Below are positions 1 through 41,646 of a stretch of 41,646 bases of DNA, one piece after another. Under the pieces are notes generated by a model. That model was not told the DNA's origin. It ran no database searches and saw nothing but the letters and a program-made list of their open reading frames with translations. Position numbers and translations under genes: made by a program. Each line of letters starts with the position of its first letter. Position 1 is the stretch's first letter. Source of the DNA: Helicobacteraceae bacterium. Lineage in GTDB: Bacteria; Campylobacterota; Campylobacteria; Campylobacterales; Sulfurimonadaceae. The stretch lies in NCBI GenBank assembly GCA_026988515.1, contig JALSLA010000072.1, forward strand, positions 1 to 41,646, written 5' to 3'.

Positions 1-34
1 CAAAGAGGGCTCCTAATGTCGGTAAGGTTTTCAT
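1..34 (-). CDS. 5' end of an unidentified gene, cut by the left edge
   Basis: On the minus strand an ATG at 34-32 opens a frame reading MKTLPTLGALF before the window ends. An AGGAG ribosome binding site lies seven bases upstream (46-42), which is the main reason to believe the start. It runs in the same direction as the secreted-protein gene to its right. Too little protein is visible to suggest a function. Confidence 0.45.
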   Translation of the reverse strand, partial: MKTLPTLGALF

Positions 35-113
35 GGGGTAACTCCTGTGGTGAAATATGTGTGCCTCGGTGACATCGTAGCGGGTAATGGTGTGTAAAGA
101 ATGTAGTCGGGAG

Positions 114-141
114 AAAATACATGTAACATTACATGTATTTT
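114..141. repeat. Perfect inverted repeat holding two TACATGTA copies
   Basis: Arms of 13 bases (114-126 and 129-141) are perfect reverse complements around a two-base centre. Each arm contains one TACATGTA palindrome (118-125, 130-137). It starts seven bases past the stop of the minus-strand gene at 148-1275. It could act as a transcription terminator hairpin or as a paired protein-binding site; the sequence does not decide between them. Confidence 0.7.
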
Positions 142-147
142 AAGCGT

Positions 148-1275
148 TTAGAGCTGTGAGAGAAACTCAAGGCTGCGTTGCAGGCTGTTGTCGGGTCTGT
201 AGATCTCTTCAGCAATCAGTATTCCGTTGGTTGTATCAATCCATTGATGTCGGGTGACACTGTCGCTGACGTATTTGATGTGAATGGTGTCAAAGGTTCC
301 ACCGGCAACCGTTTTGGTTTCATGCAGTGCGACAATGCTGTAGGCGACGTTTTCGGATGTCGTCTCGCCTGAGGTAGTCATATCGACACGAAAATTCCAT
401 GTCTGATTTTCACAGACCTCATGAAACGGTTCGCGCCAATAGGGTGAATAGGTGGTGGTTTTTGAGCTCAGTCCCGTACGTTCCAAAATACGTTTGGTAA
501 TATCTTTGTAGTTGCCGTTTGTAGTAAAATTGGTAACGACCGTTTCGACTTTGTTGCTTTCGCCGGAGCGGTACTCTGTGGTAACAGTCGTACCGGCATC
601 TCGGGAGGTTAGGGTATGAACAATATCAAAATAACGGCTGCTGCCTCCGGTATAATACTTGGTATCACGCAGTAGCAATTTTTGTCCTACAGGCTCTTGA
701 GGTAGCGTAATGCATACTGCATCGGTAGCGTTCTCTTCAACGCTGTCGTTATTTTCGGGTTGTGTATCGGCAGTACTAAACGTACCTGAGGGTGCTGTTT
801 GAACGGTGTTGCCGACAATTTTGTAGTCAATATTGAGTTTCTCAGAATATTTAAAAGTACCGTTCTCTCTGACACCGACGAGCTTGTAGGCGGCCTTGTT
901 GCCCGAAGCTAAGACCAGTACCCAGTCAAAGCGTAGCGAGCCGTCTCCGTCAACATCGCCGTTGAGCTGGAACATATACCACGTCGGTGCCGCTGGTCGC
1001 GGTGCAGACGATTGGGTATTTACTACTTTCCATCCAAATACACTTTTTGGTGTCGGTGCAACCCCGCGGAGTTGATACACGGTGCCCGATGCACTGGTAT
1101 ACGCCCAATCAAAAGGGTTGTTGTCGCCTTTAGGCGCAAAGTCGTAGGGAGAGAAACTTCCTGAGATGGTATAGTTTGTCTGTTGCTGCAGTGCTTGCTC
1201 GACTCTAGAGTCGGCTTGCAGCAGTGTTACGAAAGTACCCGTGACGAGCAACAGCTTGAACATAAGTTTTAGCAT
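148..1275 (-). CDS. Secreted protein of unknown function
   Basis: I do not recognise this 375-residue protein. The start is placed at the ATG at 1275-1273 because an AAAGGAA ribosome site precedes it and the protein then opens with a typical Sec signal peptide (MLKLMFKLLLVTGTFVTLLQA). A longer reading from 1323 would put extra polar residues before the signal. The middle has a short acidic DVDGDG stretch that could bind calcium and an Asn/Glu-rich linker. The last 60 residues (AGGTFDTIHIKY, then RHQWIDTTNGILIAEE) resemble the end of DUF3108-like periplasmic proteins, in which a sheet ends with a Trp-bearing strand; this is a weak resemblance. It is divergent from purL and probably acts in the periplasm or cell envelope. 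Confidence 0.8.
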   Translation of the reverse strand: MLKLMFKLLLVTGTFVTLLQADSRVEQALQQQTNYTISGSFSPYDFAPKGDNNPFDWAYTSASGTVYQLRGVAPTPKSVFGWKVVNTQSSAPRPAAPTWYMFQLNGDVDGDGSLRFDWVLVLASGNKAAYKLVGVRENGTFKYSEKLNIDYKIVGNTVQTAPSGTFSTADTQPENNDSVEENATDAVCITLPQEPVGQKLLLRDTKYYTGGSSRYFDIVHTLTSRDAGTTVTTEYRSGESNKVETVVTNFTTNGNYKDITKRILERTGLSSKTTTYSPYWREPFHEVCENQTWNFRVDMTTSGETTSENVAYSIVALHETKTVAGGTFDTIHIKYVSDSVTRHQWIDTTNGILIAEEIYRPDNSLQRSLEFLSQL

Positions 1276-1364
1276 CGTAGCATTCCTTTGTTTGAGTGGA
1301 GTCATATCGAGCAATTCTACCATAAGATTTTAAAAAGTTTAGTTTGGCGTAATGCGCTTTTAGC

Positions 1365-1370
1365 TATAAT
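1365..1370 (+). promoter_or_regulatory. Probable sigma-70 -10 box for purL
   Basis: A perfect TATAAT lies 45 bases before the purL start. The -35 region is only loosely matched (TTTGGC, 16 bases upstream), and a T-rich stretch precedes the box, as is common for housekeeping promoters in Campylobacterota. A TTTACATGTAAA palindrome lies between this box and the ribosome site. Confidence 0.55.
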
Positions 1371-1390
1371 CGCCCTTTAATTTTTCGATT

Positions 1391-1398
1391 TACATGTA
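1391..1398. repeat. TACATGTA palindrome upstream of purL
   Basis: Core of a perfect 12-base TTTACATGTAAA palindrome (1389-1400) between the purL promoter and its ribosome binding site. Confidence 0.75.
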
Positions 1399-1414
1399 AA
1401 TGCAAGGAACTCCA

Positions 1415-3628
1415 TTGAGCACGCCATTAGAGAACATCGACGAGATACTTTCACAGCACAAGCTGTCCCATGACGACTATAAGCATATTAAGACAATTTT
1501 GGGTCGTGAACCTAATTTGGTAGAAGTAGGTATTTTCTCTGCCATGTGGAGTGAACACTGCAGCTACAAGTCATCTAAAAAACACCTGAGCGGGTTTCCG
1601 ACGACGGCACCGTGGGTTATTCAAGGACCCGGTGAAAATGCCGGTGTTATTGATATCGGTGACGGTTATGCGGCAGTCTTTAAAATGGAGAGCCACAACC
1701 ATCCGAGCTTTATTGAACCCTATCAGGGTGCGGCAACGGGTGTCGGCGGTATTATGCGTGACATTTTTACGATGGGAGCGCGACCGGTTGCGAGTCTGAA
1801 TTCGCTGCGTTTTGGCAATGTACATAATCGTGATGCCGTGAGTGCGCATCAACGTTATTTGGTACGCGGTGTGGTTGAAGGCATCGGCGGGTACGGCAAC
1901 TGTATGGGTGTGCCGACTGTTGGTGGCGAGATGAGCTTTGACGAGTGTTACAACGGTAATATTTTAGTCAACGCCTTTAATCTCGGTATTGCCAAGAGCG
2001 ATGAGATCTTTTACGGTAAAGCCGAAGGCGTCGGCAATCCGGTAATCTATGTGGGCTCAAAAACCGGACGTGACGGACTCGGCGGTGCCGTGATGAGCTC
2101 GGATTCGTTTACCGAAGCATCAAAGTCACTGCGCCCGACGGTGCAAGTGGGTGATCCGTTTACGGAAAAACTGCTCTTAGAAGCATGTCTGGAGCTTTTC
2201 AAGACGGATTATGTCGTCGGTATTCAAGATATGGGTGCCGCAGGCCTTACCTCAAGTTCGTTTGAGATGGCGGGACGCTCGGGAAGCGGTATGATCATGC
2301 ATTTGGACAAAGTCCCCGCACGAGAAGAGGGAATGACGCCGTATGAATTTATGCTCTCCGAATCACAAGAGCGTATGCTTATTTGTGCCAAAAAAGGGAG
2401 CGAGCAGGCAATTATTGAGATTTTCAAGAAATGGGAACTTGATGCCGCCGTCGTCGGAGAAGTAACCGATACGGGACACATGGAACTCTTTTGGCACGGC
2501 GAAAAATGTGCCGATATTCCGGTAGATCCGGTCAGTGAAGAGGCACCCGTACTGGATCGCCCGACAGCACGTCCCGCTTATCTGGATACCATTGCTCATG
2601 TTCGTATTGATGATTTTTCGGCCGTCTCCAATCAGGAAGCCTTTGAGATGCTCTTTAGCACTATGGAAGTTGTTGACAAAGCCTGGGTATATCGGCAGTA
2701 TGACTCTATGGTACAGACCAATACCGTTAAAAAAGGCGGAGAGCTTGACGCTTCGGTTATTCGCGTTAAAGAGAATGGCAAAGCGCTGGCGATGAGCAGT
2801 GACTGTAATGTTCGCTATTGCTACATTGATCCCAAAGGGGGTGCGGCTGCAGCGGTTATGGAGAGTGGCCGTAATGTAGCGATGAGCGGTGCGCGTCCGC
2901 TGGCAGTGACGGATTGTCTCAACTACGGTAATCCGGAAAACCCTGAAGTGATGTGGCAGTTCGCACAAGGATGTTTGGGTATTAAAGAGGCCTGTGCGGC
3001 ACTTACAACACCGGTGATCGGTGGCAATGTGTCACTCTACAACGAAACCGACGGGATTTCGGTCTTTCCCACACCGTCTATTGCCACGGTCGGGGTTAAT
3101 GATGATCAGAACAAGGTGCTGATGTCATGCTTTCAAGCAGAGGGAAATTTACTCTATCTCATTGGAGAGAGTCGCAGTGAATTCGGCGGTTCACTCTACA
3201 TGAAAACGCTCTATAACACGGTAGCGGGAGTGTTGCCTGCTATTGATTATGACAAAGAGCTTGCTTTATGGGATCTGGTCATTGATGCCAACAAAAAAGG
3301 ACTCTTGGCGGCTGCCAAAGACTGCAGTAGCGGCGGACTTGCCGTTGCCTTGGCAAAAATGGCGGCAACCGGTTCGCTCGGGTGTAATGTTTCCGTAAGA
3401 TGTGATGATGTACGCGATATTTTTGCTGAAAGTATGTCGCGTGCCATTGTCGAAGTAGCTCCTGAAAATGCGGCGGCATTTGAAGCAATGACGGGTGCTT
3501 TGGCATGTCAGCAGATTGGTACGGTCGGCGGAGCGGTATTTACATGTAATGATGTGACTCTGGAGCTAAGCAGCGTGCAAGAGATCTATTTTACAACATT
3601 TCAGAAGATTATTGAACAAGATATTTAG
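1415..3628 (+). CDS. purL: Phosphoribosylformylglycinamidine synthase subunit PurL
   Basis: The enzyme makes formylglycinamidine ribonucleotide from FGAR, glutamine-derived ammonia and ATP, the fourth step of purine synthesis, in the cytoplasm. At about 737 residues it is the small PurL that works with separate PurQ and PurS. The signature [19 protein letters not shown], followed by [12 protein letters not shown], is present, as are the two AIRS-like halves (for example [15 protein letters not shown] and [15 protein letters not shown]). I chose the TTG at 1415 because AAGGAA lies five bases before it; the in-frame ATG at 1400 has no ribosome site. The gene stands alone with its own promoter. 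purH, another purine gene, lies about 9 kb away. Confidence 0.97.
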
Positions 3629-3643
3629 GGCAGAAGTGCTGCC
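3629..3643 (+). terminator. Weak hairpin after purL
   Basis: GGCAG and CTGCC form a five-pair stem around a five-base loop directly after the purL stop, followed by a T-rich but interrupted stretch. It sits between convergent genes and may end transcription from purL. The stem is short, so confidence is low. Confidence 0.35.
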
Positions 3644-3666
3644 ATTGTTAATGTTTTGTATAAATT

Positions 3667-3674
3667 TACATGTA
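3667..3674. repeat. TACATGTA palindrome between purL and the peroxidase gene
   Basis: Core of a perfect TTTACATGTAAA (3665-3676) between two convergent genes. No promoter is expected here, so this copy argues against a purely promoter-linked role. Confidence 0.75.
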
Positions 3675-3684
3675 AAAAGCAATA

Positions 3685-4752
3685 CTACTGAAGCTGGAAA
3701 TTGACCAATGTTCCGCTTAATGATTTTAAAAATGCCTCAAGGGCATCGAGCTGCTCTTTGGAGAGTTCCACGCCGATCTGGTGCTTGCTCATAATTTTAA
3801 CGGCTTCGCGGAGTTCTGTAACGGCACCGTTGTGAAAATAGGGTGCCGTATCGGCAATATTGCGTAGAATCGGAACGCGAAAGGTACGTTCACCGTTTTT
3901 ACCCATAAAATCGCCTTTGTTTTCAAAGGGAAAAGGGTGGTACATTTTAAAATTGAGACCAATGTGACTAATATGACGTCCTTTGGTAATTTCGTTAAAG
4001 CTTGTCGTGAGGTTAATGATACTGTTATAGTCGCGTAAAGGAAATTTTTGAATGCGTTGCCCGCCGATACTTGATCCAAAATGACACCCTTTGCACCCCA
4101 TATCAATAAAGAGATTCAATCCGCGTTGCTCTTGTGATGTCAGTGCCGTTTCGTTGCCGTCTAAAAAGTCGTCGTAACGGCTGCGAGTTACCAAAGTTTT
4201 TTCATAAGCGGCAATGGCTTTGGTAATCGTATCGAATGTAATGGTTTGCGTTTTGAAGGCATTATAGAAAAGGGGTGCATAGATTGGATTGTTCTTTACG
4301 CGCGCTTCGACCAGTTCGGGAGTTGATGCCATTTCAAAGGGGGCCTGCATGGGTCCTTGTGCCTGCTCTTGGAGGGAAGCGGCCCGACCGTCCCAGAAAA
4401 AGTGTTTGGAGTAGGCGGTATTTAAGACGGTAGGGCTGTTCAGATGACGGGGGTTTTCAAGATTGCGGTAACCTATTGCCGTCGGTTTTCCGTCATCACC
4501 GCCTTTGGTAATATCATGACACGAGGCGCAAGAAAGGCTACGGTCTTTTGAGAGGTTGGCGTCGAAAAAAAGTTTTTTTCCTAAAAGTATTTTGGGAATA
4601 TTGAGTGGGTTTGTCGGGTCATCTACCTCTGCCTTGAGGGCTTCAAAGGTTGTGGGTATGGAACGCAACCCTTTTTCAAGAGCTTTTTCTCTAAGTGTCT
4701 GATCGGCTGTTGCGCCGATAAACAGCATCATCACGAGTAATATCCATTGCAT
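3685..4752 (-). CDS. Diheme cytochrome c peroxidase (CcpA/MauG family)
   Basis: The 355-residue protein is a periplasmic peroxidase that reduces hydrogen peroxide with electrons from cytochrome c. It starts with a signal peptide (MQWILLVMMLFIGATA) behind a strong AAGGAGG ribosome site. Two heme-binding CXXCH motifs are visible: CASCH at residues 75-79 and CKGCH at 220-224. The spacing of about 145 residues is normal for this family. The C-terminal part carries FRVPILRNIADTAPYFHNGA, a family signature. Length is slightly above the usual 320-350. The gene is transcribed away from purH-type housekeeping genes and follows pfkA on the same strand with an 87-base gap, so it may have its own promoter. 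The family assignment is secure; peroxidase rather than another MauG-type oxidation is inferred. Confidence 0.93.
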   Translation of the reverse strand: MQWILLVMMLFIGATADQTLREKALEKGLRSIPTTFEALKAEVDDPTNPLNIPKILLGKKLFFDANLSKDRSLSCASCHDITKGGDDGKPTAIGYRNLENPRHLNSPTVLNTAYSKHFFWDGRAASLQEQAQGPMQAPFEMASTPELVEARVKNNPIYAPLFYNAFKTQTITFDTITKAIAAYEKTLVTRSRYDDFLDGNETALTSQEQRGLNLFIDMGCKGCHFGSSIGGQRIQKFPLRDYNSIINLTTSFNEITKGRHISHIGLNFKMYHPFPFENKGDFMGKNGERTFRVPILRNIADTAPYFHNGAVTELREAVKIMSKHQIGVELSKEQLDALEAFLKSLSGTLVNFQLQ

Positions 4753-4839
4753 GGGCTCCTCCTTCAGAGCTAAATACTATTTATACCCTCTCTTTGCTTA
4801 AGTATTTGTTGAGTTGGTGATGAAAGCTACCATGAGCAT

Positions 4840-5814
4840 TCAATGTTCAAGGGTGCACAGGGGTGTTGCCAGTCTTAAAAGTTCCGCTTCAACAGTTGCC
4901 GGTGTCGTTGCAACGTCATGAACATTACGATAGCTAAAGGTGTGGTCGTTATAACAGACGACGCTGTTGTTGTTCCCGTTAAGGAGGGCGTCTATAGCGT
5001 AGGTGACAAATCGGTATGCCATCAGTCGGTCGTATACGCTCGGATTACCGCCACGTTGCAGATGGCCGAGTACGTTCAGACGGGTCTCAATACCGACATC
5101 GTTGCTGAGCCATGTAGCGATAGCCTCGCGATCATGTGCAATGCCTTCGGAGATAATGATAATAAAATAGTGACGCCCCTCTTGAAGCTGCTGTTTTAAA
5201 CGTGGCGTTATGCGCTGTAAGTCGTAAGGTATTTCGGGAACAAGGCAGAGTTCGGCTCCTGATGTCAGTGCCGACACCAGTGCCAAATAGCCGCATTCAC
5301 GCCCCATGGTTTCAATAACAAAAGCTCGATTGAGAGACGCTGCGGTATCGCGGATGGCATCGATGGCAGTGCGTATCATGCCCAATGCCGTATCGACCCC
5401 CAGTGTGTAGGCTGTTCCAAAAATGTCGTTATCGATAGTTGCGGGAATGCCGCAACAGGCAATGCGATGCTCTTTGTAAAAGGTATCCATACCGCGAAAC
5501 GAGCCGTCTCCGCCTAGAACAACCAACATATGAATGTGGCGTTTTTTGAGATTGAGTGCTGCTTGCGTACGGTATTTCGGTAGCATAAAACGTTCCGAGC
5601 GGCTTGAGCCGATCACAGTACCGCCTTTATTGAGAATACCTGAGACATCACGGTAGTGTGCTTCGCCGATACGGTCGTCAATGAGTCCCTCATAGCCGTC
5701 ATAGACAAAATACGGCGTACACGCGTTGGCAATAGCATACTCAACAAAACGTTTTAAAGCGGGATTCATTCCTGATGCATCCCCACCGGAACATACGATG
5801 GCAATAGAGCGCAT
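4840..5814 (-). CDS. pfkA: ATP-dependent 6-phosphofructokinase
   Basis: The enzyme phosphorylates fructose 6-phosphate to fructose 1,6-bisphosphate in glycolysis. At 324 residues it is close to the E. coli enzyme. Visible motifs are GGDASGMN (10-17, ATP loop), GGDGS (101-105, the glycine typical of ATP rather than pyrophosphate use), PATIDND (124-130, with the catalytic Asp at 128), ETMGRECGYLAL and GHLQRGGNPSVYDR. The usual PGTIDND is PATIDND here, a mild change. Several Campylobacterota, including Campylobacter jejuni and Helicobacter pylori, lack this enzyme, so its presence says something about the carbon metabolism of this strain. A TACATGTA copy lies just upstream of its start. Confidence 0.95.
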   Translation of the reverse strand: MRSIAIVCSGGDASGMNPALKRFVEYAIANACTPYFVYDGYEGLIDDRIGEAHYRDVSGILNKGGTVIGSSRSERFMLPKYRTQAALNLKKRHIHMLVVLGGDGSFRGMDTFYKEHRIACCGIPATIDNDIFGTAYTLGVDTALGMIRTAIDAIRDTAASLNRAFVIETMGRECGYLALVSALTSGAELCLVPEIPYDLQRITPRLKQQLQEGRHYFIIIISEGIAHDREAIATWLSNDVGIETRLNVLGHLQRGGNPSVYDRLMAYRFVTYAIDALLNGNNNSVVCYNDHTFSYRNVHDVATTPATVEAELLRLATPLCTLEH

Positions 5815-5831
5815 AAGATTCCTTTGAAATT

Positions 5832-5839
5832 TACATGTA
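5832..5839. repeat. TACATGTA palindrome upstream of pfkA
   Basis: Copy in the divergent region between pfkA and the porin gene, about 18 bases before the pfkA start. Confidence 0.7.
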
Positions 5840-5886
5840 TATTGGGATTATACAGTAGCGCGCTATGACTTTCAAACTATTTAAAT

Positions 5887-5905
5887 GATAATGATTCTTA
5901 TTAAA
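5887..5905 (+). promoter_or_regulatory. Fur-box-like site 1 upstream of the porin gene
   Basis: The 19 bases GATAATGATTCTTATTAAA match the classical Fur consensus at 14 of 19 positions, with the left half (GATAATGAT) perfect. It lies about 60 bases before the porin start in a very AT-rich stretch. This suggests repression by iron-loaded Fur. Campylobacterota Fur sites differ somewhat from the E. coli consensus, so binding is inferred. Confidence 0.6.
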
Positions 5906-5932
5906 AGAATCTATTAAGCTAAAATATATTAT

Positions 5933-5951
5933 TATTCTAATAATCATTATT
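5933..5951 (+). promoter_or_regulatory. Fur-box-like site 2 overlapping the porin leader
   Basis: A second match, 14 of 19 positions, whose right half AATAATCATTAT is strong. It ends just before the ribosome site AAAAAGGAA. Two sites about 46 bases apart would allow cooperative Fur binding over the promoter between them. Confidence 0.55.
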
Positions 5952-5965
5952 AAAAAGGAACTTCA

Positions 5966-7201
5966 ATGACCCGATTAACCCGCTCTTTAGTAGTAGGTGG
6001 TATGATCACCCTAAGTGCTTCTGCGAGTGTCGAAGAGGATATTGCGCAGTTACAAACAGAACTGGAACATTATAAAGAGATGACACAGAGCCTGATTGAT
6101 GAGGTTTCTGATGTAAAATCAGGGTTTAACTATGCCGTGGTTGATACGACGCAGGCACATTACGGTATGGGAAATGCCGCGTCAAAAGTCTACTATTCAA
6201 AGTCGCCGCTTTCCATTGGCGGGTATGGTGAGATGTACTGGGCCAATCCCGATAATGGTGATAATTTTGCCGATGTGTATCGGTTTATTCCCTATATTGG
6301 CTACCGTTTCAGCGATCAGATTATTTTAAATACCGAAATAGAGTTTGAACACGGCGGCGATAAGGTAGTGGTTGAATTTCTCTATTTGGATTTTCTGCTC
6401 AATACAAACGTGAATATTCGTCTGGGAAACCTGTTGGTTCCTATGGGCTTGATCAACTTGCGACATGAACCGACACTTTTCAATACGGTACAGCGTCCTG
6501 AACTGGAGCGGAATTTGATTCCTTCAACATGGAATGAAAATGGTGTGTTGGTGTATGGCAGTGTCGGTGAAAGTGATGTTGAGTATACATTGGGACTGGT
6601 CAATGCATTGGATCTGAAATCGGGCAATGAAGCATCGCAGACCCAATGGATACGCAAAGGGCGCATCGGTTCACGAAACAAAGGAGTCATGAATCGCGTG
6701 GCCGTTGTCGGACGTTTGGACTATCGCGGCTACAACGGGCTTCTTATCGGTGCTTCGGCATATTATGGCGATGCCGCACAAGGTGCGGTAAGCGGTTCAC
6801 GAGCATTTATCTATGCCTTGCATGCAAGTTATGAGTCGGGTGCTTTTAAGGCAAAAGGGGTCTATACGGCCACATCAGTCAGTGATGCTGAAGTGTGGAA
6901 TAATCCTGAAGCGGCTACCAAAGCGCAAGGCTATTATGTCAATGTCGAATATAATGCGTTTGCACCACTTTCAACCTCAATGCGTCTGCCGGTTTTTATT
7001 CAGTATGAGGCGTATGATCCGACCCAGAAAACCCTTTCGCCGCAAAATCCCGATAACGAGGTGCGTCATATTAATGTCGGCATCAATTTTTTTCCGCATG
7101 AGCAGGTGGTTTTGAAAATGGACTATATGATGACCCGTTACGATAATACGCTCAAAGCGGATGCCAATACCTTTGCTTTGGGTTTGGGTTTTGTCTTTTA
7201 G
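5966..7201 (+). CDS. Outer-membrane porin (OprO/OprP-like beta-barrel)
   Basis: The 411-residue protein has a signal peptide (to about residue 21, ...TLSASAS), then a short coiled coil (about 22-50, EEDIAQLQTELEHYKEM) that probably forms a periplasmic trimer stalk. A beta-barrel rich in alternating aromatic strands follows and ends in ...LGLGFVF, the C-terminal aromatic expected for outer-membrane insertion. GNLLVPMGLINLRHEPTLFN is characteristic of phosphate-selective-porin-like families. AAGGAA precedes the ATG. It heads a group of four co-directional genes, 10 bases before the FMN-binding gene, and has two Fur-box-like sites in front, so iron-regulated uptake of a small solute or iron complex is a reasonable inference. 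The substrate cannot be read from the sequence. Confidence 0.85.
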   Translation: MTRLTRSLVVGGMITLSASASVEEDIAQLQTELEHYKEMTQSLIDEVSDVKSGFNYAVVDTTQAHYGMGNAASKVYYSKSPLSIGGYGEMYWANPDNGDNFADVYRFIPYIGYRFSDQIILNTEIEFEHGGDKVVVEFLYLDFLLNTNVNIRLGNLLVPMGLINLRHEPTLFNTVQRPELERNLIPSTWNENGVLVYGSVGESDVEYTLGLVNALDLKSGNEASQTQWIRKGRIGSRNKGVMNRVAVVGRLDYRGYNGLLIGASAYYGDAAQGAVSGSRAFIYALHASYESGAFKAKGVYTATSVSDAEVWNNPEAATKAQGYYVNVEYNAFAPLSTSMRLPVFIQYEAYDPTQKTLSPQNPDNEVRHINVGINFFPHEQVVLKMDYMMTRYDNTLKADANTFALGLGFVF

Positions 7202-7211
7202 AGGAGCACGG

Positions 7212-7745
7212 ATGGGACATCTATTTATTGGAGTACTGATGGCGGCAGGATGGCTCCATGCGATGCCTCTGATCTCGCCGTTTGATGCAATCAAGCAGAG
7301 TTATGGACATAATGGCGTACACATTAGCAAAAAGAATCTTCTGTTAACCAATAAGGAAGCTTTGGCAGTGTCAGCGCTGGCCAAGGTAAGAATGACGAGT
7401 AAAATTTACCGTATTTTTAAAGTGAGTGATGCGAACGGCATTCATGCGTTTGGTGTATTAATTACCAAAAAAGTACGCAGTAAAAATGCTGCCGTACTCT
7501 ATCTGATTGAGCATGACACGGGAATGCTTAAAAGTATTGAAATTGTTGCGTTTAACGAACCTTCGGAATATATTCCCTCGAAAAGATGGTTGCAGCAATT
7601 TGACGGAAAAAAATCAGGAGACGTGTTACGTGTGGGTACGAACATTCCCACCATTACGGGTGCCACCATGTCGGCACGGACGTTGACCGACGGGGCACGG
7701 TTGGCACTGGCAATTTACGAGATCGTATTACGAGGTAAGCCGTGA
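7212..7745 (+). CDS. Secreted FMN-binding-domain protein, probable ApbE target
   Basis: The 177-residue protein starts at the ATG at 7212, ten bases after the porin stop and behind GAGGAG; a longer frame from 7161 overlaps the porin and has no ribosome site. A signal peptide covers about residues 1-17. The C-terminal half matches the FMN-binding domain of NqrC/RnfG-type proteins. TGATMSARTLTDGA at 149-162 fits the flavinylation motif, with Ser154 in the position where ApbE attaches FMN. ApbE itself is encoded 1.5 kb away on the other strand. The protein probably carries electrons in the periplasm between the membrane partners next to it and an acceptor. Covalent flavin attachment is inferred from the motif only. 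Confidence 0.85.
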   Translation: MGHLFIGVLMAAGWLHAMPLISPFDAIKQSYGHNGVHISKKNLLLTNKEALAVSALAKVRMTSKIYRIFKVSDANGIHAFGVLITKKVRSKNAAVLYLIEHDTGMLKSIEIVAFNEPSEYIPSKRWLQQFDGKKSGDVLRVGTNIPTITGATMSARTLTDGARLALAIYEIVLRGKP

Positions 7746-8212
7746 AATTTTTAATACATAACGATCTTCATAGCAGATCTTTGATGCGTCTGTTGTTGGC
7801 GGGACTTCAGGTGTTTGTACTGCTTTTTTTATTGTTTGATGTTGTGTATAAATCCGAACAGATCGGTTTTTCGTATGAAGATGTCACTACCTATCTGTTT
7901 GGCAGTGAAGCACTGTTTATAGACGCCGTTGTATTAAAAGCGCTGTTGGAGATGCTTCATGCCGACACCTTTTTCATTATGATGGTATTACTCACTTTAG
8001 GAAGCGTGTATGCACGTATCTGTTCTTCAAAGAGGCGTGCGTTGTATGCAGTACATACGGTGATGATTGCGGCATTTGTTGCCATCATATCGCTATTGGC
8101 GGCACGATACATCAGCGAATATTTTATCGGACTGTGGATGGTCGGCTTTTGGCTGTGGCATCTTGGTGCAGCCGGTATGTCATTGGAGATACTGTGGCAG
8201 TTGCGACGTTAA
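7742..8212 (+). CDS. Four-helix inner-membrane protein, member A of a tandem pair
   Basis: The 156-residue protein starts with GTG, overlapping the previous stop by four bases (GTGA), so it is translationally coupled to the FMN-binding gene. Four hydrophobic helices are visible (about 17-36, 70-93, 99-120, 125-150). Between helices 1 and 2 is GFSYEDVTTYLFGSEALF, and helix 2 begins LEMLHADTFFIMMV. The next gene has the same layout, with GFTVEQLQQYYCGNDLLF and EVALPHALGMGLFMMV at the equivalent places, so the two are paralogues. The His at the start of helix 2 is shared and could bind heme or metal. I do not recognise a named family. Position suggests it feeds or receives electrons from the flavoprotein. 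Confidence 0.8.
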   Translation: MKFLIHNDLHSRSLMRLLLAGLQVFVLLFLLFDVVYKSEQIGFSYEDVTTYLFGSEALFIDAVVLKALLEMLHADTFFIMMVLLTLGSVYARICSSKRRALYAVHTVMIAAFVAIISLLAARYISEYFIGLWMVGFWLWHLGAAGMSLEILWQLRR

Positions 8213-8673
8213 TGAAAACTATTTATTGCCATGCTATTGTCTATTTTACACTTTTTGGCGTACTCCTTCTTGGAAGCGGTATATGGCTTTGGGGTTTGAA
8301 AGCGGGATTTACGGTTGAACAGCTGCAGCAGTACTATTGTGGAAACGATCTGCTCTTTATGCAGGCAAAAAGTACTCAAGGAGTATTGGAAGTGGCACTG
8401 CCGCATGCGCTGGGTATGGGACTTTTTATGATGGTCACTGCCCATTTTATGCTTTTTGTGCCACAACGACACCGCAGACAGATCATACGGCTCATTGCAG
8501 TGTGGCTTGTCAGCGCCTTGGTAAGCATTACCGCACCCTTTGGCATTGTTTACGGTTGGAGCGGGTTGACAGAAGCCAAACTGGTGGCACTCGTAGTGTT
8601 TCAGATACTCGGTTTTTATCTGTTATGGAGGGTGTTCCAGGCCGCATTTACGGATCGCCGTGAATCATTTTAG
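8212..8673 (+). CDS. Four-helix inner-membrane protein, member B of a tandem pair
   Basis: The 153-residue protein starts at the ATG at 8212, sharing one base with the previous stop (TAATG). No separate ribosome site is visible, so it is coupled to the gene before it; an in-frame earlier start at 8134 would overlap that gene. It has four predicted helices and the same soluble loop and His-bearing second helix as its neighbour (see 7742-8212). A few differences, such as Cys in YYCGND, suggest the two copies have specialised and may form a heterodimer. Its 3' end overlaps the end of the convergent cytochrome gene by 26 bases. Confidence 0.8.
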   Translation: MKTIYCHAIVYFTLFGVLLLGSGIWLWGLKAGFTVEQLQQYYCGNDLLFMQAKSTQGVLEVALPHALGMGLFMMVTAHFMLFVPQRHRRQIIRLIAVWLVSALVSITAPFGIVYGWSGLTEAKLVALVVFQILGFYLLWRVFQAAFTDRRESF

Positions 8674-9229
8674 AGATAATGCCCTCTTTGGTCGTAAATT
8701 CATGACGCAATACACCGGCAATGTGCATCACTACAAAGAGAATGAGTGGCTGCATCATCCATTCGTGAAAATCTTTCAGACTCTCGGCGAACGTTTTTGA
8801 AATACCTAAAAACTCATGAAAATAGAGTACGGTTCCACTCAGTGCCATGATGAGAATCGTGGCGCAAAGCAGCAGATAGGTTCCGGCTTTAAGCTTTTGC
8901 ATACCGGTAGTTTTCATGACGGTGATGATAGGGAGTTCTGATTGTTTGGTTACCACCATATAGATGCGAAGTGCTATGGAAATACCTAAAATAACGGCAA
9001 AAGTATAGTGCCACTCCCACATGGGTGCGCGGATGGCTTTGGCAACAACTTTAGCACTCTCTGCCGTAATGTCGGTACCCAGTTGTGCCAGCTGGGTCTG
9101 AATGATTTCGGCATTGCTGCGCCAGCTTAAAAAGGTCTTACGAAGCAGTACCGTAGCCAGCAGTCCTAAAACCGACAGTGCCATCAAGCCGTGCCAGATG
9201 CGATATATCGGGGTGAATTGTTTACTCAT
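8648..9229 (-). CDS. Cytochrome b561-family membrane protein
   Basis: The 193-residue protein has four transmembrane helices (about 11-27, 73-92, 108-128, 157-172), each of the main ones bearing a His suited to bind heme: His13 in IYRIWHGLMA, the WEWHYTFAV motif, LYFHEFLG and the ILFVVMHIAGVLRHE segment. This is the prokaryotic b561/b-type diheme family that passes electrons across the inner membrane. Its start overlaps the end of apbE by eight bases, so the two form an operon. It lies opposite the FMN-binding gene group, consistent with a role as its electron donor. The exact electron route is inferred. Confidence 0.87.
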   Translation of the reverse strand: MSKQFTPIYRIWHGLMALSVLGLLATVLLRKTFLSWRSNAEIIQTQLAQLGTDITAESAKVVAKAIRAPMWEWHYTFAVILGISIALRIYMVVTKQSELPIITVMKTTGMQKLKAGTYLLLCATILIMALSGTVLYFHEFLGISKTFAESLKDFHEWMMQPLILFVVMHIAGVLRHEFTTKEGIISKMIHGDP

Positions 9230-10172
9230 TGTAATCTCCTTTGGGGTATGGAATAAGGTAGGTTGAAAGCTGAGCGCTCTGTAGGTGTTCTTTTTGTGTC
9301 GTTATGATGACATACGCAAGATCGAGATTGTTTAAAAAACGAATAGCCCGCTCTGTGGGCATGACCGAAGCGGCCGTTGCATAGGCGTCAAGGTCGCTGT
9401 TGCTCAATGATGTGGAGACAAGGGTAATCGAGGCAAACGTTTGTTGTGCGCGTTTACGTTTGGGGTCAATAAGATGGTTGTGTGCTACCGTACCGACATA
9501 GCGGTTGTAGTTACCGCTTGTTGAGATGGCACTCTGACGATGGCGCGTGCGGTAACGTGTTGTACGTGTCGGATCAAAAGGATTTTGTATGGCAACATCG
9601 CATTGGTCGAGACAACGGATGTCGCCTCCGGCGGCAATGACTCCTGAAGTGATATTGTGGTCGCGATACAGCGCGGCAACGGCATCGACTCCAAACCCTT
9701 TTCCCATACCGCCTAAATCTAAGGTTATATCAGAAGGTGTGACGGCACGATGCGGTGTTATGTGCACGGCACCGAAGTTGAGCGTAGCACTCTGGAGTGA
9801 TGCCGAAGTCGGAATCTGTTCATCTGCTCCGAAACGGTAGCGTTTTTTGGTAATGGCGCCGACCGTAATGTCAAAGTACCCCTCTGTTTGCACCCAATAA
9901 CGCTCAGAGAGTCGCAGTGCGTTGTAGGTGTCAGAACCAATGGAGATATTATGCTCACGGTTAAGCCGATAGATATCGGCACTGCTACGGTAACTTGAGA
10001 GTGCGTTTTCTACAGCTTTAAAGCGTTCAAACCCTGCTTCTATCCAGTCAAAGTGATGTGCCGGCAGCGAGATGGTAACAACCGTTCCCATATGGACTTG
10101 AGATCGTGAACTGTACTCCTGTGCCGTGAGCGATACAGACAAAGAGATTATCAGTACAACCCATTGAAACAC
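9222..10172 (-). CDS. apbE: FAD:protein FMN transferase
   Basis: ApbE transfers FMN from FAD to a Ser or Thr of exported flavoproteins, using magnesium, in the periplasm. The 316-residue protein starts at a GTG behind GAGGAG and has a signal peptide (MFQWVVLIISLSVSLTA). Motifs seen are MGTVVTISL, LDLGGMGKGFGVDAVA, VIAAGGDIR, STSGNYNRY followed by HLIDPKR, and SNSDLDAYATAASVM with the metal-binding Asp. No lipobox Cys is visible, so it is probably soluble. The likely substrate is the FMN-binding protein at 7212-7745, the only target motif seen in the window. It is co-transcribed with the b561 gene downstream. Confidence 0.95.
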   Translation of the reverse strand: MFQWVVLIISLSVSLTAQEYSSRSQVHMGTVVTISLPAHHFDWIEAGFERFKAVENALSSYRSSADIYRLNREHNISIGSDTYNALRLSERYWVQTEGYFDITVGAITKKRYRFGADEQIPTSASLQSATLNFGAVHITPHRAVTPSDITLDLGGMGKGFGVDAVAALYRDHNITSGVIAAGGDIRCLDQCDVAIQNPFDPTRTTRYRTRHRQSAISTSGNYNRYVGTVAHNHLIDPKRKRAQQTFASITLVSTSLSNSDLDAYATAASVMPTERAIRFLNNLDLAYVIITTQKEHLQSAQLSTYLIPYPKGDYNE

Positions 10173-10194
10173 CGGTGACTCCTCAAGATATTTT

Positions 10195-10202
10195 TACATG
10201 TA
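10195..10202. repeat. TACATGTA palindrome upstream of apbE
   Basis: Core of a perfect TTTACATGTAAA (10193-10204) about 21 bases before the apbE start, in the divergent region. Confidence 0.75.
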
Positions 10203-10281
10203 AATGTATGCATTGGTATCATATCATACTCAATATAATTAAATTAAGAGCCATTGAGAGTCTGTCTAATCAAATAAAGCG

Positions 10282-10287
10282 TATAAT
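10282..10287 (+). promoter_or_regulatory. Probable -10 box for the AsmA-like gene
   Basis: A perfect TATAAT 28 bases before the start codon. No convincing -35 is visible at the usual distance. Confidence 0.4.
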
Positions 10288-10314
10288 ACACAAAAAATTA
10301 TTGCGGAGTATGCC

Positions 10315-12345
10315 ATGCGTTGGTTGACAGGAGTCATATTGCTTACCGTGACACTGCTGATGGGTCTGCTGTTTACTCCGTTTGGCAATGCTGCGCTTAA
10401 GCCGTTGATCGAGTCGCAACTTCAAGAGAGAATCGCTGCACCGGCACGTCTTGAGCAGTTCTCATTAGGGCTGTTTCATTTGAATATGACGCTGCATATT
10501 GCTAAAGCGGATCGTATTGTACTGCACGGAGCGTATTCCATTTTCGATCAGAGTGTCGATATGACCTATGCCGTTGATGTACATGACCTTTCGCTCTTCA
10601 ATGCACTGATGCCGCGCCCACTGCAAGGGCCGTTACAGACAAGCGGCACCATTGTCGGAGAGCGAGATTCTATGGCAGTTCAAGGTCGTGGAAGTTTGAT
10701 ACAAAGCCGTTTTGACTATATCGTGAGTCTGCAAGACTTTGAACCAAAAGGTCTGAATATTCAAGGAGACCTGAAACTGCAAGAGATACTGCATGCAACC
10801 ATGTTCACACCCGTTGCCGATGCCGATATTGCGCTTCATGCCGATATACAACGGCTCGACCTTAACAGACTTGAACGTTCTACAGGAGAGGCGTTCATAA
10901 AAGTTAATGAAGGACGTATCAATACGAAGGCGGTCCGACAAGAGTACAATATGACTCTTGCAGATACCCCTTTTGCGGTTGATATAAATCTTACCATGGC
11001 ACAAAGCGAGGCAGATATTGTTATGGATGCACGTATTGCCGAGGATTCGAAAATAGCATGTGATACAACATTTCATGCAGCAACACAGAGTGTTGATGGA
11101 ATGTATCGTATTGACATTAAAGACCTGTCGCTATTGTCTGCAATAGCGGGAATACCGTTGCACGGGCCGTTTCATACCAACGGTACCGTTAAAGGTAATC
11201 ACAAACAGACAACGATTGAAGGTGATGGCGGTATCGTATCTACACAGGTGCAATACAGCCTTTTTTTAGAAAAGTTTGAAGCCAAGCGGCTAAAACTCAA
11301 CGGTGATGTAGCCCTGCATGAACTGCTCTATTTGGCGGCACAGCCTATCTATGCCAGAGCTGATATCAATCTTTTAGTCGCCATGAGTAATCTGGAGAAA
11401 GAGGCGCTTACGGGTGTGGTGAAAACTCAGGTGAACAGTGGGACGCTCAATAGCGTATTGCTGCAACGAGATTTTAATCTCTCCGTACCGCTAACTACCT
11501 TTAAAGCGGAAGCAACCACACAAATTGTAGACTCTGTCGCCTCATCTTCCATCGATATGATCAGTACCATTGCGTCGTTGCAGACACAAGAGACACTTTT
11601 TAGTATGAAAGACGGTACGTTTCACAGTGATTATAAAGTCATTGTCGATGATTTGAATGCGTTGCAGTTTGTGACACAACGCCCTTTAAGAGGTGGAGCA
11701 ACAGTGACGGGTGAAGTGACCTACCGCACCGATCTTGAAGTTACGGCACACAGTGATATTTTAGGCGGTAATATCGATGCGCTTCTTCGCCATAACAAAC
11801 TCTCGGCAACACTTCAAGAGGGGCGCACTACGGCATTGAGTAACATGTTGATGTTACCGAATGTATTTGCCTCAACAATAAACGCAACGCTGGATTATAA
11901 TCTATTGAGTAACAAAGGGAGACTGGCGGCACGGCTTGCAGAGGGAAAAATTCAGCCGAATGTATTGACACGGATGTTGCAGCGGGCAACACGCTTTGAT
12001 CTTACCCAAGAGGTGTATGAGATGACGGAACTCAATAGTACCATCGACAATCAGGTGGTGACGTCGAATCTCTCGATGCACAGTCGATTGACTACTATTA
12101 AAGCGCGCGATGCCGTACTCAATTTACGACGTAATCGTATTGATGCTACACTCGATATGATACTAGAGCACTATCGGATTCCCGTAACGGTTCATGGAGA
12201 TATCGATGCACCGCATATTGGCATGGATGCCAATAAAATGTTTCAAGATGAGGGCAAAGAGAGACTTAAAGAGCTGATTGACACCAAGCTTGACGATGCG
12301 CTGTCACCGGAAGCAAAGGCACTGTTAAAAGGTTTGTTGCACTAG
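10315..12345 (+). CDS. AsmA/TamB-like envelope protein with internal repeats
   Basis: The 676-residue protein has one N-terminal membrane anchor (about 4-22) and then a long, beta-rich periplasmic part. Three related blocks are visible. Two are close copies: VHDLSLFNALMPRPLQGP to GDLKLQEILH (about 90-165) and IKDLSLLSAIAGIPLHGP to GDVALHELLY (about 268-345). A third, VDDLNALQFVTQRPLRGGA (about 443), is more diverged. Such repeated short-strand modules after a single anchor are typical of AsmA/TamB/YhdP bridge proteins, which are thought to move phospholipids between membranes. The C-terminus (GMDANKMFQDEGKERLKELIDTKLD) is helical. It has no partner genes next to it. The family is inferred from architecture, not from a diagnostic motif. 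Confidence 0.72.
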   Translation: MRWLTGVILLTVTLLMGLLFTPFGNAALKPLIESQLQERIAAPARLEQFSLGLFHLNMTLHIAKADRIVLHGAYSIFDQSVDMTYAVDVHDLSLFNALMPRPLQGPLQTSGTIVGERDSMAVQGRGSLIQSRFDYIVSLQDFEPKGLNIQGDLKLQEILHATMFTPVADADIALHADIQRLDLNRLERSTGEAFIKVNEGRINTKAVRQEYNMTLADTPFAVDINLTMAQSEADIVMDARIAEDSKIACDTTFHAATQSVDGMYRIDIKDLSLLSAIAGIPLHGPFHTNGTVKGNHKQTTIEGDGGIVSTQVQYSLFLEKFEAKRLKLNGDVALHELLYLAAQPIYARADINLLVAMSNLEKEALTGVVKTQVNSGTLNSVLLQRDFNLSVPLTTFKAEATTQIVDSVASSSIDMISTIASLQTQETLFSMKDGTFHSDYKVIVDDLNALQFVTQRPLRGGATVTGEVTYRTDLEVTAHSDILGGNIDALLRHNKLSATLQEGRTTALSNMLMLPNVFASTINATLDYNLLSNKGRLAARLAEGKIQPNVLTRMLQRATRFDLTQEVYEMTELNSTIDNQVVTSNLSMHSRLTTIKARDAVLNLRRNRIDATLDMILEHYRIPVTVHGDIDAPHIGMDANKMFQDEGKERLKELIDTKLDDALSPEAKALLKGLLH

Positions 12346-12350
12346 TGGCG

Positions 12351-12638
12351 TTACTGTTTTTGGAGATGCTGAATATAGACTTGAAGATTCTCTTCGAGCA
12401 TATGTTCGTAATCTTTTAAAAGCGCATTTTTGACAATCTCTTTGTCGCGAGAAAGATCACTGGCGGCAATAGAGGCTTCAAAGGCACTAAAACGCGTTGC
12501 GGCATAACGAAAGGCAGTGCCTACTTTTTCGGTAGAGTACTCCTCATGTTGTGCAAGTGTGTTGGCAAGATCAATAAATTTGTCGGCCAAAGTGTAGAGT
12601 GTGTCGATATCGAGCGGTTCATTAGTGTCGTGACTCAC
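12351..12638 (-). CDS. DUF3144 family protein
   Basis: The 95-residue cytoplasmic, all-helical protein begins at a GTG with AAAGGA seven bases upstream. The pattern ADKFIDLANTL, AFRYAATRFSAFEA and HMLEENLQVYIQHL matches my memory of DUF3144 proteins, in which FI.LAN, ARF.AF and MLEENL..YI are conserved. No function is known to me. It is tail-to-tail with the AsmA-like gene (five bases apart) and divergent from purH. Confidence 0.75.
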   Translation of the reverse strand: MSHDTNEPLDIDTLYTLADKFIDLANTLAQHEEYSTEKVGTAFRYAATRFSAFEASIAASDLSRDKEIVKNALLKDYEHMLEENLQVYIQHLQKQ

Positions 12639-12758
12639 GGTTGTCCTTTAAAGCGTTTACGATATTCTACACTATAAAGTTACTGCTATGTAAATGTTTC
12701 ATAGGCAGCTAAACTCTTTTTCGGTAAAATCTTCTCTAAAATTGTGTTAAGGAACGGA

Positions 12759-14294
12759 ATGAAACGCGCCCTTTTAAGTGTGAGTGATAAAAGTAATATT
12801 GTAGAGTTTGCTTCGGCTCTGGTTCGCAACGGATTTGAGATTGTCTCAACCGGAGGCACCTATACAACAGTTTGTAATGCCGGTATTGCGGCTATAGAGA
12901 TGAATGAGGTAACGCAGTTTCCTGAAATACTCGACGGTCGGGTAAAAACATTGAATCCCTATGTTCATGGCGGTATTTTGTACCGTCGTGATCTCCAGAC
13001 ACATTGCGATACGGTAAGTGAACACGGTATCGTCGGTATTGATCTGGTTTGTGTCAATCTTTACCCCTTCCAAGCGACAATTGCACGTACGGAGGATTTT
13101 GACGAAATTATTGAAAATATCGATATCGGCGGTCCGGCGATGGTACGATCGGCTGCTAAGAATTTTCAAGATGTGCTTATTGTTACCGATACCGATGATT
13201 ACGATCGTGTGATTCAGGCAATTGAAAATCGTCAGGATTCGTTCGAATTTCGACGTGATTTAATGATTAAAGCATATGAACACACAGCTGCCTACGACAG
13301 TATGATTGCCAACTATATGAACCGTCGTTTCAATGAAGGAATGGGAAAAACACAGTTTATTGTCGGTCACAAGGTGATGGATACGCGGTACGGTGAAAAT
13401 CCGCATCAAAAAGGAGCGTTGTATGAGTTTGACAATTTCTTTAGCAGACATTTTAAAACGCTTAAAGGCGAGGCGAGTTTTAACAATTTGGGCGACATCA
13501 ACGGAGCGGTAAAAATTGCGGCAGCTTTTGGTGACAGTCGTGCCGTCTGCATTGTCAAACACGGGAACCCTTGCGGTTTTGCCATTCGTGACAATTTGCT
13601 TGATGCTTATACCGAGGCGTTGAAATGTGACCCTGTTTCAGCATTTGGCGGGGTAGTGGCGCTTAACGGTACGGTTGATGCCGCATTGGCGGCGAAGATG
13701 AATGAGATGTTCTTAGAGGTTGTTATTGCCGGACGTATTACGACAGAAGCACAGGAGATTTTTGCTACGAAAAAACGTCTGAAACTCTTTGAATATGGCA
13801 GCGATCATATTGTTTTGTCGCATGATACTAAAGATTTTAAACATATTGACGGCGGCTTTGTTTTTCAAGATGCCGATTGTATCGGTGAGCAAGAAGTTGC
13901 CAATGCCACATTGGTGAGTCATCACCGTGCATCGGACCAAGAGCGCAGCGATGCCGAAATTGCCTATAAGGTGGCAGCACTGACAAAATCCAACTGTGTC
14001 GTCTATGTGAAAGAGGGTGCTATGGTGGCTGTGGGCATGGGGATGACATCTCGTGTAGATGCGGCCCGATGTGCGTTAAAAAAAGCAGAAGAGATGGGAC
14101 TCGACGTCAGCGGTTCGGCACTGGCATCGGAAGCTTTTTTTCCGTTTCGCGACTCTATTGACGCGGCGGCTGCCGCCGGTGTGACAACGGTGATTGAGCC
14201 GGGAGGTTCCATGCGTGACGATGAGGTGATTGCAGCAGCCAATGAGCATGGTATGGCACTCTATTTTTCTGGTGTACGTCACTTTTTACACTAA
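12759..14294 (+). CDS. purH: Bifunctional AICAR transformylase / IMP cyclohydrolase
   Basis: PurH carries out the last two steps of IMP synthesis in the cytoplasm. The N-terminal 140 or so residues are the methylglyoxal-synthase-like cyclohydrolase domain ([37 protein letters not shown]). The rest is the transformylase domain, with KHGNPCGFA and [18 protein letters not shown] near the end. The ATG at 12759 is chosen because AAGGA precedes it; an upstream in-frame GTG at 12744 lacks a ribosome site and would swallow it. Length, about 511 residues, is normal. Confidence 0.97.
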
Positions 14295-14333
14295 ATATTA
14301 TTGGTACATTGTACCGTTTGGAAGGGTTCATAG

Positions 14334-16232
14334 ATGCAATACAAAGGGCATGCCTATTTTATTTTTGATGAAAACTCTCGAAGCATAACGGAACAGATAG
14401 AAAACAATGCGTACGGCACACGCATTAGTGCCTTGCATGTCAACTATTTTTTAGAACATGTTGATACACTCGCCGTCGATATAAAGCATCTTGTGCTCAG
14501 TGTCGCATCTGAAAGAATTAGCGAACTGCTGGCTGTAGCATATCGTTACGGCTTCTCTGTGGGCATTGTACCGATGCCTTCGCAAAAAGTACTCATTAAA
14601 AATCTTTATTGCGACAGTGATGTTGCCAAAAATATTGAGCTGGCACTTCGTGAAGAGAGCATTGCTATTGATGCAGTGGAGATCAACGGAGAATTCATCT
14701 ACTCACAGGGTATTATCGGCAGGGCACCGCTGATCGGCAGAGCATCGACACGGACACGGCACTCTTTATGGCAAAGTATAGTCTATGCCGTTAAAGAGTT
14801 TTTCACGATTGAGCTGCAGGAGTTTGAGATTATTACGGAAAACGGGCGAGTGGTTACAACGGCCGGAAGCGGGGTAGTGATTTTAAACCATACGCGCAGC
14901 GGATTGTTGTCACGGATCTTTAATTTTGATCAGTCGGTGCGTGACGGAGAGATTACGGCAGTGATCATTTCACCATTTTCTATTATGGAGTATATACGGC
15001 TGTTGCTGTCCATTTTTTACAGCTCTAAAAACGATCGGGTATTGCCGCATGCCATTGGATACATTAAAACAAAAAGTCTGAATATTACGGCCAGCCGCAG
15101 CACCCGACTCTATTTTGATAACGGCAAAAGTATGGAGTTGCCTATTACATGTAAAATTCTTCCCGATGCACTGCTCTTTAATGCCAGCGAGGAGTTTTGG
15201 CGTCATAACGAGAAGAAGAACAGTGCTAAAGAGACCGTTAAAATTGACAATCTTCCCGATAAAAACGAAGCGCAAAAATATGTGGGTAAACACATTCCTT
15301 TTTTTACGTATGCATCAGAAGAGCGTTTTCGCGACCTGTTTCAGATGTTGCGCGTCGATGCAAAAGTGAATCAAAGCTACCTTTATTTAATGATATTAAG
15401 TACGTTGTTAGCATCAATCGGACTGTTTGCCTCGAGTGCTGCGGTTATTATTGGGGCCATGCTTATTGCCCCGCTGATGACACCGATTGTATCGCTTTCC
15501 ATGGGACTGTTGCGGGCTGAGTCCGATATGATTCAAAACTCTCTCATTAAAATTGCTGTAGGTATTGTTTTGGCATTGGGAGCGTCATCGCTAGTGGGCA
15601 TACTTATACCCTATTCGGAGCTGACTTCTGAGATGAAAGCCCGTATTGATCCGACACTGCTGGACTTGAGTGTTGCTATTGTCTCCGGTGTTGCCGCAGC
15701 CTATTCCAAATCGTTTAAAGAGATTATGCAGAGCTTGGCGGGTGTGGCGATTGCCGTTGCTTTGGTACCGCCTCTGGCAACAGCCGGTATTGGATTGGGG
15801 CAAGGGAATATGGCAATGTTCAACGGTGCCTTTTTACTTTTTTTTACCAATCTGGTCGGCATTACAATTGCCGCGGTAGTGACGTTTCAGCTTTTAGGAT
15901 TTTCCAATGTGGTTAAAAGTAAAAAAAGTGTAATGTTTGTTTTTGTTTTATTGTTGGCTATCAGTATACCGCTCTACTTCTCTTACGATAAAATGTTACA
16001 AAAACATCAAATAACACAGCAGTTGAAAGCACGGCATTTTCAAATTCACGGTAAAGAGATTGTTATCGGCAATGCAACGGCTCAGATTCATGGAACGGTT
16101 CGGGAAATTGAGCTGAAACTACGGGTGCGAGAATCGTTAGACCGCCATGATTTAAAGCAGTTAAAAGAGAAAATACACCAACTTTTCGGTGAGGACCTGA
16201 TTATAAAGGCAACGGTAGAGTATCTACTGTAA
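14334..16232 (+). CDS. DUF389 membrane protein with a degenerate diacylglycerol-kinase-like N-terminus
   Basis: The 632-residue protein has two parts. Residues 1 to about 290 follow the outline of diacylglycerol/sphingosine lipid kinases. The second half of this part (TAGSGVVILNHTRSGLLSR, VRDGEITAVIISPFS, FDNGKSMELPITCKILPDAL) resembles the kinase C-terminal beta domain. The catalytic GGDGT loop is absent, however: the equivalent place reads LVLSVASERISELL. From about 345 to 545 lies the DUF389/TIGR00341 domain, with six or so helices (SSAAVIIGAMLIAPLMTPIV is characteristic). A soluble tail of about 85 residues ends the protein. A membrane protein that senses or binds lipid is plausible; enzyme activity is unlikely. 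It follows purH by 39 bases, with GAAGGG as ribosome site. Confidence 0.85.
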   Translation: MQYKGHAYFIFDENSRSITEQIENNAYGTRISALHVNYFLEHVDTLAVDIKHLVLSVASERISELLAVAYRYGFSVGIVPMPSQKVLIKNLYCDSDVAKNIELALREESIAIDAVEINGEFIYSQGIIGRAPLIGRASTRTRHSLWQSIVYAVKEFFTIELQEFEIITENGRVVTTAGSGVVILNHTRSGLLSRIFNFDQSVRDGEITAVIISPFSIMEYIRLLLSIFYSSKNDRVLPHAIGYIKTKSLNITASRSTRLYFDNGKSMELPITCKILPDALLFNASEEFWRHNEKKNSAKETVKIDNLPDKNEAQKYVGKHIPFFTYASEERFRDLFQMLRVDAKVNQSYLYLMILSTLLASIGLFASSAAVIIGAMLIAPLMTPIVSLSMGLLRAESDMIQNSLIKIAVGIVLALGASSLVGILIPYSELTSEMKARIDPTLLDLSVAIVSGVAAAYSKSFKEIMQSLAGVAIAVALVPPLATAGIGLGQGNMAMFNGAFLLFFTNLVGITIAAVVTFQLLGFSNVVKSKKSVMFVFVLLLAISIPLYFSYDKMLQKHQITQQLKARHFQIHGKEIVIGNATAQIHGTVREIELKLRVRESLDRHDLKQLKEKIHQLFGEDLIIKATVEYLL

Positions 16233-16241
16233 GCATGTTAC

Positions 16242-16275
16242 AAAATATTACAAAATTAATTTTGTGTAATATTTT
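16242..16275 (+). terminator. AT-rich hairpin after the DUF389 gene
   Basis: The left arm 16242-16257 pairs with 16258-16275, with only a two-base bulge in the right arm. It is followed by a T and then CGG. It begins ten bases after the stop codon and probably ends transcription. The long, nearly perfect AT stem could also be a protein-binding site for the next gene. Confidence 0.5.
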
Positions 16276-16405
16276 TCGGTTTATTAAGGAAGTGTTAAAG
16301 CATAATAATGTTATAGTTTAAAGCTATTAAAAAGCTGAGCAAACAGGCAAAACAAAAGATCGTTTGGTTTTTTAGTAAGTATCTTTCTTGATAAGGGGTA
16401 TTTTG

Positions 16406-17476
16406 ATGAGAGAAAAAATACTTGTAGTATTTATGGCTCTTGGGCTAAGTTTTGGCATGCTTCATGCAACCGAGGCTTGTTCAGAAATTGAAGTCATGGC
16501 AGTTCAAGAGACACTGCAAAGTTACAGCGCTTCTGAAAGCGAAACGGTGGAGGTAGTGATTCATAATCCGGACTATTGTCTGTCAACCATTACCGATATT
16601 TCACTAAGTGATTCGGAAAACTTTGAGCTCGATCTTGATTTTGGTGCAGTTCCATGCGGTAGTGATGAGTTTTCTATGCGCGGATATCAGTTTTGTACAG
16701 TTGGTGTAACATTTAAACCGACAACGTCTGACGGTGATTTTGAGACGGATGTACAAGTCAGTACGACATCAACGCCGGTAGCCTGTGCTACGGTTGAAGG
16801 TGAAGTAGTTGTATGTGATGAATGCAATAGCGATGATGATGACGACAATGATGACAGCGACGGCTCTTGTGGACATGGCGGACATGGTCATCATGGTGGA
16901 AACTGTGGACATGGCGGACATGGCGGTCACGGTGGACATGGAAAATGTGGCATCGACCGTGATGATGATCGTACGGCATGCTCCCATCGACATAACCGCT
17001 GGTGTGGTTACAATGAAGATGACAACGATGACAATGACAATGGACACACGTGTCCACCTTTGGATCCTGTCAAAAAGCTCATGGATTCCGATGCAAGAAA
17101 CTACATTAATTGTCTGAACCTGATCAATCCGGTCGGAACATCGGTAGTCGAAGTATATGATGATATTGTCTACTTCAATGACTATAATGAAAAAGAGGTA
17201 GGTCTTGCAACATTTTCATTGGATGATGTTGTTGATTTTCCATCAATGTTAACCTTTACGGCAACTATTGAAGAAGGGCTCTTTATGCCGCGAATGAGCG
17301 GTGACGACGGACAGTACATGACGACTGACGTTAAAGTAACGAAGCAATACGGATTTATGTTTCCGAATGACTTTGACTTAACCGAGTTGAATTTCACGAC
17401 ATGGGGACGTTCGTTTACAGGTTCTATTGAAGATCTTTCCGTTACGGAAGTAACCAATGAGAATCTTCTTGACTAA
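16406..17476 (+). CDS. Secreted protein with a His/Gly/Asp-rich metal-binding-like linker
   Basis: I do not recognise this 356-residue protein as a known family. The ATG at 16406 follows AAGGGG and begins a signal peptide (MREKILVVFMALGLSFGMLHA). Residues about 25-135 look like an immunoglobulin-like or choice-of-anchor fold (VEVVIHNPDYCLSTITDISL, CTVGVTFKPTTSDGDFETDV), with paired Cys. The middle (about 139-220) is extremely biased: runs of Asp/Asn flank a block of GHGGH repeats with interspersed Cys. Such segments commonly bind zinc, nickel or copper. The C-terminal 130 residues form a separate, unrecognised beta-rich domain. It is monocistronic, with hairpins on both sides. An extracellular or periplasmic metal-binding or matrix role is inferred only. 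Confidence 0.8.
   Translation: MREKILVVFMALGLSFGMLHATEACSEIEVMAVQETLQSYSASESETVEVVIHNPDYCLSTITDISLSDSENFELDLDFGAVPCGSDEFSMRGYQFCTVGVTFKPTTSDGDFETDVQVSTTSTPVACATVEGEVVVCDECNSDDDDDNDDSDGSCGHGGHGHHGGNCGHGGHGGHGGHGKCGIDRDDDRTACSHRHNRWCGYNEDDNDDNDNGHTCPPLDPVKKLMDSDARNYINCLNLINPVGTSVVEVYDDIVYFNDYNEKEVGLATFSLDDVVDFPSMLTFTATIEEGLFMPRMSGDDGQYMTTDVKVTKQYGFMFPNDFDLTELNFTTWGRSFTGSIEDLSVTEVTNENLLD
16870..16951 (+). repeat. Tandem GGH-coding repeat
   Basis: Short degenerate repeats of ggacatggcggacatgg type encode the His/Gly block of the secreted protein. Such arrays expand or shrink by slippage, so copy number may vary between strains. Confidence 0.7.
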
Positions 17477-17508
17477 ATAGTTCTTGCGAGAGAAAAACAT
17501 AAAACTCC

Positions 17509-17533
17509 TAAATCTGGGCTCGCCCCAGATTTA
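17509..17533 (+). terminator. Strong hairpin after the His-rich protein gene
   Basis: A perfect ten-pair stem (TAAATCTGGG with CCCAGATTTA) encloses the loop CTCGC, 32 bases after the stop codon. It lacks a T-run, so it is an imperfect intrinsic terminator, but the stem is the strongest one in the intergenic DNA of the window. Confidence 0.65.
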
Positions 17534-17559
17534 ATAACTGCTTCACGAGGCATGAATAG

Positions 17560-17580
17560 GTTGATTGACACACACTCAAC
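17560..17580 (+). promoter_or_regulatory. HAIR-type operator for HspR
   Basis: GTTGATT, seven bases, then ACTCAAC matches the HspR-associated inverted repeat CTTGAGT-N7-ACTCAAG in ten of fourteen arm bases and in exact spacing. It covers the -35 box of the cbpA promoter. HspR, encoded second in this operon, should bind it and repress the operon at normal temperature. Confidence 0.8.
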
Positions 17581-17594
17581 TTTTATGCTATAAT
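17565..17594 (+). promoter_or_regulatory. Sigma-70 promoter of cbpA-hspR
   Basis: A perfect TTGACA (17565-17570) and a perfect TATAAT (17589-17594) are separated by 18 bases. The -35 lies inside the HAIR operator, which explains how a repressor could shut off such a strong promoter. Confidence 0.82.
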
Positions 17595-17632
17595 CTGCAT
17601 TAAATATCAAACAATTATTAGGAAACAACATT

Positions 17633-18520
17633 ATGAGTAACAGTTTATATGAGACACTGGGTATCAGCTCGAATGCCAGTGAAGCAGAGATAAAAAAAGC
17701 ATATCGTAAATTAGCACGGCAATATCATCCTGATGTCAATAAAGAAGCCGGTGCCGAAGAAAAATTTAAAGAGGTTAATGCCGCTTATGAAGTATTAAGC
17801 GACAAAGAGAAACGAGCAAAGTACGATCAATACGGCGATGCAATGTTCGGCGGTCAGAATTTTCATGATTTTGCACAAGGTCAAGGTGCCGGTGTTGACT
17901 TGGATGAGATATTACGCAATATTTTTGGCGGCGGCGGTTTTAGCAGTGGCGGTTTTAGCAGTTCGGGAGGCTTCAGCGGCAGCTTTGGCGGCGGCGGTTT
18001 TTCATCTCAACAGAGTATGAATCTTGATGTCGAGGCCAATGTAACCATTCCGTTTCATGTAGCAGCATTGGGCGGTAAACATTCGGTTTCGCTGCAAGGA
18101 GAGAGTTTCGACATTAAAATTCCCGCCGGTATTAAAGCCGGTGAAAAGCTTCGTGTTCGCGGAAAAGGCAAATCTGCAGGTTCGCAAAGCGGTGATCTTT
18201 ATCTTAAAATACATGTAGCTCCAAGCAGTGAGTACGAACGTGAAGGTGATGACCTTATTAAAAACTTTGACGTCTCTCTTCATGATGCGCTTTTTGGCGG
18301 TAAAGTCGCCATTGACACGTTGGAAAAAGAGATTAAACTGAAGATTCCTGAAAATACAAAGAACGGACAACGTTTTCGTGTGAAAGGGATGGGAGTAAAA
18401 AATCGTAAAAGTGCTCAACGGGGGGACCTCTATTTGCAGGCTAACGTTGTTTTGCCTAAAGTTAGTGATTTAGATGACGATCTTGTCGATATGATGAAAA
18501 AGAAACTTCCAAAGGAGTAG
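17633..18520 (+). CDS. cbpA: DnaJ-class co-chaperone CbpA
   Basis: The 295-residue cytoplasmic protein stimulates DnaK to handle misfolded proteins. Its J domain (about 4-68) carries HPD at 32-34 ([13 protein letters not shown]). A Gly/Phe/Ser-rich linker (about 75-130) follows, then two substrate-binding beta domains ([34 protein letters not shown]). There is no zinc-finger CXXCXGXG region, so this is the CbpA type and not DnaJ itself. It forms an operon with hspR three bases downstream, as in Campylobacter and Helicobacter, under the HAIR-controlled promoter at 17565. Confidence 0.94.
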
Positions 18521-18523
18521 GGC

Positions 18524-18901
18524 ATGCACCATTATGATGAACCGGTTTATCTTATTAGTATTGTCGCTAAGATTCTCGATATTCATCCGCAGACGCTGCG
18601 CCAGTATGAACGGGAGAATCTTATTACTCCGTCACGTTCCAATGGGAGAATCCGTCTCTATTCGCAACGCGATATTGACAAAATCAAGATGATTTTGCGG
18701 TTGACACGGGAGTTGGGTGTCAATCTTGCGGGTGTTGATATTGCCATTCGGCTTAAAGAGCAAATTGAGGTGATGGAGCAAGAGATTGCCGAGTTGCGCC
18801 ATACCATTGCCAGAATGCAAAACGGCAGCAGTGTACCTCCGGAAAAGTCATTGGTGACGAAACGCAGCGTTTATGAGATGATTATTTTTGAGGATGAGTA
18901 A
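18524..18901 (+). CDS. hspR: Heat-shock repressor HspR (MerR family)
   Basis: The 125-residue DNA-binding protein has the MerR helix-turn-helix at the N-terminus (VYLISIVAKILDIHPQTLRQ, then YERENLITPSRSNGRIRLYS) and a helical coil (about 75-105) for dimerisation. HspR works with DnaK as co-repressor to hold chaperone genes off. It very likely represses its own operon through the HAIR site at 17560-17580. Its stop codon is directly adjacent to the murA stop on the other strand. Confidence 0.93.
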   Translation: MHHYDEPVYLISIVAKILDIHPQTLRQYERENLITPSRSNGRIRLYSQRDIDKIKMILRLTRELGVNLAGVDIAIRLKEQIEVMEQEIAELRHTIARMQNGSSVPPEKSLVTKRSVYEMIIFEDE

Positions 18902-20164
18902 TTACTCCTTGGAGCGTTGAATGACGGCACCTAACGCCTTCAGTTTGCTCTCAAGTTTTTCATAACCCCTGTCGAGATGATAGATACGGTGAATATCGGT
19001 TTCACCGTCAGCTATAAGCGCCGCTAAAACGAGGGCGCTTGATGCTCTTAAATCAGTGGCCATAACATCGCTTCCTGAAATTTTTGAAGGACCGGTAATG
19101 GTTGCAATATGTCCGCTAAGTTTAATATCTGCACCCAAACGCTGGAGCTCACTGACATGCATAAAACGGTTTTCAAATAATCGCTCTTCGATAGTGGAGG
19201 TCCCCTCAGCCTGGGTACACAGTGCCATAAATTGTGCTTGCATGTCGGTAGGAAATCCCGGGTACTCTTGCGTAACGATATTGACGGCTTTTACTTGTTG
19301 TGCCGGGTGAATGGTAATGGAGTGTTCGTTAATATCACAATGAAACCCCATCTCTTCAAGCTTGGCAATAACGGTCTCTAAATGTTTGGGTTCTACATGA
19401 GTCAGCGTAATTGTGGAGTTTGTAATGGCTCCGGCGCACAGGTAAGTTCCCGCTTCTATTCGATCGGGAATCACATCAAACGGAGCAATATCGATGAGGG
19501 TTCCGTTATTGCCGTGAATGGTTAAGTCGGCACTGCCGATTCCTTCAATAGCAATACCGCTGTGTTGCAGGACTTCACACAATTGTACCACTTCCGGTTC
19601 ACGTGCGGCATTGGTAATGGTTGTTGTACCGCGTGCCAGTGCCGCTGCCATGACAATATTGGCCGTTCCCGTAACGGTGATTTTGTCAAAGACAATGGAA
19701 GCACCGCTGAGTCCTTCGGGTGCTTCTGCCAGAACATAACCACTCTTAATGGTTATGATTGCTCCCATTTTTTCCAAGGCTTTTAAGTGTAAATCTATGG
19801 GACGTTGGCCAATGGCGCACCCTCCCGGAAGCGAGACTTCACAGTGCCCAAAACGTGTCAGAAGCGGTCCTAAAACCAGTATGGAGGCACGCATGGTTTT
19901 GACAATATCATAGTTGGCTTTGGTGTCGGTTAGCGAGCCGGTATTAATAGTGATACGATGCTCGTTAAAGCTACATTCGGCGCCTAGGTTCTGCAGTAAT
20001 TTTAAGAGTGTTTTGATGTCGACAACTTCAGGAACGTTGCCTATGGAAACGGTATTTTTTGAAAGCAGTGTCATTGCAATGAGTGGTAATGAAGCATTTT
20101 TAGCTCCGGAGATGGCAACGCTTCCGTGAAGCGGTGCGTGACCGTGTAGTTTCAAATAGTCCAT
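18902..20164 (-). CDS. murA: UDP-N-acetylglucosamine 1-carboxyvinyltransferase
   Basis: MurA adds enolpyruvate from PEP to UDP-GlcNAc, the first committed step of peptidoglycan synthesis, in the cytoplasm. The 420-residue protein shows [11 protein letters not shown] (20-30) with the conserved Lys22 and Asn23, and [19 protein letters not shown] with the catalytic Cys116. Because that Cys is present, sensitivity to fosfomycin at the target level is expected. Length is normal and TAGGGG precedes the ATG. It appears monocistronic. Confidence 0.97.
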
Positions 20165-20237
20165 GAGTCCCCTAATCGTTAAAGTGTGACATTATAATCT
20201 AGCAATGATTAATTTTTACAATGCTCCTCACACCTCG

Positions 20238-21641
20238 TCACATCGAGGCTGACGCTGCATTTCGAATATGATCAATATTGAGAGACTGCTTGCAGATGAC
20301 ACGTTTTCCACGTGACGTTTTGTCAATACGCTCTACAATTTGAATATCAAAATCGATAGCGCCTTGCAGTAGGGCATTCATGCCCGCAGCTATGGCGTGC
20401 GCATCAATATGGTGACCTTCAAGTAAGACAGTGACTTTTCCCGGATCGCTTTGAATGTACTGAATGGCATGAATGTTGTCTGAAGCCAGTTGCGCACCTT
20501 CGGAGGTTGTAGTAGCTGATGTCATCGAAGTAATGGAGATGAGTCGAAGATCATGTGTGACCAAAAAGTCTTGTGTACGCCCTTCAATATTTTCAACAGT
20601 GTTGACAATGTCACAATTGGGGTAGTACTCAATATCACCGGTCGCACGGTCCGAGGTCTGATAGTTGATAAAGGGCATCACGAAATTATCAAAGCTGGTG
20701 GTCACGATCTCTTCATCAATAATACGCGCCATGCCGTAAGATGATAAAAAGCGGTAGAAGCCGTCATTGATCTTAAAAGCAATGGCATTGCGTTCGGTGT
20801 GACCGTAGTGGGTGAGTACATCCGCCTTGAAATGATCTTGAATCATTTGGAGTTCATGGGGGTAGAGCGTCTCTGATGCTACTACGATACCTTGGAGTTT
20901 AAGCGGGGGTAAGCCATATTTTACTGACTGTTTGACAAAACTCAAAACGGCACTGGGGTAACCGAAAAAAAATTTGGGTTTAAACTTTTTGGCTTTTTTA
21001 TAGATACGGGGGAACGCATCGGAATTCATATAGCTGCCGCACAGAAAAAAATAGTTGTCGACCGGTTCATATTCCCAAAAGATGTTTTTGTGAGGCTTGA
21101 ATACTTCACGACCCCGTGAGAGTAGCGAACGATCGCGATAGTTGTAGCCGATTTGTGAAAAAATATAGTTGTTGTAAGCCTTCTCTTTGGCTCTGCTGGA
21201 GCTTGGAAGCAGATATTTTGTAGGGGTAGAAAGTGATCCGCCCGAATAGTAGGCAACCGGTTTTTCAATGCTGTCGGTATAAAGACGCTCAAGATGGGTC
21301 TTAATGGTCTGTTTGTTTAAAGCGGGAAAACGCGCAATATCGTCAAGTGATTTAAATGCTGTCGCATCGATGCCGTGTTCGAGAAACAGATGACGGTAAT
21401 AGGGAATATGCTCTTGGGCAAAAAGCAGGGTCTCTTGTGTTTTGTTATATAGAAAATCCAACTGAAACTGTGTGTCGGCCTCTTCAAATCGGCGTAAGAG
21501 TATTTCATGTACAGTATAGTGTTTTCCAAAGCGAACCGAAAGGGGAATATTGCCGTACAGGGAACCTAAAAAGGTTTTTAGAGATTGCGGAAAACTGTAA
21601 TAGACCTCTTTATAATTGTGCAATACCTCTTCAAACGTCAC
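20238..21641 (-). CDS. CapK/PaaK-like adenylate-forming enzyme
   Basis: The 467-residue protein matches the phenylacetate-CoA ligase / coenzyme F390 synthetase / CapK branch of the adenylate-forming superfamily. The P-loop-like YYSGGSLSTPTKYLLPSS is near residue 145, VASETLYPHELQMI and LTHYGHTERNAIAFK are in the middle, and the Arg/Lys-bearing end SRGKRVICKQ carries the adenylation Lys. The long N-terminal helical part and the aromatic-rich FWEYEPVDNYFF suit the CapK type, often linked to surface polysaccharide modification. There are no polysaccharide or phenylacetate genes next to it, so the substrate is unknown. It starts at GTG behind AAAGG and stands alone. Confidence 0.8.
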   Translation of the reverse strand: MTFEEVLHNYKEVYYSFPQSLKTFLGSLYGNIPLSVRFGKHYTVHEILLRRFEEADTQFQLDFLYNKTQETLLFAQEHIPYYRHLFLEHGIDATAFKSLDDIARFPALNKQTIKTHLERLYTDSIEKPVAYYSGGSLSTPTKYLLPSSSRAKEKAYNNYIFSQIGYNYRDRSLLSRGREVFKPHKNIFWEYEPVDNYFFLCGSYMNSDAFPRIYKKAKKFKPKFFFGYPSAVLSFVKQSVKYGLPPLKLQGIVVASETLYPHELQMIQDHFKADVLTHYGHTERNAIAFKINDGFYRFLSSYGMARIIDEEIVTTSFDNFVMPFINYQTSDRATGDIEYYPNCDIVNTVENIEGRTQDFLVTHDLRLISITSMTSATTTSEGAQLASDNIHAIQYIQSDPGKVTVLLEGHHIDAHAIAAGMNALLQGAIDFDIQIVERIDKTSRGKRVICKQSLNIDHIRNAASASM

Positions 21642-21759
21642 TAAAAAAACCTTTATCTGTGATTGAAGACGATTATATACTAAAAGAAATTAAGGTGATA
21701 TAAAATTCTTTACTAAAAATATCATGAGTACTCCTTTCTAAGAGATAACGGAAAACTGC

Positions 21760-21765
21760 TATAAT
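21760..21765 (+). promoter_or_regulatory. Probable -10 box for the gene at 21793
   Basis: TATAAT runs directly into a TACATGTA palindrome, so the likely transcription start falls within or just after that palindrome. No good -35 is seen. Confidence 0.45.
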
Positions 21766-21772
21766 ACATGTA
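21765..21772. repeat. TACATGTA palindrome overlapping a -10 box
   Basis: Shares its first base with the TATAAT at 21760-21765. A protein bound here would cover the transcription start. Confidence 0.7.
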
Positions 21773-21792
21773 AATTATGTAAAGGGGAGTTG

Positions 21793-22215
21793 TTGAGTTC
21801 TGCGCTGGATCGACTGAAACATCTTACGGCTAAAATAACGAGTTATGAGCTTGCTCGCAAAGAGAATTTAAAAGCCTTAGAAGCGTTATATGAAAAACTG
21901 CATATTAATGAAAAAGTAGCTACTTTTCAAGACCTTTTCGCCTTTAAGGCGATGAATCTTTCGGGCCTCTCGCTTCAGAGTGAGAATCTGGGTGCCATTA
22001 AAGAGAAAAAATATGTTCAAATTATTGCCATTACTTACGATAATACCAGTAAAGTAAAAAACAAAAACAGCTCGTTAGGCTATTTTGGACGTTCCGAGAA
22101 AATTGATGTAACGCTAAAAAACGAGATTGTCGCTTTTGTTCTGCGGTGGCGTTTTGAAAAAAGTTTTATGACGCTGGAACATTACCATGATATGATCAAT
22201 ACGCTCAAAGCGTAA
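21793..22215 (+). CDS. Conserved-looking small cytoplasmic protein of unknown function
   Basis: I do not recognise this protein of about 140 residues. It opens with a helical, Leu/Lys-rich region (DRLKHLTAKITSYELARKEN) and ends with a mixed alpha/beta part (KYVQIIAITYDN, IVAFVLRWRFEKSF). No signal peptide or membrane helix is present. Two consecutive TTG codons (21790, 21793) can start it; the second leaves a better distance to AAAGGGGAG. The next gene begins four bases after its stop, so the two are probably one transcript. Confidence 0.65.
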   Translation: MSSALDRLKHLTAKITSYELARKENLKALEALYEKLHINEKVATFQDLFAFKAMNLSGLSLQSENLGAIKEKKYVQIIAITYDNTSKVKNKNSSLGYFGRSEKIDVTLKNEIVAFVLRWRFEKSFMTLEHYHDMINTLKA

Positions 22216-22219
22216 CCGA

Positions 22220-22756
22220 ATGAAACGTGCGTTTTTTTTAATATGGTTGCGCTGGGCGGTGTGGGTAACTCTCTTTAGTATCAGTGGCGCCATGTTGATA
22301 GCTTTTGGTATGACGTTAGTACTCTATCTTGTTAAAGGAGCGGTACCGCTAGAGGGTGAAGTGCTTGATGCGTTAGGCAGTATTGCACGATTTTGGTTTG
22401 GTGTGAGTTGGAGTATCACTTTGCCTTTAGGTACTTTTTTAGGTATGAAACAGCTGTTTGCCCGATGTTACTCAGGGTACAGGTTGCAGCTTTTTACATG
22501 TAATTTGGAACGTGTTGAAAAGGTACACTATAATCATCTTGTTAAAGCATGGCGTAAATGGCTCTTTTTTACCGTTTGGGGCGTTGCCGTCTGTGTCTTG
22601 GTGGTTACGGCGTTACAAATGGCAGTGCAGGGGCAGATAGACATTACGTTGTGGTTTCACAGCGATACACTGTATGGTTTCGTGATGTTCTCGTCATGGG
22701 CGACACTCTCTTTAATGGTGCGACGATGCCCTTCAATGGTCTTGGAACAATGTTAG
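22220..22756 (+). CDS. Four-helix membrane protein of unknown function
   Basis: The 178-residue protein has four hydrophobic segments (about 11-37, 50-73, 115-136, 150-166) linked by basic cytoplasmic loops (FARCYSGYRLQLFTCNLERV). I do not recognise a family. It lies between the small unknown gene and the exonuclease, with which its end overlaps by seven bases. A TACATGTA copy lies inside it at 22495. Confidence 0.68.
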   Translation: MKRAFFLIWLRWAVWVTLFSISGAMLIAFGMTLVLYLVKGAVPLEGEVLDALGSIARFWFGVSWSITLPLGTFLGMKQLFARCYSGYRLQLFTCNLERVEKVHYNHLVKAWRKWLFFTVWGVAVCVLVVTALQMAVQGQIDITLWFHSDTLYGFVMFSSWATLSLMVRRCPSMVLEQC

Positions 22757-23463
22757 TTTTTTTAGATGTTGAGACAACGGGTCTTGCCGATACCGATCGT
22801 ATTTGTGCACTGGGTGCTATTGCACGAACCGATATGACCGTATCCGTGTGCAATGAACTGATTCATCCGCAGCAAAAAATTCGACCCGACGCGATGATGA
22901 TCCACCATATTACTAACGAAGCGGTCACAGAAAAACCTTTTTTTAGAGCCTCTTTTGCATGGACATGGTTGCAGGAGCGTAATCAGAAACGCCATATTAT
23001 GGTTGTACATAATAGCCGTTTTGAGATGGAGATGCTGCAAAAAGAGGGGTTTGTATGGCAAGGCGATGTCATTGATACGCTCAAATGCGTTCGTCATCTT
23101 ATTCCCGAATGCGAGCAGTTCTCATTGCAGTTTCTACGGTATGAACTACAGTTGTATAAGCATGAGAGCGCATTGGCGGAATCTTTAGGAGTTGCCATTC
23201 GACCGCACAGCGCTTTAAGCGATGCGTTACATGTGGCGATGCTCTATACATATTTAAAAGATCTGGCTGATGATGCTACGCTACTTACCCTCTCCAATAC
23301 GCCTGCTTTAATACAAAAATTCCATTTTGGAAAATACAAGGGACGTTATATTGAGGAGGTTGCAATGCACGACAGAGGGTATTTAGAGTGGCTCTTGCAG
23401 CAGCTGGATACGAATGATGAGGATCTGCACTACAGTATCGGTTACTATCTGTCGCTATTGTAG
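22750..23463 (+). CDS. DnaQ/ExoX-like 3'-5' exonuclease
   Basis: The 237-residue protein begins MLVFLDVETTGLADTDRI, with the DxE metal-binding motif of DEDD exonucleases in the first ten residues. The second Asp-type motif is replaced by NSRFEMEM (VVHNSRFEMEML), and the third is HSALSDALHVAMLY, the HxAxxD form (DEDDh). The C-terminal FHFGKYKGRYIEEVAMHDR resembles the extra domain of ExoX, so an ExoX-type single-strand DNase is likely. The ATG at 22750 gives exactly this domain; a longer frame from 22558 only adds sequence overlapping the membrane gene. Motif II having Glu instead of Asp is worth noting. Confidence 0.85.
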   Translation: MLVFLDVETTGLADTDRICALGAIARTDMTVSVCNELIHPQQKIRPDAMMIHHITNEAVTEKPFFRASFAWTWLQERNQKRHIMVVHNSRFEMEMLQKEGFVWQGDVIDTLKCVRHLIPECEQFSLQFLRYELQLYKHESALAESLGVAIRPHSALSDALHVAMLYTYLKDLADDATLLTLSNTPALIQKFHFGKYKGRYIEEVAMHDRGYLEWLLQQLDTNDEDLHYSIGYYLSLL

Positions 23464-23469
23464 TATAAT
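23464..23469 (+). promoter_or_regulatory. Probable -10 box for mscS
   Basis: A perfect TATAAT directly after the exonuclease stop, 32 bases before the mscS start. It suggests mscS has its own promoter in addition to read-through. Confidence 0.4.
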
Positions 23470-23500
23470 GCAGAAGATTTTTTTAAGGAGACGGGTCATT

Positions 23501-25330
23501 ATGCCGAAACGACAAGGATTGTGCTTACTGTTTCTGTTGTGCCTCACGCTAACACCGCTGTTTGCCAATGATCTTGTTGATGACTTTATTGTCAAACAGA
23601 TTGCGACCGAGAAGAAATTTTTAGATCAAAATTTAAGTAATGATGTCATTGAGAAACTTATTGACAATCAGCATCATGCCTATAAAAACTTCTTTTTAGC
23701 GCTAATCTCTAACAAAGAGGCAGCGGGCGGTTACACTGACACGTATGCCGATAAGATAGCCGTACTGCAACGGCGTATGCTCATTAATCAACAACGCAAC
23801 AATACCCGAGCATACCAAAGAGATGCTATTAAAGTGGCTACTTACAGGCTTTTAAGTAATATTCGTAAAACAATTTATGAGGTCGTCAAAGCGACGCAGT
23901 ATGAAGATGAAAAAACATTTTACGATGCCATAGATACCATCATCGCCCGCCGGCACCATAATGAAAACCTTCTTGATATGCAAGCCTACAAAAAGCTGCA
24001 ACAAAACGCTTCTTCAAGTGAGATTATCAAAAAAATTCGTGATAATCTTGTTGAGTATGAAGCAGTATTGAATGTGAACAATACGTTGAGTTCCGAATTG
24101 GTACGCTACAAAAAAACCATGTATGATGCTCTTAGACTTTCATCCTTTGGTCTGATCTCGTTGGGGTATCAGATTAATAGCAGTGCTTTCGCAGAGCTGG
24201 TGAACGATTATATTGCATGGAGTGGGCTTAACAGCGCCAAGTTGGTGTTTATTGTAGTCATATTGCTGACAGCGTATTTACTTAGAAAAATCATTGTTAT
24301 ACTGAGTAGAGCCGTGTTAAAACGATTTTTTTACCGTTCTACCGATATTGCCTATATTGTGCAACGTCTCTCCGGAGTGTTGAGTTTGTTGATGCTTGTG
24401 ATTACGCTTGACATTATTGTTGAGATTTATGCCGGATTTTCCGAAGTACTTTGGTTGCAGAGAGCTTTTAGCGTTCTGTATACGGTACTTATTACCTATC
24501 TGGTCTATCGTCTGTTAAACGCGGTAGCCAGTGTTAAAATGGAGCACTTTCGACGTTCACAGTATCTGCGTCATGAAGTGATTAATTTAGCGCTTCGCGT
24601 TACTAACGTTATTATCTATTTTATTGGTTTTATTGTTATTTTAAAACTTTTTGATGTCGATTTAAGTGCTATTCTTTCCGGTTTGGGTATTGGGGGATTT
24701 GCCGTTGCCTTTGCAGCAAAAGATACGATTGCCAACTTTTTTGGTTCGGTCTCTATTTTAATGGGCGATCTGTTTGAGCAGGGTGATTGGATCGAAGTCG
24801 ACGGCTATGAAGGTACGGTCGTGGAAATTGGTCTGCGTGCCACGACCATTCGAACATTTGATAACGCCATGATTGCCATTCCGAACTTTAAACTTGCAGA
24901 CAACGGATTGAAAAACTGGAGTAAACGCCAATTGGGACGCCGCATTAAGATGCATATCGGCGTGACGTACGAGTCCGATTTCGAAGATATTAAAAAAGCA
25001 GTGCATGACATTCGTCAGATGCTTATTGACCATGAAGGCATCTCCAATACGAATGAAGAGATATCGCATGCAGAGCGGTATGCCAAGTTGGTTTCCAAAG
25101 AAGACTACAAAGGCATTAAACGCAATATTTTAGTCTATATGGACCGTTTTTCCGATTCGAGCATCGATATCTTAGTCTACTGTTTTAGCAAGTCAGTGGT
25201 CTGGAATGAGTGGTTGGCCGTTAAAGAAGATGTTATGTATAAGATTGCTACAATTTTGCAACAGCATCATTTGAGCTTTGCCTACCCGGCTATGGCAATA
25301 CACTATATTAAAAATGAGGATGAAAAATGA
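23501..25330 (+). CDS. MscS-family mechanosensitive ion channel
   Basis: The channel opens under membrane tension to release solutes on hypo-osmotic shock. The 609-residue protein has a signal peptide (MPKRQGLCLLFLLCLTLTPLFA) and a large periplasmic helical part to about residue 240. Several membrane helices follow, then the MscS core: GLGIGGFAVAFAAKDTIANF is the Gly/Ala-rich pore helix, followed by GDWIEVDGYEGTVVEIGLRA. It ends with the cytoplasmic cage domain. It is much longer than E. coli MscS (286 residues), like the larger MscK/YbdG types. The ATG at 23501 is chosen for its signal peptide and AAGGAG. Its stop overlaps the next start by four bases (ATGA). Confidence 0.92.
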   Translation: MPKRQGLCLLFLLCLTLTPLFANDLVDDFIVKQIATEKKFLDQNLSNDVIEKLIDNQHHAYKNFFLALISNKEAAGGYTDTYADKIAVLQRRMLINQQRNNTRAYQRDAIKVATYRLLSNIRKTIYEVVKATQYEDEKTFYDAIDTIIARRHHNENLLDMQAYKKLQQNASSSEIIKKIRDNLVEYEAVLNVNNTLSSELVRYKKTMYDALRLSSFGLISLGYQINSSAFAELVNDYIAWSGLNSAKLVFIVVILLTAYLLRKIIVILSRAVLKRFFYRSTDIAYIVQRLSGVLSLLMLVITLDIIVEIYAGFSEVLWLQRAFSVLYTVLITYLVYRLLNAVASVKMEHFRRSQYLRHEVINLALRVTNVIIYFIGFIVILKLFDVDLSAILSGLGIGGFAVAFAAKDTIANFFGSVSILMGDLFEQGDWIEVDGYEGTVVEIGLRATTIRTFDNAMIAIPNFKLADNGLKNWSKRQLGRRIKMHIGVTYESDFEDIKKAVHDIRQMLIDHEGISNTNEEISHAERYAKLVSKEDYKGIKRNILVYMDRFSDSSIDILVYCFSKSVVWNEWLAVKEDVMYKIATILQQHHLSFAYPAMAIHYIKNEDEK

Positions 25331-25731
25331 AGGTTGCCGTTGAGTGTACGTCGCCGCTGCTTCAGAAGTCGTTAGAGATCTTTTTGAAACCTTACCTGAG
25401 TTCTATTAAGCAGTGTGATGTCGTACTTCGTGACTATAAAGTACGCGACGACAAATACTGTAGTCTTTATGTTGCTTCAAGTGATGATGCCGATATTAAA
25501 AAGCCTTTTTCCGAGGCAGAGCTTAAACGTGTTTTGCATCAAGCACTGCAACATGACGAGCAGCGTACACGTAAAGATGCCGGCTTGGCAGAAGCTGTTA
25601 CGACACGCTCTAGTAATGATATGCGGCACGCTTACAAGCAGTTAGAAGCACATATAGAGGCATTGACACAAGAGTATCAAAACAATATCTTAAAAGCAGT
25701 CAAAGCATTTTATGACACCAAAAACCTTTAG
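25327..25731 (+). CDS. Small cytoplasmic protein of unknown function, between mscS and rsmD
   Basis: The 134-residue protein begins with an alpha/beta part (VAVECTSPLLQKSLEIFLKPYL, VLRDYKVRDDKYCSLYVAS) that looks like the first half of a receiver-like fold but lacks the acidic phosphorylation pocket. A helical C-terminus follows (MRHAYKQLEAHIEALTQEYQN). It overlaps mscS by four bases and rsmD by 20, so all three are translated from one message. No function is proposed. C. jejuni has a small unknown gene in what I recall as the equivalent place before its rsmD-like gene. Confidence 0.75.
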   Translation: MKVAVECTSPLLQKSLEIFLKPYLSSIKQCDVVLRDYKVRDDKYCSLYVASSDDADIKKPFSEAELKRVLHQALQHDEQRTRKDAGLAEAVTTRSSNDMRHAYKQLEAHIEALTQEYQNNILKAVKAFYDTKNL

Positions 25732-26296
25732 TAAAAAAATTATTGCCGGAAGATTTAAAGGCAGGCATCTTGCACTCCCTTCAAAAACGACGACACGCAG
25801 TTCCAAAAGTATTGTGCTCGAATCACTTTTTAATACGTTACAGTTTGATATTGTCAATGCTACTTTTGTGGAGGTTTTTAGCGGTAGCGGTTCGGTGGGT
25901 CTGGAGGCGTTAAGTCGCGGTGCATCGCATCTGCTGTTTATGGAGCAAGATCCTGAAGCGTTGCGGATATTGCAACACAATATTAACCAAACGGATCCTG
26001 GCAGATGTGAGGTGTTTCGCGGCGACAGTTTTACGACAATTGCTCAGGTTATCTCTCGTTTGCGCCATTCCGATGAAAAAGCCTACTTCTACATTGATCC
26101 GCCATTTTCGTATCGGGAGGGGATGGAGCATATTTATGAGAAGACGGTGACGCTCATAGCGACCCTGCCTCAAGAGCAAACACAAATGATTATTGTGGAA
26201 CATATGACAAAGCTGACTATGGAGATGACCATTGGTCCGTATACGAAACAGAAGGTCAAGCGCTTTGGAAAAACCAGTTTAAGCTACTACATGTAA
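25712..26296 (+). CDS. rsmD: 16S rRNA (guanine966-N2)-methyltransferase
   Basis: RsmD methylates G966 of 16S rRNA. The 194-residue protein shows IIAGRFKGRHLALP at the N-terminus, the SAM-binding loop FVEVFSGSGSVGLEALSRGA (about 52-71), and FYIDPPFSYREG, the catalytic (D/N)PP(F/Y) motif. FMEQDPEALRILQHNI is the expected acidic ribose-binding strand. Its last bases and stop codon fall in a TACATGTA palindrome, directly before the sigma-54 promoter of flgI. Confidence 0.93.
   Translation: MTPKTFSKKIIAGRFKGRHLALPSKTTTRSSKSIVLESLFNTLQFDIVNATFVEVFSGSGSVGLEALSRGASHLLFMEQDPEALRILQHNINQTDPGRCEVFRGDSFTTIAQVISRLRHSDEKAYFYIDPPFSYREGMEHIYEKTVTLIATLPQEQTQMIIVEHMTKLTMEMTIGPYTKQKVKRFGKTSLSYYM
26288..26295. 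repeat. TACATGTA palindrome at the rsmD stop, next to the flgI promoter
   Basis: Ends three bases before the -24 element of the flgI sigma-54 promoter. Confidence 0.7.
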
Positions 26297-26297
26297 A

Positions 26298-26316
26298 TTT
26301 GGAACGCTGTTTGCTT
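26298..26316 (+). promoter_or_regulatory. Sigma-54 promoter of flgI
   Basis: TTTGGAACGctgtTTGCTT matches the Campylobacter RpoN consensus (TTGGAAC, four bases, TTGCTT) essentially without error. The GG at 26301 and GC at 26313 have the required 10-base gap. Transcription should start around 26326, 15 bases before the flgI ATG. RpoN with FlgR-type activators drives middle flagellar genes in this phylum. Confidence 0.9.
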
Positions 26317-26340
26317 TGACAGCCTTATAAAGGTGATATC

Positions 26341-27390
26341 ATGAAGTGGATACTGTTTCTTGTTTTGATGTTCGGTTTAAATGCAGAAGCAACCAAAGTG
26401 GGCGAAGTTGCTAATATTGTCGGCGTTCGTGACAATCAACTTATCGGCTATTCGCTTGTCGTCGGGTTGAAAAAAACAGGGGACGGCACCACGTCGAAGT
26501 TTACGTTACAGTCAATTTCAAACATGCTTAAAGCCATGAATATTGATATGAATCCGGTTGACATTAAGTCTAAAAATGTTGCTGCCGTGGTGGTTACCGC
26601 CAAATTGAAGCCTTTTGCGCATCAAGGCGATAAGATTCATGTAGTCGTTTCTTCTATTGGCGATGCAAAATCGTTAGAGGGCGGTACGCTGCTTATGACC
26701 CCGCTTAAGGGAGTGGACGGTAAAATCTATGCATTGGCGCAAGGTCCCGTGAGTATTGGCGGAAAAAATATACGCGGTGCCGGTTCAGAGTCACACCCGA
26801 CCGCAGGCGTAGTCTATAACGGTGCTTTGGTAGAACGTGAGATTAGCCAGAATCTGTACGCGCGCAATGCGGTGACGCTCTCTTTAAAAGAGTCCAGTTT
26901 TGCCAATGCGGTGGCCATTCAAAACGTACTCAATGATTTTTATAACACTAACGTTGCCACGGCAACCGACTCACGAACCGTTAAGCTGAAACGCCCGGAA
27001 CAGGTCTCCATGGTAGAGTTTTTGGCACAGGTGCAGTCAATGTCTATTGTCTATGAGCAGCAACAAAAAATTATTATCAATGAACGTACGGGTACGGTAG
27101 TCTCCGGAGTGGATATCGGTATTAAGCCCATTGTGATTACCCATGGCGATATTACCATTAAAATTAAAGAGCTTTCTCAAATGCGCACGCCCAAAGGCGG
27201 TGTCGGCATTGATGCCGATTTGGTTGTAGGGATGAACGAGAATGAACTTTATACCAAAGAGGGAACAACAACGGTTGCTAACGTAACCCGTTCGTTACAA
27301 AAACTCGGTGCGACACCCAAAGATATTATTGCCATTTTACAGGCCATGAAAAGTGCCGGAGCCATTGCGGCCGACTTGGAGATTATTTAA
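26341..27390 (+). CDS. flgI: Flagellar P-ring protein FlgI
   Basis: FlgI forms the ring around the flagellar rod in the peptidoglycan layer. The 349-residue protein has a signal peptide (MKWILFLVLMFGLNAEA). The family signatures VGVRDNQLIGYSLVVGLKKTGDGT and LLMTPLKGVDGKIYALAQGP are clear, and the C-terminus LGATPKDIIAILQAMKSAGAIAADLEII is typical. It is the first gene after the sigma-54 promoter and shares one base with the flgJ start. Confidence 0.97.
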   Translation: MKWILFLVLMFGLNAEATKVGEVANIVGVRDNQLIGYSLVVGLKKTGDGTTSKFTLQSISNMLKAMNIDMNPVDIKSKNVAAVVVTAKLKPFAHQGDKIHVVVSSIGDAKSLEGGTLLMTPLKGVDGKIYALAQGPVSIGGKNIRGAGSESHPTAGVVYNGALVEREISQNLYARNAVTLSLKESSFANAVAIQNVLNDFYNTNVATATDSRTVKLKRPEQVSMVEFLAQVQSMSIVYEQQQKIIINERTGTVVSGVDIGIKPIVITHGDITIKIKELSQMRTPKGGVGIDADLVVGMNENELYTKEGTTTVANVTRSLQKLGATPKDIIAILQAMKSAGAIAADLEII

Positions 27391-27680
27391 TGAAAAATTT
27401 ACATGTAAATGCAGCATTGGTCAATCAGCACAAGATACCGACGCTTCACGAAGGTATGGACAGAGGGGCTCTTAAAGAGAAGACGGATGCTTTTGAAGCT
27501 ATTATTGTGAAAATGTTACTTGACAATGCCATGAAGGACGACAAAGACATTTTTTCCGCTCAAAGTGATCCCGGAAATAAGATTTATAAATCGATGTATC
27601 GTGATGAACTTTCCAAAGCAAGTGCTGGTAGTTTTGGTTTTTCTGAAATGCTGTTTGACCATTTGAGTGAAAAAATTTAA
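27390..27680 (+). CDS. flgJ: Rod-cap FlgJ (rod-binding domain only)
   Basis: The 96-residue protein is only the N-terminal rod-binding domain of FlgJ (FEAIIVKMLLDNAMKDDKDI, YRDELSKASAGSFGFSEMLF). The muramidase domain found fused in enterobacteria is absent, as is normal in Campylobacterota. It caps the growing rod in the periplasm. Its start codon overlaps the flgI stop by one base (TAATG), and a TTTACATGTAAA palindrome lies within its first codons (27398-27409). Confidence 0.9.
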   Translation: MKNLHVNAALVNQHKIPTLHEGMDRGALKEKTDAFEAIIVKMLLDNAMKDDKDIFSAQSDPGNKIYKSMYRDELSKASAGSFGFSEMLFDHLSEKI

Positions 27681-27703
27681 GTTTTTTGCTATAGTGTCGA
27701 TGT
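27677..27703 (+). promoter_or_regulatory. Sigma-28 (FliA)-like promoter of flgM
   Basis: TTAAGTTT, 11 bases, then GTCGATGT fits the FliA consensus TAAAGTTT-N11-GCCGATAA at 12 of 16 positions with exact spacing, including the invariant CGAT. It starts at the flgJ stop, 50 bases before flgM. Control of flgM by the factor it inhibits is a known feedback loop. Confidence 0.72.
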
Positions 27704-27753
27704 AGCATGTAGAACATCATAAATAGTAGAGAGTTCAGTCAAAGGAAAATTAG

Positions 27754-27960
27754 ATGGTTTCGAATAATGTAAGCAATATTTCGGTACGAAATGCGTACCA
27801 AAGCAGTGATATGAAGCCTCGCGTACAAGAGGAGGCAGCACCCATTTCACAGCCAAAAGATATAAATAAAGTCGAGGCGCTTAAAGCGTCTATTGAAAAA
27901 GGTGATTATAAAATTGACCTGGATGCGGTTGCCAATAAGATAGCCGACGAGTTAATTTAA
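27754..27960 (+). CDS. flgM: Anti-sigma-28 factor FlgM
   Basis: The 68-residue protein is small, polar and natively disordered at the N-terminus. The C-terminal helices (DINKVEALKASIEKGDYKID, then LDAVANKIADELI) match the part of FlgM that binds FliA. FlgM holds FliA inactive until it is exported through the finished hook-basal body. Between flgJ and flgN its place is as in C. jejuni. Confidence 0.9.
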   Translation: MVSNNVSNISVRNAYQSSDMKPRVQEEAAPISQPKDINKVEALKASIEKGDYKIDLDAVANKIADELI

Positions 27961-28010
27961 ATATTTTTTATAACATCTGGAATGATGTTTATGTAGTAGT
28001 CAAGGAGTTT

Positions 28011-28442
28011 ATGATGCTTGCTTTTCATTTAGAAAGTGCGCTGAAAGATCTGAATGATCTTATTGCCATGTCGCAACAGGATATTGAAGATATCAAACAG
28101 GCACGCCATGACGCTCAGTTCGAACGCATCGGTCTGAAAGAAGATGCAATCAAAAGTTTTGAACATCGTAAGTCGATGATTGACCATGAAATTTCCAAAT
28201 TGATGCGTCGGCATCCTGAGAGTGATATGGCAACACTCTTAGACGATGAACAGCAAGCATCACTGCAGCAGTTAAAAAGCAAATTGGCAGAGCTTAGCGA
28301 TGTCAATAAAAAATATGCCAAAATGGTGCTGAGTGTCGGAACTTTTTATAATGCTCTTTTAGAACGTGTCATTCCTACCGAAATGGAAGGATATGACCGT
28401 GTCACCTCTAAAGATGCATCGTTTTTAAAAGTAAGGGTATAG
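28011..28442 (+). CDS. flgN: FlgN-like flagellar export chaperone
   Basis: The 143-residue helical protein is assigned mainly by position directly before flgK and by its coiled-coil character (SALKDLNDLIAMSQQDIEDI, LLDDEQQASLQQLKSKLAEL). FlgN-type chaperones guard FlgK and FlgL before export. AAGGAG precedes the ATG, and its stop is one base before the flgK start. The sequence motif itself is weak, as is usual for this family. Confidence 0.78.
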   Translation: MMLAFHLESALKDLNDLIAMSQQDIEDIKQARHDAQFERIGLKEDAIKSFEHRKSMIDHEISKLMRRHPESDMATLLDDEQQASLQQLKSKLAELSDVNKKYAKMVLSVGTFYNALLERVIPTEMEGYDRVTSKDASFLKVRV

Positions 28443-28443
28443 C

Positions 28444-30297
28444 ATGTCACTGTTTAATACATTAAATATTGGGTATAGCGGGCTCAATGCTTCGCAAGCC
28501 AATGTTAAAACTACCAGTCACAATATTGCCAATGCCGAAACTGAGGGGTATACGCGGCAACGTATTGTCACTGCCGCATCAACACCGCTTGAACATTCGC
28601 CCGGATCGTACGGAAACGGTGTCTCTATTACAGAAGTTTCGCGCGTATTTGATGCCTATACGTATGACCGGTATTTGAGTGCCTCTGAAGATAAAGCGTA
28701 CTCAACAATGATGCGCTCTACAATGGAAGAGCTCTCTACCTATTTTCCGGATATTGAGGGAGTTGGGGTTAAAACGGATTTGACCAACTATTTTAATATG
28801 TGGCAAACCTTGGCAGACAACCCCGATAGCAGCGCGATTCAAGTCGCATTGGCCGAAGAGACCAAAACACTAACACAAAATATTAATTACACACGTGACC
28901 GTATTGACAATTTGCAAAGCACCATGAATGATCAGGTGAAAACCTATATTGACGAGGTCAACAATATTGCCGCTGATATTGCGAAACTTAACGGTGCCAT
29001 TGACATGGCTGAATCTGATGGAATCGCCAATGCAAACGACTTGCGAGACCAGCGTAATCTTTTGGAACGCTCACTTGTCAAGCTGATTGGCGCCAATATT
29101 TACGAAAACGGCATAGAGGCGAATATGGCCATTCACTCTCAAGCAACGGAAAAAAGCAGTACCTATACCGTTCAGGTGGGCGGATTTAATATTGTAGACG
29201 GTGCTACGTACCATCCTATCGGCAGTAGTAACGAAACCAATGCCTTGGGGTATTATGATCTCTATTATGAACGTCAAGACGGTGTTAAAATGCCTTTTGA
29301 ATCGGCTATACAAGGCGGTAAGCTCGCGGCGTTAATGGAGCTTCGGGGATCTGATCTTAATGTGGAATCGGGAGAACCGTTACATGGAGTACTGCAAGAG
29401 AGTATTAACAATTTAGATGCGTTTGCCACAGGACTCATTCAAAGCGTTAACAATATATATGCATCGGCTTCAACGACACATATGGAATCCAATACGCTCA
29501 GTCTCGATAGTGCTACGGCGTTGCGAAATTATCCGGAGTTGGGTGTCAATGAGGGAAGTTTTAATCTGGTGGTTTACGATGCCGAGGGTAATGAGGTCTC
29601 TCGCAAAGAGATTGTGATTGACAGTACGACTTCCATGGATGATATTACGGCACAGGTAGCCGCCAACAGTGATGATAACGGCGATAATAATGCCACCAAC
29701 GATATTGATGATTTTCTGCTGTTTACGTACGACAATGTTTCGGGAAAAGCACGTTTTGGTTTTACCGATGCACGGTTCGAAAAAGAGGGATACAGCTTTT
29801 CACTTCAGGACAATACGACCGGAAGTGCCAATAGCGGTACCAATTTTGCCGGTGCTACGGGCTTAAGCCGTTTTTTTGATGGTGACAGCGCTAAAAACAT
29901 CTCTTTGCATTCGGCATTAAAAGCAGATCCCAGCAAGATAACACCGTATCAGGAGAATGTCGCCGGTAACAATAGCGTGGCTCTTAACATGGTGCAGTTG
30001 CAATTTGAGAGTTTTTCTTTTGAATCAAACGGAAAGCATGTTAATGACACACTTTACGGCTATTACGATACGCTGGTAACCGACGTGGGCAGTTTTACCA
30101 ACTCTATGATTCATCTTGATGACACCTATACCGCACAGTTTAATGCTATTGAGTTGGAGTATCAGTCAATTTCCAAAGTGAGTATTGATGAGGAGTTGAC
30201 CAATCTCATTAAATACCAGACAGCTTACGGAGCGGCATCGAAGGTGATTACTACAGTCGATCAGATGCTCAATACCCTTTTAGGCATTAAGCAGTAA
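28444..30297 (+). CDS. flgK: Flagellar hook-associated protein 1, FlgK
   Basis: FlgK forms the first joint between hook and filament outside the cell. The 617-residue protein opens SLFNTLNIGYSGLNASQANV, then TTSHNIANAETEGYTRQR, the hallmark of rod/hook/HAP proteins. It ends with the matching heptad region EELTNLIKYQTAYGAASKVI, then TTVDQMLNTLLGIKQ. The middle is a variable surface domain. It is exported by the flagellar secretion system and has no signal peptide. Its stop overlaps the start of an ABC permease by one base. Confidence 0.96.
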   Translation: MSLFNTLNIGYSGLNASQANVKTTSHNIANAETEGYTRQRIVTAASTPLEHSPGSYGNGVSITEVSRVFDAYTYDRYLSASEDKAYSTMMRSTMEELSTYFPDIEGVGVKTDLTNYFNMWQTLADNPDSSAIQVALAEETKTLTQNINYTRDRIDNLQSTMNDQVKTYIDEVNNIAADIAKLNGAIDMAESDGIANANDLRDQRNLLERSLVKLIGANIYENGIEANMAIHSQATEKSSTYTVQVGGFNIVDGATYHPIGSSNETNALGYYDLYYERQDGVKMPFESAIQGGKLAALMELRGSDLNVESGEPLHGVLQESINNLDAFATGLIQSVNNIYASASTTHMESNTLSLDSATALRNYPELGVNEGSFNLVVYDAEGNEVSRKEIVIDSTTSMDDITAQVAANSDDNGDNNATNDIDDFLLFTYDNVSGKARFGFTDARFEKEGYSFSLQDNTTGSANSGTNFAGATGLSRFFDGDSAKNISLHSALKADPSKITPYQENVAGNNSVALNMVQLQFESFSFESNGKHVNDTLYGYYDTLVTDVGSFTNSMIHLDDTYTAQFNAIELEYQSISKVSIDEELTNLIKYQTAYGAASKVITTVDQMLNTLLGIKQ

Positions 30298-31100
30298 TGA
30301 AACCCCCCGTCGTAAGTATGGCTATACTTGCACTGCTTTTTCTGTTCTCTTTTTGTGGTCACTGGCTGTATCAGGTCAGCCCCTATATGCTTGACAAAGA
30401 TGCCATTCTTCTTGCACCGTCGTGGGAACATGTTTTTGGTACCGATCGACTGGGACGTGATATTGCCGCACGCATTATTGAAGGCGGCAAAGTTTCGTTA
30501 AGCATTGGGGTAGGCAGTGCTCTGATTGCATCGTTTTTAGGGTTGATGATTGGCGCGACGGCAGGATATTTTAGAGGCTTGGTCGACAAAGGCTTTGTCG
30601 TTCTTGTCGATCTTTTCTTAACCTTTCCGACATTTTTTTTACTCTTAGCGCTGGTGAGTTATGTGAATGCCTCGGTATGGGTGCTGATAGTGATCATCTC
30701 TATAACCGGATGGATGACTACGGCACGCTTGATTCGTTCGGAGAGTTTTGCCATTACCCAAAAGCCTTTCATTAAGATTTTACGGATCGCCAAGGTGCCG
30801 ACCTATAAGATTTTGTTGAAATACTATGCTCCGCTCTTGGCACCGATTTTCTTTGTCAGTTTTACGTTTGGTGTCGGCGGTGCGATTCTCTCCGAATCGG
30901 GTTTGAGCTTTTTAGGGTTAGGCATTGTAGCACCGCAAATGAGCTGGGGCACGATTATCAGCGGCGGTAAAGAGGTCATGGATATTGCATGGTGGGTCAG
31001 CTTTTTCCCGGGATTAATGATTTTTTTAGTAACATTCGCATTAATAAATATTTCGAATTATCTGCAGAGCATTACCAATCAAAAGCAGGTGCAGGAGTAA
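30297..31100 (+). CDS. ABC transporter permease of the DppC/OppC/NikC type, orphan
   Basis: The 267-residue inner-membrane protein has about six helices. FGTDRLGRDIAARIIEGGKVSL is the N-terminal signature of this permease family, and ILSESGLSFLGLGIVAPQMS, then WGTIISGGKE, is the EAA-type loop that docks on the ATPase. Such permeases import peptides or nickel together with a second permease, an ATPase and a binding protein, none of which is encoded in this window. The start codon overlaps the flgK stop (TAATG), so it is expressed with a flagellar gene, an unexpected pairing. Substrate unknown. Confidence 0.87.
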   Translation: MKPPVVSMAILALLFLFSFCGHWLYQVSPYMLDKDAILLAPSWEHVFGTDRLGRDIAARIIEGGKVSLSIGVGSALIASFLGLMIGATAGYFRGLVDKGFVVLVDLFLTFPTFFLLLALVSYVNASVWVLIVIISITGWMTTARLIRSESFAITQKPFIKILRIAKVPTYKILLKYYAPLLAPIFFVSFTFGVGGAILSESGLSFLGLGIVAPQMSWGTIISGGKEVMDIAWWVSFFPGLMIFLVTFALINISNYLQSITNQKQVQE

Positions 31101-31103
31101 GTT

Positions 31104-32108
31104 ATGAGCAACAGCAAAAAAAGTGTCGGATACATGTTTATTGTGATGGCATCGGTTGTTATTGTGCTTGCAGGTATTAAACTTGCTGCCGTCATTATTG
31201 TACCGTTTTTGCTGTCGGTATTTCTTTCCATCATTTTAGCACCGCTGTTTGAGTGGCTTAAAGCGCGCGGACTGCCCGATGCACTGTCCATTTTTACCGT
31301 TATGTTGGTATTTGTCGGGGTGCTGGGTATGATCAGTGTATTGGTCGGCAATTCGGTACAGGATTTTAACAATAACCTGCCGATTTATGAGGCAAAACTT
31401 TCACAAAGTATGAATGAGACCATTGTGTTTTTAGAGGGGTTTGGCGTTGATTTGCCCAATGACGAACTCTTTCAAGCATTTGACCCGAAAACTACAATGA
31501 AATATATTGCCGGTACTCTTAAAAACTTCGGCTCCATTATAACGAACAGTTTTATGATTATTTTGATGGTCATTTTTATGTTGCTTGAGATGTCACATTT
31601 TCAAGATAAATTTCGCATTACCGACCGTGAAAGTATGTTACACATGCAAGAAGTTGCCAATAAAATCAAACACTACATGGTCTTAAAAACGGGTATTTCC
31701 ATGGTCACGGGGATTATTGTCTCTTTAATGTTAATGGCAGTAGGCGTGGATTACTACATTCTTTGGGGACTGGTTGCTTTTTTACTGAACTTCATTCCCA
31801 ATATCGGCTCCATTATTGCAGCCATTCCTGCAGTGTTATTGGCGCTGGTACAGTTTGGTGCCGGAACAGCTGCATTAATTGCCTTAGGGTATGTGGTCAT
31901 CAATATTGTTTTTGGCTCCATTATTGAACCCAAAATCATGGGGAAAGGGTTGGGACTTTCGACATTGGTAGTTTTTTTATCGCTTATTTTTTGGGGATGG
32001 TTGCTCGGTCCTATCGGTATGCTGCTCTCCATTCCGCTGACCATTATGGTGAAGATTGCCTTGGATGTTCAGCCCAATACAAAATGGATTGCCACACTCT
32101 TGGCATAA
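31104..32108 (+). CDS. AI-2E family transporter (PerM-like)
   Basis: The 334-residue protein has seven or eight membrane helices and a soluble periplasmic-type segment (about 82-142). The signature is VDYYILWGLVAFLLNFIPNI, then GSIIAAIPAVLLAL and GKGLGLSTLVVFLSLIFWGWLLGPIGMLLS. The family includes exporters of autoinducer-2 and Na+/H+ antiporters, and most members have no proven substrate. It begins four bases after the ABC permease, likely the same transcript. A TACATGTA copy follows its stop. Confidence 0.92.
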   Translation: MSNSKKSVGYMFIVMASVVIVLAGIKLAAVIIVPFLLSVFLSIILAPLFEWLKARGLPDALSIFTVMLVFVGVLGMISVLVGNSVQDFNNNLPIYEAKLSQSMNETIVFLEGFGVDLPNDELFQAFDPKTTMKYIAGTLKNFGSIITNSFMIILMVIFMLLEMSHFQDKFRITDRESMLHMQEVANKIKHYMVLKTGISMVTGIIVSLMLMAVGVDYYILWGLVAFLLNFIPNIGSIIAAIPAVLLALVQFGAGTAALIALGYVVINIVFGSIIEPKIMGKGLGLSTLVVFLSLIFWGWLLGPIGMLLSIPLTIMVKIALDVQPNTKWIATLLA

Positions 32109-32110
32109 TT

Positions 32111-32118
32111 TACATGTA
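32111..32118. repeat. TACATGTA palindrome between the PerM-like gene and the Crp/Fnr gene
   Basis: Core of a perfect TTTACATGTAAA (32109-32120), 25 bases before the regulator start. Confidence 0.75.
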
Positions 32119-32142
32119 AATTTTAAGTCACTTTAGCGTAAG

Positions 32143-32835
32143 ATGACCCTTATGGATTCACAAGTAGATATTAGTAACGGGTCACAACAGTTAGTTTTAA
32201 AGCAGCTTGAAGATTCTGCGCTCATCGTCAGCAATCGAAAAGATCTCTATTTTAAAAAAGGTGATGATCCGCTCTCGTATGCCGATACATTGAACTATTT
32301 TTATTTTATTATGAGCGGTAAAATAAAAATTTATCAGGTTGACCTGTACAGCGCTAAAGAGCAGACACTCTACATGCTCTCATACGGTGATATGTTTGAT
32401 GTGGTCTCGTTGTTAGATAAACAGCCCAACGCGTATCTTTCCGAGGTGCTTGAAGATACCCATATTATTCAAGTACCGTTACGTGATGTTGAGACAATGA
32501 TTGCAGAAGATGCCCGATTTCGTCACTATTTTTATCACTATTTGGCACAGCAGCTCAAGTCTATGGAGGAGCTGGCAGTAAGTCTCTCGTTTTATGATGT
32601 GTATCAGCGGGTGTTGCATCTTTTTTCACGATTTACCGAGGTGGTTGACGGCAAAGCACAACTGAAAGTTATTGACAGTCTCAATCACGAAGATCTTGCT
32701 TCAATGATAGGCACCGTCAGAAAAGTACTGAACCGGAGTTTGCAGCGTCTTAAAAAAGACGGTATTATTGACATATCTCGAAAAAAAATTCATATTAAAA
32801 ATTTTCAAAAACTTTTAGAGCAGTTGAGTATATAA
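32143..32835 (+). CDS. Crp/Fnr family transcriptional regulator
   Basis: The 230-residue cytoplasmic protein has a cyclic-nucleotide-type sensor barrel (FYFIMSGKIKIYQVDLYSAK, YMLSYGDMFDVVSLLDK), a long dimer helix (about 125-150) and a C-terminal winged helix (NHEDLASMIGTVRKVLNRSL, QRLKKDGIID). There is no N-terminal Cys cluster, so it is not an oxygen-sensing Fnr with an iron-sulfur centre; the ligand is unknown. No good ribosome site is seen, and the true start could be the ATG at 32152. A TTTACATGTAAA palindrome 25 bases upstream resembles the size of a Crp/Fnr target, so autoregulation is possible. Confidence 0.88.
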   Translation: MTLMDSQVDISNGSQQLVLKQLEDSALIVSNRKDLYFKKGDDPLSYADTLNYFYFIMSGKIKIYQVDLYSAKEQTLYMLSYGDMFDVVSLLDKQPNAYLSEVLEDTHIIQVPLRDVETMIAEDARFRHYFYHYLAQQLKSMEELAVSLSFYDVYQRVLHLFSRFTEVVDGKAQLKVIDSLNHEDLASMIGTVRKVLNRSLQRLKKDGIIDISRKKIHIKNFQKLLEQLSI

Positions 32836-32892
32836 AGTGTCATTGCAGGCGGCATTACCTTTTAATTAGGCTAAATTGGTTACAATTTCTTT

Positions 32893-33555
32893 ATGATAAA
32901 AATATTGATGATTGAAGATGATCTGGAACTTGCCGAGATCTTAACCGAGTATTTGGAACAGTTCGACTTTGAGGTGATTACAGAAGATGACCCGTTTAAA
33001 GCGTTGAGTATTTTAAAGCTTGAGTCATTCGATTTGGTTATTTTAGACCTTACCCTTCCGGGTATGGATGGACTGGAAGTGTGCGAAGCCATTCGTCAGC
33101 GTCAAAACATACCTATTATTATCTCATCGGCGCGTTCGGATGTAACCGATAAAGTGCATGCTTTGGAATTGGGTGCTGACGACTACCTTCCCAAGCCTTA
33201 TGATCCTCGAGAGTTAGAAGCGCGTATTCACTCTGTTTTGCGTCGTTATGAAGCATTGAGCCATACGGAAGCAGAAGAGCATACCGACTTTAAGCTTAAT
33301 GAGTCGGCCATGCAAATCAGCTATAAGGGGCGGGCACTGGATCTGACCAATGCCGAATACGGTATTTTGGCCTACATGATTAAAAAACATGGTATGGTGG
33401 TCTCTCGTGAAGATCTTATTCACAATGTGAGTGCCATTAATGAGGACTCTTCGAATAAAAGTATTGATGTGATGGTCGGACGTATTCGTAACAAATTAGG
33501 TGACAAGTCCTTGATTGAATCCATCCGAGGCATCGGATACAAACTTTTAAAGTAG
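32893..33555 (+). CDS. OmpR-family response regulator (ArsR/CprR-like)
   Basis: The 220-residue protein has a receiver domain with acidic pocket Asp9/Asp10, phospho-acceptor Asp52 (VILDLTLPGMDG) and Lys101 (DYLPKPYDPRE), and a C-terminal winged helix (DVMVGRIRNKLGD, RGIGYKLL). The opening IKILMIEDDLELAEILTEYL closely resembles the ArsR regulator of Helicobacter, which handles acid and envelope stress, and CprR of Campylobacter. It is paired with the kinase seven bases downstream. What it senses here is not known. Confidence 0.92.
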   Translation: MIKILMIEDDLELAEILTEYLEQFDFEVITEDDPFKALSILKLESFDLVILDLTLPGMDGLEVCEAIRQRQNIPIIISSARSDVTDKVHALELGADDYLPKPYDPRELEARIHSVLRRYEALSHTEAEEHTDFKLNESAMQISYKGRALDLTNAEYGILAYMIKKHGMVVSREDLIHNVSAINEDSSNKSIDVMVGRIRNKLGDKSLIESIRGIGYKLLK

Positions 33556-33562
33556 CCGCCGT

Positions 33563-34858
33563 TTGAGTTTGCGAAAAAATGCGGTACTGTTAACGGTACT
33601 TTTTGCGCTCTTTGTGAGTGTCGGGAGTTTAAGCTATACGTTTTATAAAATGTACGGCATCAACAAAGAGAAGCATACGGAAAATATTTTTAAAAAATAT
33701 ACTGTTATTATGAATATTTTTCGCCAACATAAGCAAACGCAGAGTTCTCGGACCATACTCGAAGCCAATCTTGCCATTTCACAACTTTACAATATTCCCG
33801 ATAAAGAGATGGTACGCACCATTTTAAAAGAGGCAAAAGTACTCAAACGTGAAGGATTTCGCGCCGTGAACGAAGCGTTGTTTTACGATAAAATGTACAT
33901 TTACCGGCAAAAATTCATTCAAGATATGCGTGCTTCAATGCTGGAGTATAACGAAGAGATCTATTTTTATATTGAATCACCGCGCTATTCGGTGATGCTG
34001 TTGGACAAAGAGAATCATCCCTATTCCCCATGGAAACTGCTGACCCGTTATGCAACAACCATCGGCATTATTATTTTCGCTTTTTTGCTCATTCTATACC
34101 GGCTTCGTCCGTTACGGGAGTTACGTAAAAAGATTGCCCGTTTCGGTGCCGGAGATATGACCGTCTCATTTAAGGTCAAAGGCGATGATGAAATTGCACT
34201 TATTTCCAATGAACTCGATCATGCCCAGTGTCAGATTAATGCTTTGATGGAGTCACGAACACTCTTTTTACGCAATATTATGCATGAGCTAAAAACCCCG
34301 ATTGCCAAAGGGCGCATTGTTACACAGATGCTCAATGTCCCCAAACAGCAAGAGCGCTATAACAAAATATTTGAACGTTTAGAGAGTCTTATTAATGAGT
34401 TTGCGTTGATAGAAGAGGTAACTTCGGGCTTTGCGCATCTAAAAAAACAGGAGTACCGTCTGATTGATCTTATTGACGGAGGCATTGACATGGCCATGAT
34501 TGACCATGACAATGTTGGTATTGATGTTGATGCAAACTATAAAATTGTTACCGATTTTCGTCTCTTTTCAACGGCTATTAAAAACATGATTGACAACGGT
34601 CTGAAATATTCACCCGACCATAAAGTAAAGGTCTATACGAAACATCGCGAGATCGTATTTGAAAACAGAGGAAAAGCATTGAGCCATCCGCTTGCTTTTT
34701 ATGTAGAGCCTTTTACCAAAGAGCAGCCGGCAAAAAGCAGTTTTGGTCTGGGATTGTATTTGGTTGATGCTATTTTAAAATCACACAATATGATTTTAGC
34801 GTATGAGCATGACAACGTGCAGCATATCAACCGTTTTATTTTTGTACCCAAACACTAG
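33563..34858 (+). CDS. Sensor histidine kinase (ArsS/CprS-like)
   Basis: The 431-residue kinase has a transmembrane helix at about 8-28, a periplasmic sensor part of roughly 135 residues, a second helix at about 164-180, a HAMP segment (RPLRELRKKIARFGAGDMTV) and the H-box RNIMHELKTPIAKGR with His241. The N-box NMIDNGLKYSP and the late glycine loop SFGLGLYLVDAIL are present. The first glycine motif of the ATP lid (usually DxGxG) reads ENRGKAL, a degenerate form also seen in ArsS-like kinases. It starts at TTG (33563; 33569 is an alternative) with a poor ribosome site. Its partner is the regulator just upstream. Confidence 0.91.
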   Translation: MSLRKNAVLLTVLFALFVSVGSLSYTFYKMYGINKEKHTENIFKKYTVIMNIFRQHKQTQSSRTILEANLAISQLYNIPDKEMVRTILKEAKVLKREGFRAVNEALFYDKMYIYRQKFIQDMRASMLEYNEEIYFYIESPRYSVMLLDKENHPYSPWKLLTRYATTIGIIIFAFLLILYRLRPLRELRKKIARFGAGDMTVSFKVKGDDEIALISNELDHAQCQINALMESRTLFLRNIMHELKTPIAKGRIVTQMLNVPKQQERYNKIFERLESLINEFALIEEVTSGFAHLKKQEYRLIDLIDGGIDMAMIDHDNVGIDVDANYKIVTDFRLFSTAIKNMIDNGLKYSPDHKVKVYTKHREIVFENRGKALSHPLAFYVEPFTKEQPAKSSFGLGLYLVDAILKSHNMILAYEHDNVQHINRFIFVPKH

Positions 34859-34867
34859 AGGAATTTC

Positions 34868-35641
34868 ATGAAGCATATACTGATTAGCAATGATGACGGC
34901 TATGAGTCTGTAGGACTTTTAAAGCTTATTGCGGCACTTAAAGATCTGGCGCATATTACGGTGGTGGCACCCGCAACCGAAAAATCGGCATGCGGTCATT
35001 CGCTGACGTTGAACCATCCGCTTAGTTTTGTCAGTGTCGATGACGACTTTTACAAACTCGACAACGGCACGCCGAGCGACTGTATCTATTTGGCACTGCA
35101 TTCGTTGTTTGAACAGCATAAACCCGATTTGATTGTCAGCGGGATTAACCACGGTTCAAATATGGGAGAAGACATTACCTATTCCGGTACGGCGGCGGCA
35201 GCTATGGAGGGGGTGATACACGGCATACCTTCTATTGCCGTCTCTCAGGTCATGGACTATACGAAGCCGACTCCCGATTTTGAGCTGGCGGCATCAACCG
35301 TGCGCATCTTGGTTCAAAAGGTTCTTGAGCAAGGTTTTCCACTGCCGCCCCGTCAGTTTTTAAATGTCAATATTCCTTACGGAGTAGATACGGCAGAGAT
35401 TGTTAGCACCTATGCCGGCTACCGGCTTTACGGTAACGATGCACATCTTCATCGGAATCCGCGGGGGCTTGAGTATTACTGGCTGGGACTGCATCCGCTG
35501 GAGTTTCGTACCCGAGAGGGTCAAGAGGGGCTGTGCGATTTTGAAGCGATTGAGCGCAACAAGGTCTCCGTCTCGCCCATTCAGGTCGATATGAGTGCCT
35601 ATGAAAGCTTACATACGCTGGGAGCATGGTGTGAAGCATGA
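34868..35641 (+). CDS. surE: 5'-nucleotidase SurE
   Basis: SurE removes phosphate from nucleoside monophosphates and exopolyphosphate and supports stationary-phase survival. The 257-residue protein has the SNDDGYES start with metal-binding Asp9 and Asp10, the conserved Ser40 (EKSACGHSLTLNHP) and VSGINHGSNMGEDITYSGTA. The ribosome site is GAGGAA before the ATG. It overlaps the next gene by 11 bases. With pcm two genes on it forms the well-known surE-pcm grouping. Confidence 0.96.
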   Translation: MKHILISNDDGYESVGLLKLIAALKDLAHITVVAPATEKSACGHSLTLNHPLSFVSVDDDFYKLDNGTPSDCIYLALHSLFEQHKPDLIVSGINHGSNMGEDITYSGTAAAAMEGVIHGIPSIAVSQVMDYTKPTPDFELAASTVRILVQKVLEQGFPLPPRQFLNVNIPYGVDTAEIVSTYAGYRLYGNDAHLHRNPRGLEYYWLGLHPLEFRTREGQEGLCDFEAIERNKVSVSPIQVDMSAYESLHTLGAWCEA

Positions 35642-36269
35642 GCGAACACGGCAACTTTTCGGTGACGATTTTGAGAAACTGCAAGGTGCCAAAATTTTAC
35701 TGTTAGGCGTCGGCGGTGTCGGAAGTGTTGCCTTAGACTGCCTGTACCGAACGGGTATTACCGATATTACCATTGTTGATTTCGACACTTATGATGAAAG
35801 CAATATGAACCGTCAGCTCTGGTCGGAATTGCATGTTAATGAAGTCAAGGTTGAGGCACTCAAGCAGCACTACCCTGAAATTACCGCAATATCTCAAAAG
35901 GTTGACCGTGAGTGGATTGCAACGTTTGATTTTGAACCGTATGATATTATTTTAGATGCCATTGATGATATTCATGCCAAATTGGCGTTGGCGCAGCGGT
36001 GTTACAAAAAGCTCATCTCTGCCACCGGATCGGCGAAAAAGCTTGACCCGACACAAGTGCGAGTTGACTCTGTTTGGCGTACTCAAGGAGACCCGTTTGC
36101 TTCAAAAATTCGCCGCGAACTCAAGCGTCGAAAATTCGATAGAAACTACCGTTGTGTCTTTAGTGCCGAGACGGCGCGTACGAAAGAGAAAGGGAGTTTT
36201 ATGGGGGTTACAGCAGCCTTTGGGCTTGCTTTGAGCGCAGAGGCTATTAAACGATTGCTAAAGGAGTAA
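35631..36269 (+). CDS. tcdA: ThiF/E1-like protein, probable tRNA t6A dehydratase
   Basis: The 212-residue protein is a small E1-like adenylating enzyme. It has the nucleotide-binding loop ILLLGVGGVGSVALDCLYRT (about 22-41), the acidic strand VDFDTYDESNMNRQ with the catalytic Arg, and the late segment KGSFMGVTAAFGLALSAEAI. It best fits TcdA (CsdL), which cyclises t6A at position 37 of some tRNAs. The GTG at 35631 is chosen because GGGAG lies six bases upstream; an earlier ATG at 35595 would extend deep into surE. Compared with E. coli TcdA (268 residues) the C-terminus is shorter. Membership in a MoeB/ThiF branch is a fallback. Confidence 0.82.
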   Translation: MKHERTRQLFGDDFEKLQGAKILLLGVGGVGSVALDCLYRTGITDITIVDFDTYDESNMNRQLWSELHVNEVKVEALKQHYPEITAISQKVDREWIATFDFEPYDIILDAIDDIHAKLALAQRCYKKLISATGSAKKLDPTQVRVDSVWRTQGDPFASKIRRELKRRKFDRNYRCVFSAETARTKEKGSFMGVTAAFGLALSAEAIKRLLKE

Positions 36270-36272
36270 AAG

Positions 36273-36881
36273 ATGACAGGTGCTCAGGAGTTGTGCCGCT
36301 ATTTACAGCAGCAGGGCAGACTGCACTCTCCGCTGCTTATTAAGAGTTTTAACTGTGTCGATCGGAACGATTTTGTGCCGCCGGAATTTCAGGATGAAGC
36401 GTACGCAGACTATCCGCTCTCCATCGGCAAGGGTCAAACCATTTCACAACCCTCTACGGTGGCGTTGATGCTGGAGTTGCTGGAACTTCAAGAGGATGAT
36501 ACGGTGTTAGATATTGGTTGCGGTTCGGGGTGGACGACGGCACTGTTGGCATGTACGGTTCGCAACGGTTCGGTCACGGCACTGGAACGTCATGAAGCAC
36601 TCTTGGCGTTTGCCGCTTCCAATCTTGAAAAATATCATTTTGACAATGTTGTATTGAAACAGGCTTCCAACGAGCTGGGCTGTCCGGGTGAAACGTTCGA
36701 TAAAATTCTTGTCTCTGCCGCAGCGCAGGAGCTGCCTTTGAGTCTTGTCAAACAGCTACGAACCGGCGGTATTATGGTGATTCCCATTCAAAACAGCATT
36801 GCCATCATTCACAAAAAAGAGGGTGATGCGTTTGAACAGGAGCTACTGCACGGGTTTGCTTTTGTACCGTTGATTTACTGA
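36273..36881 (+). CDS. pcm: Protein-L-isoaspartate O-methyltransferase
   Basis: Pcm repairs age-damaged proteins by methylating isoaspartate residues, using SAM. The 202-residue protein shows IGKGQTISQPSTVALMLELL, then LDIGCGSGWTTALLA (SAM loop, about 75-89), and ends with a family-typical FVPLIY. It follows tcdA by three bases and closes the operon. It is the last backbone gene before the AT-rich region. Confidence 0.94.
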   Translation: MTGAQELCRYLQQQGRLHSPLLIKSFNCVDRNDFVPPEFQDEAYADYPLSIGKGQTISQPSTVALMLELLELQEDDTVLDIGCGSGWTTALLACTVRNGSVTALERHEALLAFAASNLEKYHFDNVVLKQASNELGCPGETFDKILVSAAAQELPLSLVKQLRTGGIMVIPIQNSIAIIHKKEGDAFEQELLHGFAFVPLIY

Positions 36882-36963
36882 GTAGAAAGGCGGTATTTTT
36901 TCAAAGTAAAGTCTTTCTTTGATTGGGGGCATAAATGTGAGGCTATTATTAGAAAAAAATCTT

Positions 36964-37449
36964 CTAAAACTTTAGTTGTTCGATGCTCTTTTTTGCCAGA
37001 CCCCAAGGAAGTCTCCGCCCTTTAGACTTCATAAGTTCAAAAACATTTAATGCATCATCTGGACGCATCAAGCCTTGTTTGACAAACTGCTCAATAATCC
37101 AGATGGTACCCTTTAATTCAACACCTTCAGCCACTGCAACTTTTCGAAGCTGTGCATCTCCTGTGATTAGTGGGCATTCTTCCTGCTTTGCCAAAACAAA
37201 AGCAAAAAAATCGTTATCGCTCGGACCATTGTATTGTGTTTGTAAACTACTAACATATTCGATACTCTGAGAATTTAATTTTTTTATCTGTAATCCGTAT
37301 CTTGGCAGGTCACCATGATGTTCTTCCAGCTCTTCCATATATAAAATATCGGGTACTGCAAACTCAAAAGGGAGTTCAAACATTTGTTCCAATATTCCGC
37401 AAACATCAAGGTCTATAAAGATGTTTGCATCACTAATAAGAAGCTGCAT
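36964..37449 (-). CDS. PIN-domain protein, probable toxin-like RNase
   Basis: The 161-residue protein has the PIN fold's acid residues: Asp7 in LLISDANIFIDLD, Glu39/Glu40 in LYMEELEEHH, Asp78/Asp80 in GPSDNDFFAFVLAKQ and Asp98 in LITGDAQLRKVA. These bind metal for RNA cleavage. Its start overlaps the end of the XRE/ImmA gene by 17 bases, so the two are made together. That pairing of a regulator/metallopeptidase with a PIN protein resembles a toxin-antitoxin module. Which member neutralises which is not visible, and the catalytic residues look intact. Confidence 0.83.
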   Translation of the reverse strand: MQLLISDANIFIDLDVCGILEQMFELPFEFAVPDILYMEELEEHHGDLPRYGLQIKKLNSQSIEYVSSLQTQYNGPSDNDFFAFVLAKQEECPLITGDAQLRKVAVAEGVELKGTIWIIEQFVKQGLMRPDDALNVFELMKSKGRRLPWGLAKKSIEQLKF

Positions 37450-38494
37450 TATTACCTTCTAGCATTCGCATACGATAAAATGCCATTTGTGGCATGTCCA
37501 TAAGCTCAGCAGCTTTTGACTCACTGATATAGCCTTCGGCCAAAGCATGAAAAATCAACTGCTCAAAATGGTGTGGATTTTCCGCTGCATACGGCTCTGG
37601 TTCATTTTTACGCCATCCTCGCTTTGAAAACTCTATGACTAAACTTTTATGATAGTGTGGTTTAATAACTCCTAAATCTTTGGCGCGATAAAGTATCCCT
37701 GCCATGGAGATTCCAAACTCCTGTTTGAGAAGTAACAGCTCACGCAGTTCTAATCGTGTTCGGTGCTCTCCAAGTTCTGCATAGAGTGCACTATCTGGCA
37801 ATAAAAAGGCTCCTGCAAATCGATCACTTGCTCGTTCTTCATCCATATCTGGAGAGAGACGAGCTTCTAAAACGAGATGCCCTAATTCATGTGCCATAGT
37901 AAAACGCTGACGATCACCTGACCAAGCTTTTGATATTACGATAATATGATAACCATTCACTATCGCAGCAAGACCATCAAATTTACTATCCGCACTCTCC
38001 TCGATTTCAAATACTCTTATCCCAACACTCTCTAGCACATCAACAAGCTCAGGGATTGGATTGAGTCCTAAGTCCCACTTATGACGGACAGTTTTCGCTA
38101 TATCTTCAATCTCATCAAGACTTTCAATAGTATCTGGTAGGCCTTTAGGTACTACAAATTTTGGTACAGGTGGCTGAGGAAAAAGAGACTCAAGCTCTAA
38201 GCGCTGCTCAATCTTGTTAAGAATTTTTCCCTCTATCATGGCTAACTTCTTTGGAGAAAGTGAGCTTTTTTTACGATACTCAGGTTTTTCCAATTTTAAA
38301 GGATTTGGACGTAAAAAATAGCCTGCTTTTACATGTAGTGCTTTTGCTAGTTTCATCAGCATAGTAGAATCGGGAGTTAAAAGTCCTTTTTCATATTTAT
38401 TAATTGCAGTTTGACTTACCCCAACACTATCTGCAAGAGCTCGAAGAGATAAGCCAGAAGTTTTACGGGCACGTACTAACCGTTCTGCTATCAT
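37433..38494 (-). CDS. XRE-type regulator fused to an ImmA/IrrE-like metallopeptidase
   Basis: The 353-residue protein joins an N-terminal helix-turn-helix (SLRALADSVGVSQTAINKYE, about 16-35) to a zinc peptidase domain with HELGH at 202-206 and the third-ligand segment DEERASDRFAGAFLLP. Such proteins (COG2856) cleave or sense a partner repressor. The C-terminal 50 residues are unassigned and contain a run of charged residues. It heads an operon with the PIN gene and probably binds the two large inverted repeats just upstream of its start. Confidence 0.88.
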   Translation of the reverse strand: MIAERLVRARKTSGLSLRALADSVGVSQTAINKYEKGLLTPDSTMLMKLAKALHVKAGYFLRPNPLKLEKPEYRKKSSLSPKKLAMIEGKILNKIEQRLELESLFPQPPVPKFVVPKGLPDTIESLDEIEDIAKTVRHKWDLGLNPIPELVDVLESVGIRVFEIEESADSKFDGLAAIVNGYHIIVISKAWSGDRQRFTMAHELGHLVLEARLSPDMDEERASDRFAGAFLLPDSALYAELGEHRTRLELRELLLLKQEFGISMAGILYRAKDLGVIKPHYHKSLVIEFSKRGWRKNEPEPYAAENPHHFEQLIFHALAEGYISESKAAELMDMPQMAFYRMRMLEGNNAASY

Positions 38495-38507
38495 TTTCTC
38501 TCCTTTT

Positions 38508-38546
38508 AGTTTACAATTTAATATTTAATTGTCAATATTGTAAACT
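38508..38546. promoter_or_regulatory. Inverted-repeat operator 1 upstream of the XRE gene
   Basis: AGTTTACAAT (38508-38517) and ATTGTAAACT (38537-38546) are perfect 10-base arms with a 19-base AT-rich spacer, starting 13 bases before the XRE start codon. Likely the binding site for autorepression. Confidence 0.75.
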
Positions 38547-38572
38547 ATTTCAGCTTTACTAAAGCTTATTGG

Positions 38573-38608
38573 GTTTACAATTTTATTATTATTATTGATT
38601 TTGTAAAC
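38573..38608. promoter_or_regulatory. Inverted-repeat operator 2 upstream of the XRE gene
   Basis: GTTTACAA (38573-38580) and TTGTAAAC (38601-38608) repeat the arms of operator 1 with a 20-base spacer. The centres of the two operators lie about 63 bases apart, near six helical turns, so dimers on each could touch and loop the promoter DNA. Both also flank the small gene's upstream region, so they may control both directions. Confidence 0.75.
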
Positions 38609-38685
38609 TAAATGTCGCTAACGGTTACGAGCTTCCAATTCAGACGTTAAACGAAAAAAGCTGATTTTTTATGAAAGGATAAGTC

Positions 38686-38820
38686 ATGGCAAACAAGAAA
38701 CAAACTTCAAAAAGTATCGCTTCTAAAGCATCAAAGGTGCTCAAGAGTAAATCATCAAGCAAGACTTGCAAATCACTTGCAGGCAGTGCTTTGAGTCAGA
38801 CTCGTAAAGGGCGAAAATAA
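38686..38820 (+). CDS. 44-residue basic Lys/Ser-rich protein
   Basis: AAAGGA precedes an ATG that opens a 44-codon gene. The product has 11 Lys, 11 Ser and 2 Arg but no Asp or Glu. It carries ASKASKVLKSKSSSKTCKSL, then AGSALSQ. I recall small proteins with similar SKVL..SSK..KS.AGSALSQ sequences annotated as hypothetical in other bacteria, but cannot verify that. It is divergent from the XRE operon and shares its operator region, and ends just before a strong hairpin. A nucleic-acid-binding role is possible; the charge is the only evidence. Confidence 0.68.
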   Translation: MANKKQTSKSIASKASKVLKSKSSSKTCKSLAGSALSQTRKGRK

Positions 38821-38824
38821 AAAT

Positions 38825-38850
38825 AGAGGGTGCATTAAGTTGCACTCTCT
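38825..38850. terminator. Bidirectional terminator between the small gene and hsdR
   Basis: AGAGGGTGCA and TGCACTCTCT form a ten-pair stem with one G-U wobble around a six-base loop. Read on the minus strand, for hsdR, it is followed by CTATTTTTATTTT, a good T-tract. Read on the plus strand the tail is shorter. Confidence 0.75.
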
Positions 38851-38917
38851 TATTTGACAAAAATATGGAAAATTATTGACAATTTCTTCTTTTAATTCTT
38901 CCATCAATTTATATCCT

Positions 38918-41646
38918 CTAAACCTTCCCACCAACACCCTTAAACTTCTCAACAAAAGCAGAAATTTTTTGAAATACACTCTGCTTTTTGCTCAAGTATT
39001 GCGGATTAAGCGGGCTCATTTTTGGCAAGATTGCATTGAGTTCAGTACCGTTTTCACTAGCATATTCCCGTTTTAATGATGAGACAATATAGCGCTTAGC
39101 TGCTTCTTCATTTAGGTTTTCATCACTTATGAGCTCCTCTGCTTCGCGTTGTTGCTCTGCTTGAGCAAAAGCAAAAAAAGCATCAATTACACTTGCTTTG
39201 TCACCTAGTTCATCTAAATCTGTTTGGTTGATAAAATCAACTAAGAGGCTCTCTTTGGCTCGATTGCCTAGACTTGCACGAATGAGTCGGCGCACCTCTT
39301 CAACAAGGGAGGCTTTATCTTTTGTCTTTTTGTTATGTTCAAAAATGAGTTCTAAAATATAGTCAAGATTGATCTCCTGAGATTTGAGTAAATCCACTTC
39401 AAAAACCACATCATCCCAATCTACAGTGGCGCTCTCTTTGGCTTTCGCAGATTTCTCACGGCGAAGCCAATCACGAATATCATTATATGTTGAACGATAG
39501 TCTTGAAGTGTTCTCTCGCTTGGCACTTTAATCTCTTCCATCACCTTTAAATCATCATCATTTAAATAATACTTAGCTTTAAACTCTTCTAGAGCACTCT
39601 CATCATTCATATCTACATTTTGCAACTCTTTAAGCACAACAAACTCATCATAGTTTTGCAGTACATTTTCAACACGCAGATATTCACCAAAAAGTTTGGC
39701 AAAATCTTTTTTATCTTTCTCTGTAACTATTGTTTCAGGGTCACCAAAACGCTCCTCCAACTCCCGAGCCACATCAATAAAGCCACGCCGTGCATCACCA
39801 GTTGCTGTATCACTAAAGCCCTCCATATACTCTTTATAGCTCTTCTCAAGCACTATATTTTTCGTGTTTTTGTCACCAAAAAGCGTAATAGCATCTACGG
39901 TTGCTTTTTCTAAATCACGAAAGGTTACAATGTTTCCAAAACTCTTCGTAGCATTATATATACGGTTTGTACGTGAATATGCCTGCATAAGACCGTGATA
40001 GCGTAAGTTTTTATCTACAAAGAGAGTGTTGAGACGCGGTGCATCAAAACCTGTTAAAAACATACCTACAACGATGAGCAAATCAACCTCCCCGCTTATT
40101 ACTCGCTTGGCAAGATCACGGTAGTAGTTTTGAAAACTTTTACTATCAACACCATAAGAGGTTTGAAACATTGCATTATAATCATTAATGGCTGCGTTTA
40201 AAAACTCTTTAGCGCTTGAGTCCATCGCTGATGGCTCAAAATTCTCATCAACAATATCTCCTACTGCGTCTTGCTCCTCATTTGGTGCAAAAGAGAAAAT
40301 AGTAGCAACCTTGAGTGGTTTTGTACTCTCTTTTTGCAGCTTTTTAAATGCCTCGTAGTAAAGTTTGGCAGCTTCAACACTACTTACTGCAAACATCGCA
40401 TTAAAACCTTGAGCGGCACCTGTAAGCCTGTGTGTTTTTTGTTTGAAGTTATTTAAGATGTATTGTGTGATTTCATCTATTCTATCTCTATGCAGTAGTG
40501 CTTGTTTATTTTCTAATGCTGTAAGTTTTTTCTCATCTGTCTCACACTCCAAGTCTTTAAACTGTGGTCGCACATCATTATAATCTACTTTGAACTTGAG
40601 TACCTTTTCATCTCTTATGGCATCAGTGATGACATAGGAGTGCAACTCTCGCCCAAAGACACTAGCAGTTGTCTCAGCTCCTAAAGCATTTTCAGGAAAG
40701 ATAGGCGTTCCTGTAAAACCAAACTGATAATATTTCTTAAACTTTTTTTGCAGATTTTTTTGTGCCTCGCCAAATTGGCTCCTGTGTGCCTCATCAAAGA
40801 TAAAGACCACTTGACTTTGGTAGATTGCTAAATCATCTTCACTTTTCATGAGATTGTTAAACTTTTGAATGGTAGTGACGATGATTTTATTATCTTGTTT
40901 GGCGATGTTGCGTTTAAGTCCTGCCGTACTCTCTGAACCGTTTACGCTATCGGGTGAGAAGCGTTGATACTCTTTCATCGTCTGATAGTCCAAATCTTTT
41001 CTATCCACGACAAAAAAGACTTTCTCTATAAACTCTAACTCTGTAGCTAAGCGTGCGGCTTTAAAGCTTGTGAGTGTCTTCCCTGAGCCTGTAGTGTGCC
41101 AGATATAACCACCACTCTCAGTTTTACTCCAGTTTTTTGTCTCATAAGAGCTTTTTATCTTCCAAAGGATGCGCTCCGTTGCAGCTATCTGATAAGGACG
41201 CATCACCAAAAGAGTATTACTTACATCAAAAACCGAGTAGTGTATGAGCACATTAAGCAGGGTCCTTTTTTGAAAAAATGTAGCGGTGAAATCTTTTAAA
41301 TCTCTAATGAGCATATTGTCAGATTTCGCCCAGTTCATCGTAAAATCAAAACTGTTTTTATTGCGTTTGGTAGTGTTGGCGAAGTAGCGTGTATCAGTAC
41401 CATTTGAGATGACAAAGAGTTGGAGGTATTTAAAGAGGGAGTGCTCGGCATTGAAGCTCTCTTTTGAGTAGCGGTGCACTTGATTAAAGGCTTCACGAAT
41501 GGCAACACCTCTTTTTTTCAGCTCTATCTGCACTAAGGGTAAGCCGTTTACTAAAATAGTAACATCATAACGATTGGCATGAGAGCCACTCTGCTCAAAC
41601 TGCTTGATAACTTGCATAGAGTTACGAGCGATGTTCTTTTTATCAA
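38918..41646 (-). CDS. hsdR: Type I restriction enzyme R subunit HsdR, 5' end beyond the window
   Basis: HsdR is the motor and nuclease of a type I restriction system that cuts unmodified foreign DNA. The frame is open to the right edge (first readable codons DKKNIARNS), so about 908 residues of the C-terminal part are seen and the start is outside. The nuclease motif is present: counting from the Met at 41617, [20 protein letters not shown] holds Asp18, Glu32 and Lys34 with the spacing known from EcoR124I. The helicase motor follows with [15 protein letters not shown] (Walker A), [20 protein letters not shown] and [10 protein letters not shown]. No hsdM or hsdS is in the window; they would lie to the right. 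Confidence 0.95.

Follow-up and report, generated by a model that had tools for sequence, protein, structure and literature searches.

The window, that is, the whole 41,646-nt stretch of DNA analyzed here, carries on its forward strand a compact operon encoding an outer-membrane porin with an N-terminal coiled coil (411 amino acids; positions 5966 to 7201), an exported FMN-binding protein, FMNb (177 amino acids; 7212 to 7745), and two four-helix membrane proteins, TM1 (156 amino acids; 7742 to 8212) and TM2 (153 amino acids; 8212 to 8673). The gap between the porin and FMNb genes is 10 nt, FMNb and TM1 overlap by 4 nt, and TM1 and TM2 overlap by 1 nt. Facing this operon on the reverse strand are the genes of an accessory cytochrome b561 (193 amino acids; 8648 to 9229) and of the FAD:protein FMN transferase ApbE (316 amino acids; 9222 to 10172), which overlap by 8 nt. 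All features named in the original prediction are present at these positions, and the domains it assigned are confirmed for ApbE (E=1e-54) and for b561, which matches Ni_hydr_CYTB (E=2e-23). The Porin_O_P model (PF07396) is matched by 19 of 26 porin orthologues at E<=0.01; the window porin itself is unmatched and had no match among PDB sequences. Elsewhere in the window, a MauG/MbnH-like di-heme cytochrome c peroxidase gene lies close to the operon (3685 to 4752, reverse strand), with relatives within the module at two other loci (L062 and L065), and a predicted exported protein (16388 to 17476, forward strand) contains a Gly/His/Asp-rich stretch, GHGGHGHHGG, that possibly binds metal. As judged by eye, an XRE/ImmA-IrrE-like gene overlapping a PIN-like gene (36964 to 38494, reverse strand) and an adjoining type I restriction HsdR-like gene (38918 to 41617) resemble a defence or toxin-antitoxin islet.

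Two Fur-box-like sites precede the porin gene on the forward strand. Box 1 (TGATAATGATTCTTA; 5886 to 5900), with a 12/14 match, is placed immediately 5′ of the −35-like element of a promoter-like sequence, TTAAAA-18-TATATT (5901 to 5930; a consensus match only), which is followed by box 2 (TAATAATCATTATTA; 5938 to 5952), a perfect 7-1-7 palindrome identical to the Helicobacter pylori holo-Fur consensus (PMC4557348). These are the only 7-1-7 sites with at most one mismatch in the 41.6-kb window, where 0.11 would be expected by chance and where none of 100 shuffles contained two. In 26 of 30 loci the porin is preceded by a box with 12 or more of the 14 positions matched, compared with 6 of 283 upstream regions of other genes from the same loci. 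Such boxes also stand in front of the porin in 8 of 9 further loci, one of which (L098) belongs to the same genome as L038; these counts are inflated by relatedness, yet box distances vary and flanking genes differ. In two of the exceptions, L062 and L065, imelysin and DHOR genes come before the porin in a more extended operon, and ApbE has as its neighbor a Fur-family gene equipped with an 11-12/14 box of its own. The genome of the window has two Fur-family genes and a feoAB operon preceded by a 13/14 Fur box. Across that genome, boxes with no more than one mismatch are hardly more numerous than those of a reversed-pattern control (9 versus 7), and the case for Fur thus rests on conservation across relatives. 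The boxes conserved before orthologous porins lend good support to the Fur-type control anticipated in the original prediction, and Fe-Fur probably represses the porin operon.

The gene set of porin, FMNb, TM1, and TM2 with a neighboring ApbE is found again in about 50 loci, which come from many genera of Campylobacterota. Both TM genes occur in 50 of 51 loci, the remaining one being truncated at the edge of its contig. In 44 of the 51, ApbE lies next to the module, either convergent with TM2 (40 loci) or divergent upstream (4 loci), and its retention in two different orientations indicates that the association survives rearrangement. TM1 was detected in 34 of 299 genomes of the order and 38 of 397 of the phylum, and in 131 of 228 genomes and 15 of 18 genera of the window's family, which includes Sulfurimonas; searches for TM1 on plasmids found none. 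FMNb and TM1 are present in the same 38 of the 397 phylum genomes, as opposed to ∼3.6 expected if the two were independent; the FMNb search of the phylum returned one extra match, a chance hit containing stop codons. Furthermore, the five proteins show correlated pairwise distances (r of 0.72 to 0.89). The original prediction had named the lack of a conserved neighborhood as a ground for refutation; the neighborhood is conserved in relatives, and the link it drew between ApbE and the FMN-binding protein persists along with it. One genome, G442, has a split module, with porin-FMNb at one site and FMNb-TM1-TM2 plus ApbE without a porin at the other (L143 and L091). Two TM1 copies carry an in-frame stop codon (G575:C1:979148-979591 and G670:C83:22742-23146), which may reflect decay or assembly error.

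FMN_bind (PF04205) is matched by 29 of 30 FMNb orthologues at E<=0.01. The match of the window FMNb alone is weak (E=0.0024; 18.9 bits versus a curated cut-off of 22); in the PDB, the profile of FMNb finds the RnfG chains of solved Rnf complexes (E=3e-8). The residue that receives FMN from ApbE is the last one of the motif D-x-x-[S/T]-G-A-[S/T] (PMC12052999). The window FMNb carries the variant PTITGAT, in which the predicted acceptor is Thr152. [S/T]-G-A-T is found in all 30 members and the Thr152 position is invariant; the first position, where the motif as published has a strictly conserved Asp, is taken by Pro in 29 members and by Ser in the other. An Asp-to-Ala change in the motif had only a minor effect in one published study. 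FMN would therefore be expected on Thr152, instead of on Ser154 as formerly proposed, which lies two residues past the acceptor position of the published motif.

Neither TM1 nor TM2 belongs to a Pfam family, and Pfam searches with 29 TM1 and 24 TM2 sequences revealed no family shared by the members of either group, nor any match to the families of known flavinylation conduits (PepSY, MsrQ, DUF4405, Nqr/Rnf, NapH, and DsbD); DUF4405 was ruled out as an identity for the pair on this basis. TM2 was likewise ruled out as a b561 homologue (hhalign probability of 0.5%). Searches of PDB sequences with TM1 and TM2 were also without a match, and none of the searches turned up a naturally fused TM1-TM2 protein. 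An hhalign comparison shows the two proteins to be homologues (probability of 98.4%, E=6e-15), which indicates that the pair arose by duplication. AlphaFold confidently predicts both as membrane bundles of four helices plus a short amphipathic helix outside (pLDDT of 91 for TM1 and 94 for TM2). The predicted membrane helices contain conserved histidines, namely, His73 (51/51) and His140 (48/51; absent from two diverged members) in TM1 and His65 and His78 (50/50 each) in TM2. Helix boundaries, together with the positive-inside rule, suggest that His73 and His65 are oriented toward the periplasm and His78 toward the cytoplasm, with His140 in between. His65 and His78 are spaced 13 residues apart; in diheme helices the spacing is usually 14. 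The conserved histidines of TM1 and TM2 occupy nonequivalent positions in the alignment, as would suit an asymmetric heterodimer. The original prediction assigned TM1 and TM2 no role, but their invariant histidines make the pair a better candidate for the electron conduit than b561. On these sequence features, we propose that TM1-TM2 is a split heme-b electron conduit that feeds FMNb, with putative heme ligation by these histidines.

On balance, and with modest confidence, we favor the interpretation that the module works in the cell envelope as an assimilatory ferric reductase induced by iron starvation. Repression of the operon by Fe-Fur would be relieved under iron scarcity, and the outer-membrane porin would let small ferric complexes in. 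In the inner membrane, TM1 and TM2 would associate as a heterodimer, a split heme-b cytochrome whose electrons, probably supplied by menaquinol, travel along His-ligated hemes to the FMN placed by ApbE on Thr152 of periplasmic FMNb. The flavinylated protein would then reduce Fe(III), and FeoB would import the resulting Fe(II). Points that weigh against this interpretation are the Pro in place of the motif Asp, the 13-residue spacing of the TM2 histidines, the loss of His140 from two diverged TM1 members, and the lack of a convincing cytochrome among the Foldseek matches of either model. The analysis supports the theme of periplasmic electron transfer in the original prediction.

The histidines of TM1-TM2 also accommodate a different function, which we regard as unlikely, although it is the best of the alternatives: the pair could be a metal permease or a metal-binding membrane partner, e.g., for Fe(II), in which the histidines and an acidic outer loop bind metal while FMNb obtains electrons from other membrane redox proteins. 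TM1 indeed has a conserved acidic extracytoplasmic loop, GNEExFxDP, and Foldseek comparisons of both models with the PDB yielded weak four-helix matches only (the best being mPGES-1 for TM1, E=0.13), with no convincing cytochrome among them. Moreover, other flavinylation clusters include the iron transporters VIT1 and P19/FTR1 (PMC8238504). However, a permease would leave the flavoprotein without a conserved dedicated electron donor, given that b561 is confined to 2 of 51 loci; FeoB is already encoded in the genome; and TM1/TM2 match no Pfam transporter family.

The genes that surround the module in relatives bear on its substrate. The neighbors of the module in L062 include DHOR, imelysin (M75), a Fur-family gene, and an ABC transporter of FbpABC-like type, and L065 is partly alike. 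In L142, a second FMNb gene lies head to head with an imelysin/DHOR cluster, as does a diverged FMNb-ApbE pair with feoAB in L144. M75 proteins are members of described iron-transport systems (PMC9174327). This set of imelysin, DHOR, FbpABC-like, Fur-family, and FeoAB neighbors agrees with the iron theme first suggested for the locus. Other neighbors would fit a module that serves another or wider acceptor, such as a redox-repair partner in the envelope or Mn(IV)/Fe(III) oxides, and whose tie to iron is coregulation only: an MntP-type manganese exporter lies directly 3′ of TM2 in three genomes (L038/L098, L041, and L042) and beyond ApbE in L072, a five-heme cytochrome c (∼367 amino acids) is encoded in the direction of TM2 between TM2 and ApbE in four loci (L050, L054, L055, and L056), and the operons of L062 and L065 include a MauG-like di-heme protein. 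These three additions are lineage specific, whereas the Fur boxes and the iron-uptake neighbors recur in distant relatives, and we consider a non-iron or broader acceptor improbable. An apparent relative of the five-heme cytochrome c faces a b561 in L162. The second ApbE of the window's genome (G000:C40; L089, 5104 to 7842) adjoins an apparent DUF3570 protein and a thioredoxin-like gene, an arrangement that resembles the described DsbD/DUF3570 flavinylation system (families assigned by eye).

Cytochrome b561, previously put forward as the electron carrier of the system, occurs within the module only in the window's genome and in G002, and this distribution rules it out as a core part; in G003, of the same genus as the window, ApbE abuts TM2 directly. 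That b561 is nonetheless the transmembrane carrier, with TM1/TM2 in some other role, is very unlikely, for although it shares the ApbE transcript in both genomes that have it, possesses several histidines where its family expects them, and has a relative in a sister genus whose neighbor is PepSY-like in L161 and a multiheme cytochrome c in L162 (neighbors judged by eye), it is absent from 49 of 51 module loci, that of G003 included. Its role would instead be that of a helper confined to particular lineages, as with the five-heme cytochrome c or the MntP exporter in other loci.

The gene set is probably a flavinylation-based extracytosolic electron transfer system with a role in iron assimilation, and the ferric reductase reading can be set against described systems of this kind. 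PepSY-like flavinylation clusters (Shewanella, Caulobacter, and Pseudomonas FoxB) are linked to iron assimilation and are Fur repressed in two described cases (PMC8238504). The module shares with them a predicted ApbE-flavinylated partner, a putative His-bearing membrane conduit, and the iron link, but it lacks a PepSY domain, its proposed conduit is a pair of unrelated four-helix proteins, and a porin replaces the TonB receptor. PepSY, MsrQ, DUF4405, and FezC cytochromes were recognized through conserved membrane histidines; DUF4405 and FezC are flavinylation- and ferrosome-linked cytochromes, of which DUF4405 adjoins apbE and FezC was modeled with heme sites built across a dimer (PMC11334425). 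Like those two, TM1 and TM2 are previously unannotated membrane proteins with invariant histidines; unlike them, they make up a pair of distinct but homologous subunits and not a single chain or homodimer, and they fall outside the DUF4405 and FezC families by every test run. The resemblance of FMNb to the RnfG/NqrC FMN-binding subunits extends to its profile match with RnfG chains, whereas the locus is devoid of other Rnf/Nqr subunits and Pro replaces the canonical motif Asp. Finally, the P19/FTR1 iron clusters also have an FMN-binding protein inside an iron-uptake operon (PMC8238504), but neither P19 nor FTR1 is part of the module. The gene set is not named among the flavinylation systems described in PMC8238504 and PMC11334425, whose main texts mention neither Sulfurimonas nor Epsilonproteobacteria nor porins, and literature searches for a comparable described system in Campylobacterota returned none. 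The TM1-TM2 membrane pair may be a truly new part.

In a broader formulation, which we advance tentatively and rate at somewhat short of an even chance, TM1-TM2 would be a new split heterodimeric diheme cytochrome family derived from a tandem duplication and, together with the variant-motif flavoprotein and the Fur-controlled porin, would provide free-living Campylobacterota with a main ferric reductase separate from PepSY, MsrQ, and DUF4405. If the favored interpretation is right, the variant flavinylation motif would broaden the rule by which ApbE targets are predicted, and two undescribed proteins would define a new membrane-cytochrome family. The module would then explain how many sulfur-oxidizing Campylobacterota could gain Fe(II) from ferric sources.
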